Part shown: one piece after another, positions 1 to 64,000 of the stretch
Layout of the letters: the number at the start of each line of letters is the position of its first letter
Numbering within the stretch: the stretch's first letter is position 1
The notes under the pieces: model-generated
Database searches by the model: none
What the model was told of the DNA's origin: nothing
What the model saw: only the letters and a program-made list of their open reading frames with translations
NCBI GenBank assembly: GCA_020055645.1
Contig: CM034546.1
Span: 116,114,375 to 116,178,374, forward strand
DNA from: Tomocerus qinae
Taxonomy: Eukaryota > Arthropoda > Collembola > Entomobryomorpha > Tomoceridae
Direction of reading: 5' to 3'
Length of the DNA stretch: 64,000 nt
Made by a program: the position numbers and the translations under genes

Positions 1-3000
1 ATCTAATATAGTATATAGGATTTAGATGAATACTAGGAAACGGCTTGTGCTAAAGATAACAATTTAAACAATAAGATTTAAGATCAATTTAGTCCATATT
101 TTGATAGTTCTGTCAAAACATTTTTTTATACAGTTTAGTAATAGTATACTGAAAAAAGTTAACTTAGCACAATTTGGGTGAAATGTCAATTTAATAGAAA
201 GAATGATTTTCACGATTTTCTGAACTCTTATCAAAAATCTGCATTTGCCAATACTTCCTACCCCTCTACATTGAGAGATAGAGTGGCTAACGGCTCTGCC
301 GAGAATACAATCATTACTATATGTATTATTTTCTCGTAAAGTTTACTAATATGGTTATCTATAGGGCCAGCGTGTATAAATCAACCCAGAATGTGATGTT
401 CATTGCACAGGCCATTAGCAGAGGACAAGAATTAATCCGCATAATTTTTATGAGCCCCCAAACCATCGTTATCCTGTTAGAACACACAAGAAGTATTCGT
501 GTATAGAATTGGGAATTCTATTTGTATCTTCATCATTGCGTAGTATAGGGATGCTGTATGATATTGTAATTCTGATGTAGAGCGAGCGTCATATAAATAG
601 TGCACATACCTTTGGATTGACATAGCAATGGCTTATGCTCGTCTCTTTGGCCCTATAGCTCTGATTGCAATGTGGACTGACTGAGCGAAACTGAACTGAT
701 CGTGACTCATGCATGAATTCTTTTATTGCTGTGCTTATATTCAAACGGTCATTTGGAATTATCATGACATGATCATACTCATGAAACAGAAATAATATTA
801 CACTTTAATGATCCATCCACTTCACTCTGGTAAAGCAAACGAAACTAATCCAAGTCAAACTACCAAGCATTCTCCCCTAAATGACTATAATATTAGTATT
901 GTTATAAGTGTAGCTGTTGATATACATATTAGGATTTTATGTTATGTAGGCACATTATATTAATAGATGTAGCTTTGACATATGCTTATATTTCAACGCA
1001 GCCACCAACACAAAATAAAACAAAACACCCAATGAATGTCCTTACACGTTTCGCCACACTATTTATTATTTATGTAGATTCCTCCGTATGGTACGTTGAA
1101 GAAAACAGGCTCTATATAGCTATATAGTTGAATTCAAGTACATAAAATGTACTTTTACTGCATTTGAGTACATGCATTTGTGGGTACATGTGAGGTAGTA
1201 ATATTTCTGCGAATGTCTCTTGTTTCATTATAGCATAATTTTATGTATTTCTATCGCCAGTAGCAATGCCTGTTGTCCAATTGTGGTATTTACAACCGAG
1301 ATGTACACGTTAGTCAAAGAATCATTAGTGTTGCAATTGGAAACGAACACGGGCAGCTGACACAAAGGAGATCACTTTCTTGGAGCCGATATATTATAAT
1401 AACATTAGTACTGCGCTCATCTTCCCTCAAGTCGTGTAGCTAACTCTTTACATATTTTATGAAATAGTATTTGTATATTATAACTTGATCCTGCAGTATT
1501 TAAATCGAGTGTGTACTAAGGAATTAGCGAGAATGGAGCTATGGGAGTGTTACTGGAATAAAAAAGCATTAGAACAGACATTGAACATTGCCTTAATATA
1601 ATAGCAAAGGATATGACCAATCATGCCCATTTGAGAACTCATTAAGCTCCTTTTACTCCTCATAAAATAACAAGATTCACCAGCACCGTCTAATAGAAGA
1701 GCTAAACAAGCGTATTATGAATTGCTAGATGTATACTTGTTCCTACCTACTTTTTCTTGGCTTTATTGCCGTAGTTAAGCGTTAAAATGCCAACCGAGCT
1801 AGCAACTCATATAGGTACGGGAATATCCTATAAAGTATGCACATTATTCTTGCTCGAACTAGTCTGGTGCTGGATATTATGTTCTTAATATCATCAGAGT
1901 GTAGTCTGCACACACGTAGAGTCATAATAGGTAGGAAACAGATGTAGGTATGTTCTTATTCTATTTCATTCGACGAGACATTGCCTTTGGCTTTCTCTCT
2001 TTAAATCGTAAATTCTAACCGAGATTTACATACCTGTAAGGTAAAATTTCAAACCATTATTCATAGTAATTCGCTGGGTAAACATATTCATATAATGTTT
2101 CCATTTGTGGGCAGTTATTATGTAATGGGTTCCATTCTTAACTATGTGTACCTACTAAAGCCCTGCTGCTTTATAATTCAATTGAAGCTGATTTTTGAGA
2201 GAAGAGTAAGCGAATCTCATTTCAGACTTAACTCGTTTCGTTAGCGATTGCAATTGGAGGCAATATTAATTTCGTGCACCACAAATTTCCTCTCTCTCTC
2301 CCTCTGATTTACGTGGGAGTTTTTTCAGAGCGACATTTATGGGAACGAACACTTCATTTGTGAGTTGAGTTGTGAGTTTGGTTGATTAATCAAGATTGGG
2401 ACAGAGTCAAGTGCAACCTCAATTGTAATTAGTGTTTTCTCATAAAACCAAACTCCTATCCTATAGATTACATTACATCAAACGAATGTGTAATATATAA
2501 CAATATCATTTCATTACATTAGTTATTGTTAGTTAGCTTTGTAAGTAGGTACGTGCTTACAACTACAACTTAGCTCGTTTTATTTACTTAGACTATATAT
2601 CTGTATTAACCTACTACCTACTACTACACTATATACTAACTTACCTATCTAACATTAGAGACGGCACACACGTTCCTATCTTTACATAACCTACGCGCTC
2701 ATTTCTTTCTTAGTGTAATCCTCGTCGTCTCGCTTCGTTTCCTCTCTCCCTTACTTGCTGTACACGTACAGCCTGTTCTAACTACATCCATAGTTTTCTG
2801 TGTCTGTTGCACATTCTTAATGTGAATACAATGCACATGATACAATAATACAATAGAATATAAATATATTTAATGTAGGCACAGCCTTTGACTCTCTGTA
2901 GCTTATTGGAGCTCGGCAAGGCGGTATCTATGCTATTACGAACTTTATTATTATTATCACATCCCATAGCGAAAAACTACATTATCTATAGATAAAAAAC

Positions 3001-6000
3001 AATTGAATCAGCTACATTCAGCTACTTTAAATCAACTGGGGAATAAAGAGGCAGCGAGCCTATAAAAATTTATCGCCATTAGCATTAGAGTTAGAGTTGA
3101 AATTATCATTAGCATTGACCTTCTAAGTTGTTACTTTCATTTCTGAACCACTGCTATTTTTCTCCTTCCTTTATTCGTTAGCCTTGAGCTATCGGGAAAT
3201 CGCCATTATTCCTTATTTTCTGTGATTCATTTTCTGCTACATGATATTCTCTAACGAAATAATCAAATTCATTATTATATTGCTCAGTCCACCCACAACG
3301 GATCCCATTTCTTAGTCTGCGTCATCTCCATCTTCTCAGGAGAATTCTTTTCTATTCAAAGTCAAGGCTTACAATATACTACATGAGAATCATAATCATT
3401 ATGATTATATTATTATCCATTTTCCACAATTTAGATAAATTGAATTTTAATTAACTGATATTTGTGCCCTATATGATCTATGTCGTTTGTAATATCCAAT
3501 AAAAATCAAGATTTTACCGTAAGTTAGATTCCCTACTCCAATAAGGTTTGTTCATAAACCAATTTACAATTCATAGGTGTTTTAATGTGTGTAAAACATC
3601 ATCATAATACTTTTTCTATAATTTAGATAAATTAATTGTAGAATAATAACATAATCCTACATCACTAATGCCACCAGGATGGCTGCGATATTTGTATTGC
3701 GCACATGGCAGTTATAATATTTACTTCTACTAGTCTTGAATATGTAGAATATAGTTTTGAATATGTAGTTATAGAGCATACAGTATATTTTCCAAAATTG
3801 GTTTAATATTAATTTAAAATTATTTAGATCATGCAAACTATTGATATTGTATATTTCATGAATTTAAATAGTCCCGGACAGAAAAAAAGCGTTAATATTT
3901 CAAGGCAATTTTTTCATATACATACATTTGAAAATGTGCGAGTGGTAAGAATTAATATGGAATAGTTACATGAAATATGCTGGAGAATGTCGCCCGAAGT
4001 AAATGGATGTTAGGATGTTGATCTTCATGCGCTGCATAAGTATCAGCGTGTGCTGTACTCGTTGTGATGGAGCATTGATGGTGGATTTGGGCTGGCTTTC
4101 CCAATGCTCTGGAGCAAAAAAACTGGTACGAGTAGGAGTTTGTGCCGTTGAAATGGCAAATGATATCGTTGCTCTCGGATGTTGCTCCTCAAGTCGTTGG
4201 ATTACATTCTGTTGGAACGAAAAGATACATTATTTTTATTTACTACAGATTCTGTTGCTACTTTATATTACATTTAACTACGTTTTAATTGTTGCTTTGA
4301 CTCAAATGCATCCACTTCATTTTCGTATGCTAGATCAGTATTTATTACTCAGAGTTGGCAATAAAACTATAATAGTAGTTCCACTATAGACAGGTATAAT
4401 ATTAGTATATGCAAGAGGGAAGAGTTTAGTTTCATTCAATTTGTTGGTGATGAACAGGAGTACTTTAATGTACTTAACCTGAATGATTACAGATAAACAT
4501 TATTTTATTACAGCGGTTTATTTGGTGTTAAGCGGAGATCTTAAATGTGCTTATGGGTCGTTTGAAATGATCGTAATGTTTTAATGGGCTTTGGCTTCTT
4601 TTCTCAAACAGGAAACTTCGGTGTAAATCTAAAAGCCCATATGTTACTTGATTAGTGTTTATTAAGCACAGCTATAACTTGGCAGTATTTTACGAACCAG
4701 AGTTTTGCATCTGTGTTTGACATACCCAAATGTGTTTTACGTGTAATTATTTTGTTTTTAAAGACCATCACATAAAATATGTCTACAGAGAAACGATTTC
4801 CAATTAAGTATCATTTTTTTCATGACATTGTTCGCCAGATGATACTTTTCATTCTACAGAAAAATCTAAAGTGCACTACTATGTAGTTACAAGAGTGTAG
4901 TAGAAGTGTTTTTTAGTTCTCACAAATAAATAGGCTATCAAGATGGTTGTGCATAATTCATAACATTTGATCTTGAGATCAATTTAGTAAGCTATAAAAT
5001 GTTTAAATATTCAACCAAGTCTCTAATGAGAAATTTCCTGAAGAAATTAGTTATCCAATATTTTATGTGAGGATGGTAGTTAATTTACATAACATGGCAT
5101 TATAAATTTGTTTGAGAAGCGGAAATAATGGGTTTTAGATAGTATCTGCACTAGACTGAGTATAGAAAGACTTGGAAAAGATGTAACAATGTATAAGGAA
5201 TAGGTACATGAACAATAATTACGAGTCTCGTTGTTTACTTTACTATAATGGTACGGATATGTAATTTAGTTTTACTGATATGGATGTAGTGGAGATAGAA
5301 TTATATTCTGTAACAATATAATATTCGTGTGGTGTTACTACATAGATAGACAATGCAAGAGGTGAGTGAGAGTATCTTGGTAGGTATATAGTTGTTCATT
5401 TCTTATCAAATTGCATTAGTACATAGGTATTATAGCTACTACTGCGAAGTCTAGAAGGGATGTGTTAGAGTGTGGTGTGGGTTAAATTTTTCAGGTTATG
5501 GAGTGAGAGCAAGTTATTTAGTTAAGCGAATGAATCAGTATTTTTAAAGAGAAGAATAAAAAGAGGAAAAATGTAGATCGAAAAACTGTTAAGCTGCTTA
5601 TTGCTACGGATTGGCTACTTACTTAGTGAGCAGTGTGCTGTGAATATTAGAATGTAGTTGTGAGCTGTAATAATATACGCATTAATATCCATTGTTATAG
5701 GTATTATATTAGAAAACATGGTGTTTCATAGAACGTTAGTATGCTGATAGTCCCATAAAATGCACAGGCAGATTGGTTTTGTGGTTGTACGCAGGTACTT
5801 GTATAATTTATTGAGGACTTGACAGAATATTAAGGATCTTATGTGCTTGTGAGTTACATTAGCATTAGTGGAGAGCAGAAAGGTACGAAAGGCAAAGTCA
5901 ATTAATAGGAGAATAGAAATGTATAGTAGGTAATACCAACATCATGTATAGTAAATATATGTATTATGAATAATGGATTTAGTTGAAACACTTGCCGTAT

Positions 6001-6851
6001 GCAGAAGGGTAAATATTCTCTGCATTACTAATAGCATAGAGTGGATAGCTAATACATACATGTAATGGCTATAGTGCTATTATTTTGTAGAATAGGAGCA
6101 GATAGATCAAAAGCATGATAGGAATAGCACAGTAAACAAAGCATTCCGTCTGGTTGATTTAGTGCTCGTGATTTTAATTATACTTCAGTTGATTCCATAG
6201 CTGAACGAAAGGAATTGAGCTCCAGTCCAGCTAGTCCATTTGGCTACTCCACCTTGTCTTCCAGTGCTAAGGCGGGCTTTCATTTTGATGGTAATGAGGA
6301 CAAAACTCGTTATTACTATTACTTAGGAAAAGCCTCAATCTTTTCATTTATCTATACCATTCTCCATGACGTTTAATAATAAGAGGTTTCTTTAATTAAC
6401 TTACTAGGTAACTATACACAATATTTAAATTAGTACTACTAGTTTAGTAGGAATCCACCTGCAGACTCACATCTGGATCAATAACACCCTTATACAAAGT
6501 CAAATTGAAGACGAAGCATTCATAATGGGCATTCGAAGTCAACAGATTTACATAAGGTCTGGATTTGAGGGTTGTATTTAGATTTATAGGAGAATTACTC
6601 ATTTCCTTGCATATGAGAGGTAGCTCGGGAGAGAAATTTTGTTTATGGTCCACCCCTCACCGACATGAACTGAAAAAGTCTGGATATAAAAAACAAATAG
6701 TCATTTCTTATCTAAGTATGAGAATAATAGCCCGATTATGTGTATGCAATATCAGTAAATAACGTGCTGTCTAAATCATAGTTGGCTATAATAACTCGAT
6801 ATCATGCTAGCTTGGCTGGCAAGGTTATCGCAAAAGTCCTCCATTTCACAT

Positions 6852-6881
6852 ACACTCACTGACTCAACTTGAGTCGAGTGT
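6852..6881. repeat. bulged inverted repeat
   Basis: ACACTC, a three-base ACT bulge, GACTCAA, spacer C, TTGAGTC, GAGTGT form a 13-bp bulged stem. The outer CACTC/GAGTG arms resemble those of the hairpin at 7580. Confidence 0.65.
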
Positions 6882-7579
6882 GCACAGCCAAACAACTACA
6901 CTCTAATTTAACATCACACTATTTCATTTTACTTTTTAGCCCAGTCAATCTATTATGCTCATTCATCCTTTTTAACCAGTCCGCTTTTCGTGTCTTGAGT
7001 CTATATCCAATCCAACCTCTGCAGAATAAATATACATACACACACGTGTCTACGTCACTATCTACTATTTACCATTATATGTAGCTCTATAATATCCTTA
7101 GCGAAGTGCATTTATCATCCTTTCTGCCAACAACTACATTACTACTAGTATTATACAGCACTTAACTGCATACAATAATAATACTCTCCATGATTCATAT
7201 TTCTCAATTACCTATATAGAATACCTAATTCTAATGTTTGCATATAACTGGTGCATTAGTGCTTGTAACTACGACATTATAATCCCATAGTATGTAACAT
7301 GCTATGCTCTGCTGCACTATCTGATTTGTATTCTAGCTATTCTAACCATTACTACTACACTATGCATAACGAGTGTGCTTCGTCTCAAATGCAGAAGACG
7401 AGGTGTGCAACTAACTTTAAAAGTACTGCATTAAAGATTAGAATATAATAATTGGTTTAAGTACAACACAAACCAAGTAACTAACTTGAATCAGACAAAC
7501 CAATCACAATATCAAAAAGAAAGAGAATGTGCATATACTACTGATACGTAGTAGTGCAGTAACAATTCCTTTGACTCTT

Positions 7580-7603
7580 AGTACACTCAAACGTGAGTGT
7601 ACT
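7580..7603. repeat. perfect 10-bp stem hairpin
   Basis: AGTACACTCA, loop AACG, TGAGTGTACT forms an uninterrupted stem. It lies in non-coding DNA with no associated feature. Confidence 0.75.
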
Positions 7604-10600
7604 TGTACTTGAATTGATAAAGATAAATGAAGAGTTAAGCTTGCTTTAGTCTACGTCTACAAAGAGTATGTAAGCAGACCGAGAGCAGCTTATCAAACAA
7701 CTTTCATATGCCCACGCTCTTAACTCTTGACTTAACTAAACTTATCGTTCAAATAAGGCAAACTAAAGGAAAAACTAACGAGATTCATAAAGTACCCAAC
7801 GTAAGTATGATTTTCTTATGGTTATGGTGTGATTACATTCACAAATGTAGTTATATCCACATCGTTAAGAAGGCAATTCACAACAACACAAACTTCTATT
7901 GGTAATTAAATGGGCAGATTGTGATTTCTGTTGTGGTGACCTTTTCATCTCCCACTTATTTTTATGGGGATGAGTTCATTGGAAACACGGATGAATCGCT
8001 ATTACAGCCACCCTGCATTCATTTCCCAACAACTCAGGTCTTATCTCCTCTTCTAGCCACTATTTATTTGTGTCTTGATTCTTTCCTATTTACAAACGCA
8101 CAATATCCCATCATTGCACCATTAAGTGCGTTATATTTAGTGACCAGCAAAATTTTGCTTTCATTTTCTTTAATTATTGTGATAAAACAGATAGGTCCAT
8201 CGCTCAAAAATAGCTTCGTATTGTTTGTGTAGATTAATTTTAGCGCCAAAAAGATTGCATAAAAATGCTGTATTCAATATAATGTTGCATTGGTAGTAGT
8301 AGCGAGCAATTGAACTGAAAATCGGTTTTGGTCCATTAATTAGAAAAGATGTTTGTTTATGGGCATGGGTTATGTTTGTAGCAATTGCGTAATTCTTTGA
8401 TGACTAAGAGTCTGTGGGTGAATGGATAGGTATCGGAAATAAGGACAGAGTGGACATTTTGTGCCGGGAGTCGGCCATTAGCCATGCCATTACGAGCTCG
8501 ATAACGAAGGTTTAGACGAGACAAGGAAACATTTTTAGGGATCTTAGTCTGTCATCCTTAAGCCTGAAATGTAATATTTGGGAGTCGAGGAGCAGACTGT
8601 GTTTGTGTACATTTAGCGTAGGTATTGGATGTTTTTGTATGTATAGTAGACGAGTGGAGTATTTAGCTGGAAGGAGGACGACAGGGATGGTGTAGTGTAG
8701 TATGGAATTGGAATGGGTTGCCGAATGGGTTTCTTTGACGAAGGAAGATGTTCCCAAATTACTTTGCTCAAACTGGCAAGAATCTGAAGACTGTGACATT
8801 AGGCGAGGCGTTAGCTCCATTGCTTTGGCTATGACTGTGTCAGGAGCACTATAACTGTACTTTAGAACTCCTATTATTTGAGCAGTTGTGCGCGGATAAA
8901 AAGTTTCATTTTTCTTTGCACTATCTATACACACATACTTAAGGCACATTACATTAGAGATGTAGAGAGAGGAGTCTGTCGCTATCTCTGTCGTATTTCT
9001 GTGGAGAGAGATAGGAAGAGGGTACAATGCAGCAGCACACCATCACACAAGAACATAACATGCTAAAAGTACGACTGACTGCTGCAGTTTCTGTCTGTTA
9101 TTGCGACCACGGAGTTATCATTTGTATTTTGTAGAGTCGTCCAATGTTCTCTGTAAAGTTCACTTAAAGTAACTAAAGTAATGCAATGCAATATAATGTT
9201 ATGTTGTATTATGACTGTGGTGAATGCTGATGCTTCCATGTGTTCTCCTCTTGTGTGTGCAATGCAGATAGCGACTCCCGTTGACTTGACTCCACTATTC
9301 TCATCTTCTATACACCAACACCACCGTTACGTAAGTGAGGAAGGCAATTCCGGCTATATACACACGTCTATGTAGAGTTTCCGAAAAGAAATGTGATGTC
9401 TGATGTGATTCTCAGCTCTTCTCATGTTTAGTTTAACTTGTCTTTAGTTAGTTACTATGCTTTTCTAATGTATAGTGAATATTTGAGCTGACTAGCTAAC
9501 GAGGGGAAAAAATCCCACAAAGTCACTCCTTACTTATTTATGGAGCAGTGATTCAGGGAATAAGACACGTCGTTTGAAATGCAGTTGAAAAATAAGGAGC
9601 CAATTTATTTGTGACTCCTCCGAGATGAAATGAGAAATTCTATGCAGTGCACGTGTTGTCTTCTATCTCTATGTATAATGCATTATGAGATGTTCAATAG
9701 ACATTTCTAGAGTGGAAAAGCAGAAAATATCCTCAGTTCACCCGATGAGAATGAGACTCTTCCACTTCATCTCCGCACTCACAAATCCATTGCATATTGC
9801 ATACTACATGTCAATGCAAATGTGAATATCCAGTCAACAACAGTCAGTAAGTAGTAGTTCCAACTCCTCTGGCCTGGTATGAGTGAACCGAATCATGCAT
9901 ACACAAACCTTCTCATCAATAACCTAAAACTCTTGCACACATTAGTCGACTACTCTTCTCTTAGCGTATAATGCTACTAACTCACAAAATACTCTATAAT
10001 TTAATATTAACATGTTGTAGAACACCAAACAACGGAGAGAGCCTACATATACCTACCATGAAAACGGAAACTTCCCTTGACGAAATGAAATGAAACTCAA
10101 CTAAACTTAACCATTTTGATTGAATTTAAAAGCACATGGAATGAATTTGTTAGAAGCATTCATCCATTTCTAATGGGCAACCTCATCTCCTTACATTTCT
10201 CCTCGAATTTTCTGTTCCTGCCTTAGATTATGCATATCAGATATACTTAGACTACCCTAGTAAGCAGTAGTAGTGATGGAAAGTCTTACCCTATAATAAT
10301 ATGACTATGACATGAGTTGTGAATTTAATTCAGCAAGACTGCCGACTTCCTCTGTACTCCTCTTTTCACCCGCTCTTCCTCCAGTCCAACTTTTAGGTTA
10401 GCTTAACTGATCTTAGTTAGATTGCCGAAAAGCCGCTTTCCTTTGACTTCCACTCTCGGCCTTTATTTATTGTAATGTGGTACAAATGTTCTAGTTTGAA
10501 CTCTACACTACATACATGTCAAGAATCTAATGGAATGGCATGTACTTCACAGACTCATCTAATGCCCTGCTATGCATTACCCAATAATAATTAGGTTTTG

Positions 10601-13122
10601 CTTGACGGCTGTCACAGTCTACTGACTGTGGGTTCGTCCTCAAATCCCACTCCTCAATCAGCTCACAGCCCAAATTATCAGCCACTGTGTACTAAAACAC
10701 AAAATATACCACATTTCCTACCAAAAGAAATCCTATGCATATGCATTGTTTACATCTTTCTAAGGTATTCATCCAACATCTGGGTATTCAGAAACACAAT
10801 TTTTATTCTTCAACAAAAATTACCAGTATGTTACATTAAAAATGTTTGGTGATGGTGGTAGTAGTTAGTAAGTGCACACAACAGAATAGCGTAACTACTG
10901 TAAGTTTCTATCAACATTTCCTTGTTATTGTTAGGAGACAATATTTATACTATGTTTTTTGTAATTGACTAGAATCATAGCTGACTTTACCGCACAGCTA
11001 AACAATCACACCTGGAAAAATGCTTCTTATTATTTACGGCATTCTTAGCATCATAATTTATGGATGTCTACATTTAAAAATTCCTCATAATCATTCTTCT
11101 CTAATGTAAATAATAAATAATGCAGAAGCGCTCACAATGCTACTTTGCTGTCTAAATTTTCAAATGTCAGACGCACATAATGCTAACTTGTTTTGTTGAC
11201 TATAATGCACATGCATTAGTTAGCCAACTAACAATAATCGTATCTTGTACAACAAGTTTCATATGATCATTAGTAGGTTTTTCCCGGATGTCAAATAATC
11301 AGCAGTCTTACATTAAAGGTATTTATGCTATAATTCAGTTTACATCTTAATGAAATTATCATTTCTACATCCACAATACTTTCATTAGAAGAAAATGCTT
11401 ATTATTGCTGCTGTTATTACCGGTTATACATTGCAATATGGGGAATAAATATAACACAGCACACACAGGTCGAAAACTACTAGTTTTTTTAGTCCCCCTC
11501 AGTTTCAGGATGGCTTACGGAATTAAAAATCTGTTCGTCCATTCCTATATCATGTTCGCCATGTGAAGAAATAGGAGCTTCATGAGCTAGAGGCAGTATC
11601 GTTATATCCTTAGTTGACTGTAATAATATTATAACTATAGATATATCTAATAATAAAGTGCACTTGACTTCCCTTGAATTGTTAATTATACTAAAAACAT
11701 TTCCTTGAGTGTCTTGTAGGAAAAATCGCATGCGAAAATTAAGTTTTTGAAAATAATCGTAAATAGGTAGGTACGAGGTAGTACTCCGCCATAAGAAATC
11801 GATTAATAAACCTAATAAATATAAGATTCTTATTTTTGCAATAGGAGTGACTGAAATAGGTAATACAGGGATAATAGAAGAAAGGAGCGGGCTTCTTGGG
11901 ATACGTTGGCGTGAGTTTTTTGATATCGGCATAAGATGATAGCCATAGCCGTTGTGAATTTGTGAATCATGCTATTATCATAAAGTATGTTGGAACTGAG
12001 TTGAGGACAGACGATAGGGATATAATAATATAAGGAAAACAAGGTTGATGTTGTGGCAAGGTAAAATCAACTAATAGTAGAGCCACAGACTGCGATACTG
12101 TCAAATATAAGCTCTAGCGTAATGCAAACTAATAAGATGATGCTCTTCTTGGCAAGGAATGTTTACTTATTAACTTATTACTATATTCTATAGCCGTAGC
12201 TGTCTGTCCAAGTCATATCTATATTAGCAACTAAATAACCTTCTTAGTGTTAGCGTAATGCAAGTCGTAATCTTGCCTTTCATAGTATAAACATGATATT
12301 AAATTACATTCACTGCACCAAGTACAGATATGAATATATAAAGAAACAACCGCTCACTCTGCAAATTCTTAGCATAAGGAATACCATAGATTATCACATA
12401 CACTCCGCGCGTACATCTCACAACGGATAAAATTACATGAACATGATCATACATATTCCTTTGTAATAGAGTACACATTTTTGCTCACGCTGCAACTGCA
12501 TTGTCATTTGTTTGTATAGATTATATGTTTATAGTATAAGCATTGTTATCTCGATATACTTATCAGTAGTTATAAAGTAAAAAAAGAAACGAAAGCTCCA
12601 TTTGCTGTATTGCATGTTGGCAATTTGCTTAGTTGAGTTATATGGAGAGCAGAATAGAGCAGAATCTTCTTGGTTTGGTTGGTTAGTAAAGTAAAACAGT
12701 GACCACCCATTGTTTCTTGCCACTGCACTGCAATCAAATCCTTGTTGCTCTACCTATTATACTGCATTCCATTAATATATTTAACCAATAATAATATTTA
12801 AATTACTAAGAAGCCCGAACGCTACTATTATTCTGGTTCTTTCAATCTCTGATAGTCTGCATTATAATGAAATCAGCTTTTAAAAGCAAAAGATGATCAA
12901 CGAGCTATAAAGTGTCAGCTTTGAAATACAATGACTTACAACAGGTCACGAGTTGTTCTCTGTTTTCAAACAATGCCCGACTGATATCATGAGAAATTAT
13001 TTATATGATTTCCTACATTACATTGTTGTTGCTCCAATCTAATATACCTGCGTAAGTAGTACAAATATTGAAGGTAAAACGTTTTAAACCAGTTGATTAT
13101 TGCCACGCATACAAATATTCCC

Positions 13123-13138
13123 TATAAAAATGACGTCA
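13123..13138 (+). promoter_or_regulatory. TATA-like run abutting a consensus CRE
   Basis: TATAAAAA (13123-13130) is directly followed by TGACGTCA (13131-13138), the full CREB/ATF palindrome. The pairing could mark a small promoter, but no transcript or reading frame supports this. Confidence 0.2.
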
Positions 13139-16100
13139 TTGCGGTCTGTAAAGGAATTAGTGATTAATTATTATTGTACAGAATGTGTGATGGTATTTTT
13201 ATTGAAATTGATCATATAGTAGAAGATGTAAAGTTGATATTCATCCTATTAAATGTCGGTGTTTTGAATAGAGTATTAAAATGGACGAAGCATCGATGCA
13301 AATTCCCAGTCTGACCCTTTAACCAGCATTTACACTATTGTTAGAAAAGAATAAAAGTTGCCTTATGAAAAGTGTTTGAAGTGGGATATAAAGAAGCTAG
13401 AGCTGCGCTCTGACATGAACGATCAAATATCAAAGCAAAGTGTACATAAAAAGTCGAGCCAAGCCAAACGAACTCTTAAGTTACACTATAGAAAGATGCA
13501 CTGTCAGGGCATTGTAAAAGAAAGCTGATGTGAGTGCTCGAATGAGAATAAGAGGGAACGGAATGAACCGACTGTACACTTTACTTTAGTAGATGGTGGA
13601 ATTTAATTTTTTATGGAGACAATTTTGTGGAGAAGAAGTGTGGTTTGTGGAACATCAACTTGATGGATGTGACTCTGGCTCCGGGTATCGCATCACATCA
13701 CATATAATTCTCCATTGCATTCGCTCCACCATTCTCTCCAACAGAATCCCTCTCGTGTCCTCTCTCTGCTCGTGTCCTACACTTTTACATCTTCCTACTC
13801 TACAGGGAGTTTCAATTATTTCACACTCACCTTTACATCCTCTCCATTATCACTGCACTCATTCTTGACATTTATCATTCTGATGTAACAAAACAAAATT
13901 TTAAATACTCTATTGAATTTTGAATCTTTCCAATCAAAAAGATAGTCTATGTCACTTTCTATTATGCATTACCGTTTTTTGTTTTTTTCATTAGTAATAA
14001 ATACTAGTTAACCAGTAGCTTGCAAAAATAAAAATAGTAAGTAAACCGACCTGCTATAATAGATGTAGAAATTTTCTATTAGGAAAATATATTTAAATTG
14101 GAATTGTATTATACTATCATTATTTTATAAATGTAGTGCGCGCTGTTTCCTAAAACCCTGATGTGCATACCCCTTCTTCATATAAATGATGTAAGTGAAG
14201 TGAAGAATGAGATTACACTGTAGCTTAGCTGTCTATCGAGATTTGTCTCGTCTCGGTTCATTTTATTATCCTTCATCATTGTTTTATTGCAACGGAGGGT
14301 CAAGTTAAAGCAACTTTAGTCAACCATCACATTGCATACAACATTGGACTTTGTTGTAGTAAGGCTGTGTCCATATCGCATGGTGCACACTCACAATATG
14401 TAACTTTACTACGGAGATACTCACATGGCAGTTAGATAGGGTTGGTGCATTGTCTTGCTAGATAAACACGAGAAGGTTTATGGAGGTATTATTTTTAGAA
14501 TATATTTAGTTGGTAGGGGGTGTGTGTATCAGAATTCGGAAGTGTCGGCAGTAATCACGTCATAGATTGCGTGAATTTAACTGGGGATTGTTGGATAGAA
14601 GACAATACAAATTCCACTGTTAGATGTTGAATGAAAGTGTAACTTCCTATTATTTTTGTGCTATTTACAAAATGACACTATTATCTATTGTGAACTCATC
14701 TTCCTGTCAACAAAATGAAGTGAGTCATGATTGGCCGTTTGGGTTTACTATTTCGGCATAATAGTACATTTGGGCGTTGCTATTGAGTGAAGATTCATTC
14801 ATAATTTTAATGAAGCAAAATACAGATGAACTTTATAACAATGAAAACCTAAATCTGTTCATTATAACTAATTAGATGTTTTAAATGAAATATACTTAAT
14901 TTACATCTCGAACGCCTATTTCCTCCAAATATATTCTATATAATTAATATTTGAACTTAATAATTAGGTTTTCTTATAGCCGACGACTCTTGGTTCAATG
15001 TAGAATTAAATGAGGAACTTGAAAAATCCAGATAGCCCTAAATGATATTAGTTGTCAGAGTTTGTGAGTTGTATATAATGGAGTTGATTTCGGAAAATAG
15101 TTGTGCCCTTTGGCCATCTTATTTAAAAGTTTTTATATTGAGAAGGTAGACATTTTGTAGAGTGGCTAATGATAAGTAAGAGGGTCTGGGTAGTCTTGGT
15201 AGTAATGGTAGATAGCAATAAGTAATAGTGCACCTTAGTGTAAGTATTGAGCTGAGGCTGTGAAAGTGTCTGGGTAGGCAGGAGCTTAAAACTATTGGAA
15301 GTAAAGTAGACAGTGGTTGTGGAAGTGAACTAAAGTTCTTAAGAAAGTAGAAATGTTCTTTGGAATTGAAATGCAGGACTCAGACTCATTTCCCAAAGTT
15401 TCGCTCAGCTGAAATGTCTGTTGGAATGGGAATGGATATTACAGCCATCTCCATCCCATATCCATTCGGAGTGTAAGTCAAGGAACGGGAGAGACGAGAC
15501 GCGGGCGTAGTTTTTATCTCCCATATCCTTATACTTATATCATAGTTATAACAACATATCACATAACATTTCAGACTATTACAGAGTCACTCCGACTACT
15601 TCGCATTGGCTTCATTCCGACTTGAGACAAAATTCGGTTGTTTCAGTTCAATTCAACTCACTGGGTCCGTTAGTTCCAAATTTGGAATCTCGCTCCTTTC
15701 CGACTTCACTCACTCTTCTAATGGGAGCCAGCCAAGCAATTTTTCGTCACAGAATGCTATCCTCTAGATGCGCAAAGTGTTCCCGTTTAATGGACTTTGC
15801 AAAGCGTAATTTATGCGACGCTAACGACCAATTGTGCCACACTGCTCCTCCTGCCAGTCCTTTCCTTTCTCAACTCCTACTTTCATCTATCCCAATTTCC
15901 TTCGAATGACCCAACCAGCTCAACTCAACTCTCAAAACATCTCTCCCTCCCTTAACTACACACCCAGGCATTCTATAAGACCAAACTTCACCCTGCTTTT
16001 CCTTTCTTACTTGCTTATTACTGTAGTCAATGTGTTTCTCTATAATAATAACTATACCTATCTAACATCCACATACAAACACATATTATAATACATAGGG

Positions 16101-16311
16101 TTAGTAGTTAGTTGTTAGTAGGTAGTAGTAAGGAGGAAGTGGAGTGTACAGAATGAAAGTCTCCTCTCAGCTTGAGACTCTCGTCTGCTATTTGGCTTCA
16201 CTTTGCTCGGACCATTTCCCCATTGTTGCCAATTTCGGGCGGGGGAAATGAGCCACAGCAGATGGGGCACTTTATGCAAATTTCGCCAATATTATCGCTC
16301 TGCCGTAGTGC

Positions 16312-16358
16312 ATCATAATACATAATGCATTACATTACGTTACATTACATCACATTCT
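16312..16358. repeat. pentamer tract (TTACA)n, opposite orientation
   Basis: CATAATGCATTACATTACGT continues as TTACATTACATCACATTC. It is the complement-strand form of the TGTAA tract at 30551. It directly follows a GC-richer block at 16190-16310 containing GGGCGGGGG and the octamer-like TTTATGCAAA. Confidence 0.75.
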
Positions 16359-18820
16359 ACCCATCCGTACGTTTCCATGTATAACTTATAAGCTCTGCAA
16401 TATCATGCTACTTACTTACAACAGCCCCCACTCATTTCATATCATATCCTATGCAAATAACTAGCTTTTACCACACTTCCCATATACACTACTCTACTAA
16501 CTACGTCCAGGACGTCTACATTAGCAACCTAACCTATACTCTTATAAACAGTAATACCCATTCTACTAAAAACAACAAACTAACTGTGCAATATTGTTCC
16601 ACCTTATATTTACAAAATACATCTAATAGTAATTGATAGTCCATCTTTTATTGTAGGTACATATTTTCGTTGCATTAAAATCAGTGTCTTTAAGAATGGA
16701 TAATATGAATTGATATAATTGTAGGAAAAATATTACTCAACTCAGTATGTAAGGATTAGGTATCAACTTTAGCTGCGTTACTGTGTCTGTACTTATACGG
16801 AGCAAGTAATTAAACATAAACTTAGTATTGTTGATTATGTACTATCCAACTCATGTAAATGGACAGATTGAATTAGCTTCCACGTAGCAATAACATAAAG
16901 GAAATTGTTTTACGATGCTGCTTTTGTATATTTAGATTACAAAGTGCCAGCTGTGACTCTCCGTTGGTAATGTGCTTTAAAATGCCGTAGAATGAACTAA
17001 TTAATTGAACAACTAATTCTAGTAGCTCTCAAGGGCTGGGGTTATTGTCTATGCAATGGATGCACATGAGAATTTGTGCACTAATATTACAATTTGTACT
17101 AGTTATTTACATCTGTGCTGTAGTTAAATTGGAGTAGCAGAAGAAAACCACTTATTACTTGTCCTTCTAGATGTAGACGAGTAAAATAATGAATAATAGT
17201 TAAACGAATTGAGTTTGTCCTTGATAAAGTAGTGGTTATATTTGTAATTAATGTTTTAGTAGTGTGATAAAATGAATTTGAATAGAATATGTGATGCAAT
17301 TTTGCTTTGGAACAGTGATATTTATATGTTAAAGTTGTTTTTCATATGATAGTGCTGTAAAGTTGAGTGGAGCAATTTGAAAGTATTCTAATAGAAAGTT
17401 TTCCGTTTTAGCAGTGTGTATGCATGAGTGTACGTAAGCCAGAGATGTATAAGGTTATGTTTCTTGTAAATATAAAGAATAAGTCTAGATATATTCCATC
17501 ATCCTGTGTAAGTACCCTACAAAACAAAACAAAGTGTAGCCACACAATATTCATGTAGGAGCCCAGAGAACATCTCACCGAGCAATACGAATGCCATGAA
17601 AAAATGAGTGTGCATTTTATAGTGGTGGAGATAGTATGGGAAACTAGAGCAGCAATACAATAGAATAGAATAGAGGTTGAGCACAAATGGAGTTTCAGTG
17701 TCTGAAATAAAGCAAACCATAGAGCATACGCGGATTTGGTCTATCTTCCATAACGGCCGTAATTCAAGCAATGTCATGAACCCAGAAGAGGCTCTAAGTC
17801 CTCCGAAATGTCAGGAGATTGGCACATCTCACTAGAGCACAGAAAATAACTGGGAAGCACCACATACAATACACATACACAAACATCCAGGAGATAGTGT
17901 TGTACATACATGTACAAGAGTGTAGTATATGTAGGCAGAGGGCAGCCAAAGAATTGTAGTAGGGAGTAGACATGGAGTAGAGCATTAGAGTACACAACAA
18001 CATTGCATTGATGGAATGGCCTTAGAATGATAATGCCAAGACAGTACAGTCGTCTTATATTGCCGTAATAGGAATACTCAGATGCTATCAACTATGTAGA
18101 GCAATGGGCAATGGAATAGAATAAAATAGCAAATACTAAAGCACATGACATACATCTACGAGCTCAGTTGAGAGAGTTTACTCTGCTGCAGAGAAACTAC
18201 TAATGGGGAATGGAGAAAAGTCCGAAAAAACGTCCTTCTCGTCCCTGGCTCGTGAAAGTGTCGAAAATGGTCAATGTAGTATTTGGAATGGGAAAGGTTT
18301 CGGGGCAATGTGGGCAGTAAAGAAGTAGTGTTGGAGGGCATATAATGGACGTGTATGATACCTGAAGGAAAAGATTTGCCGTGATGGGATGGAATGTGAT
18401 GTGCTGGAGGGAAATGGGAAAGCTTATAATAAAAAGGAAGGACATTGGAGAAAGCACATTGGAGGATAGGAAAAAAGAACATTGAAATGCCACTCAACTT
18501 CGCTATGTCTATCATTCTCTATGTGTGATCTCCTCAGACTCTCATACTACTACGTACTACTACAAATAACCAGAAGAGTCTACTTTCCAGACTCTAATAT
18601 TATCTTTTCTTCTCCCATGTTCATACTGCCTCTTTACTCGAATTCAGTTTAGTCGACATGGCTCTATAAAGAACCCGTCTATATAAGATTGTGCATTTTC
18701 TTTCGTTAGTTGTACTAAGAACTTGAGTTAGTCTTTTGGCGGGGTCGTCTACAAAATGAAAGCAAGTAAAAGAGAAGCATGACGTGACATGGACATGCAA
18801 TGGCGTAGTTTCCTTCTATC

Positions 18821-18876
18821 TTATATATACCTATATATATATATATATGCTAAGTATATATAAGTATATATATGTA
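18821..18876. repeat. TA-rich microsatellite
   Basis: An interrupted (TA)n tract with TATATATA runs broken by CC, GCTAAG and AAG. It is the longest dinucleotide tract noticed in the window. Confidence 0.85.
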
Positions 18877-20727
18877 GGCAAGGGATGTTTACTCTCAGAG
18901 AAGAAAGTCGTGTATGAGAATGTTGAGAGAGAGTGAAGTGATGTGGATGAGGATGTGAAGTGATGGGAAGTAAGGAAGAAGAGATGGCTTGTCCTAAGAA
19001 CAGAGCATTAGGCCCTTAGGAAAGATATTGGACTCTGGAGAGCCATCCAAACACATGAGATTAGCCGGTGAAATTTTGGAACTATGTTCTCTCCTTCTGC
19101 CTTACGGAACTTCACGGATGTACGTTACGTATGAAATGAACATCGTGATACGTATGTATGCACATCAAGTACATCTTCTTGTCCTTCTACAACTACTACG
19201 GGTAGGGAGAGTTTGAACAGAGAATTCAGTCGACTGGAGTTGAGAGAGCTGAGCTGGGAACTATTTCGCCCTTCCCTATCCGCCACTTTTCTTCATTTCC
19301 TCAGACGCGAACGGCCCTATAATACATAAGACTCTATTCCAGCCACACTTCCACTTATACTCAACGACTACATGGAGTCAACCCACTCATATCCCTATGC
19401 TTTCTCCACACTATTATACCAACTACAGACAAAATTAGTTGAGTTGACTCTGAACCTTCTTCGACAATACTTATAGATACTCCGCTACTGATTGATGCTC
19501 TATTGAAAAAAATTGCTTTGCGAAGCCAGGGAATGCAATGGTGCTATCGATTTATTGACATTGCATTTATGGAAGGATCGTGTTTTCTCCACTTGTAATT
19601 ATTATATAGTGTACTCTATGGAGTAGAAGCTAGTTGTACCAGACTCTGCTGTGAACCTGAGGAGAGGAACTAATAAAATTGATCAAAAATTAAAACTAGA
19701 GTATTGCTGGGTCGTAAGACGTTAGATATAGATCTAGTGTGTGTATGAACCATTAGGATATTAGTATAGGTCGTAGGTTTGTAGTAATGTAATGTGTTTA
19801 ATGTTCTTTATGCAGGTTATATTAGCAAAGTATATTATACAGGTCTGTATAGGTAGTAATACGTTGTAGAGGCTCTCAGGGAAATTTATAGCGTAATAGT
19901 ATCTAATGAAAGAACAAATGAACAGTAGCAATAAGAATTTAAACCCTTTGTGTTTAGGAGAGGAAGTGCCTGGGTTATGTGGAGTCTCGAGTAGTAATGA
20001 AAGGAAGAGTTTGTGCTGAGCATGAAGTGGAAAAGCATTAGAGATGTGTGGTGCGGTAGGGAGCCGTGGAATTGAGTCGACGTAGTTTTTCTGTCGGAAG
20101 GAAAGGGGAAGTATGGGAGTGTCTTGTACTTTCTCCAGATGAAAATGGACCGTCTAACAGCACACTTTGCTCGCCTAATTCCGAATTCTGCCCTCTTATT
20201 TTCTTCATTATCGCTTGCTCCATGTGGCATACTAATCTTGCTTTTTCTTTCATACCCTCATCACATATCCCATACCATTCCACTATGTCGTCTCATCGGA
20301 GCAAGTACACTATATTACACTCTGCTGCTAATATACTTATATACAGCAGTTAGGCATGCAATGCAATGTCATGCCATGAGCCATACATATCCAAGTAATG
20401 GCACCATAGCCAGGAAATACAATGGCATAGCACAGCATCCATTTCATTCCAGAGCATCGTCTCCTGAAAACATTCAGCTCATATACATACATTCCGGAGC
20501 TCCATAATACTACTCCAGCCATTCAGCTTCATTCCATCCACTCTATTCTATGTACATAGTCTAGGGCTGGAGAGAGAGTGCTGTGAAAAGAAACTACTCG
20601 TCCTCCTCATAAAAACAAGAGAGAAGTGCTGGAAAGCAAACTATAAGATGGGATGTTATGGGAAAGCATTGCATGTTATGTATGGGAATCCATATCTACT
20701 GCTTTGCATAGTCATCATGCCTTAGCG

Positions 20728-20762
20728 TTATATTATGTTATGTTACGTTATGTTATGTTACG
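20728..20762. repeat. pentamer tract (TTATG/TTACG)n
   Basis: Five-base units TTATG and TTACG alternate over about 35 bases. This is the clearest of several pentamer tracts of related sequence in the window. Confidence 0.8.
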
Positions 20763-22476
20763 AGACTATACTATGGCCAACTTAGTCAGACTCCGCCAAC
20801 GACGACGACGACTACTAGTAGTCACTACTTACATACTAGTCACTACTAGTTCACTTCAGTTTAGCTTAGCGAAATCTACTTGTACATATTACGTTATGTT
20901 AGTTCACTAGTCTCACAGACTCCATTCTAAACCATAGTCATTCCCATAAACATACATTACCGTCCAAAATGGAATTAGCCTATTTCAAAGGATGGCTTTT
21001 GTCTAATGGAAAATTCTCGTCAGCCAGGGTTTTACTTTCAACCCCTTTTCAAAACATTTTACGCAGGACCCTCATACACCACTCTGTTTAGGCACATATG
21101 CCCCAAAATCCAAAACTATTGAAAACTACTCGGAAAATTAACCTCAACTCTCTTACCCTATCTTTCCTATATCCAATGGATCATCAGTTTGAAATACTGG
21201 TATTAATAACGTATGAATTGGATAAAATTATGGAGCAGGTGCATTGGACTTTCTTCAGAGTAGATTATTAGGAGGGTTCCAAGGATTTTCCTATTTAGTA
21301 TGCTCTGAGTTTTAAATTTGAGAGTTGGGACTCATAGGACTTTGTAATGGGCACGTATCTCTATTAAGCACTTTCCATTAGATCGGAATGGAGGAAAGTT
21401 AGTTGTGTAAGATGGCTTTGACGTTGAGTTCGATTGTCTTCATTCGACATTGAATGACTTTGGGCTTATGGTGAGTTACATTAAAGCAGTTTGGAATGGA
21501 ACTATTTATAAGGGATGAGAGGAGTTCAGAGGATGTCACTGGCTTAAACTAAATTCAACTGTATGGGTTCTCTTGCTACTATATTTACTTAGGAGGTATC
21601 TAAACACAATTTGCTGTAAAATAATAGTGTAATATAGCAGGGTATTTTGTATATGTTGGTGTGTAGTGAGATGCGATAGGACAGTAAAGTATTACTCAGT
21701 ATTAGCGTAGCTAAAATGAAGGAGTTTGTCTTGACTGCTGGAGGAGAATGATCTGATCTGTGTAGCTGTAATGATCTCTGAGAGAATTCACTCGCATCTC
21801 ATCTGGAGCTAAATCTAAGGCTTGCAGGAGAAACACGGGCTCAGTGTGCCGGAAGAAAATGTTCGAATCATTATTTCAGGATAAGAAAGCTATTTTGCAC
21901 GGAAACGATAGTGGGAATGACTAGTGCAAATGTTTCAAGATAGCTCCATTATTGTAATGGGCTATCGTTGTGAGAAAGAAAGGAAATTTCCAGGCCTTTC
22001 TTGTTTCTTTCCACGCAGATAGGTAAGAACAAGAGCGTCCTAGAGTCACAAAATAGTCTCTGACTATACATTCTATGGGAGATAGGGACATCTAATGCCT
22101 CCTGATTGCTCTAGTGCTCTTTTGCCTGTTTCTTGACGTTCAGTTCTGTTTACCATGCAATTCGGTGTGTTTTGTCATACGCTCGGAAAACAAGGTACCT
22201 ATGAGCATAAAATGTATCAAGAGTAGTGCAGAGACATGGCATCAGTTCCTAACGAAAGAGAATGACGAAAAGGACGGAGGAAATGAGTCTATGCAATATT
22301 CGGGAGATAGGAGAAAGGAGAGAAGGAAATGGATGGACTTGTAATTAAGGGACGCTTAAAGTTTTATTCATGCAAGAGTAACGACTCTGATATGCGAAAA
22401 AAGTTGCTTCTTTACATTAGCCTTTAGAGTAAGCGACTATCTCTTTTGACTATCACTACTACTGTGATACATATTG

Positions 22477-22554
22477 CCGTCGAAAACTTCTGGGCACATA
22501 TCTTCACTTGTATCATCCACTTCCATATCATTCACTTGTGTTGAATTTCGACGG
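22477..22554. repeat. 9-bp inverted repeat enclosing a direct TTCACTTGT repeat
   Basis: CCGTCGAAA (22477-22485) pairs with TTTCGACGG (22546-22554). Between them TTCACTTGT occurs twice, about 28 bases apart. No function is recognised. Confidence 0.5.
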
Positions 22555-23345
22555 GAGTCCCTGAGGTGGTTTTACTTACATTTATGCATCCCATCCTATA
22601 GCTACTCAGACTATCCCATTCTATACAATAGCCTCCTATTGCACCAAAAGTAATTTGCATTCAGGGTTCCAAACCCCGATTTTTTCATCTTTTCACACAC
22701 CTTACAAATTCACATCCTCAAAAATACACAACCAACTTCAAATTAATATATAAACTGTTAAACCAATCAAAATACTATTTTGAGGCTCAGGAACTATAAA
22801 CAGAATTGCCAGAGACATTTCTACAACTACAAAATTTTAAGATTAACTCTAATGACCTTTTTATTGCATATATTCCTCTTCTAGGCTAATGGTGGATAGT
22901 AGCTTATGACTCCATTTGGTGAGATAAGCAGAGGAAAAGTAATATACGAGATTCATGCATTACTTTCCCACTGCCTGCACTACCTACCTACTTCTTCTGC
23001 CTTCTGTCAGAAAGAAATCAAGGGAAAGTGACGAACAACTTGGGAGGGTGACCTCTCTGTCTTACCACTTTCCAACTCTCAAAAATTTTCTTTTCCCCTT
23101 CTAATGCAATTTTGAGTACTCATCGTAGATATTTTCATACATATATATGGCTAAATAAATAGAACGAATAAACTTGACAGAGATACAACATAATAAATGC
23201 AATGCATCACAAAACACAATACAATGAAGTACTGATACAAATTTTCCTATTTAAGTACAGATATAACGCACACTGGACTAGAACATCTGTAATTTATAGA
23301 GGTAAACTATATACGTTGAACCACTATAATTGGAGATTATGCGAG

Positions 23346-23408
23346 CCCCGCCCGTAGGGCGGGGTGAAGCATAATCAGAATTATATGAGTCTTCCGAATT
23401 CGGAAGAC
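23346..23408. repeat. GC-rich hairpin and 20-bp palindrome in the DIRS 3' extension
   Basis: CCCCGCCC (23346-23353), loop GTA, GGGCGGGG (23357-23364) forms a perfect 8-bp stem. GTCTTCCGAATTCGGAAGAC (23389-23408) is a perfect 20-bp palindrome. Both recur inside the ICR (about 23607-23669) because that region is the complement of this one. The GC content stands out sharply from the AT-rich surroundings. Confidence 0.85.
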
Positions 23409-23549
23409 ATCACTGGTTACTTCGTAGTACGTCACTCTACGTACTGGAAAGAGCCTATATTCAAAGCCTCATGCTCACGCATGAGCAAAAGAGACTTTGC
23501 TCACACACTACTCCCAAGCCACCATGCAGCCGCTCAGGAATACCTCATT
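23407..23549. repeat. 3' inverted terminal repeat of the DIRS element
   Basis: This is the partner of the 143-base repeat at 25043-25185. Its outer side carries an extension (23325-23406) different from that of the 5' end, which is characteristic of DIRS ends. The segment 23550-23600 separates it from the internal complementary region. Confidence 0.92.
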
Positions 23550-23600
23550 ATTTTAAACTTCCGAGACGAGGAAAAAGGAAATGGGGGTGGGAAGGCGGGC

Positions 23601-23734
23601 AGTGATGTCTTCCGAATTCGGAAGACTCATATAATTCTGATTATGCTTCACCCCGCCCTACGGGCGGGGCTCGCATAATCTCCAATTATACTTCGTCTTC
23701 CTCTTTCTACATACATCACTGGTTACTTCGTAGT
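23601..23734. repeat. internal complementary region (ICR) of the DIRS element
   Basis: Bases 23601-23690 are the exact reverse complement of the outer 90 bases of the 3' end (23325-23414). Bases 23683-23734 are the exact reverse complement of the outer 52 bases of the 5' end (25164-25215). The two halves overlap by eight bases, CAATTATA at 23683-23690, which is the sequence shared by both element ends. The ICR therefore equals the complement of the two termini joined end to end. In the DIRS replication model this region templates completion and circularisation of the element. Confidence 0.92.
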
Positions 23735-23802
23735 TGTTCAAAGCAACCGAGGCGAGGAATAAATTCGACAACTTAATCGAAACCATAAAATCAAAATAAT
23801 CA

Positions 23803-23808
23803 TTTATT
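23803..23808 (-). terminator. polyadenylation signal candidate of the DIRS transcript
   Basis: AATAAA on the - strand lies 45 bases after the recombinase stop and before the ICR. It could end a transcript of the recombinase frame. A replication-competent DIRS RNA would have to read past it into the 3' repeat, so its use is uncertain. Confidence 0.35.
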
Positions 23809-23852
23809 TCAATAATGTATACATTTAATTGGTAAGGTAATATTTGGCATTG

Positions 23853-24434
23853 TTAAGTTCCCGACAATACACCCAACGCAAATTCTGCTTTAGGTTGAAT
23901 AGATTTATTATAGTGTCTTGCGAATGTTTTTGATCCCATTGACCAACCCGCACATTTAAAAATGGAATCTATAGCCACCCCTTTAACCGCAGCTTTAGAT
24001 GTCGACGAATGTCGAAAACTGTGGGATTTAAAAACTTGGGTATCTACTCCAGCCATTTCTAAAACTTCGCACAACCAACGGCTTATTGTTTGAGTAGTAA
24101 CAGCTTTATGTGGACGTGTCAAACTTAACAATAATGCCTCACATTTGCGAATATTTTTTGTTCTATCAATATAACATTTCAACGTATCCACTACACATAA
24201 TTTATTATTAATTTGGTAGGGTGGTAAAACTAATACAACATTTGGCTTCTTAATATGAAAAGTCTTCAACTGTTTTGTAATAACAATTTCAACATTCTCT
24301 CCATATACAATATTGTCAATAGAAATTGCAGATAATGTCTGCACTCTCTGTGCTGTTACTAATGATATTAATGCCACTAGCTTCAAAATTATCATCACTA
24401 CTGCAGTTTTCCACCAATTCGTTCTGATATTCAT
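23853..24434 (-). CDS. DIRS tyrosine recombinase, N-terminally truncated, catalytic core retained
   Basis: The 193-residue frame from the ATG at 24434 resembles the C-terminal catalytic domain of DIRS1-family tyrosine recombinases, which integrate circular element DNA. Numbering from one codon further upstream (24437), the first catalytic Arg is R31 in VTAQRVQTLS, a Lys candidate is K55, the HxxR box is H139-S-F-R142, Trp is W165 in CAGWSMGSKTF and the nucleophile is Y176 in ARHYNK. PHKAVTTQTISRWL is also typical of the family. Family similarity starts only around residue 19, so the N-terminal core-binding domain is gone. It overlaps the ORF1 fragment by about 120 bases in another frame, which fits an out-of-frame deletion joint. 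An AATAAA lies 45 bases after the stop. Whether a functional protein is made is unknown. Confidence 0.85.
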   Translation of the reverse strand: MNIRTNWWKTAVVMIILKLVALISLVTAQRVQTLSAISIDNIVYGENVEIVITKQLKTFHIKKPNVVLVLPPYQINNKLCVVDTLKCYIDRTKNIRKCEALLLSLTRPHKAVTTQTISRWLCEVLEMAGVDTQVFKSHSFRHSSTSKAAVKGVAIDSIFKCAGWSMGSKTFARHYNKSIQPKAEFALGVLSGT

Positions 24435-24657
24435 CACTACATTGTGCCATTTGTGAAACTGCTTCCGTTAAATCTTTTATTGCTGTGGGCATCGACTCAA
24501 GAGATTTAATTAAATGTGCATGTTCAGAGACTGTTTTTGATAATGTTGCTAATTGATAAATGAACGAGCCTTCTTGATTTATCGCCCCTCCTTTATCGGC
24601 TTCCTCTTTCTGGGACACCTTTAATGGTTTGCCCGAGATTGGAATGCCGCTGATCAT
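24316..24657 (-). pseudogene. DIRS ORF1 (Gag-like) N-terminal fragment, truncated
   Basis: The 113-residue frame begins MISGIPISGKPLKVSQ. It is the first frame after the 5' terminal repeat, where DIRS elements carry ORF1. The middle (ATLSKTVSEHAHLIKSLES) could form a short helical or coiled segment, and an acidic stretch (SDEYQNELVENCSSDD) follows. The last 20-30 residues appear to be translated out of frame from recombinase sequence beyond the deletion joint, so the natural C-terminus is lost. Assignment rests on position and polarity rather than on recognised motifs; it could instead be an unrelated small ORF of this element family. Confidence 0.5.
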
Positions 24658-25042
24658 TTGTCTGTTAATTTTTTAAAAATTGAATTTATTTTTTGATCAA
24701 TGAGCTACAATGTTACTGTAAATTAACTATCCCAGCGGAATAGTTGACAGCCATAACTGATTCTCCTTGTTGCACAAGGGAATACTGTATCTACGGACTC
24801 AATGGCCGGCTGTATTTTTTATTATAAAACATGCATCCACACAAAAAATAGACTTAATAGACATAGTCGATCATCTTTCCTAAAAATCTGCCTTCCCCCT
24901 TATAAATTAGGTCAACTTACCCACGAGGTTCCTCTTTGGTCTTTTCCGGAATGGTCTTCTCTCTACCCATGGAATCACAAAAATTTTGGGAAATCCGGAG
25001 GGTATATTTTCTAGGTCTGCTCTCCAGCACTATAGAAATAAC

Positions 25043-25185
25043 AATGAGGTATTCCTGAGCGGCTGCATGGTGGCTTGGGAGTAGTGTGTGAGCAAAGTCT
25101 CTTTTGCTCATGCGTGAGCATGAGGCTTTGAATATAGGCTCTTTCCAGTACGTAGAGTGACGTACTACGAAGTAACCAGTGATGT
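25043..25185. repeat. 5' inverted terminal repeat of the DIRS element
   Basis: This 143-base stretch is the reverse complement of 23407-23549 with no mismatch or gap found by eye. It lies upstream of ORF1 in element orientation. The outer extension, 25186-25215, is not part of the ITR pair but is matched by the internal complementary region. Confidence 0.92.
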
Positions 25186-25511
25186 ATGTAGAAAGAGGAA
25201 GACGAAGTATAATTGTAATAAGGAACTGTAATTGCCCAGATATGGATATGTGAAATTAATTACTAAATTTTACGTAAATTGTTTTCGGGTACTATACGGT
25301 TTCTTTGATTTTCGTCAAAGCAAAAGGCATACAAGGTTTTCAATTGAAATGTAGTGTAATGTCTAATTAAATGGTGATCTATGTTTAGTATTTCCTAAAG
25401 TAGTAAAGTTTAAACAATTATTTTTAGTAATTTCTTTTTGAGTTTTGTTTGTATTTTGAAGTGATATTTCGTTGTGGTTGGTTGGAATGATTTTGAAGTG
25501 AAATGGTAAAT

Positions 25512-25886
25512 GGGGCGGGGACTGGAAGGGAGGAATTCATAGTGGTAGTGTTTTAGGAGGTAGTGGATTTAAGGTAATGGTCTATATAAGACAGTTAGGT
25601 AGTGCCATGAGTTGGTGGCAAGGCAGTGCCATATCCATTCCCAAAAGAAATAAATGAGGGGTATTATTAAAGAAATAAATCGCGTCGACGATAGAGATGT
25701 CGACCGCAGAAGTTTCCAACTCTCTCAATTGCACTTATTGCCTAGACTATTTTCCAATTGTACAGTGCAGACAGAGCTGAGCACAGCTTGAAACATTTCC
25801 CTAGCACAGGAGAACAAAGTCGGCGGGTAATAGAATGTGATGTTGAGCTGCGCAACGAGGAAACGACGCGGGAGAGAGAGTGAGAG
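25512..25886 (+). promoter_or_regulatory. candidate promoter or Polycomb/GAGA-type regulatory block
   Basis: GGGGCGGGG (25512-25520) is a GC/KLF-type box. TATATAAG (25583-25590) is a TATA-box match. GCCAT, the Pho core, occurs at 25604 and 25628, and GAGAGAGAGTGAGAGG (25871-25886) is a GAGA-factor type run. Such motifs cluster at Hox promoters and at Polycomb response elements. No reading frame clearly follows, so if this is a promoter it may start a non-coding RNA or an untranslated first exon. Each motif alone is expected by chance; only the grouping is suggestive. Confidence 0.25.
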
Positions 25887-26272
25887 GTGAAATTTGTGAG
25901 ACAATTTCGTCGAAAACTTAGTAAACTTTGAGTTACCTTTTCAGATACCTACAGCCAGAATGACTGGGAGAGCCCTTCAAGTATTAAAGACAAACTATAT
26001 CACCAGTTACTGCAGTTAGGTAGGTTCTAGCACTACCAATGTATAGAATGGATTATGGATGGGAAAGTCAAGCCTTACGATAAGTAAGAAATAGAGGCGG
26101 ATCTTTTATGGTAAATAATCCCGTTAGTTCATATTTACTTGATCCTTCCAGTTCTTGCCTATGAATGTATCTACTACGCCTTTTCAAATGTAGTACTACA
26201 ACGGATCTGGAGAGAGTATACTCAGAGCAAGAAAAGGATAATGCCACAGGAGGATAAAACCAAAAACAGACG

Positions 26273-26336
26273 TACGCGTAGATTACATAACTTATACGTG
26301 TATATATGTACACAATGCAGTAAACCTCTACGCGTA
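26273..26336. repeat. inverted repeat able to fold as a 64-nt hairpin
   Basis: TACGCGTAGA (26273-26282) and TCTACGCGTA (26327-26336) are perfect inverted repeats. TTAC/GTAA can extend the stem inside a 3-nt bulge, and GTGTA/TACAC (26298-26302 and 26309-26313) can form the tip. The middle of the arms is poorly paired, so it is a weak microRNA-precursor candidate. Confidence 0.5.
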
Positions 26337-29300
26337 AATACAGATTACAATTTACAGTGTCGGTAAGTAAGACATGAAATTGTCTTCCATTCAAATTTAT
26401 TGGTTGGGAAAACGAATAAGCCTGTAATTTACACCTGAAATTGTTAAACTGTTAGGACTATTATGTAATTTTTATTTCGCATCGGCTTTACTTTGAAAAC
26501 TAATTTAAAGTCTACACGGTCCTCTAAACGTCGCACCTGCTATCTCCGAAATATCTATCTCATTTAACAATTGCGGTTGAAAATGTCTTTCTCTTCCACT
26601 TTCGTCTAACAGGGTGGCATCGCTATTCATGTCAGTTGTAAACTGGATATCTCATACCATCTCCAAGATTAGATTCTAGCATTTTACAGTAAATTTTGTA
26701 GTTTACATTTGCGTTATGTTGACAAAAGTATCTGAATCAGTTTCACAATTCACAACGATTAGCACTACTGTATGAAGGATATTTAGGAAATGAATTTTGT
26801 GTTCTCATCAATGAGCAAGTATCATAACTACAATTATTAAGATACTTGGCTAATACAAAGTACTCTGAATTTCGTATAGGACCTCGTTCTTTCTAATTAC
26901 AAGCACCATTGTGATAATGAAAATCTATCCTACGAAAGAATGCTATTTATAGGATTTATATGGCTTATGTTGTATGTAATAAGCATTAATAATAATACTA
27001 TTTATAGTTGTCAGCTTAGTTATTTTTATTTTGATTATATTCCAAGAGCGATAGTAAATAACGAAGGAAGGGAAGATAACGAGTTTGTTCAGAAACAAGA
27101 CGACAATAGAACAGAGTAAATCTGTCAGGCGGGTAGCTCTTTTACTTTTAGAGATTAGTTCCAGTATAAGACACTGTCAAGTTGAAATATTGAGTGGACT
27201 ATATAGAGAATAGAGCTGCTATGGACTGTAGACTTGCCTAAATGACATCATAAGCAAAGTAACTCACATTTCACATTCATCTGAGCTGGGAGTAGAAGGG
27301 TAATTTAACATTTCACATGCACTGCACACTAACTTTGTATGTTCATGCTTGTATATTATGGTGTCATTCAGGATTATGAAGTATAACTGAATGTAGACTA
27401 TACATACCTTGTACTTGTGTTTTAAATTATGTGTTTTGTGTTGTGTTCTCGTCATCTTAAAGTAACTATTAGTAGAAATAGTAGTAGGTACTACAGACTT
27501 GAGTAGGTATAAGTAAGGTACCTACATGACAGCATAATGTGCATCCGCAGTTCCCTACTAAAACGAACATGCTGTAGTCAGCGAACTAAACGAGTGACAT
27601 TCATAATATTCTATGGACATTTCTATAGATGTTACAAACATCTGAAGGTGATTTGGAAGGAACATTACTTCTTGGAAGGTGATGATTTGTGTGCAGATAT
27701 TATGCACAAGAATAATAGGCTGTAGAGTTCCATATCTCCTCTTTAACAGACCTTTATTAGTTCCCGTTCCTATCCCCATTATAAATCATTTTATGGAAAT
27801 CTACTTAACCACTCCTTTTCTATACATTGCATTTTTTTCATTTAAATTTCCCCCTGGCTAGCACTAAAATTTTAAAGAAGACTAAATAAAACTGAAATAC
27901 ACACTTGAGAGCTCGTGATGTCGTAATAATTAAAATCATGAGAATTTATATTGTCCTGCAATTAGTGATTAGATATTTGGCTGTAGTGTATGTGTTTGTA
28001 TAAAAAACATGAGAAAAGCTTATCCTTGATTAATTTGGAACTTGGACCTGGCAATTAAAAACATTCATTAATTGCTGTAGTAAGACAGTAAAACACAATG
28101 GAAAATGGTAATTTAACTATCCATAAAAAGGATGCAATATTGTCAATGTTAACTTAAGTATGTTGATTTGATCTTTAGTAATTGTCTGTCATTCATGATC
28201 GAGTATTGGAGTATGATGCTGGAAATAGTCCCTTTTCTGAATTTCATAAAAATCAATTTCCTGGATATTGCGGGTAGGGTTTCGGGTATTTCACAGTTTC
28301 CCAGTACTCAAGCGAAAGATGATGTGAGATAAAAAGTGTATATTTTTGGTAGATTTAAGATGCTGTTGTCTCTACATGGATCTTTCTGCTGGAAGTTTTA
28401 TAGTGTAATCTTTCATAACAGTGTGTTCATTGATATCTTTACGGACATTTACTACATGCAGAGAAATAATTAAAAGTGAGAATACATCCCATCTCTCTTC
28501 CACCAGTTCCATCGTTAAAATATTTGTGTCTATTGTGTCTGGTAATGTTTGGATTGAAACTATGATGTAGTAAGCCATATTAGAAGACATGAGTTGCCAG
28601 TTTGTAAAATATATGAGGTCTGCTTATTAAATGTGAGATCGGAGAGATTGTCAATGATGAAAAAGAATTTCTGTACAGAAAATTATTAGATTTGATAGAT
28701 AAAGTATGCACAGATAGTCCCAGAAAGGCATTGTTATTTCAGAGGGATATTTTTTCGCCTTTTTGGTCTCCAGAGCTTGACTTGCCATTCGCATGCGGAT
28801 TTCTGATATAGCCTTCACCATAAATTTCATCTCTATGGCTGCCATTTGGCACCCGGCCGAAATCCAAAAGCTTCACAAACCCACCATGCTTTATTGCTTC
28901 AATGTTCAATGCAATGCTCTCGAACCAACTCCAGTTCACTTGTTCCCTACAATTTCCAGACTACGAGCTCTTCTCCTCATCTTCAATCTTCTCTCCGTTC
29001 TCATTCATTCCCAGTTGTCTTATAGCTACTACTCTCTCGACTATATAGATCGCTCGTTTATACCCTATAGTACACAATAATATGTATAGAATGTATTATA
29101 TCAATAGTAACTAAAGTACCCTAGATGTATCCCCATCTCCACAAGACGATGCCGTTTGTAGATTTCATTTCGACTTGCATTGTGCTACAGTTTCTCCTAG
29201 CATCTTACACTTGAATTCGCATAATGCTCAATAGTCGCTACATCTTCGTCGAGACATAAAGAACAAAAGACTTTACAATACATTAAGCATTTCCCCGAAT

Positions 29301-30550
29301 GTGTATCACATCACTATCTATCAGCAAATCCATCTAAACCCATTTATATTTTCCGGTTGAAGCGTTTTCTTCTCTTTCATCATTGCCCGATTCTGTTTTC
29401 TTGCTTCTTCATTGTTACAAATCTATTTCTTCTTACAATATCGCCCTACGTAACTGTTTCTTCATTAAATTCAGTTGCGATTCGTGCATCCTGCTTCTGT
29501 AACAATATTTTTGCTATATTATTCTACTACATGTATGGCAGGGAATATTATTCATAAATATTATCTCATGCTTGCATATTAATATAGGCAGCTTTATTCA
29601 CCTAAAACGTAAATAGTGGTAGCTGTATGCTAATAGTTCTGCTAAAATTAATAATTGTATAAATTGATAAGTAGACAGTGTTCATAGTAATATAGTAATA
29701 AAGGAGTGTCACATTATGATATGCAAGAGCTTAGTAAGCTCTTCATGTAGAAAAGGTTTGGTCTGAAAAGTGTAGGAGTATAATATTTGTATAGATATAA
29801 GTCTGAAGTTGAAATTAGTCAATTCCCATGCGTTTTCCCATCCCAGATTTCCATTTTGAAGTCGTTAGATGAGGACGACAGGACTTGGAGGCATGACAGT
29901 CGTGGAATGAGAGTCAACTGCCGTAGGAAAGTAGCATGGAGTGGAGTACAGGATGAAATGAAATGGGTATTGCAATGTTATGTTATGTGATGTTGAATGT
30001 GGCTTGAGAGAGAGTAGAGTATACACAACATTGGTCTATGTTCGTCTGTATGTGAATAGTAGTGGGGAAGGAGAAAAGTGTATGTCCTATAGAAGCCATC
30101 AGGGAAATGGTTAAAAGGAAAGAGGAATGTTCGTGAACGGGAACTAGTGTAATGTTAGGTAACGTAAACGTAACGGAGTCAGTGCATGGGATGTCGGAAT
30201 TTATTCTAGTGGCATTTGGTCTTATGATAAAGGTGCCATTTCAATGCATGTTATGTTATGTTACCTTAGCTCTCTGTAGTGTACTTTCCTTTCCGATTTC
30301 TATCCTTCGAGTAGATACCATTACTCCATTCCTTCGTTACTGCAGTTGCTTTCAGTTGGGTTTCTACACGTGGAGTCATGGCAGTGGTACTAGGCAAGGC
30401 AGTTCCACACTAATATCAAATCACATTGCATTGTGTAAGTGGAAAAGTACATGCTAGAAAGAGAACGGGTAGTCCGAAGCTTCTTTCTCCGAATTTGCCA
30501 ATACAATATCAGCATAACTTCAATCTAGTCTTTTCCTATACCTTCCTATC

Positions 30551-30600
30551 CCAATGCAATGCTCTGTAATGTAATGTAATCTAATGTAATGTATTGCAAT
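30551..30600. repeat. pentamer tract (TAATG)n
   Basis: AATGCAATG followed by GTAATGTAATGTAATCTAAT and further units, then a terminal TTGCAATAG. The five-base period runs over roughly 45 bases. Confidence 0.8.
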
Positions 30601-32561
30601 AGTAGTACCTACAACAGCACTTGAGTAGGCAACCATTCTTCCCTTTCCTCCCAATCCTATGTACAGCCAAGGAGCAATACGTTACGCCAAAAACAGAAAA
30701 CTACTGTATCAATAGAGAAGTGTGCACTGAACACTGAGCAGGAGAGTAAAAGGGCAGAAAATATTTTACTTAACTTTCCTTTGGATTCTAGAGACGAGCG
30801 GGGAAAACTCTCCCGAAAGACCCATAACAGTTGATCGAGTGCAAAGAATTCAAATTGCCAATTTCAGATTTCTTCTATCGATTTTTTTTCGTTTTCACCC
30901 ATTTGTCAGAGTGCAGTCCTTACTATATCCTTAAAGCATCCCCCTTTTCGTCTTAAATATAATACTATATCCTACTACTATATAGAATACATGAGTACAT
31001 TCTCCTAAAAGGTACTCTTGTAACAGTGTGAGTATAATCTGCATTGGTCGTAGATCTTCATTTAATTGGTCATGCTCACGTAGGAAGATGACTAATCAAA
31101 TGATAAAGACATGAATAACACAAATGATAAGATACTATCATTTCTTCATTCTATCTTGATGCAAAGAAGTCCTTAACCCATTACATCTCTAGGTAGGTAA
31201 GCATTATTTTACTAGTAATTCGAATGCACAATACATAGCAAATATCAAGGTTATTATAAATACAGCAAGGATGTGATGCAGGAGCTACAAAAATGTGCAC
31301 ACATAGTTGATTAAAATACAAAGTACTATTCATTTAGGGAACGCATGTCAGTTAAGTAACGACAAGGCACGGAGAGGTAGGAAAAGAATCTTTAGCATTC
31401 TCAAAGTGAGTCATTTTGAAATCTGTGTGCAATCCACACGTGCAGTAATGTCCCATCAAGTAGTACTTAGATTCTAAATAATACAGGCCATAAAAGTAAT
31501 AACGAAAAAGACGAACGATGTTGCCTGTGGAGTACTTATATACATTCTAGCACAGGACAGGCCGGAATTATATATAGCTCCGAGTAACTCGAATCCTAAC
31601 TGCCTACCTAATAACAATAAGTAAAAGTAAGGATTGGCTGATGTGATTTAGCATGCATTTACCTATCCTCAACGATCTCTTATCCTCAGGTGAGTCGAGC
31701 AATAAGTTAACAACGATCATGCTACAGAGATAACAACATCATACTGTATAATCACAATCAGTTAGTTTAGGTGGAACCATGATAAGAAATGACTACAGAT
31801 GTATTAAATAATAAGTTCTTATAGGTATATGCGTAACTTCTACTATTGTAATTGTATGAGTATCTCTAGAAGAGAGGGCCAAGCCTTGACTTCCTTATAA
31901 TATTAGACTTAAAAGGGTGTAGAAAAAACGTATTGGTAGTTATAGTTGTATTAGATATACATATAATTTTGGAAGCTATATCATAAATAAGAATAACATG
32001 GTTTTTTCTCATAGTTTGTAAAGTAATGTGCAGTACAGGAGGCTTGTTTAATATCTACACTATTACTATTACATAGCTACAATGATTACTTTGAATGTAT
32101 TGTGTGTCTGACTGCCTGGAATTGACTTGGTTCGACCTGACTGAGTTGAAAAGAGTTGATTCAGTTCCTTAAGCTGATCTTAGTTTGTAGTTAAGACGAA
32201 GGGATGTGTGGATATGGTGCAGCTATTACTATTCCAAGTATTTATATCTTGTGCGTCTAACTATATAGTTGAGCTGAGGCAATTGAGCCAGAGCAAGTCA
32301 CACCGATTCAAGCCGTGGCAGGGTTGGTCGAATATCCTGACTTGCCTGCCTGCTATGCTTCTGAACAGCTTTTTTCTAATTTATGTGACATTTCCAATGG
32401 GGTACTTTAGTCACAGGGGTCCACGGCAAAGATATATTAGATAGGCAGCAGAATAGCTATGTGGATTACATCGGATATTATACGATGTGAATGTGAACCC
32501 GAGTCGGCTTCATCTACACCATTCTCTACGCATATTCCTACTTTTATTCAAGACTTAACCC

Positions 32562-32583
32562 TACTAGCTATGCATAGCTAGTA
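32562..32583. repeat. 22-bp perfect palindrome
   Basis: ACTAGCTATGCATAGCTAGT (32563-32582), flanked by T and A, is its own reverse complement over 22 bases. It has no spacer. It could be a binding site for a dimeric protein or a chance palindrome. Confidence 0.8.
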
Positions 32584-32811
32584 TAACCGTCTTGTGCTCC
32601 TATCTTATCCTATATATCCCTTTCTGGAGTTGAATTGAATTGAAGAGAGATTGTAGTGATCTCAAGTTAGTCTCACCGCTCACTGCGTCTAGGCAAAGGA
32701 AACAATAGAGTAGGGAAAAGTGAACCAACCCTCGGCGCAGCTCTTGTTCCAGCTATTCAGGCAATTCAACGACATTTTTCATTGCACCCCCTTACGAACA
32801 TTACTTACACA

Positions 32812-32842
32812 CAACATTACATTACATCACATCACATTGCAC
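32812..32842. repeat. pentamer tract (ACATT/ACATC)n
   Basis: ACATTACATTACATCACATC followed by ACATTGCA. Same family of five-base units as at 16312 and 58251. Confidence 0.75.
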
Positions 32843-35800
32843 TCCTCTTACCCACGAAATTACACATAATGGCTTCATACAGAGCACCCATGCCGTGAAG
32901 GGCTTGCCTTAATCCCTCTACCTAAGGAGGTACTGCACTCACAAGCCCTACAGGACACACGAAGGATTATAAGGAATCCTCCACTAATATCCGTCCACCA
33001 GCCTCAACGTCATTCTGGTCTGTGGCCTCTTGTCGCCATGTCAGGATTACTCCTTCTACATTTGCTAAATATATTATTTATTTGTCTTTTTTACTGTCTG
33101 CATCACTCGCACTTGTCGCAATTTAATAAACAGAAACTGTCTCGCTTTAAATACTTGTGCACTACTGGTGTCTGTTCAGACAAAGGCACCATGATCATTT
33201 TTCTGTGGATTAATTTTCTCAAATTCATCTCGAAGCGCCGTCATAAAAATTTAATTCAATTTGTTACCAATTTCACATGGAAAAGAGACAAGTGAATTCA
33301 AAAGAAGGGATAGGGTAGCATAACATTCAGGCTATAAATCCATTCCCAAAGAGAAAGATTTTAAAGCCCACATTAAATTGAATAAAACTCTCATCTACAG
33401 CCATGAGAGGAGCCATTCACAATGGCAATTGGCTTGAATTTAATTTATTTGTCTGTGCCGCCTATGCATCTGCTTTCCTAAGCTGAAGTTCATCAAATTA
33501 GTAGCTAAACTTTACTGTGCATTCTCTACATCAATAACCGTACAGAATTCTTCATAAAGGAGTCATCGGTTTCAAACAGTAGTACTATTGCAGTCATGCT
33601 TAGTAATCATTTTAATGCAGACATAGTTTGATATTCTATTTCGAAGGAGCATTAATAAATACATCTATAGATAGATATGGCAAACATCTAAAATTTTAAC
33701 TTTATCATAACTCTTCTAACATTTCCAATTAACAATTGATGAACTGAATGAATACAATGAATTGAATACGTAACCTGTACACGTTGAGGAATAATTATAA
33801 TAATTATCAATATTTGCAATGTAGGACATTTTAATGCTCAATGGATTGTTTATAGCAAAAATTAGAAAATAGCATATTATAAAGTAAAATCAAATTGATT
33901 TTAAATGTTTAACCAGTAACCACCAACATGCCATTATATCTGAAATACTGAAAAAATATTGGGAGATACGAAATGGTTGAATATGCTGCAGAACGGTACT
34001 ACCTAATATATGTAGAGGCTCTAAGTACCAAATAGAGGCAATTTCATCTATCCATTCGGAGAAAAGCAATATTGTTCTGTATTTTCATTTCACTAACTAA
34101 AGATCTCATTACCATCGTTTGTTGAGTATTTGAGTTGTGTGGATTGGATTTCGGATTAAAGATACTTATAGGTATGTTTATGGGTAGAGGAGACAACGAC
34201 GACGGAGAGGGTAGAGTGATAGATAGAGAAGGTATGAAATGATAGGAAAGAGATATGATAAGAAGAGGAGCTGAAAGGAAGAGATAGTAGGTGTGTATGG
34301 AGTAGTATAGTGTTTTGTGTGTTATTCTGAGTTGTGGTTCGTGGAGTTTAGTGGATACCGAAGGAGATGAAGAAAAGGAAGCTCGCTCATGAGTCGTATG
34401 AGGATGTGCCATTAAAAGGGTTATATAGGAGATTATAGTAGGAGTGTTAGTGTGTATAGAGATATTTGTTTAGCCGTAGCTGGATGGGTTAGTATGTATT
34501 TAGGCAGTAAGTAGTGAAACTAAGTGCCATGCTGTATAGGTACGGGTAGGATACATAACTCGGCATAGTACACAGTAAAGGCAGTCTGGCACTGATTTGA
34601 TTGTCTGAAATTGCAAGGAACGGGCAACGGAACGCCTCTATCGATTCTAATTTCCGAGATTAGACAGACATTCTCCATTTACCATTTGCAATTTGCAATT
34701 CACGCTACGGCTCTTGCTGGCTATGAAAAGCTCCCTTGTTGGGTTTGGTTTCCTTGCCTCTGTTTTGGTGGGTTCTTGTCTTCTGTAGGGAATATAGGCT
34801 GTGTTGATAGTCCTTGGTTGTGCATGTTGTATTTATAAGTAGCAGTAGGCATTTCCTATCTGCACTAGTAGTTAGTAGTGGGAGAGCTTAGTGAAAATGT
34901 GGGATAGCACCCCTTTCCTTCCCAATTCGAAACATGAATGTAATCTAACGTAATGTAATACACAGTAAAATATACAGCAATGCGCACCATGGAGCAATTT
35001 GAGTCTCGTCGAGAGAGACTTCTGAATGAGACTGAGCTAAGCTAGTCCCCAGCTCTGAGAATCGACGGAACTGAATGTAGATATAATTTAGCAGAGAATG
35101 AGACAGAGACGAGGCAACTAATGCAAATGTAATGTAATTTAAATGTAATTTATTTAGACTACGTGAGGTGCATAGTTTCGGATAAAATAACTAACTACAC
35201 AGTAGTACCTACTCAAGTGTAGGTAAGCATATCTTTTCTGTTTTCAATGGGGGAATTTCGATATTATTGGCTGTGAGACACAGTTGCTGATACATATTAC
35301 TGAATAATTCAACCATTCATCTTAAATAATTGCGAGTTAAATTAGCGGACCTACACAAATATCGTCGATGGTTAGGAGTGGTGGTGGTGCGAGAACTAAG
35401 TAGATGCAAGCCAAGACGTTTATGTTGTTGTACGTAGTTAACCAATGTGTATATAAGTAGGCTCTAGCAGGAGTTTTACCAAGTTTACATATATTTAAGA
35501 AAGTTGCTCTCTTTGTGTGGCACATTATTAGCTTTTATACGAGCCCCTTATTCTTTCACAAATTGCATGGCCAAGAGCCACTATAACATTACACGGCCAT
35601 ATACAGACATAAAGTGATATGCAGTAAAACATTCCTACTCGTACTTACCCGTTCTTCTGTAGATACCTACTACATACAATCCATCCCTCTGCTTATAAAG
35701 AGTTAATAAACTACTACAGAGAGTTTTTTGAGCGAGCCAGGCGGCAACAATGTTACATTTATACTTTTCTGTGCAATAAAGCTCGAAATGAGTACTGGCA

Positions 35801-38800
35801 AAGTTGTACGCTACCCTTGTCCTTAATTAACCTGACGTGAGTAGAACTTCCTCCTTTATGCTCATAACGAGCAATTAGTAATTATAATATATTTCTCCCT
35901 TATCAATTTTCATCAGGGATCACATAAACTTTGTTTTTATACTGTTGGCAATATTGCTAATGCTACGTTCTTAATAAATACTTAGGAATATTATTGCCCT
36001 CGTCTCAGTCCTCTCTCTCTCCATCTTATATATCCACATGAATATACAGCATAGCGGCACAGCTTTGTTATTGTAACTTAATACCTTAGTACTCTTATTT
36101 TATTAACATGCTATTCAGACATCCAAACATAGCAGTTGGCCATTTTCAGAGAAAAAACTAACTCGTTTGCTTAGGTAAATAGATTGGAGACTTAAGAAAA
36201 TTAACCGCGTATTGTGCTTCGTGTTCGTAAATAACATAGCCTGAGTCTACACTCAAGTCGTCGTTTCTTTCTCAAATAAATGTCTCACGAATGTGAGCAC
36301 AAAGTATTTATAATAGAATCTCCATGAAGTAATTACAAGAGGAAAATGTGCATTTGACGATATGAAAATTAATCAAGTCAGAATTTTTCAGAATGTAATT
36401 ACATGTGAGAAGCTTAATTACTTCTACGAAGAGCTAATGCAATATAATTATCTATTCTTTTATCAGTACCTACCAATACAAAATAAGAAGTCTATAACGT
36501 AGTACTACGAGTGTCTAGGAAAAAGGAAGTTTGGTTTGAACTTCAGGCTACACTGCATACTGCACTACCAAGTTGAAGGTGGCAAAGTTAATTTCTATTA
36601 ATTACCGTGTGATATTCATTACTGTATGTAGAATTATATAAATTAACTCTTCTACTATTCTTTATGGCACTGCACACAGCACACTACAAACAGTACAGAA
36701 AAATAAAGTTTAAATTAAGGGAAATTAATTATCTCTCCTCTGTCAGACTGATTTAGCAAACCCATAATTAGAACCGCCAGGATGATAAAGTATTCCAATG
36801 ACTACGCGTACGCAGTCAGAATAAAACGTATCTTCTGGCAATCATTTACAAATTGCAATTATTAAACAAATTTATCTTGGTTAAATTTTGACAAGGTTTT
36901 AGTTACTATCTCTTTGTTCTCACGTTATGAAAAATACTGGTAAAGGCTGCTATTGGTCATAAGTCATTGGCTGGCAAGGACTTCCCATTTTCCCTAACAA
37001 AACCACGACCAATCCTTTTCTTATAATGGCTATTACATTGAATCGCAGCCACAAAACCAATAGATCTGTGAAACTTAAACGGGTCATTTAACATTGAGTT
37101 AGACGGAAGAATTGTAATAGAAGAAGAATCAGATTTCTCATGTACAACTAACGATAAGTATGTAGTAAATACATAAAACCATGTACATACATTTAAAAAT
37201 GGGGAAAAAGCGTAGCCAAAGAAAGATTCGGATGAGTAGTCAGAAAGAGGAAGTGCATTTATAAGAGTTATAAGAAAATCATTCCACTTGGCTCCATTTC
37301 CTACAATATTCATGCAGTTGCATAGATATTTCCACCAGATCCATTTTCCATAACCGCCCCGACTCTGTCGTATGCATTTGTATTATTTACTATTGTATCT
37401 TGTCTTGTGTAACTGAGAGTTCTTTAGGTTAGCCATGGACATTACACGACATTGTATCAGGATCGTTGTATATTATTATGTGTGCAGTTAAGTCAACTGG
37501 AGTTATACTGAACAGAAGGCAGAGATGAGAGGAGGAGAAGGCAATGAAATGGAAGCTACAGCAAAGCAAACGAAGCGAAGGAGACTTAACCGAAATAAAC
37601 TTTTGTCAAAGTACAAGCAATTTATGCTCACGTACAAGCTGTAAATCATTTCAGTTCCTCCTTCTTGCTCACATCACATCACTTCCAGACTCTATCTATA
37701 TCTATCTCCTATTTGTTTACAAAATACATACCTCACAATCTATAGAAAATAAACTCGGATTGCAACAAAGACGAGTCTTAAGGTAACTAAACTAGAGTAG
37801 CAGCAGAACATAACAAAACTTAATAATATAATCTAAAGTTTTACCTACTATAACTACTCTAGTACTACTACTGGGATTATAACACAAGTCAACTGACTAA
37901 AATCACCAACAATAACTAAAGTACTACCTTACAATTCTTTGGTTCATTTCTGTCATTTAGACAGACTCCTCAGAAATATCCTCAGATTGCTTCTTATATA
38001 CTAAGATACTCTGTATTACTCTGTAGCTTTTCACTTCCCAAGAGAATAAAACTCCCACTAGTTTTAAGCAAGTAAACTTAAGTACATAATAAGAACAGCA
38101 ATTGCAATGGTGCATGACGACTTGACTACTCTTTCGTTTTTTCCCTACAGTTTCTTTCCCATACTGATCTCTATTGGGTTTACTCCAATGATATAATATT
38201 CCTGTACTAAATGAATAGTCAGAAGAAGTGGCGTATATAGAGCAGAGCAACAACGGTCTCAAAGTCGAAAATAAAAGAGTAGCTATATTTGTCGTTTATA
38301 TAGACAGTTTACCTTATATAGATTTGCGTGTTTTGGTTATAGACCTAATAATACGAGACAAGTAGCAATTGCAGAAGGCAGGTCTGAGGAGTCGTAGCAA
38401 TAGCAATACTACATAGAAAAGTAATAGCCTCTGATATATTGCCAAAGCTTGTAGTTTCCCAGAGTCAATGTTTCGTATCGGGTCGTTCGACAAATGGCTT
38501 TCTTATGGCGAAATGTTATTCCGAGGGCATTTCATTTCTTAAAGTTTAGGCATAAATAAATAAATCTGAGCAGAAATGGAATGCAGTGCGCCCGGTTGAA
38601 TCTCAATCGACCTGATCTTATTGCAAGAGTTATTATTTTTATGGACCGAGGAGGCGGTTTCCAACTTTTCATTCCTTTCCTACTCCTAGTAATATTTTTC
38701 CCATACAGAAATTATCCTCATTCTATAGTGACTTACCTATCTCCAATACCACTTACCTTCTTCCTACCCTTATCTCTTCCTTACTGATCTAAACAACTCC

Positions 38801-39242
38801 AACAACAAAGCAACACAAAGTTTATTTACACCTTCATTGCTTTTAATGATCTCATTCTAATTATCTCACATCTGAAAAGCAACATCTGGGTTATTTTCAA
38901 AATGACAGCAACTGCTAAACAGATCTTATAAATCCCTGTGTTCTTTTTTATGACTTAACAATTAAAGTGCTAGTGTTAGTAGTCACTACTCAATAACTAT
39001 TACTGCCATGTTTAGAACTTGTCTAGTTAACAAAAATGTAACAGCAAAATGGAATAAGTTCACTTTAAAAAATTATATATTTTTAACCTATTATTGATAC
39101 ATCCTTCTAGTATAAAAATGTTAAGTAATTATCTAATTGACACTTTGAATCGGTGATGAGTTTAAAATGTCCAGTGCCTGAAACTTCAATTTTTTAAATT
39201 CCTAACGCCTAGTCTTTATGTGTAAAAAATATTCACGCTTGA

Positions 39243-39274
39243 TTGTTGTCTTTGTTGTCTTTGTTGTCTTTGTC
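39243..39274. repeat. nonamer tandem repeat (TTGTTGTCT)n
   Basis: About three and a half copies of a 9-base unit. Read on the - strand it would encode Arg-Gln-Gln repeats in a short open frame, but no gene is supported there. Confidence 0.85.
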
Positions 39275-40477
39275 TTGATTCATTGAGAGAGCAACTTTTA
39301 AATTGATAAGATTCCATTATTGTGCCGTAAGATAAATGTTTTGAGTAGTGTAGGTAGATAGATTGTGTAAGGTGCGATATCTTGAATGCTGAGTTTGCTA
39401 AGTGGAGGGGAATTCGTCTAGATTCAATTCTGATGGTTTGAGAAATAAAAAGTAGATTGAAGTCAAAGCTTGATGGAGGAACACGAAAGGGCAAATTCGA
39501 AGGAGAAAGAATGAAGTGAGTGGAGACGAGTCACTCAATTTCAATTCAATCCCGGCTTTGCATGATGATACTTCTTGCTGGTTTGTGATGCAAACATAAT
39601 ATGTGACTCTGCAGATGCATAAGATACAACATAATAGAAAACACAACATTGAGACAAGAGCGCAGTCCAGAGGAGAAGGAAACACAAATCTCGAAGAGTA
39701 TAGTGATATGTGGATAGGGATATTGTAGGTAGGAACCTGGGCTGAGGTGTAGAAAGCGAGAGGAAAAAAGCAGAAAAAACGCAAGACAAGAGAGCAAAGA
39801 GAAACTTGATAGTCAGGACAATAGAGATGTCACAACAGAAGTTCAATGTCTATCCTTAAGATTCATCAACCACTGTTTTTTATGTGAGCATCGCGCTTTA
39901 TCTCTTTCTCATTGCTCTTCTGCACATCAGCCCTTCTCGCAACATTTCGCTGTGCACTTTGTGCAGTCTGTCTTCAATCCTACACGCCAGGAACGCGTAA
40001 AGCGAGCAAATAGATTCAACATGGCCATTTGAATACAATAGAGCCGTGAAGAACATATACCAAGCAATCTGTGTTACTCTGAAAACAATACACAACCAGC
40101 TTGATAGCTATTGAGCCATCATATATTTCAACTTACAGCAAAACCTGCACTAACAAAAAAATACCTCCATTTCGCACCATCAATTTACCTTAACATATCA
40201 GTTTCAGACAACACATTTCTTTTATCTTATTCACTCGAAGAAATAATTATACCATTTAATAATGCAGACCTGCATGCAACATTTTATCTTTGCACATCAA
40301 CCACTTTAATTCTCTCATCCAAACTCATTTTACTCCCGGACCGTGCATTTTCCTCATATGACGAAAAATTCATCAACAATTTGTTTTTTTGTAGTATTTC
40401 TTTTCACAAGCATATAGGGAGCTAATTCTTATTGTTGAAGACTGGACAATCTGTTGATTAGGATGATGTATTTCAAG

Positions 40478-40736
40478 GAGATTTCAAATTTTTTGTATTT
40501 GGAATAAAATGTCTAAATAAAATCTATAATATCATTGAATTAAAAGTTTTATTTTGAAATCTCATTTCTTTCGTGTTTTCGTGCAAAAGGACTGATCAGG
40601 ATTAAATAGACCTTTGCTTATCTGGATAGACTGAAGTGGTAATTTACAGAGATTCCAAATTTTTAGTATTTGGAGCAAAATGGCTAAATAAATCCTAAAA
40701 TCTATAAAAGTGAATTGAAAGTTTTGTGCTGAAAAA
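40478..40736. repeat. diverged direct duplication, about 85-bp unit
   Basis: A unit starting GAGATTTCAAATTTTTTGTA (40478 to about 40559) recurs in diverged form from 40649 to about 40736, an offset of 171 bases. Both copies carry a GTATTTGG run, then AAAATG(T/G)CTAAATAAA, ATCTATAA, a GAATT(A/G)AAAGTTTT block and a final GAAA. Small indels and many substitutions show that it is old. No coding or mobile-element feature explains it. Confidence 0.7.
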
Positions 40737-43700
40737 AAGGGATTCATTATGTTTTTACAATGTATGCTTTTAGGGATGATTACCACAAGTAAATATTAGG
40801 ATTTGAGGTACCTGGAATATATATGATAGAGTTCTATTGTAGTATAGGAGAAATGTGAGTGTGTGGTGGTTGTATGTGTCGAGGTTGTATATGGATCTGC
40901 GAGTTATTTTAAAAAGAGAACAAGACTACACTTTGTGGTTTACGATTTCCTCTTGAGTATCCGTAAAAAACTAGGTATAATCCATAAAAAGTTCAACTCT
41001 GACCAAAACCACGAGGAAACGTGTGAAATTCTAAATGGATTGTTTATGCATGCTGTAGGCACAATAAACTTTTCTCGAAATGGCCCATCGGCTACATAAA
41101 GTTCACGGGAATGGCGTGAATTGAGTGCTATTGTCCAAGCAATTTGCAAATCGTCATTCTAAAACCTGATTTACGGCCCTATTAAAGAATCCTATCCTAG
41201 GGCTTGCATAGGTAGATAGGTACACAACGCACAACTCTTCTACAGATACAAACATGAGTCTATCTACATACAAACACACATTCTTAAATTCCTGACACAG
41301 AAAAGTGTAGCAAACAAAGTTTCACATCTTATCCATTTTACATTGGATTACTTCTATTACATCCTACACTACCTACCATGTGTATAACTCACTTCCAAAA
41401 CAGAATTGCAATAGGAGGGAGATGATGTCTGAATTGTGAGCTACATGACTCGGCCAGAGCAGCGATTGGTAAATTGTCTCTGAAAAATACAAGATCACAT
41501 CAGTTGTTGTTACTGTTAGCTCTAAGCATATAGACATTACATGGTGTGCAGCAGATAGATTTTCTGTCGATGAAGATATATCAGTCTGGAGCACATGTTG
41601 TAATGGCATATAAAATAACAATGAGGTGAGATGGGCAGCCAAAGCCAAATGCAGAAAACCCGTCCATCCCAATACCATTCAAGAACTGCATTTACATTTA
41701 CCGAATGTTCATGAATGCTGGCCAAGAAGGAAAGCATTTTTCACGATTAAATTATTCATGCTAGACAACTACAACCACTGTGTAAAGAACTACCGAACTA
41801 CAGTATAACATGTGATATCATTAAACGAATCAGATGATTAATTAACTCGGGCAAGATACTCTATGGCATGCATATATACATGTCTTATGCACTACAAAAT
41901 TTGTTGTTTGAATGTATCAAAGTATTTTAATTATTTACGTAAAAATCTATATTACTTAAGTAGAAGTAGAAACAGCTGCTACTAACGGCCATAGAATTCT
42001 GGCGTGACAACCCGCACTTAGCCAAAGTTCTTCACTTTCTCAACCCACTACACTAATAACTAACCTCTGGAACATTTACATCTGTACAACAGTATAAAAC
42101 ACATTCTGTCCCAAAGGGTCTTTGTCAATTTACTTAATAATTCTATAAGTACACAATTGTCCTCCGTAAAAGTTCATCCATTTGTTTACTGCAAATTCCT
42201 GTGTAGAATGTTTGTCTATTTTTACGTAGGAAAATAGTTCTTGAAATCACGTAGTAAGATATAAATGAATAGAGCATTTTCCCTTCGTCGGGTAGATGGA
42301 ATAGTCCAGTAGAGTCTCCCTGATGGGGGAAGCGAGAAAAACTTATGCGATAGCTTAATGTACATTTCCACCTCGCTATCTCCCAATATATCTCTTGTGA
42401 TGTCATTAAGGGTAATTCAAAGATGTCTGTAAATCAAATTAAGTCTAACTGTAAGCTATGGGCCTAATCAAGGAGAATAGCGTAGCTTGACACGGAATAA
42501 CGTAGCTTAACATAAGAATTGATGAAAATGAGCGTGGCTAACAAAGAGTAAGTCCGGTACGACACAACTCGTAGATAGCAAAGAATATTTCTAATGGATT
42601 ATATAAGTATAGATGGATATAGAGAAAGCAAGAGGAACATAACCTAACATAATGCATAGAAACTTCTACCCTACACCACACAATAATAGATGAGAAGACT
42701 TTTGTCACGTCTCCAAAATGGCCCTATGATCCCTCCAGAAACATTTTCTCGAGTCGTTTACATCTCATTGGATAAGAATTGTAAGGGATGAAAACCTTTA
42801 TTTCTCTCTCCCTGCCGTGCCTCGTCCAATGTCAGTTACAAACATTAGCCAGCAGAAAGCATTGCTACAACACAATAGAGCACACGGCACAACTACCACT
42901 GCCACACAATGCCAGACAGCCACTCCAACCTCATACAAAATATTATACATTACACTTCAACTTTTATCTCTCCCATGGATTTTCCTCTCTGACACTTGCA
43001 TCCCCGTCTTAACAGCAAATACCTCAGCTTTTCCCTACACACGCACTCCCAAGGCTTATTGTATATTGTATAATGGAATTTACTGAGCATTAATGCTTTT
43101 AGTATCAAAATTCAAACTTAAAAACTATTTAGAACTATTTAGTCTGCATTTGAATCGGTTCTCCTAAGATGTAGATATTACAAAGCATAAATGGTGAAGA
43201 CGTGTGATCTATTATTTTACAAAGATTATTTTATTATTTACTGCAAAATAATTCTTGGAAGGAGTTTTCATATGACCACGATTACTATATATACAAATAT
43301 ATCATTTTATTCAATTCTTTCAGCATCTGTCTACATTTCGATGAGTTTTAATTTTCAATATGAAAATAATTCTTGAAAGTAGGCGACCTGTGTGGTAGAA
43401 ATGGTGCACACCCTATTTCGGCGTAATTAAGGATACATTAGCAGTAGTTGTCTAAGACGTATAGAAATGGTCTTACAAATTAGTGTTGTGTATTCGTTGT
43501 ATGGGTTGAAATGTTGATCGTAAACACCAGGAGTGATGCTTAATGGAGTAATAGGCTGGTTATATTGGATATATATACCTACTGGGTGGTAGTTTACTCC
43601 TTTGGTATATAGTATGAGGATGATGCGCGTGCTTTTATTTTAAGAAGGGCTTTTGGGACATTTTGTTGTTAGTAATAATAGTCAGGTAGACTATTCAGGT

Positions 43701-44533
43701 AACTTGTTAAAGTTGTAAAAATTCCTACAGCCTACTCCGTACAAATAGATAGTGAATTCTAGGCCTGTGCTGCGAGGCAGAAAATGGTAACTGCCTATTT
43801 GTTATTTGAAATTAAAACAAGGAGAGGGTATTCTGAGTTTTCATTTCCTAAATTGCTCTCGTCAATTTGAAATGAGCTTTGGAAATTAGGCCAATTGGAA
43901 TTTATGCGCAGATGTTTTGGGGCTCTATATAGGAATAAGTAGAAGAAGTCGTAGGTGTATACGGGTAGTTTTCTTTTGAGGAAACAACGAAGTAAATACC
44001 GCTAGTAATTGTATGTATGGTGCATAATGGAATTAGAAAAGGATATAGATAGTGCGGGATGTTGTGTGTTGAATGTTTTGATGGTATATAGTAGTAGAGA
44101 GTAGCAATGTAATTTGAATTTCAGTGAATAGGTAAAGCTATTAGGTAAACTATGTATGGACGGTAATCATAAGTAGTACCCAAAAAACAAAGGAGGATTA
44201 CGAGGAAATCATAAAAAGAAAATGAAGTTATAATAATAATTAAAGTTAGAAGGGTAACCTTAAAGCATCCGAGTTCCTCTGTTTTGTAGTGCTGAACTTT
44301 TTACGACGGTAGGCTCATTTGAAAAGTTTAAAGTTCTTTACGGACACTCCTGCTACAAGTTTTTCATAGCTTTTACATTACACTTAATACATTCTCCACC
44401 ACTGTAATTTAGGTAGATAGTCTATTTAAAGTTATCACATACATATAGCATAGGGTTGGGTCTCCGGCATTGTTCCTGTGTGTGCAGCGGAGTCTACATA
44501 ATAATACAGTCAACAGAATTAAAAAGGCCGAAG

Positions 44534-44571
44534 TTATCGTTAGAAGCCTTTTTTACGGCTTTTGATAACTA
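44534..44571. repeat. imperfect hairpin with T-rich loop
   Basis: GTTATC and AAGCC on the left pair with GGCTT and GATAAC on the right, with an asymmetric internal loop and a T-rich apical loop. It resembles a bacterial terminator in shape, but in this eukaryotic setting no such role is implied. Confidence 0.4.
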
Positions 44572-45540
44572 ACAAAGTATGCATGCATCCATAGACAGAA
44601 TTCAGATTGGGATTTATTATTAGAAAAAACTCGAGTGCATTTACATGTAGGAGAAAATTGGCTCGTATAGAGTTGAGTTTGATGTTGAGTGCTACTGCAT
44701 GCAGCCACTTCAACCAATAAGTAAATGCATTTTGTAGTAATAATAATAGTAGTCACACCCGTACGTATGTAAAGCTATTCCACGGTGAGCTCACTCGCAT
44801 AGTAAAATAACAGTAGACTCCTATTAAGTGCGTACTACAAAGAATAATAAAACTTTGTGTTCAATTAAGAGTTTAATACGTTGTCGTGTACTTTCCGGTC
44901 AAGTGAAGCCAATTAAATCCCTTTCTTTTGTGTCATAGGCGGAGCGTCTCCTCTCTACACTTATGTCTCTACCACTCACTCACTATTTTACTGACATGAC
45001 AATAAGATCAAACCACGATAACCTTTTGTTTTCCTTAACTCACCATTTTATGCCTAATTCTATTCCCTACTTCAATTCATTGTAATTCCCAACTCCTAAA
45101 TCTAGGCTACACTCTTCACATTTAAAATAAGATACATAAATAAATGCTACCTTCACTTTCTACACGTTTAGTATTCTTTCCCAACACTTCTTTTCAGTAC
45201 CAATTACAAGATAACTGTCATGTTATTAGGTTCTTTACGATACATAATAAAGGATCATGAGGCAGCGTTAGGTTGTTGTTGACATTTCTTTGACTTCTAA
45301 CTTAACTAATAAAAATAGGAACGAATATTTATATATTAGTGTCTAATATTTCATTAAATTGTTACAAACTACGATAGAATTGTAATTTTACTACGTTGTC
45401 TATTCACTGTCTAGTGCTACAAGGTGTCAATCAGCCTGAAGGGTTAAACAGTTACATATTGCTACAGAAATTGGAATCTATACTGAATATTGATATCTAG
45501 GATATCTATAGGTAAAAGGTGTTGAGTTGAAAATGATAGA

Positions 45541-46212
<672 letters not shown>

Positions 46213-47150
46213 ATTTAGAAATAGTACGAAAATGTATTCTCTACTGTACTTTTCATTATACGTTACTTTAATTACTTTACTACTGCTACGTCAATTGTAA
46301 TTGTAGATATAACTCTGATTACATTACGACGAGTGTACACCACCGTACATGAAATTAACTCTGCCACTCTCTGTAAACTTGTTAACAGACAAATTCATTA
46401 ACTACTGTTTACCTTATACCGTCATATACGTATTTGCAAGGAGGCTAAACACACTCAAAATATTCAAAGCAACGAGGCTCAATGCTATTCTCAGTTAGAA
46501 ATACGACTTTTTTATTTTATGTCATCTCTACATTTACAGAAACAGCAGCAAGGATCTTGTTGTACTTATTGTGGTTTATGATGGTTTTACTTAGAAGGAG
46601 ACTAACAATAAGCTAGAAATTGTTAAAGTGCCATTTAACATCTCTCCATTACAAACTCCATGACTAAATCAACATTTTAATAAGCAAGATATAGCACAAA
46701 AGCCGAGCAAATGAGTGATTTATCGTGTGTGAAGCCGAATTGCAGAGGAAACCAATGAATGATATTAACTAATTTTATTGCAATACTACAATTGATACTT
46801 ATTTAGTTAATTACAATCACAATTTGTTAGTATAGATTATCTGTTAGTAATTTATTTGATTTTCATAGCTGAATTTTATGTTTTATTTGAAAGGGAAGTA
46901 GAAAATGAATGTATTTACTACGATTTAGTCGTTTGTGTATGGTTAGTAGTAACTATTGTACACGATAGATATTTCTGTAACTCAAAAGAGTTCTCACAAG
47001 AGTGAGTAGAGACACTGTACATTTAAATAGGTATTACTAAAGTAAATATGTTATAGTTCTGTACTGCCAAGTTCACAAAGGTTTTAAGCTGACAAGCAAA
47101 AAGGACAAGACAAGTTGATCGAAATAAACTCCGCTCTTCCCGCGGCTACA
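46213..47150 (+). other. abd-A: probable abd-A 3' UTR with a polyadenylation signal candidate
   Basis: The stretch after the abd-A stop has no coding frame. The first exact AATAAA seen downstream is at 47123-47128, followed by a pyrimidine-rich stretch, which would give a 3' UTR of about 0.9 kb. Another AATAAA lies near 47926. Which signal is used, if either, cannot be told from sequence. Confidence 0.35.
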
Positions 47151-47989
47151 AACTGCAGTGCTTGCAAATTGTACAGATTAGACAGTACGCTACACTTGAT
47201 TTGACAGTACAGTACAACAACTTGAATGAAATTGACTCTGAACGCAACACTTTAGGATGTTAAGCCAAGAAACAGGATTATGTTACTGTTGACAGTTGCA
47301 ATCTTACAATACATCATTTATGTACAGCAAAAAGCTAGCACTGCTACTACAATCCACAAAACTCCAAGTCAACCAATATACGTATGTCATGACCTCATCT
47401 TAATTAAGACTAATATATAAGTTATAGTTGTATGTTAGCTAATAATGTCTTAATATACCTAATTCGGTTGGGTTTGACTACTATGTGTCTTGACTACAGT
47501 AGGGAAAAATTCTTGATCAAAATCTCCATCAAGACAATTAGATAGAAATCTATTTTAAATTGTGGTGTTTTCTGAAATTTAGAATGTAAGTAAACGTGTA
47601 AGGATTAGTACATTAAGTTGTAAAGATGTAAGAAGGTTGGTGCGATGCATAGAAATTGCAAGGAGGAATACTAATGTGACTGCATGATATACGAAATACG
47701 ACTACCTACTAATAAGATCCAACTTGTTTGTTAACTTGATTGTTAGTAGTAAGTTATAGGTATATTTACGTAAAAGTAGGAGAGGATTTCGTAAGGATTT
47801 GAAAGGGTCACAATAATACTAATGATTAAATACTGTACGGAGAGATGCTAAGAAAAAGGTCAAGTGAGGTGAACTGACTCAAGACCAGACCTGTCGAGTG
47901 TCAATGTAAAAATGAAAATCTTCAAAAATAAACGGAAGTAGTAAAAATTGAATGCAATTGACTAAACAATATTATACGTACTAGGGTAA

Positions 47990-49810
47990 AGAGGAGAAAA
48001 TTAATGAGCGTATTACTTTATTAATTAACTATTAATTAAATGTAATTGAACAGGTAGGCTGCGTAAAGGTGTAATTAAGCTTAGCAATTTTCATGTGTGG
48101 TATCTGTCATGGTATTATAAGTATGTTGTGCAAATATTTAAGTGATATGCTATGAAAGTTTGGTTCAGCTCCTAATGCTAATGGACTAACAATAAGTGTG
48201 TATGTTTAACTGCAAATAATATAGATTTCAGATAAGATAATGGACAATGAATTCTGTAAATGCATAGGAGTTGCAAGTAACTAACGATGTAATGGTAATT
48301 GATCAGCGAGACTTACACGAAATTGATCTTGAGTTTGGAGGATGTAAATGGCGAGTGTACGTATTGTCTTTGTATTACCAAAATAATGCATAAATGTATT
48401 GTGAAATGTGAATGTACAAGAATTATATGGTACATTGTGCATTAGTGGCTTGTATTACATAGAATGGCTGAAGAAGTACTGTAATATGCTACGCTACTCA
48501 ATTGTACAGATAAAATGTAATTTTTAAGTGCAATGCAGCATTAGAGAATGTTCAAGTAAGGAAATTACTGTCAGTTGGCTACGCGTTCATTATGTGCATT
48601 GTGTTAATGTAGCTAATATAAACGTCTTAAATTAGCGTATAGTCTGGTCTTGACTGTCTCGACAGGTAGTTGATAATATGATTAAATTAGATTTGCGAAT
48701 CTCTCTGTGTTTGCCAAGTTGTTTAATTAGCACAAAGTAGTAATCAAACTCTAGTTAATTATGAACGTAAATTCTATTTTGTCGGTTGAAGGTAATTAGG
48801 CGTTTTATACGTTTTCAGGGTGGCAAAAATGGCACAGTGCAAATTCTCTTTACTTTGCAAGATACAGAGTACTATATTTAGGTACTTGTCTATTTCCACC
48901 TGAATTCAAATGCACTTTGTAGTAATTGTAATTGCTCTTACCTGCAAATCGTGCATTTTCTTGATGAGAATCAAAAAATAATTGCGACTTGTGTGAAAAC
49001 TCCGTGGCAATTTTTAATTTTCATCCTTGTTCGATCGTAATTAGAGCTGTGCACACTCGTGTTTTCTTTGTGCAACGGCATTATATTGTAATTGTTGCTT
49101 TTAGAATCGCTATCCGGTTCATATCATTCTTGTATTCTAATTGTACCACTAAATAACTACCTACACCATTATGTATAGTTTTGTTATTTTACGTAATGTA
49201 AGTAACAATGTACATTCACAAGATAAAAATAGACTTCCCTGTAGGTTTCAGAGGGGAAGATGTCGAAAGGAAGACTACCTTTGTTGGGAACGTGTGCAAT
49301 TACCAAGAAAGTTATAACTCCCAAATACCTTCCTTGTAATTTATAATTCTCCCTGCATCAGCAGACTCCCATACTTTATGTATCTAGTAAATTCAATTCT
49401 ACATTTTAGTAATCAAGCTGTCACCAAAGAATAGACAATCTTAATTTTAAATGCTAACTTCTATATTCTTGGTTTCCCAAAATTATTATTAACCAAATAT
49501 GTGTGACCTAATGTAATTGTAATTTCCAATAATCAACACTCGCTTGCATCTTTGAGTGATTTGTCGATAAAAAACACTCAATCATAGATTGTCACCAAAG
49601 TAAAGTAATCATTGTTACTAAAACATTAAATACACAATCAAATAAAACCAATGGTAGAAGTTTATTAGGGAAAATCAAGTTCAATCAACATTTTCAACTT
49701 CTTTGAAATTACAAATGTGCAATTGTTTAGTTTGTAGATAACGAAATCAGCAAAATGCAGTCAGATACCAGTAATTTTCCGGTTAAATTAATTAATAATG
49801 AATTACCAAC
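47990..49810. promoter_or_regulatory. stretch rich in TAATTA/TAATTG homeodomain-type motifs
   Basis: At least ten TAATTA or TAATTG cores are seen by eye, for example around 48020-48045, 48295, 48765, 48920-48935, 49040, 49090, 49510 and 49785. These are Antennapedia-class binding cores. The DNA is AT-rich, so many would arise by chance. No coding frame is present in the stretch. Confidence 0.2.
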
Positions 49811-52800
49811 TGCATGGTCTGTCTATAATGCTTTTTTGAGACAATTCAGCATTAAATTTCCTTGTAATATGATTTATTGACCTTATCACAATTGTTAATA
49901 GTGGATTTGTTAAGTAATTTGTTAGTGCTAATGTTACTTGTAAGTAATTGTAATGAAAAATGTAATAATTTGAATTTGAATTATGATTAATACGAGTGGA
50001 ACGATAAGACATGGAAATGCTAGGCATTAGATTGACAAAATTACGTAGATAAACGAAAAGTTATTAGAGTCAGAGGCAGTAAAGACAGTAAATTTCTTAG
50101 CACGTGCTAGTGTATGTTAGTATCTTGCATGAATTTCCAAATCCCATTTATCACTCAATTAGGCCGTCTTCAAGCTAGGCCATTAGAGTAGTGTAGAGGC
50201 TGAGGAAGCTCGTATCTGTTTCTGAATTTGGAAGGGAGTTGTGTTGGTAGTTTATTTTCTCCATCGAACAACCATTTTTGCAGCCATAAATGCTTTAAAG
50301 CAACCATTGAGATATTTGTGAAGATGCAATGGAATTGAATGTTAGCTATTTACTATCGCTGTTCGTATCTGAATCACCTTCTCATCTGGTGAATATAGAG
50401 TAAGTTCTGTAGTTCAGAAGTAGAGAACAGAGACATATTGTATGTAAATGGCCAAGTCTGCGTATCAGTAATGTTTAGTTACATTTACATTAGGTAGTGA
50501 AGTAGTAACGGGGGTAAGTAAGTCGTATCGTATCAGTATCTATCACGCATGTTACTTATAAATGAAAAAGTAGAGTAGCTTCGCCAGTTCAACTCGAGTG
50601 CTTCTTTTTCACTTATTTTATCTGTATCTGTAGAAGAAATCGTCTATAAATAGAAACTAATGGCAGGTTGAAACGTTTCTTATATCTGTAGTACATGCCA
50701 CATCTACATAAATCCCCTGTCATCTCTTCACTTACTGAATTACTTACATTACATCACATAACAGTTGAACTGAGCCAAGGAAAGCTAACTAACTAAAATA
50801 TTAGACATCCCAATATTCCCAATGAAAGCTTTAATAAACCACGCTCCACCCTGCATTTCCCATAACATCCATAGAACCCTAATAATGTATGCATCAGAAA
50901 TGTAGACGGACAATTATACATATGTATGAGCAAAGTTTCTCTTGCAAATGAAAATGTTACAGTTACAGTCGATTATTATTAGTCACACTCAAAATATGTA
51001 TAAAATTAGCTCTAGCTACCTATCTTCTCAAGTAATAATAAGAAAAATGTAATAAATATATAAGACTGTAGACAATTATGAGGATCCGAGTGAATTTACG
51101 ACAGTAAATGAAAAACAAAAACTCATAATACAGAATATACTCACCACGATTTTGTTGTAATTCGTCTGATTTATGGATTTTTGTGAAAGTCAACTTTTGA
51201 AACTGTATGTACATATACCATACCAATTCTAATACAAAATAATGTTAAATAATAATGGATTAGTGTACATTTCTGTTTCCCAACACACCCAGGAGTGGAA
51301 ATCAACCTCTCGAATCGAATTATAATGACTTGTTTGTTTCTGATTTTCCCTTGTCACAAAGGGTCAACAGACGAAAGACGACTCGAGACGAACAGAAAAT
51401 TAATACGTAATTACTTTTAAAATAGACAAGAAAAGGACGTGGACAATTTGAGTACTACACCGAGAAGAGATGACTCTGATATTTAATTAAGACTACAGAT
51501 TTGAAACCTATATACGTATTTGGAGTAGTTCTAGATGTAATAATATTCTTAACGCTGTAATTATAGAATGATATGAGAAAGAGCGGAGTAGATAAAAGAT
51601 ACTCAATGAATAGCATTTAGAATGAAAGTGTGTCAAATATGTTATGATATATTTGTGCTTGAGTGTCGTTTCTGTGTACTGTAGATAGAGTGGTGTGTAT
51701 GGAATCTAAAATGTTTGATTTTTATTTGTTTTTTTCGGTTGTGTTGTGTTGTATTAGTATATCTCAATTAAGGAGGTAAACTAATTACTTGCTGTCGTGA
51801 TTTTATGTATTAGCAAACTACGTTTTATCTTTTAAATATCAGAGAGTCAGAATTCTGCTTGTTAATTATTTAATTGATTGTAGCTAGCTGATTAGTGAGT
51901 TGTTTGTCAGGCACGGATTAAACAGCTAACGCATAAGTAGCTCTAATAGGACTCACTGTTACTTATTCTGAGTATTGTTGATAATTAATTAGTACTATAC
52001 ACTATAGGAATTGATTAATAATTCAAAGTAACAGACTTGTAATGTACATACTAAGTTTAGATGTTAAGGATTGAAGTACATGTACGTGCATCACACTACA
52101 GTACATACAGCAGATACAAACAAACCACATACCTAAACATCCATGAAAATATACGTATTAGGTTAAGGCGTAGATTTAGTCGAGAGTAGAGAGTTGAGTA
52201 AAGTAATAAAGTCGAAAATACTAGAATGATACCAATAAATACATTAAGTACTACTAACTAACACTAAAATACTGATCTAATGATGGTGAATTATCACAGT
52301 TGAACGTATTGTATTCAGAATTAAGTACGTCAGTCATGTGAACTGAAATATTTACTGTATTCTATTGTAATATATTGTGTTATGTAATCTACGTAAATCA
52401 ACTGTAGCTTCTAACTTTAAGTGTTGTGTAGGCTAATGTCATTTAGATTGCTCGAGTGCTAAGGAAATTTAAAGTAAAACGAATGATTGCAATGAGAATT
52501 ACACTTGTAATAAATCAAATAGTGATTTCAATAAATCTGAAAATACATCAATTTTTGCACTAGTCACCTTTATTCATACACTACAACTATTTTACTCCGT
52601 AGTACAACAATAACAATTTTCAATTATGGACTAAAGTTGAAACGTATTGGACTGGAAAACTGGAAAAAATATCTACCAAAATTTAAACCACTGATATTAT
52701 TAATTGTTATCGTACTTTTGTAACCGAACTCTATTTTTTATGACAACAATATTTATCCTTCTATAACACCATTATAGATATTGCAGATTTTATTACTTCT

Positions 52801-53130
52801 GATCATATTTTTTATTTCATTATTATTACGAGATTGGTACATGTAATGTAAATAGGAGTGTATACAATTTACATATAGACAATATCCTGTAGATGATTTT
52901 CTTATTTTAACGTTATCTATTTGGAGAGAATACTACAGCCGGTTAAGATAGTATTGTATAAATATTATTTATTTGCACAAAAGTTGCAAGTATAATATTG
53001 AGTTCCCTCTTTTACTTACCTACAGCGAAGCTAATTAGCAACACTCAAAAATGTGAGCTGTCTACTATTATTATTTTTCATTTAAATCGGAATATGAGAA
53101 CCGGCCGTTTGTGAGGTCGCTCTAATAATT

Positions 53131-53167
53131 GCTAATCATATGCTAATCACACTAATCATTGCTAATG
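53131..53167. promoter_or_regulatory. phased cluster of CTAATCA/CTAATGA motifs
   Basis: CTAATCA occurs at 53132, 53143 and 53152, and CTAATGA at 53162. The spacings are 11, 9 and 10 bases, so the motifs sit on one face of the helix. TAATC is a core bound by K50-type homeodomains, and the opposite strand reads TGATTAG, close to the TGAT half of Exd/Hox sites. The position, about 7 kb past abd-A, would suit an enhancer between abd-A and Ubx. Confidence 0.35.
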
Positions 53168-56100
53168 ACTATAAGGCTGTGAGTTAGTAATTACTGTTCG
53201 CTTGCCATAAGGTATAATGAATGAACCAACAAATGAGAATGGACGTGATGTAAAAATGATATAATTGATGAAATGATGGATGGAGATATCAGTTGGTTAG
53301 TGTTACTTGCTTAATTTTTTATTATTTCGAGCTGAATTTGGAATAAATGTAAAGAAAAGGAAGGAAGGAGAGAAGGAAGTGTCGTGAAATACTTATCGTC
53401 TCGTTGATCTTGAAGGACTATCATTCATGGAGCCATTTGAGATACAATGTCCTTCTTTTACATCCATTTTACAACCCACGCATCACATTCGTCTACTCAT
53501 AAAATAAACAGAGACTAAAATACAAAGTAAGGCGAACGCTCTCACTCACTTTACTGCAATTTTCACTGCTACTTGCAATACCACAAATTTTATATGTCCT
53601 TTTCTTCTAAACGGCTCTCCGTGTCTTGTTTAGCCATGTCTTGTCATGGACAGACACACTTCTGCACTACATTTCTGCATCATTAGAAAATCGACTCTCT
53701 ACAGTTTTTGGCTGACAGCTAATTTGCAATGTAGGCTTAAGAAAATGGCAAAACTCTCTTTTTACTACGTTTCAACAGAACCTTGGCCAGAATCCAATTT
53801 AAACTCGGCAGAAATTTATCAAATGTAGTATCGCTTGACAAATAACACAATTTAAACAATTGCCTATTTACAGCACGCACACCAAGTGCACATACACATA
53901 AAGATTAAGAGATTTCTCATTCAGTTTCTTCTTTTTTAAAGATCATCAATTACAATTAAGAGTACCAATGTTAAAAACATTACGCAAACCAACATCAACT
54001 TCTAAATATTTGCGAAATCCTATTATTCACAAGAGTCAGAGAGTTACACAAGAAAAGACAGAGCGCAGGGACTATAGTGGCTCATGAGTGGTCATAAATA
54101 GTTTTATTGCGTATCATAAATCATAGTAATAGGATCACCATAATAAAGTTACAATAGCCAAGGAAGCATTGCTCTAAACTTCGAACCTCATCTAACACAC
54201 AATAAATATCATCGTTACCATCATTAGAATTTTGTTTTCTATCTTTACGACCCTTTAAGCATACTCCCTATGGTCAAACTAACTATGTACTAACTATAAT
54301 TTCCTTAGGCAGATATACTTTTACGATTTTGACTCGTCATACCTAAGTGAATATAGGAGTGAGTTGCTATGCTCATAAGTACTTATCTTTATGTACGTAA
54401 ACCCATAGGTGACCGCATAAATAGATTCAGATCGGGTTTTATGAAGAAATAAAAATTATGCCTTCTTAATTGCTCCTCGGGTTGTTCCAAATCCTGTATA
54501 CATTCTTTATATGTATTCTATTACTACTTGTGTACACGTTGGTGTTAGGTACTTTGTAGTAGTATTGAGGAGCTAGTTGTTACCAAGTGTAATGCAAGTA
54601 GTCATAAAATACAGCAAACAAACAATAAAATGTAGAGACAATTACGAGATAATGATAACTAGATTCCCTTGCCTTGTTTCTATCTTCTACCTACACAGTA
54701 TGTGATTATACGCATAGGTACACTTAGTGTCGCAGAATGTTTGCACATTTGCATAGACGAGGAGAAGGGAGGAAAAAAGAATCGATTGGTTTGCAGACAG
54801 GGTTATGTCGCGTAGAAAACAATGTCGTTAGCAACAATGGAAAGGTAAGTTATGTGATGCGAGAGCATAAGACATTACGCCTTGGAACCATTATTGACCC
54901 GAGGGGAGAGCCAATGGGAAGTTAGCGATGGCTGTCACACATGAACATTATCGACCGAAACGCAGTGTGAATCCGACCCTCTGCAATGTACTCATCTTAC
55001 GTAATAATCATATCAGCTCCTTACACCAGCACACTCAAATAACGTACCTAACGCCACTTTACCTCAACTTCAACCTCTCTTTCCCACTTCTCTCTCCCTC
55101 CTAGCTCTTTTTGGCCCTGTCTCTCGCCATCTGCACAACAAGCCTTCAAATATTTATTTTAACAACTTTCTTCTACTCTCCGCTTCGGTTCACTCAATAT
55201 ACAAAATCACACATTTAAACACAACTATCTTCAATTACTTTTATTCACACTTTTCTACATGGAACAGTAAAAGAAGAAAAGAAAGTCAAATGACATTACG
55301 TCACCTTTTCATTGCATCCTTCACTTTTTACGTCATACTTGCATAGTCGTTAACTCCGTTTATGATGATCTTTTACAACTGTCTTTACGACTTAAGTTTA
55401 CAACCTCATAATTATGAATCGGTAATATTCCAGCTCGTAAGGGATTCATGCGGAAAATATCACCGCAGCTTACTACCTTCAACTACAAACATTGTGTAGG
55501 TGACGCAATTATTGTTTTTGATGATTTATATAGTTAACTCTAAAAAATATTTGCACTTATATTATGTGCTTTATGCCTGCTTCATATGCTAATTGTTAAA
55601 ACATTTTTTCTCATGGATAAATACAGGTAGAGTACTTAGTATAAGATGATGTCATTTGCAAGATTTGTTGTGTTATTTTTAGTTTCATTTGAAAGTACAC
55701 TTAAATCTACATTAATTATTTCAGCAGTATCTAATAACACAAAATTGAAATGGAAAAACATTTCCTGGGATTTTGGTACGAGATATACTTATACTTTAGA
55801 TTAGGGTGAGCTTCTGTCATTCGTTGCGTATAGAAAGGTAAATCACAGCATTTTGTTTCGTACGCACAGAAACATCCTGTGTAGAGCAAGGGAACTCAGA
55901 TGTTCAACAAGACTTCCATAGAGGATTCTACTAGGGTGCAATCTGACACAAAAGCTTTCTCTCCCTTTTCCTAATTTCTCATCTTTCTCGTCTGCCTATT
56001 TTGTCTTTTCTGAATTTTCTGCTCTAAGTTGATATGGTCCAGTAAGACTTTTAAAATGCAAAACTCCCAATTAGCGTTATGTTGAAAAAAGAGAAGTTGA

Positions 56101-58250
56101 ATCATCTACTTCTCGAGTACAGCAGTAATTTAAAATAAAAATTCAAATTCTCACAAACGGAGTTATAACTAATTTTTCACCTACACTGATAAACAGTGTT
56201 GTTACATTTTTTTGGCATTATAATATGAAGTTAACCTTATTGAATCCATGATAGTCAAAGTTAATGTTTTACTGTATGAACAAAATAATAAAACGTTAAT
56301 TCGAAGACATCTAAGTTTTTAGTGATATTGAATTTATGAGAACTGTAATATTAATTTGTATCGAATTCATAGTTTATGTAATTATGCATGTTATTTAAGA
56401 ATTTACGAAAGAACTTGTGAAATATGTAATCATTTGCTTTACTGTGTATTGAGAAGTTATACTTAATGTTTTACATAGTAATCATAGTTTACAACCTATG
56501 TTTTATGAATATGTACATTATTGTATGGACAGTAGGTATAACTGATAAAGTATTTCGTAATAATATGCATCCCAACTTTCCATAAACGACAACTCGACTT
56601 TGTTAGACATTGTGTTAGTTCTAGGATGGTTTTTCTGTTCAAGCTGAAGCATATATCTTAGATTGTATTATATTTTGACATTTCTTTTAAGCTAACTAAA
56701 TAAATCAGTAGGTACTAGCAATAATAAGAATAAAGCATAAATACATGCAAGAGTAAGTTTTCGTGCACTCCCCTAAAGTTCGGAGTATTGAAAACCAGGG
56801 AGATATTGTAGCGCCTTGTTACAGAAGACTTCCGAACTGAGTAAAGGGATGAGAAAACTTTGTTCCCCGCACCAGTCACTATGTGGTCTTGCTGTGTACA
56901 TAATTTTCTCTTTCCTGTCCGATTTAATCATTCTGTTCCAGAAATATATTTAAATAATCCTATAATGTTAGTTAAATAGGTAAGGTTCATGGAAAATCAC
57001 AGTCGTTATTTTCAGTGGTCAATATACCAGAATAATCTTTTGCGATCACGCACTTGGTTATGAATATCGGAAGATCAATTGCTTTAATTGCAAGTTTAAA
57101 AAAATAAAGACTTCATAATTTGGTCGATTGAGATATTGAGAAGGATGTTCCTGTTGTTAGTCTATGTAATTATCAATGTTAACTATCATTTGTGTGTGGC
57201 AAATTGAAACATGTAGCTGAGATTATCAAAACATGTTCTGATATCTATGATTCTCCATCAGTATGGGTCAATGGGAATGAGAAGCAGATAGCAGAAGTGG
57301 AAAATTTTTATGCTTTAGTTTATTCGTAGTATCTTTAGTACTTTGTAATTATATTGGTGAGAAATTTGGTTATCTGATGTGTATGAGTGGCTGGGTAGGA
57401 GCCATTATTAATGATAAATTCGCAAAGTGTCAATGCTAGTTGCTTAGCGTGGGTAGATTGTAATGAGATGGTGTTTATTTTCATTAGTTAGATAATATAT
57501 AGCACAAGCCATGTAAAAGTGTATCGAGCAAGACACAATCAGGATTCATTGGAGTCAAGTTAGTCTGAAGAAGGTTCTTATTTATTGGATTTTGCTGAAG
57601 AGCCAAAACCAATTGGGTAGAAAGGTTGAGGAAGCTTAGGTAAATGCCAATTACATTTGCGGCGAAGAAGAAGACATAGCGTCATCACCCACAAAACTTT
57701 GACCTAATGAAAAGGGTTCTTTTTCCTAGAAATTATTTGCTACACAAAAGATAAATAGTCTGTATAGACATGAAATACATTACGTACATAATGATGGTAA
57801 CTCCATGGATGTTATTCAATGTTTTCATACTATAAATTGTCTGCAGACTGCGTGATTGTGTAAAGGAAATATAATAGGCACTGTCTATAAGCGACAAGCT
57901 TTGGGAAATTACAAGAGAGTAACCTTTTGGTAGAAGAAAAATATTCTTTTGGTTCTGTGGTAGTTCGGAGTATCAATAATAACAAGACGTGTAGTTAGGA
58001 ACCGGCAAAGGAAGGAGTCAGAATCCCAAGAAGAAGAGTTAAATGGAAATTGGTATGGGCAAAGCTAGGAAGACAGAGTAGGCGTTCTCACCCATGAATT
58101 CCCTCATGCTGATAAATAATATCTTTCATAGATTTTCCTTAGTGAAAATTATTCGGCAGGCCATTATTATTATTTACGAGAGAAAAGAGCCAATGAATTG
58201 ATGGTATAGCTGACTGCACGTAAGTTAGCCTCCCATCTTCAAATGGAATC

Positions 58251-58270
58251 GCATTACATTACATTACGAT
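58251..58270. repeat. short pentamer tract (ATTAC)n
   Basis: GCATTACATTACATTACGAT, three to four five-base units. It lies alone in non-coding DNA. Confidence 0.7.
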
Positions 58271-61200
58271 GTTCCGGATAAGATATTACACTGCATCATA
58301 GGCGATATTTATTCATTTATTTTATATAAGACTCACTCCCTTATAAAATATATGCTCTCCAACGAGGTGGAGTACGAGTCAGCCCAGTTAAGTGAACATT
58401 CAACGCAAGAACTTGTTTAATTCCTTAACTAAACCAAACATAAATAGTACTTGGCTAGTATACATTCGTTAGTTAGCTACTAATATAGTAAACCTAAGGA
58501 TAGTCTCCTTCGGAATAATTTTCAAATCATTTCGTGCTGTGTACTAAGTTATATATTTATTGCTTTGTGTTACTTGTATTGTGACACTTGTAAATTCATA
58601 AGCATAAATACCTTGTTTATTATTATCGCTTTCGACTCGTTTCATTAGTTATCTATGCTATGGCTATAAAATATTATGGTTTGCCTTTTCCTAGCCATAG
58701 CTAGCTACAACGAATACGTAATGCATGATTTGTTTATATCTGCAGATGAGCCATTAGCGGAACCAGAGTTGCCTCATTGTCAGAGACTTAATCTATTATA
58801 ATACTAACGCTGCATTATCCAACTACATACAATTATGTGCTACATTCCTTGGAATTTAAATATCACCGTACGTAATAAAACAGACTATGTAATGATACAG
58901 ATTTGTTATACGCCTGAAAACTTTCTTGAATAGAAGTGAGATGTAATTTTTGCTTACCAGAAAATCAGATCCAAATAAAATTTCAAAAATATCACGAAAC
59001 CAAATAAGATTAGAACGAAAGGATGCACACAGTTAACTGAGGAAGCTCAGAGATGAAACTAAATAAAAATCGACAGAAAAAGAGAAATTTCGGCCACCTC
59101 GACAGAAAGCACAATTAGATCATAAAATGTATAAACCGTTTGTAGCATAATATAAAACATTCAAGTCTCCATCGCCAGCATTGAATTGCCCTTTGAGTGA
59201 CATCGCTGAGTTTTTTAACCAGATATCTAAGAATCAATGTTATCCTTTACTTTATTATTGACAGCGTGTTGTCCCGGGAGTTGGAGGACCTATCTATAGA
59301 ATTGATGCAATTTTAGTTTTGTATTATTGTCAGTACTGTACAAAGGAAGATGACCTTTGAGTGCTGTAATATTGGAGAGATAAGACGGAATTGTACATAG
59401 GTGAGTGTTTCTCTAACACTATATATAGAAAGAAATGGAAAGGACCCTTGGCCTTCCTGTTGTAAAGTTGAGTAAAGTGGAGTGAGCAAGGCGATGATAC
59501 ACAAAGAAGTCATAAAAAGGGAAAAGAGTTGGAATTATTTTATTGTGAGTCCCATCAGTCCAACCAGAAAAGGCAAAGGAATGTCCACTCAAACCAACTC
59601 TTAAGGTCACTCTCTGTTTTAAGGTCTATTTTTATTTCCTCCTTTGAGGACTAAAAAGTGAAACTGGCCTTTATCCTCGCTCTCTTAGGGCATGGCTCAC
59701 TCTCGACACAACAGCTAAGCCTTTTCCGCAAACAGCACTACAGGATACTCTGATTTTACTCTTTTACAATCAACTCACTTTTTATTGACGCTCCTTTTGG
59801 AAAAGAAAGACAAGCCTTAGACCCGTATTAACAACATCGTCTTACGTTCTGAGGACTATTCAAGATACCCAAAATACGTGAAAACTTGAGTCTTGACCAC
59901 ACCATACTAATACATATACACTTTAAAAAACTAGTATACTCTACTTACTACTTACTATTTACCTTTTTAAAAAGATATAGAAATCGTCTAAACGATTTTC
60001 TAAGGATGTAGAAAATTTTAAGCATGCATTCAAACCGTGAAGCAGAAAATACGTATTTGATGTACATCTGTTACGTAATTTTATTCAAATTGTAAAAATT
60101 AACGTTAAACTGATCACCGTTGAAAAGCTTTTGTGCATCTCAACATCTTTCAAGACAATTTCCAAATTAGATTTTACAAACGATCAATGAAAAACGATTT
60201 AAGAAATGAGCCTGAACTCCTTTACCCTGAAACCTTTAGGAACCAAGTCAATGACATGAGGCTTGGGTTATTGTTTTATTAGCTACTCTTAGTTTTTTAT
60301 TGCATGTACGTATCCTGTTATAAGATCACACACTGAGGACAATATATTGGTTACGTAACTGAATTTTCTCAAAAAGTACAGAGCTCATTGACACTATCTT
60401 TTATGGAAGGATTGAAGGATACCTCCATGAGCAACTGGAGGAGGGGAATGAACTTCGACTTTTTCCATGCGGTTCAAGGACAGATTTTTAATATTATCAT
60501 TACAATTAATATTTTATCAATAAAGTTAATAGGTATTTCTTTTGAAGTATGCAGTTGTCAGCAAACGTCTGTTTTACTTTTTATCTATCGATATCGAAAG
60601 TGGATAACTAGTATCTTGGGTTTTTTTATTTCGAAAAAATCTTGCAATTGGATTTCAGGAATAGTAAGAGAAACGGAAGTTGTGTAGTTGGTCCTTATCG
60701 TTTCGTATGAGTTGAAGAACGGCATTAATCAAGATTCCTCAGTGCTTTGGAGTTTCAGCCGACGCAGACGAAAAAGTAGGGACGAGAGTAAAATAAAATT
60801 GTGAGATGTAGTCACGGTACGGGAATAGAGAGAGTAGTGAAGTGAGAGGAGGAAGAAAGGAGCGGCCATTTCAGAAAATAGGATTTGTGGCAAGGGATCA
60901 GTTAGCATTATTTGATAATTCAAGTCAAGTCAACTTCAGTTACGTTAAGTATGCTGAGCACGGTGTTTTTGGGTTAAATGCGCCAAATAGAGTCAAGGAA
61001 GATACATTTTCTGGGTTCCATTCCTATAGCCGTATATTTACAATTAGAATAAAGTCTGTAGAACTATGGACATAGACTACACATAAGGACATACATGTTT
61101 CATCCTATCTAAAGTGGACGGTGGTAGATGTTTCAGCCGTAGAATTAAAGGTCCAACTAAATACTACATACAGTGGCTGATATAAGTCTTTTATGTTAGT

Positions 61201-64000
61201 TAACTTTGGGAAACAATAGAAAATTTAAAGGAAACCAAAGGATGAGTGCTGCCACCAAATAAGACACCTCAGAGACCCTTAGAGCCACTTACTCGTCAGA
61301 CGAGGACAAAATCTAGTTTCCCTTAGTTTGGCTCGAGAGGCTGATAATAATGAATGCAAATCCAATAGACTTGTATAGAGATATAAGTATAAATGTGTTA
61401 TATCTAGACTCTCTACATGTTCACCGTTAATTCTACTTCCCGACTGCTACTCCCTTTCCCGATTAACTTAAAGTCAAGTCTCTCAAATCTGAAGGTATAA
61501 CTCTTTTAATGAGAATAAGCCACGGAGGAAGAGAAGTGGGAGCTGGAGCAGAGTGGAAATGAGTCGCAGAGTAAAAGCTCATCTAATGCGCTGCATATAA
61601 TATTCAGAGGAAGTCGGACGTGGCTAGAGCCATTATGAACGTTGCATTATCTACATGTATAAACCTTGGAGCTTTAGTTTTAGAGGAGGATGAGGCGACG
61701 TTGTCTGCCGAGGAGTCGAGTGTGCAAGATACGCAGCTAAATCTCGGGCTCCTGTCCTGACAACGACACTTACACTCACTCTACTCCCGTAACAGGGAAA
61801 GCCAGGCCTCGGATCTGAACGAAAGTCATTTGCATTTATCACAGCCCAAACATAATCCCAGCTGAGCTGAACTTTCAAAAGATTTATCTAAGAGCCGAGA
61901 CTCATTTTCCAAAGCGGGATGTGATATGATAGCGACTGACTACAATCTCTCGCACTCTGCCTCCAGGACACGGACAAACCCCGTCACATTGCACTCCAGC
62001 CAACTCTACAGATACGTCGACTCAAATTAACTCGAAATACCAAACTTCACTCAGCGTCACTCCACTATCTCATTATCCGTGTTCCCCACATCTCTAACTC
62101 AAACTCTAACATCTCTACGTTTCTTGACATTCCTCGCATTTACATCACACTACTATCTTTCACATCCCATTCATTTACGTATTAGTATTACAGATAAATA
62201 CATCAACTTAATCCCACACTTACTAATGAACATGAAAGTGTCGCTTAATAAATGCTCGCTCCCATTTCCAAAGTTGTAAATGCACATATCACAGTTTGTA
62301 TTAAAATCCGTATGTTTTAAAACGCACCAGTCTATGCCTACACTCAAAGCTTTTACTTTTTAAATAAATCGTTTTCACATGCTTTTTCTAAAGTATTTTT
62401 AGCGTACCATACAAGTTGCATGTCAAATGTGCTTAAATAAAATGAATTTCCTATACAAACCAACCAATGAGCGTATTAATTGATATGAAGTTATGATTTT
62501 CTACCAACATTATTTCAGAAATCTTTTAGAAAATAATTTTGTTACATTAATGACAAATGTCCCGTAATCTTATCTGCAGCTGTAATTTAAGTATTTAATT
62601 ACACATCCACAAATAACACGCACCAGGTGTGAAAATAAATGAGATAACTGTTTTTCGTACTTTATTGCATACTTATTACTTACAACAGATTTTATCTATT
62701 GATTATGATTTCGATGTTTGATTACAATACAAGGTTATGCAAATTATCGCTTAATAATGTTATTGATATACAGAATTCGCTTTACTGGCACAAACTTTTT
62801 AGATTTGTCATTTGGGATGTCAATTAGGGTAGGATAGGATAAAAATGGTGTAGGTAAGCGTATGGTTGAGAATATGTTGGAAGGTGTGTGTAGTAACATT
62901 AAGCTCCAAAGTGTTTGGGATTAAAGAGATGAGAATTTCGTTGAGGTTTCTGGTCACACAACGTAATGATGGCTCGTTGGTGGAAGGAGTATGTTGGCAG
63001 ATTATAGATGACTACCTACATACATAGTTTTTTGGCTTTCGGTGAAGTTTCTTTTCGTCCGTGGAATCAGTGATGTTTCATGTTTCTATTTTGGCATTAA
63101 GTCTGTATGTGCACGTAGAGCGTGGAAGGATGTGAAGATCGTACGTGCCACCGTCGCCTCGTCTCCGGCACAGAAAACCAACTAACGAAGGATAAGTAAG
63201 CCTCTGTATGCAGTTTCTGTACTTAATAATATGAGACACATATTTCTCAAGAGCTTACGCTCCTCTCCAATGCAATACAACAATACAGAGCAAGACTACA
63301 AAGGAGGAGACAGTGCTGGAACAAAAAAGAAGGAATGGCACAGAACGATAATCTTATTTATTGCAAATAACAGCTAACGACAACGGCTGGAAAACTGATC
63401 CATTCACAACACACAAATATCAGAGGCTTAGCTCGTTGCCGTACCTTAACATTCTTCCAATGAACATCAAAATAAGTTTCTCTACAGCGTACGAAATTGA
63501 AAATATCCAGGAAATTCCAATAAAATTACACTACATTTTCCTCCACAAAGGCTAAGTCAAGTGTGATGTGAACTACTTTAGTTAACACCTATCTTTAATG
63601 CATGTTTCCATCCCTGTGACTTTCCTAAAGGTTATTGCCCATAAAATATATCGTAATGTCCTCGTACACTATTATATCTCAGCTTACCTGCGGATTCTTA
63701 AAACAACCTGCTCTGCTTTGTTTCACAGTCAAAAAGTACACAACGCATTTTCAGTCTCACACTATCCAAACTTTAATATTGCCAAAATTCCTGCCTTGCC
63801 TGACTTTTATTATATTGACCAAAGGATTAAAGCTAGACATGGATTCATCTAGATAATTCCAGCACAGATGCAGTTGTTACTAGATTAGCAATTGTCTGTA
63901 AATAGCAATCAAAATAAATTGAACTTTTTTGATATTTTTAACTAGAGATCCTAGGGAAAATCATTTCGGAAAAAACTTCCTTTGGTAGATGAAGCAAAAA

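Follow-up and report, generated by a model that had tools for sequence, protein, structure and literature searches.

The locus described here raises the question of what kind of element lies near a Hox gene of the collembolan Tomocerus qinae, and whether its presence and its clean ends are out of the ordinary. The window, i.e., the whole stretch of DNA analysed, is 64 kb long (C1:116114375-116178374); the genome searched comprises 334 Mb in 115 contigs. A sequence-only reading had placed a complete DIRS-type element at window positions 23325..25215, and these coordinates are right to the base. They take in the element plus 8 bp common to both ends. This 8-bp sharing overstates the core, as the part shared across copies is AAT. 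Because AAT alone is common to both ends across copies, the element proper extends from core to core, 23328..25213, and is 1,886 bp long with the minus strand as coding strand. It is very probably a recent non-autonomous copy of a DIRS1-like retrotransposon, derived from a longer element of the type of copy L021 by a 3.1-kb loss, with its cis sequences kept. Those retained are both inverted terminal repeats (ITRs), the right extension (rE), the internal complementary region (ICR) and the AAT core.

DIRS ends are described here as divergent ITR, conserved ITR and right extension, the terms used in the available part of PMC3266345. The conserved ITRs, 143 nt each, are found at 23407..23549 (coding 3′ side) and 25043..25185 (coding 5′ side), both on the minus strand; they are inverted and match at 143/143 positions. 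The outer end 23325-23415 is the complement of the right ICR (23600..23690, minus strand; 91/91), and the outer end 25164-25215 is the complement of the left ICR (23683..23734, minus strand; 52/52). In the total ICR of 135 nt (23600-23734) the complements of the left and right window ends are joined, with an overlap of 8 bp, CAATTATA, at 23683-23690. The repeats, outer ends and ICR are thus as free of mismatches as had been claimed. A chance origin of the three pairs is excluded, as a scan of the 64-kb window for inverted repeats (at least 28 nt, seed 14) yields one further pair, of 34 nt and 76% identity. On the coding 5′ side the divergent ITR (25186..25213, minus strand) has no extension beyond it and ends with the AAT core at 25211..25213. 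On the coding 3′ side the divergent ITR (23377..23406, minus strand) is followed outward by the rE stem-loop (23335..23376, minus strand), which is marked by its fold, its covariation and its absence at the other end, and by the AAT core at 23328..23330, the presumed crossover point. The two ends do differ, as had been noted, but what had been called two different outer extensions is, in published terms, a divergent ITR with a right extension at one end and a divergent ITR alone at the other (PMC3266345, available part). A second palindrome, CTTCCGAATTCGGAAG, lies within the divergent ITR on the rE side at 23391-23406; it folds in families A-C, delimited below, and is not kept in families D and E.

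Two coding remnants are present. The C-terminal part of a tyrosine recombinase (YR) is found at 23853..24380 on the minus strand (PF00589, E 1.6e-9). In an alignment of 14 rows this fragment keeps R41, H149, R152 and Y186 (stop-to-stop open reading frame numbering), which we take to be the catalytic residues. The fragment, which lacks the N-terminal domain, would not be expected to work. A gag N-terminal remnant of ∼92 codons, which then runs out of frame, occupies 24381..24657 on the minus strand; its residues, the second excepted, are those of the N-terminus of the 248-amino-acid open reading frame of L021.

A search of the genome with the left 410 bp of the element gave at least 68 matches from 27 candidates. 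Five places belong to its own family: the window copy, L021, L022, L023 and L030. L021 (C2:52584951-52589943) is a full-length relative of the kind for which a search with the two ends had been proposed. It is 4,992 bp long and has open reading frames of 248 and 149 amino acids at the gag position, 620 amino acids (pol) and 313 amino acids (YR). The gene order gag-pol-YR-ICR-ITR is taken from this copy. Domain matches are to RVT_1 (E 2.2e-21) and Phage_integrase (E 6.4e-9); RNase H-type matches and a Dam match (E 0.005) are under the Pfam curated cut-offs. Dam-type matches with E up to 0.1 are found in 4 of 5 pol proteins, the best, at E 0.005, being under the curated cut-off.

L021 and the window copy have the same ends and ICR, and their identity in the 1.9 kb common to them is 98.5-99.0% (positions 4-1059 of the window copy against 952-2007 of L021, 99.0%; 1055-1890 against 5109-5944, 98.5%). 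The size gap of 3,106 bp (4,992 minus 1,886) falls at 24380/24381, and the junction at 24379..24380 has an AG common to both sides, as judged by eye. The extra 3,106 bp of L021 hold the 3′ part of gag, pol and the YR N-terminus; the window copy has lost all of pol, most of gag and the N-terminus of the recombinase. As the deleted pol region carries the reverse transcriptase (RT) and the RNase H-type matches, which are absent from the window copy, the latter is a derivative, non-autonomous member of its family. "Complete" therefore describes its ends, but not its interior, which lacks 3.1 kb of coding DNA.

The remaining members of the family are small. L022 (3922-4129, 208 bp) and L023 (4417-4615, 199 bp) are recent fragments with a single end, of 98.6 and 100% identity to the window copy. 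In both, the right-extension end is retained at AATT, and their breakpoints, which lie within the ITR, are no more than 9 bp apart. In L030 (∼4407-4475) a 52-bp coding 5′ end is joined to ∼20 bp that by eye resemble the recombinase region, and it is apparently a tiny deletion chimera. A common cause of the one-ended fragments L022, L023 and L030 was looked for and none was found. Rearrangements are seen in other copies as well. The left end of L029 (4484-4619) continues into the reverse complement of the ITR-ICR spacer, a stretch identical to L024 over 136 bp, as if the end-to-ICR segment had been inverted or rearranged. At L028 (3098-4327) internally repetitive DNA interrupts a 6.8-kb DIRS copy, and the same DNA flanks L030.

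Several other origins can be weighed against a DIRS1-like derivative. PAT, Ngaro, Crypton and DIRS elements all share a tyrosine recombinase with the residues R..HxxR..Y. The presence of these residues in the window copy, albeit in the C-terminal part only, would be expected of any of them. PAT and Ngaro elements are defined by split direct repeats, which were not found: direct repeats of at least 20 nt in L021 reach 20-24 nt only, and the longest direct repeat in the window copy (40 nt, 83%) comes from the likeness of the divergent ITR to the left ICR. Both copies have instead inverted ITRs plus an ICR. A Crypton, having a recombinase without RT, is ruled out by the RT of L021. A PAT/Ngaro-type or Crypton origin is thus very improbable, and the arrangement described earlier as DIRS1-type is upheld: inverted ITRs with divergent and conserved parts, and two ICRs near the coding 3′ end that overlap at the circle junction. 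Large inverted repeats can also be produced by mis-assembly, and a palindrome of this origin, or one derived from the host, was considered. It has next to no probability, as the same parts recur in independent copies whose flanks differ; these independent insertions elsewhere in the genome refute an assembly or host palindrome. A further alternative concerns the order of events within the preferred reading and does not exclude it, namely that a full-length element inserted and then lost 3.1 kb in place. The junction was found in a single copy, the genome search having detected no second one (counts being lower bounds), and the 2-bp overlap at the junction fits ordinary end joining. Nothing decisive stands against loss in place, and intact ends are compatible with either order; its chances are a little short of even.

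The DIRS1-like reading can be examined further through the relation of the ends to the ICR. In 12 complete copies, which form five families, A-E, set by mutual identity, the outermost 80 nt at one end and the outermost 50 nt at the opposite end were aligned with the copy's own ICR. One difference, a gap, was detected in 1,555 aligned positions. In two further copies of family D, L032 and L033, one substitution was found in 258 positions, giving 2 differences in 1,813 for all 14 copies. When copies of different families are compared (at most six pairs per comparison), these ends show 6-21 differences in 80 positions and 6-18 in 50. The window copy and L021 are told apart by a single-base indel, TTTCT vs TTCT, and in either copy the form found in the 5′ end is also that of the left ICR. 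The near-identity within copies, as against 6-21 differences per 80 nt between families, shows a joint renewal of ends and ICR, as in the published model. Any recent copy should therefore have clean ends. They are common to most copies examined and no peculiarity of this insertion. A recent insertion is nevertheless supported: with 0 mismatches in the three pairs (286 positions), the window insertion looks young. Outside families A-E there are 60 pol places, and 20 of these were also sampled at their 3′ ends (1.2 kb each). No end/ICR pair was found in three of them; L049 and L056 have another inverted repeat and L060 has none.

The boundaries of the relatives, which if located elsewhere would have refuted the earlier reading, have the same core. 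Of 14 copies, 13 have AAT at each end as well as in the ICR, and the exception, L033, has ATT at the left end; the left end of another copy, L047, is without the core. The resemblance of the flanks to the circle junction was measured as the summed match run beyond AAT. With 12 copies, and 6,177 AAT sites in nearby DNA as the null, the run is 17 on the left (null 4.95, P 0.00085) and 10 on the right (null 4.70, P 0.031). Adding L032 and L033 gives 19 on the left (null 5.78, P 0.0007) and 10 on the right (null 5.53, P 0.064); L034, for which no right end was found, is in neither test. In view of the last value one side alone is firm, and the likeness of the target to the circle junction appears reliable on the left and marginal on the right. 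The base before AAT is T in 8 of 12 copies (background 0.285), and the base after it is T in 9 of 12 (background 0.315). As every junction here reads TAATT, a plain preference for TAATT explains the flank likeness equally well. No target duplication longer than the short core is seen.

The cycle most likely to lie behind these features is the following. The transcript of the element would be reverse transcribed. The ICR, which contains the joined ends in complementary form, would serve to complete the outer ends that are missing, and a DNA circle would result. A tyrosine recombinase provided by an intact relative would then cross the circle junction with a genomic AAT, or better TAATT, so that each end is left with AAT and no longer duplication arises. 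The pre-insertion site would have been a single TATAATTG-like site, without target duplication. The transcript, circle and enzyme steps are drawn from the published DIRS model; comparison of the copies itself provides the anatomy, the deletion relative to L021, the concerted ends and ICR, the AAT ends and the one-sided target resemblance.

The setting of the element had been considered unusual. An abd-A-like homeobox exon does begin at ∼45,595 on the plus strand, 20 kb downstream of the element, and to this extent the Hox setting proposed earlier is right; the exon is presumably that of abd-A. A motif search of the 64-kb window detected no YPWM or MSSKF exon. The rarity attributed to the insertion is not borne out. 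The pol protein of L021 as query gave 71 scored places of 608 candidates in the genome. Most of these are 40-70% identical to L021, and 57 of the 71 are free of stops within the match. Judged by these matches the genome is rich in DIRS elements, which makes a DIRS insertion less surprising than first thought. A single insertion is ordinary for this genome, and the genome as a whole represents a rich natural experiment for DIRS elements.

The part of the finding most worth following is the right-extension stem-loop. Its outer stem is formed by 23335-23342 and 23369-23376 and its inner stem by 23346-23353 and 23357-23364; across families the outer stem has 8 bp and the inner 6-8 bp, placed 4 nt inside the AAT core. 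Folded as RNA, the 80-nt end of the coding strand displays two hairpins (-37.1 kcal/mol, z -7.07). In 12 of 12 copies the right extension has z values of -4.5 to -8.2, and its ICR complement folds too, whereas the other end is without a fold (z -1.5 to 0.64, 12 of 12 copies). For the outermost 52 nt, z is below -2 in 28 of 32 copies (median -5.1), copies of the same family not being independent; the exceptions are L051, L052, L055 and L061. The next three segments reach this level in 7, 0 and 2 of the 32 copies. Covariation is seen as well. Among 18 copies (8 distinct rows), changes on both sides occur in 7 of 23 pairs, one of them in the neighbouring palindrome; the shuffled mean is 1.6, and 0 of 500 shuffles reach the observed value. 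With 10 representatives and only the outer and inner stems, 97.4% of cells are paired and double changes are present in 9 of 16 pairs (shuffled 3.6, 0 of 500; slid 0-3). That the fold might be found in all DIRS ends of the genome was only partly borne out. In a second group of 11 AT-rich ends (A4) the RNAalifold consensus has no pairs, and 7 of the 11 have z below -2 individually.

Sequence that varies while pairing stays fits a folded single strand better than a double-stranded protein site, and on this pattern the right extension probably works as a folded single strand. The main rival is that the stem-loop is not selected and that its arms correct each other. In quasi-palindrome correction, template switching between the arms yields paired changes, and the high proportion of paired cells in the first group, 96.3% in the outer and 98.7% in the inner stem, is what such correction would leave. 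However, both the sequence of the outer stem and its position next to the core are preserved in the 10 representatives, and the adjoining palindrome of the divergent ITR is not kept paired (helix 1, 69.6% of cells). Arm correction is thus possible but rather unlikely. It is put forward only tentatively that DIRS right extensions serve as a signal in the form of a folded single strand, with pairing kept across families, and that this signal may act in ICR RNA or cDNA. The simplest site of action would be the ICR of the RNA, where the fold may pause the reverse transcriptase or signal the strand transfer that closes the circle. A bolder reading is that it may be a recombination site in single-stranded cDNA that is recognised by shape, by analogy with integron attC sites, which are recombination sites recognised in this way.

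What appears to be new here, from the alignments, is the two-part stem-loop of the right extension and its covariation. No description of a stem-loop in the DIRS right extension was found in the literature searched (DIRS with stem-loop or hairpin). In the available part of PMC5633606 there is no mention of one for the Dictyostelium DIRS-1, and "hairpin" refers solely to Skipper-1; the word is absent from the available parts of PMC3266345 and PMC9210276. A conserved rE stem-loop could help explain how DIRS elements copy themselves. Experimental proof of how RT and tyrosine recombinase cooperate in making and integrating the circle is incomplete (PMC5633606, available part). Parts of the 1985 replication model are testable by comparison alone, i.e., the joint change of ends and ICR, the AAT core, the likeness of targets to the circle junction on at least one side and the conserved rE fold.

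Relatives outside this genome were also sought. The YR protein and the pol alignment (A2), each searched against viral and genome contigs, gave pattern matches with no confirmed relative. The best hit of a PDB sequence search has E 0.49, and Rfam and tRNA scans of the 64-kb window found nothing. Comparison with described elements is more informative. The founding element, DIRS-1 of Dictyostelium, likewise has inverted repeats, an ICR, a tyrosine recombinase and a circle intermediate, but is centromeric, unlike the element here (PMC5633606, available part). The 28 elements in Table 3 of PMC3266345, in the part available, are 3,793-6,283 bp long, and the window copy differs from them in having 1.9 kb and no pol. 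ATT/AAT core entries in the same table agree with the AAT core found here; the 8-bp sharing at the window insertion exceeds the 3 bp of the published model. DpuDIRS3 of Daphnia and BmDIRS1 of Bombyx also have divergent and conserved ITRs, a right extension only, and an ICR pair overlapping at the circle junction (PMC3266345, available part). The dimensions of DpuDIRS3, 24/170/50 with ICRs of 38-89, are close to ∼28-30/143/∼46-49 and ICRs of 52-91 in the window copy (PMC3266345, same part).
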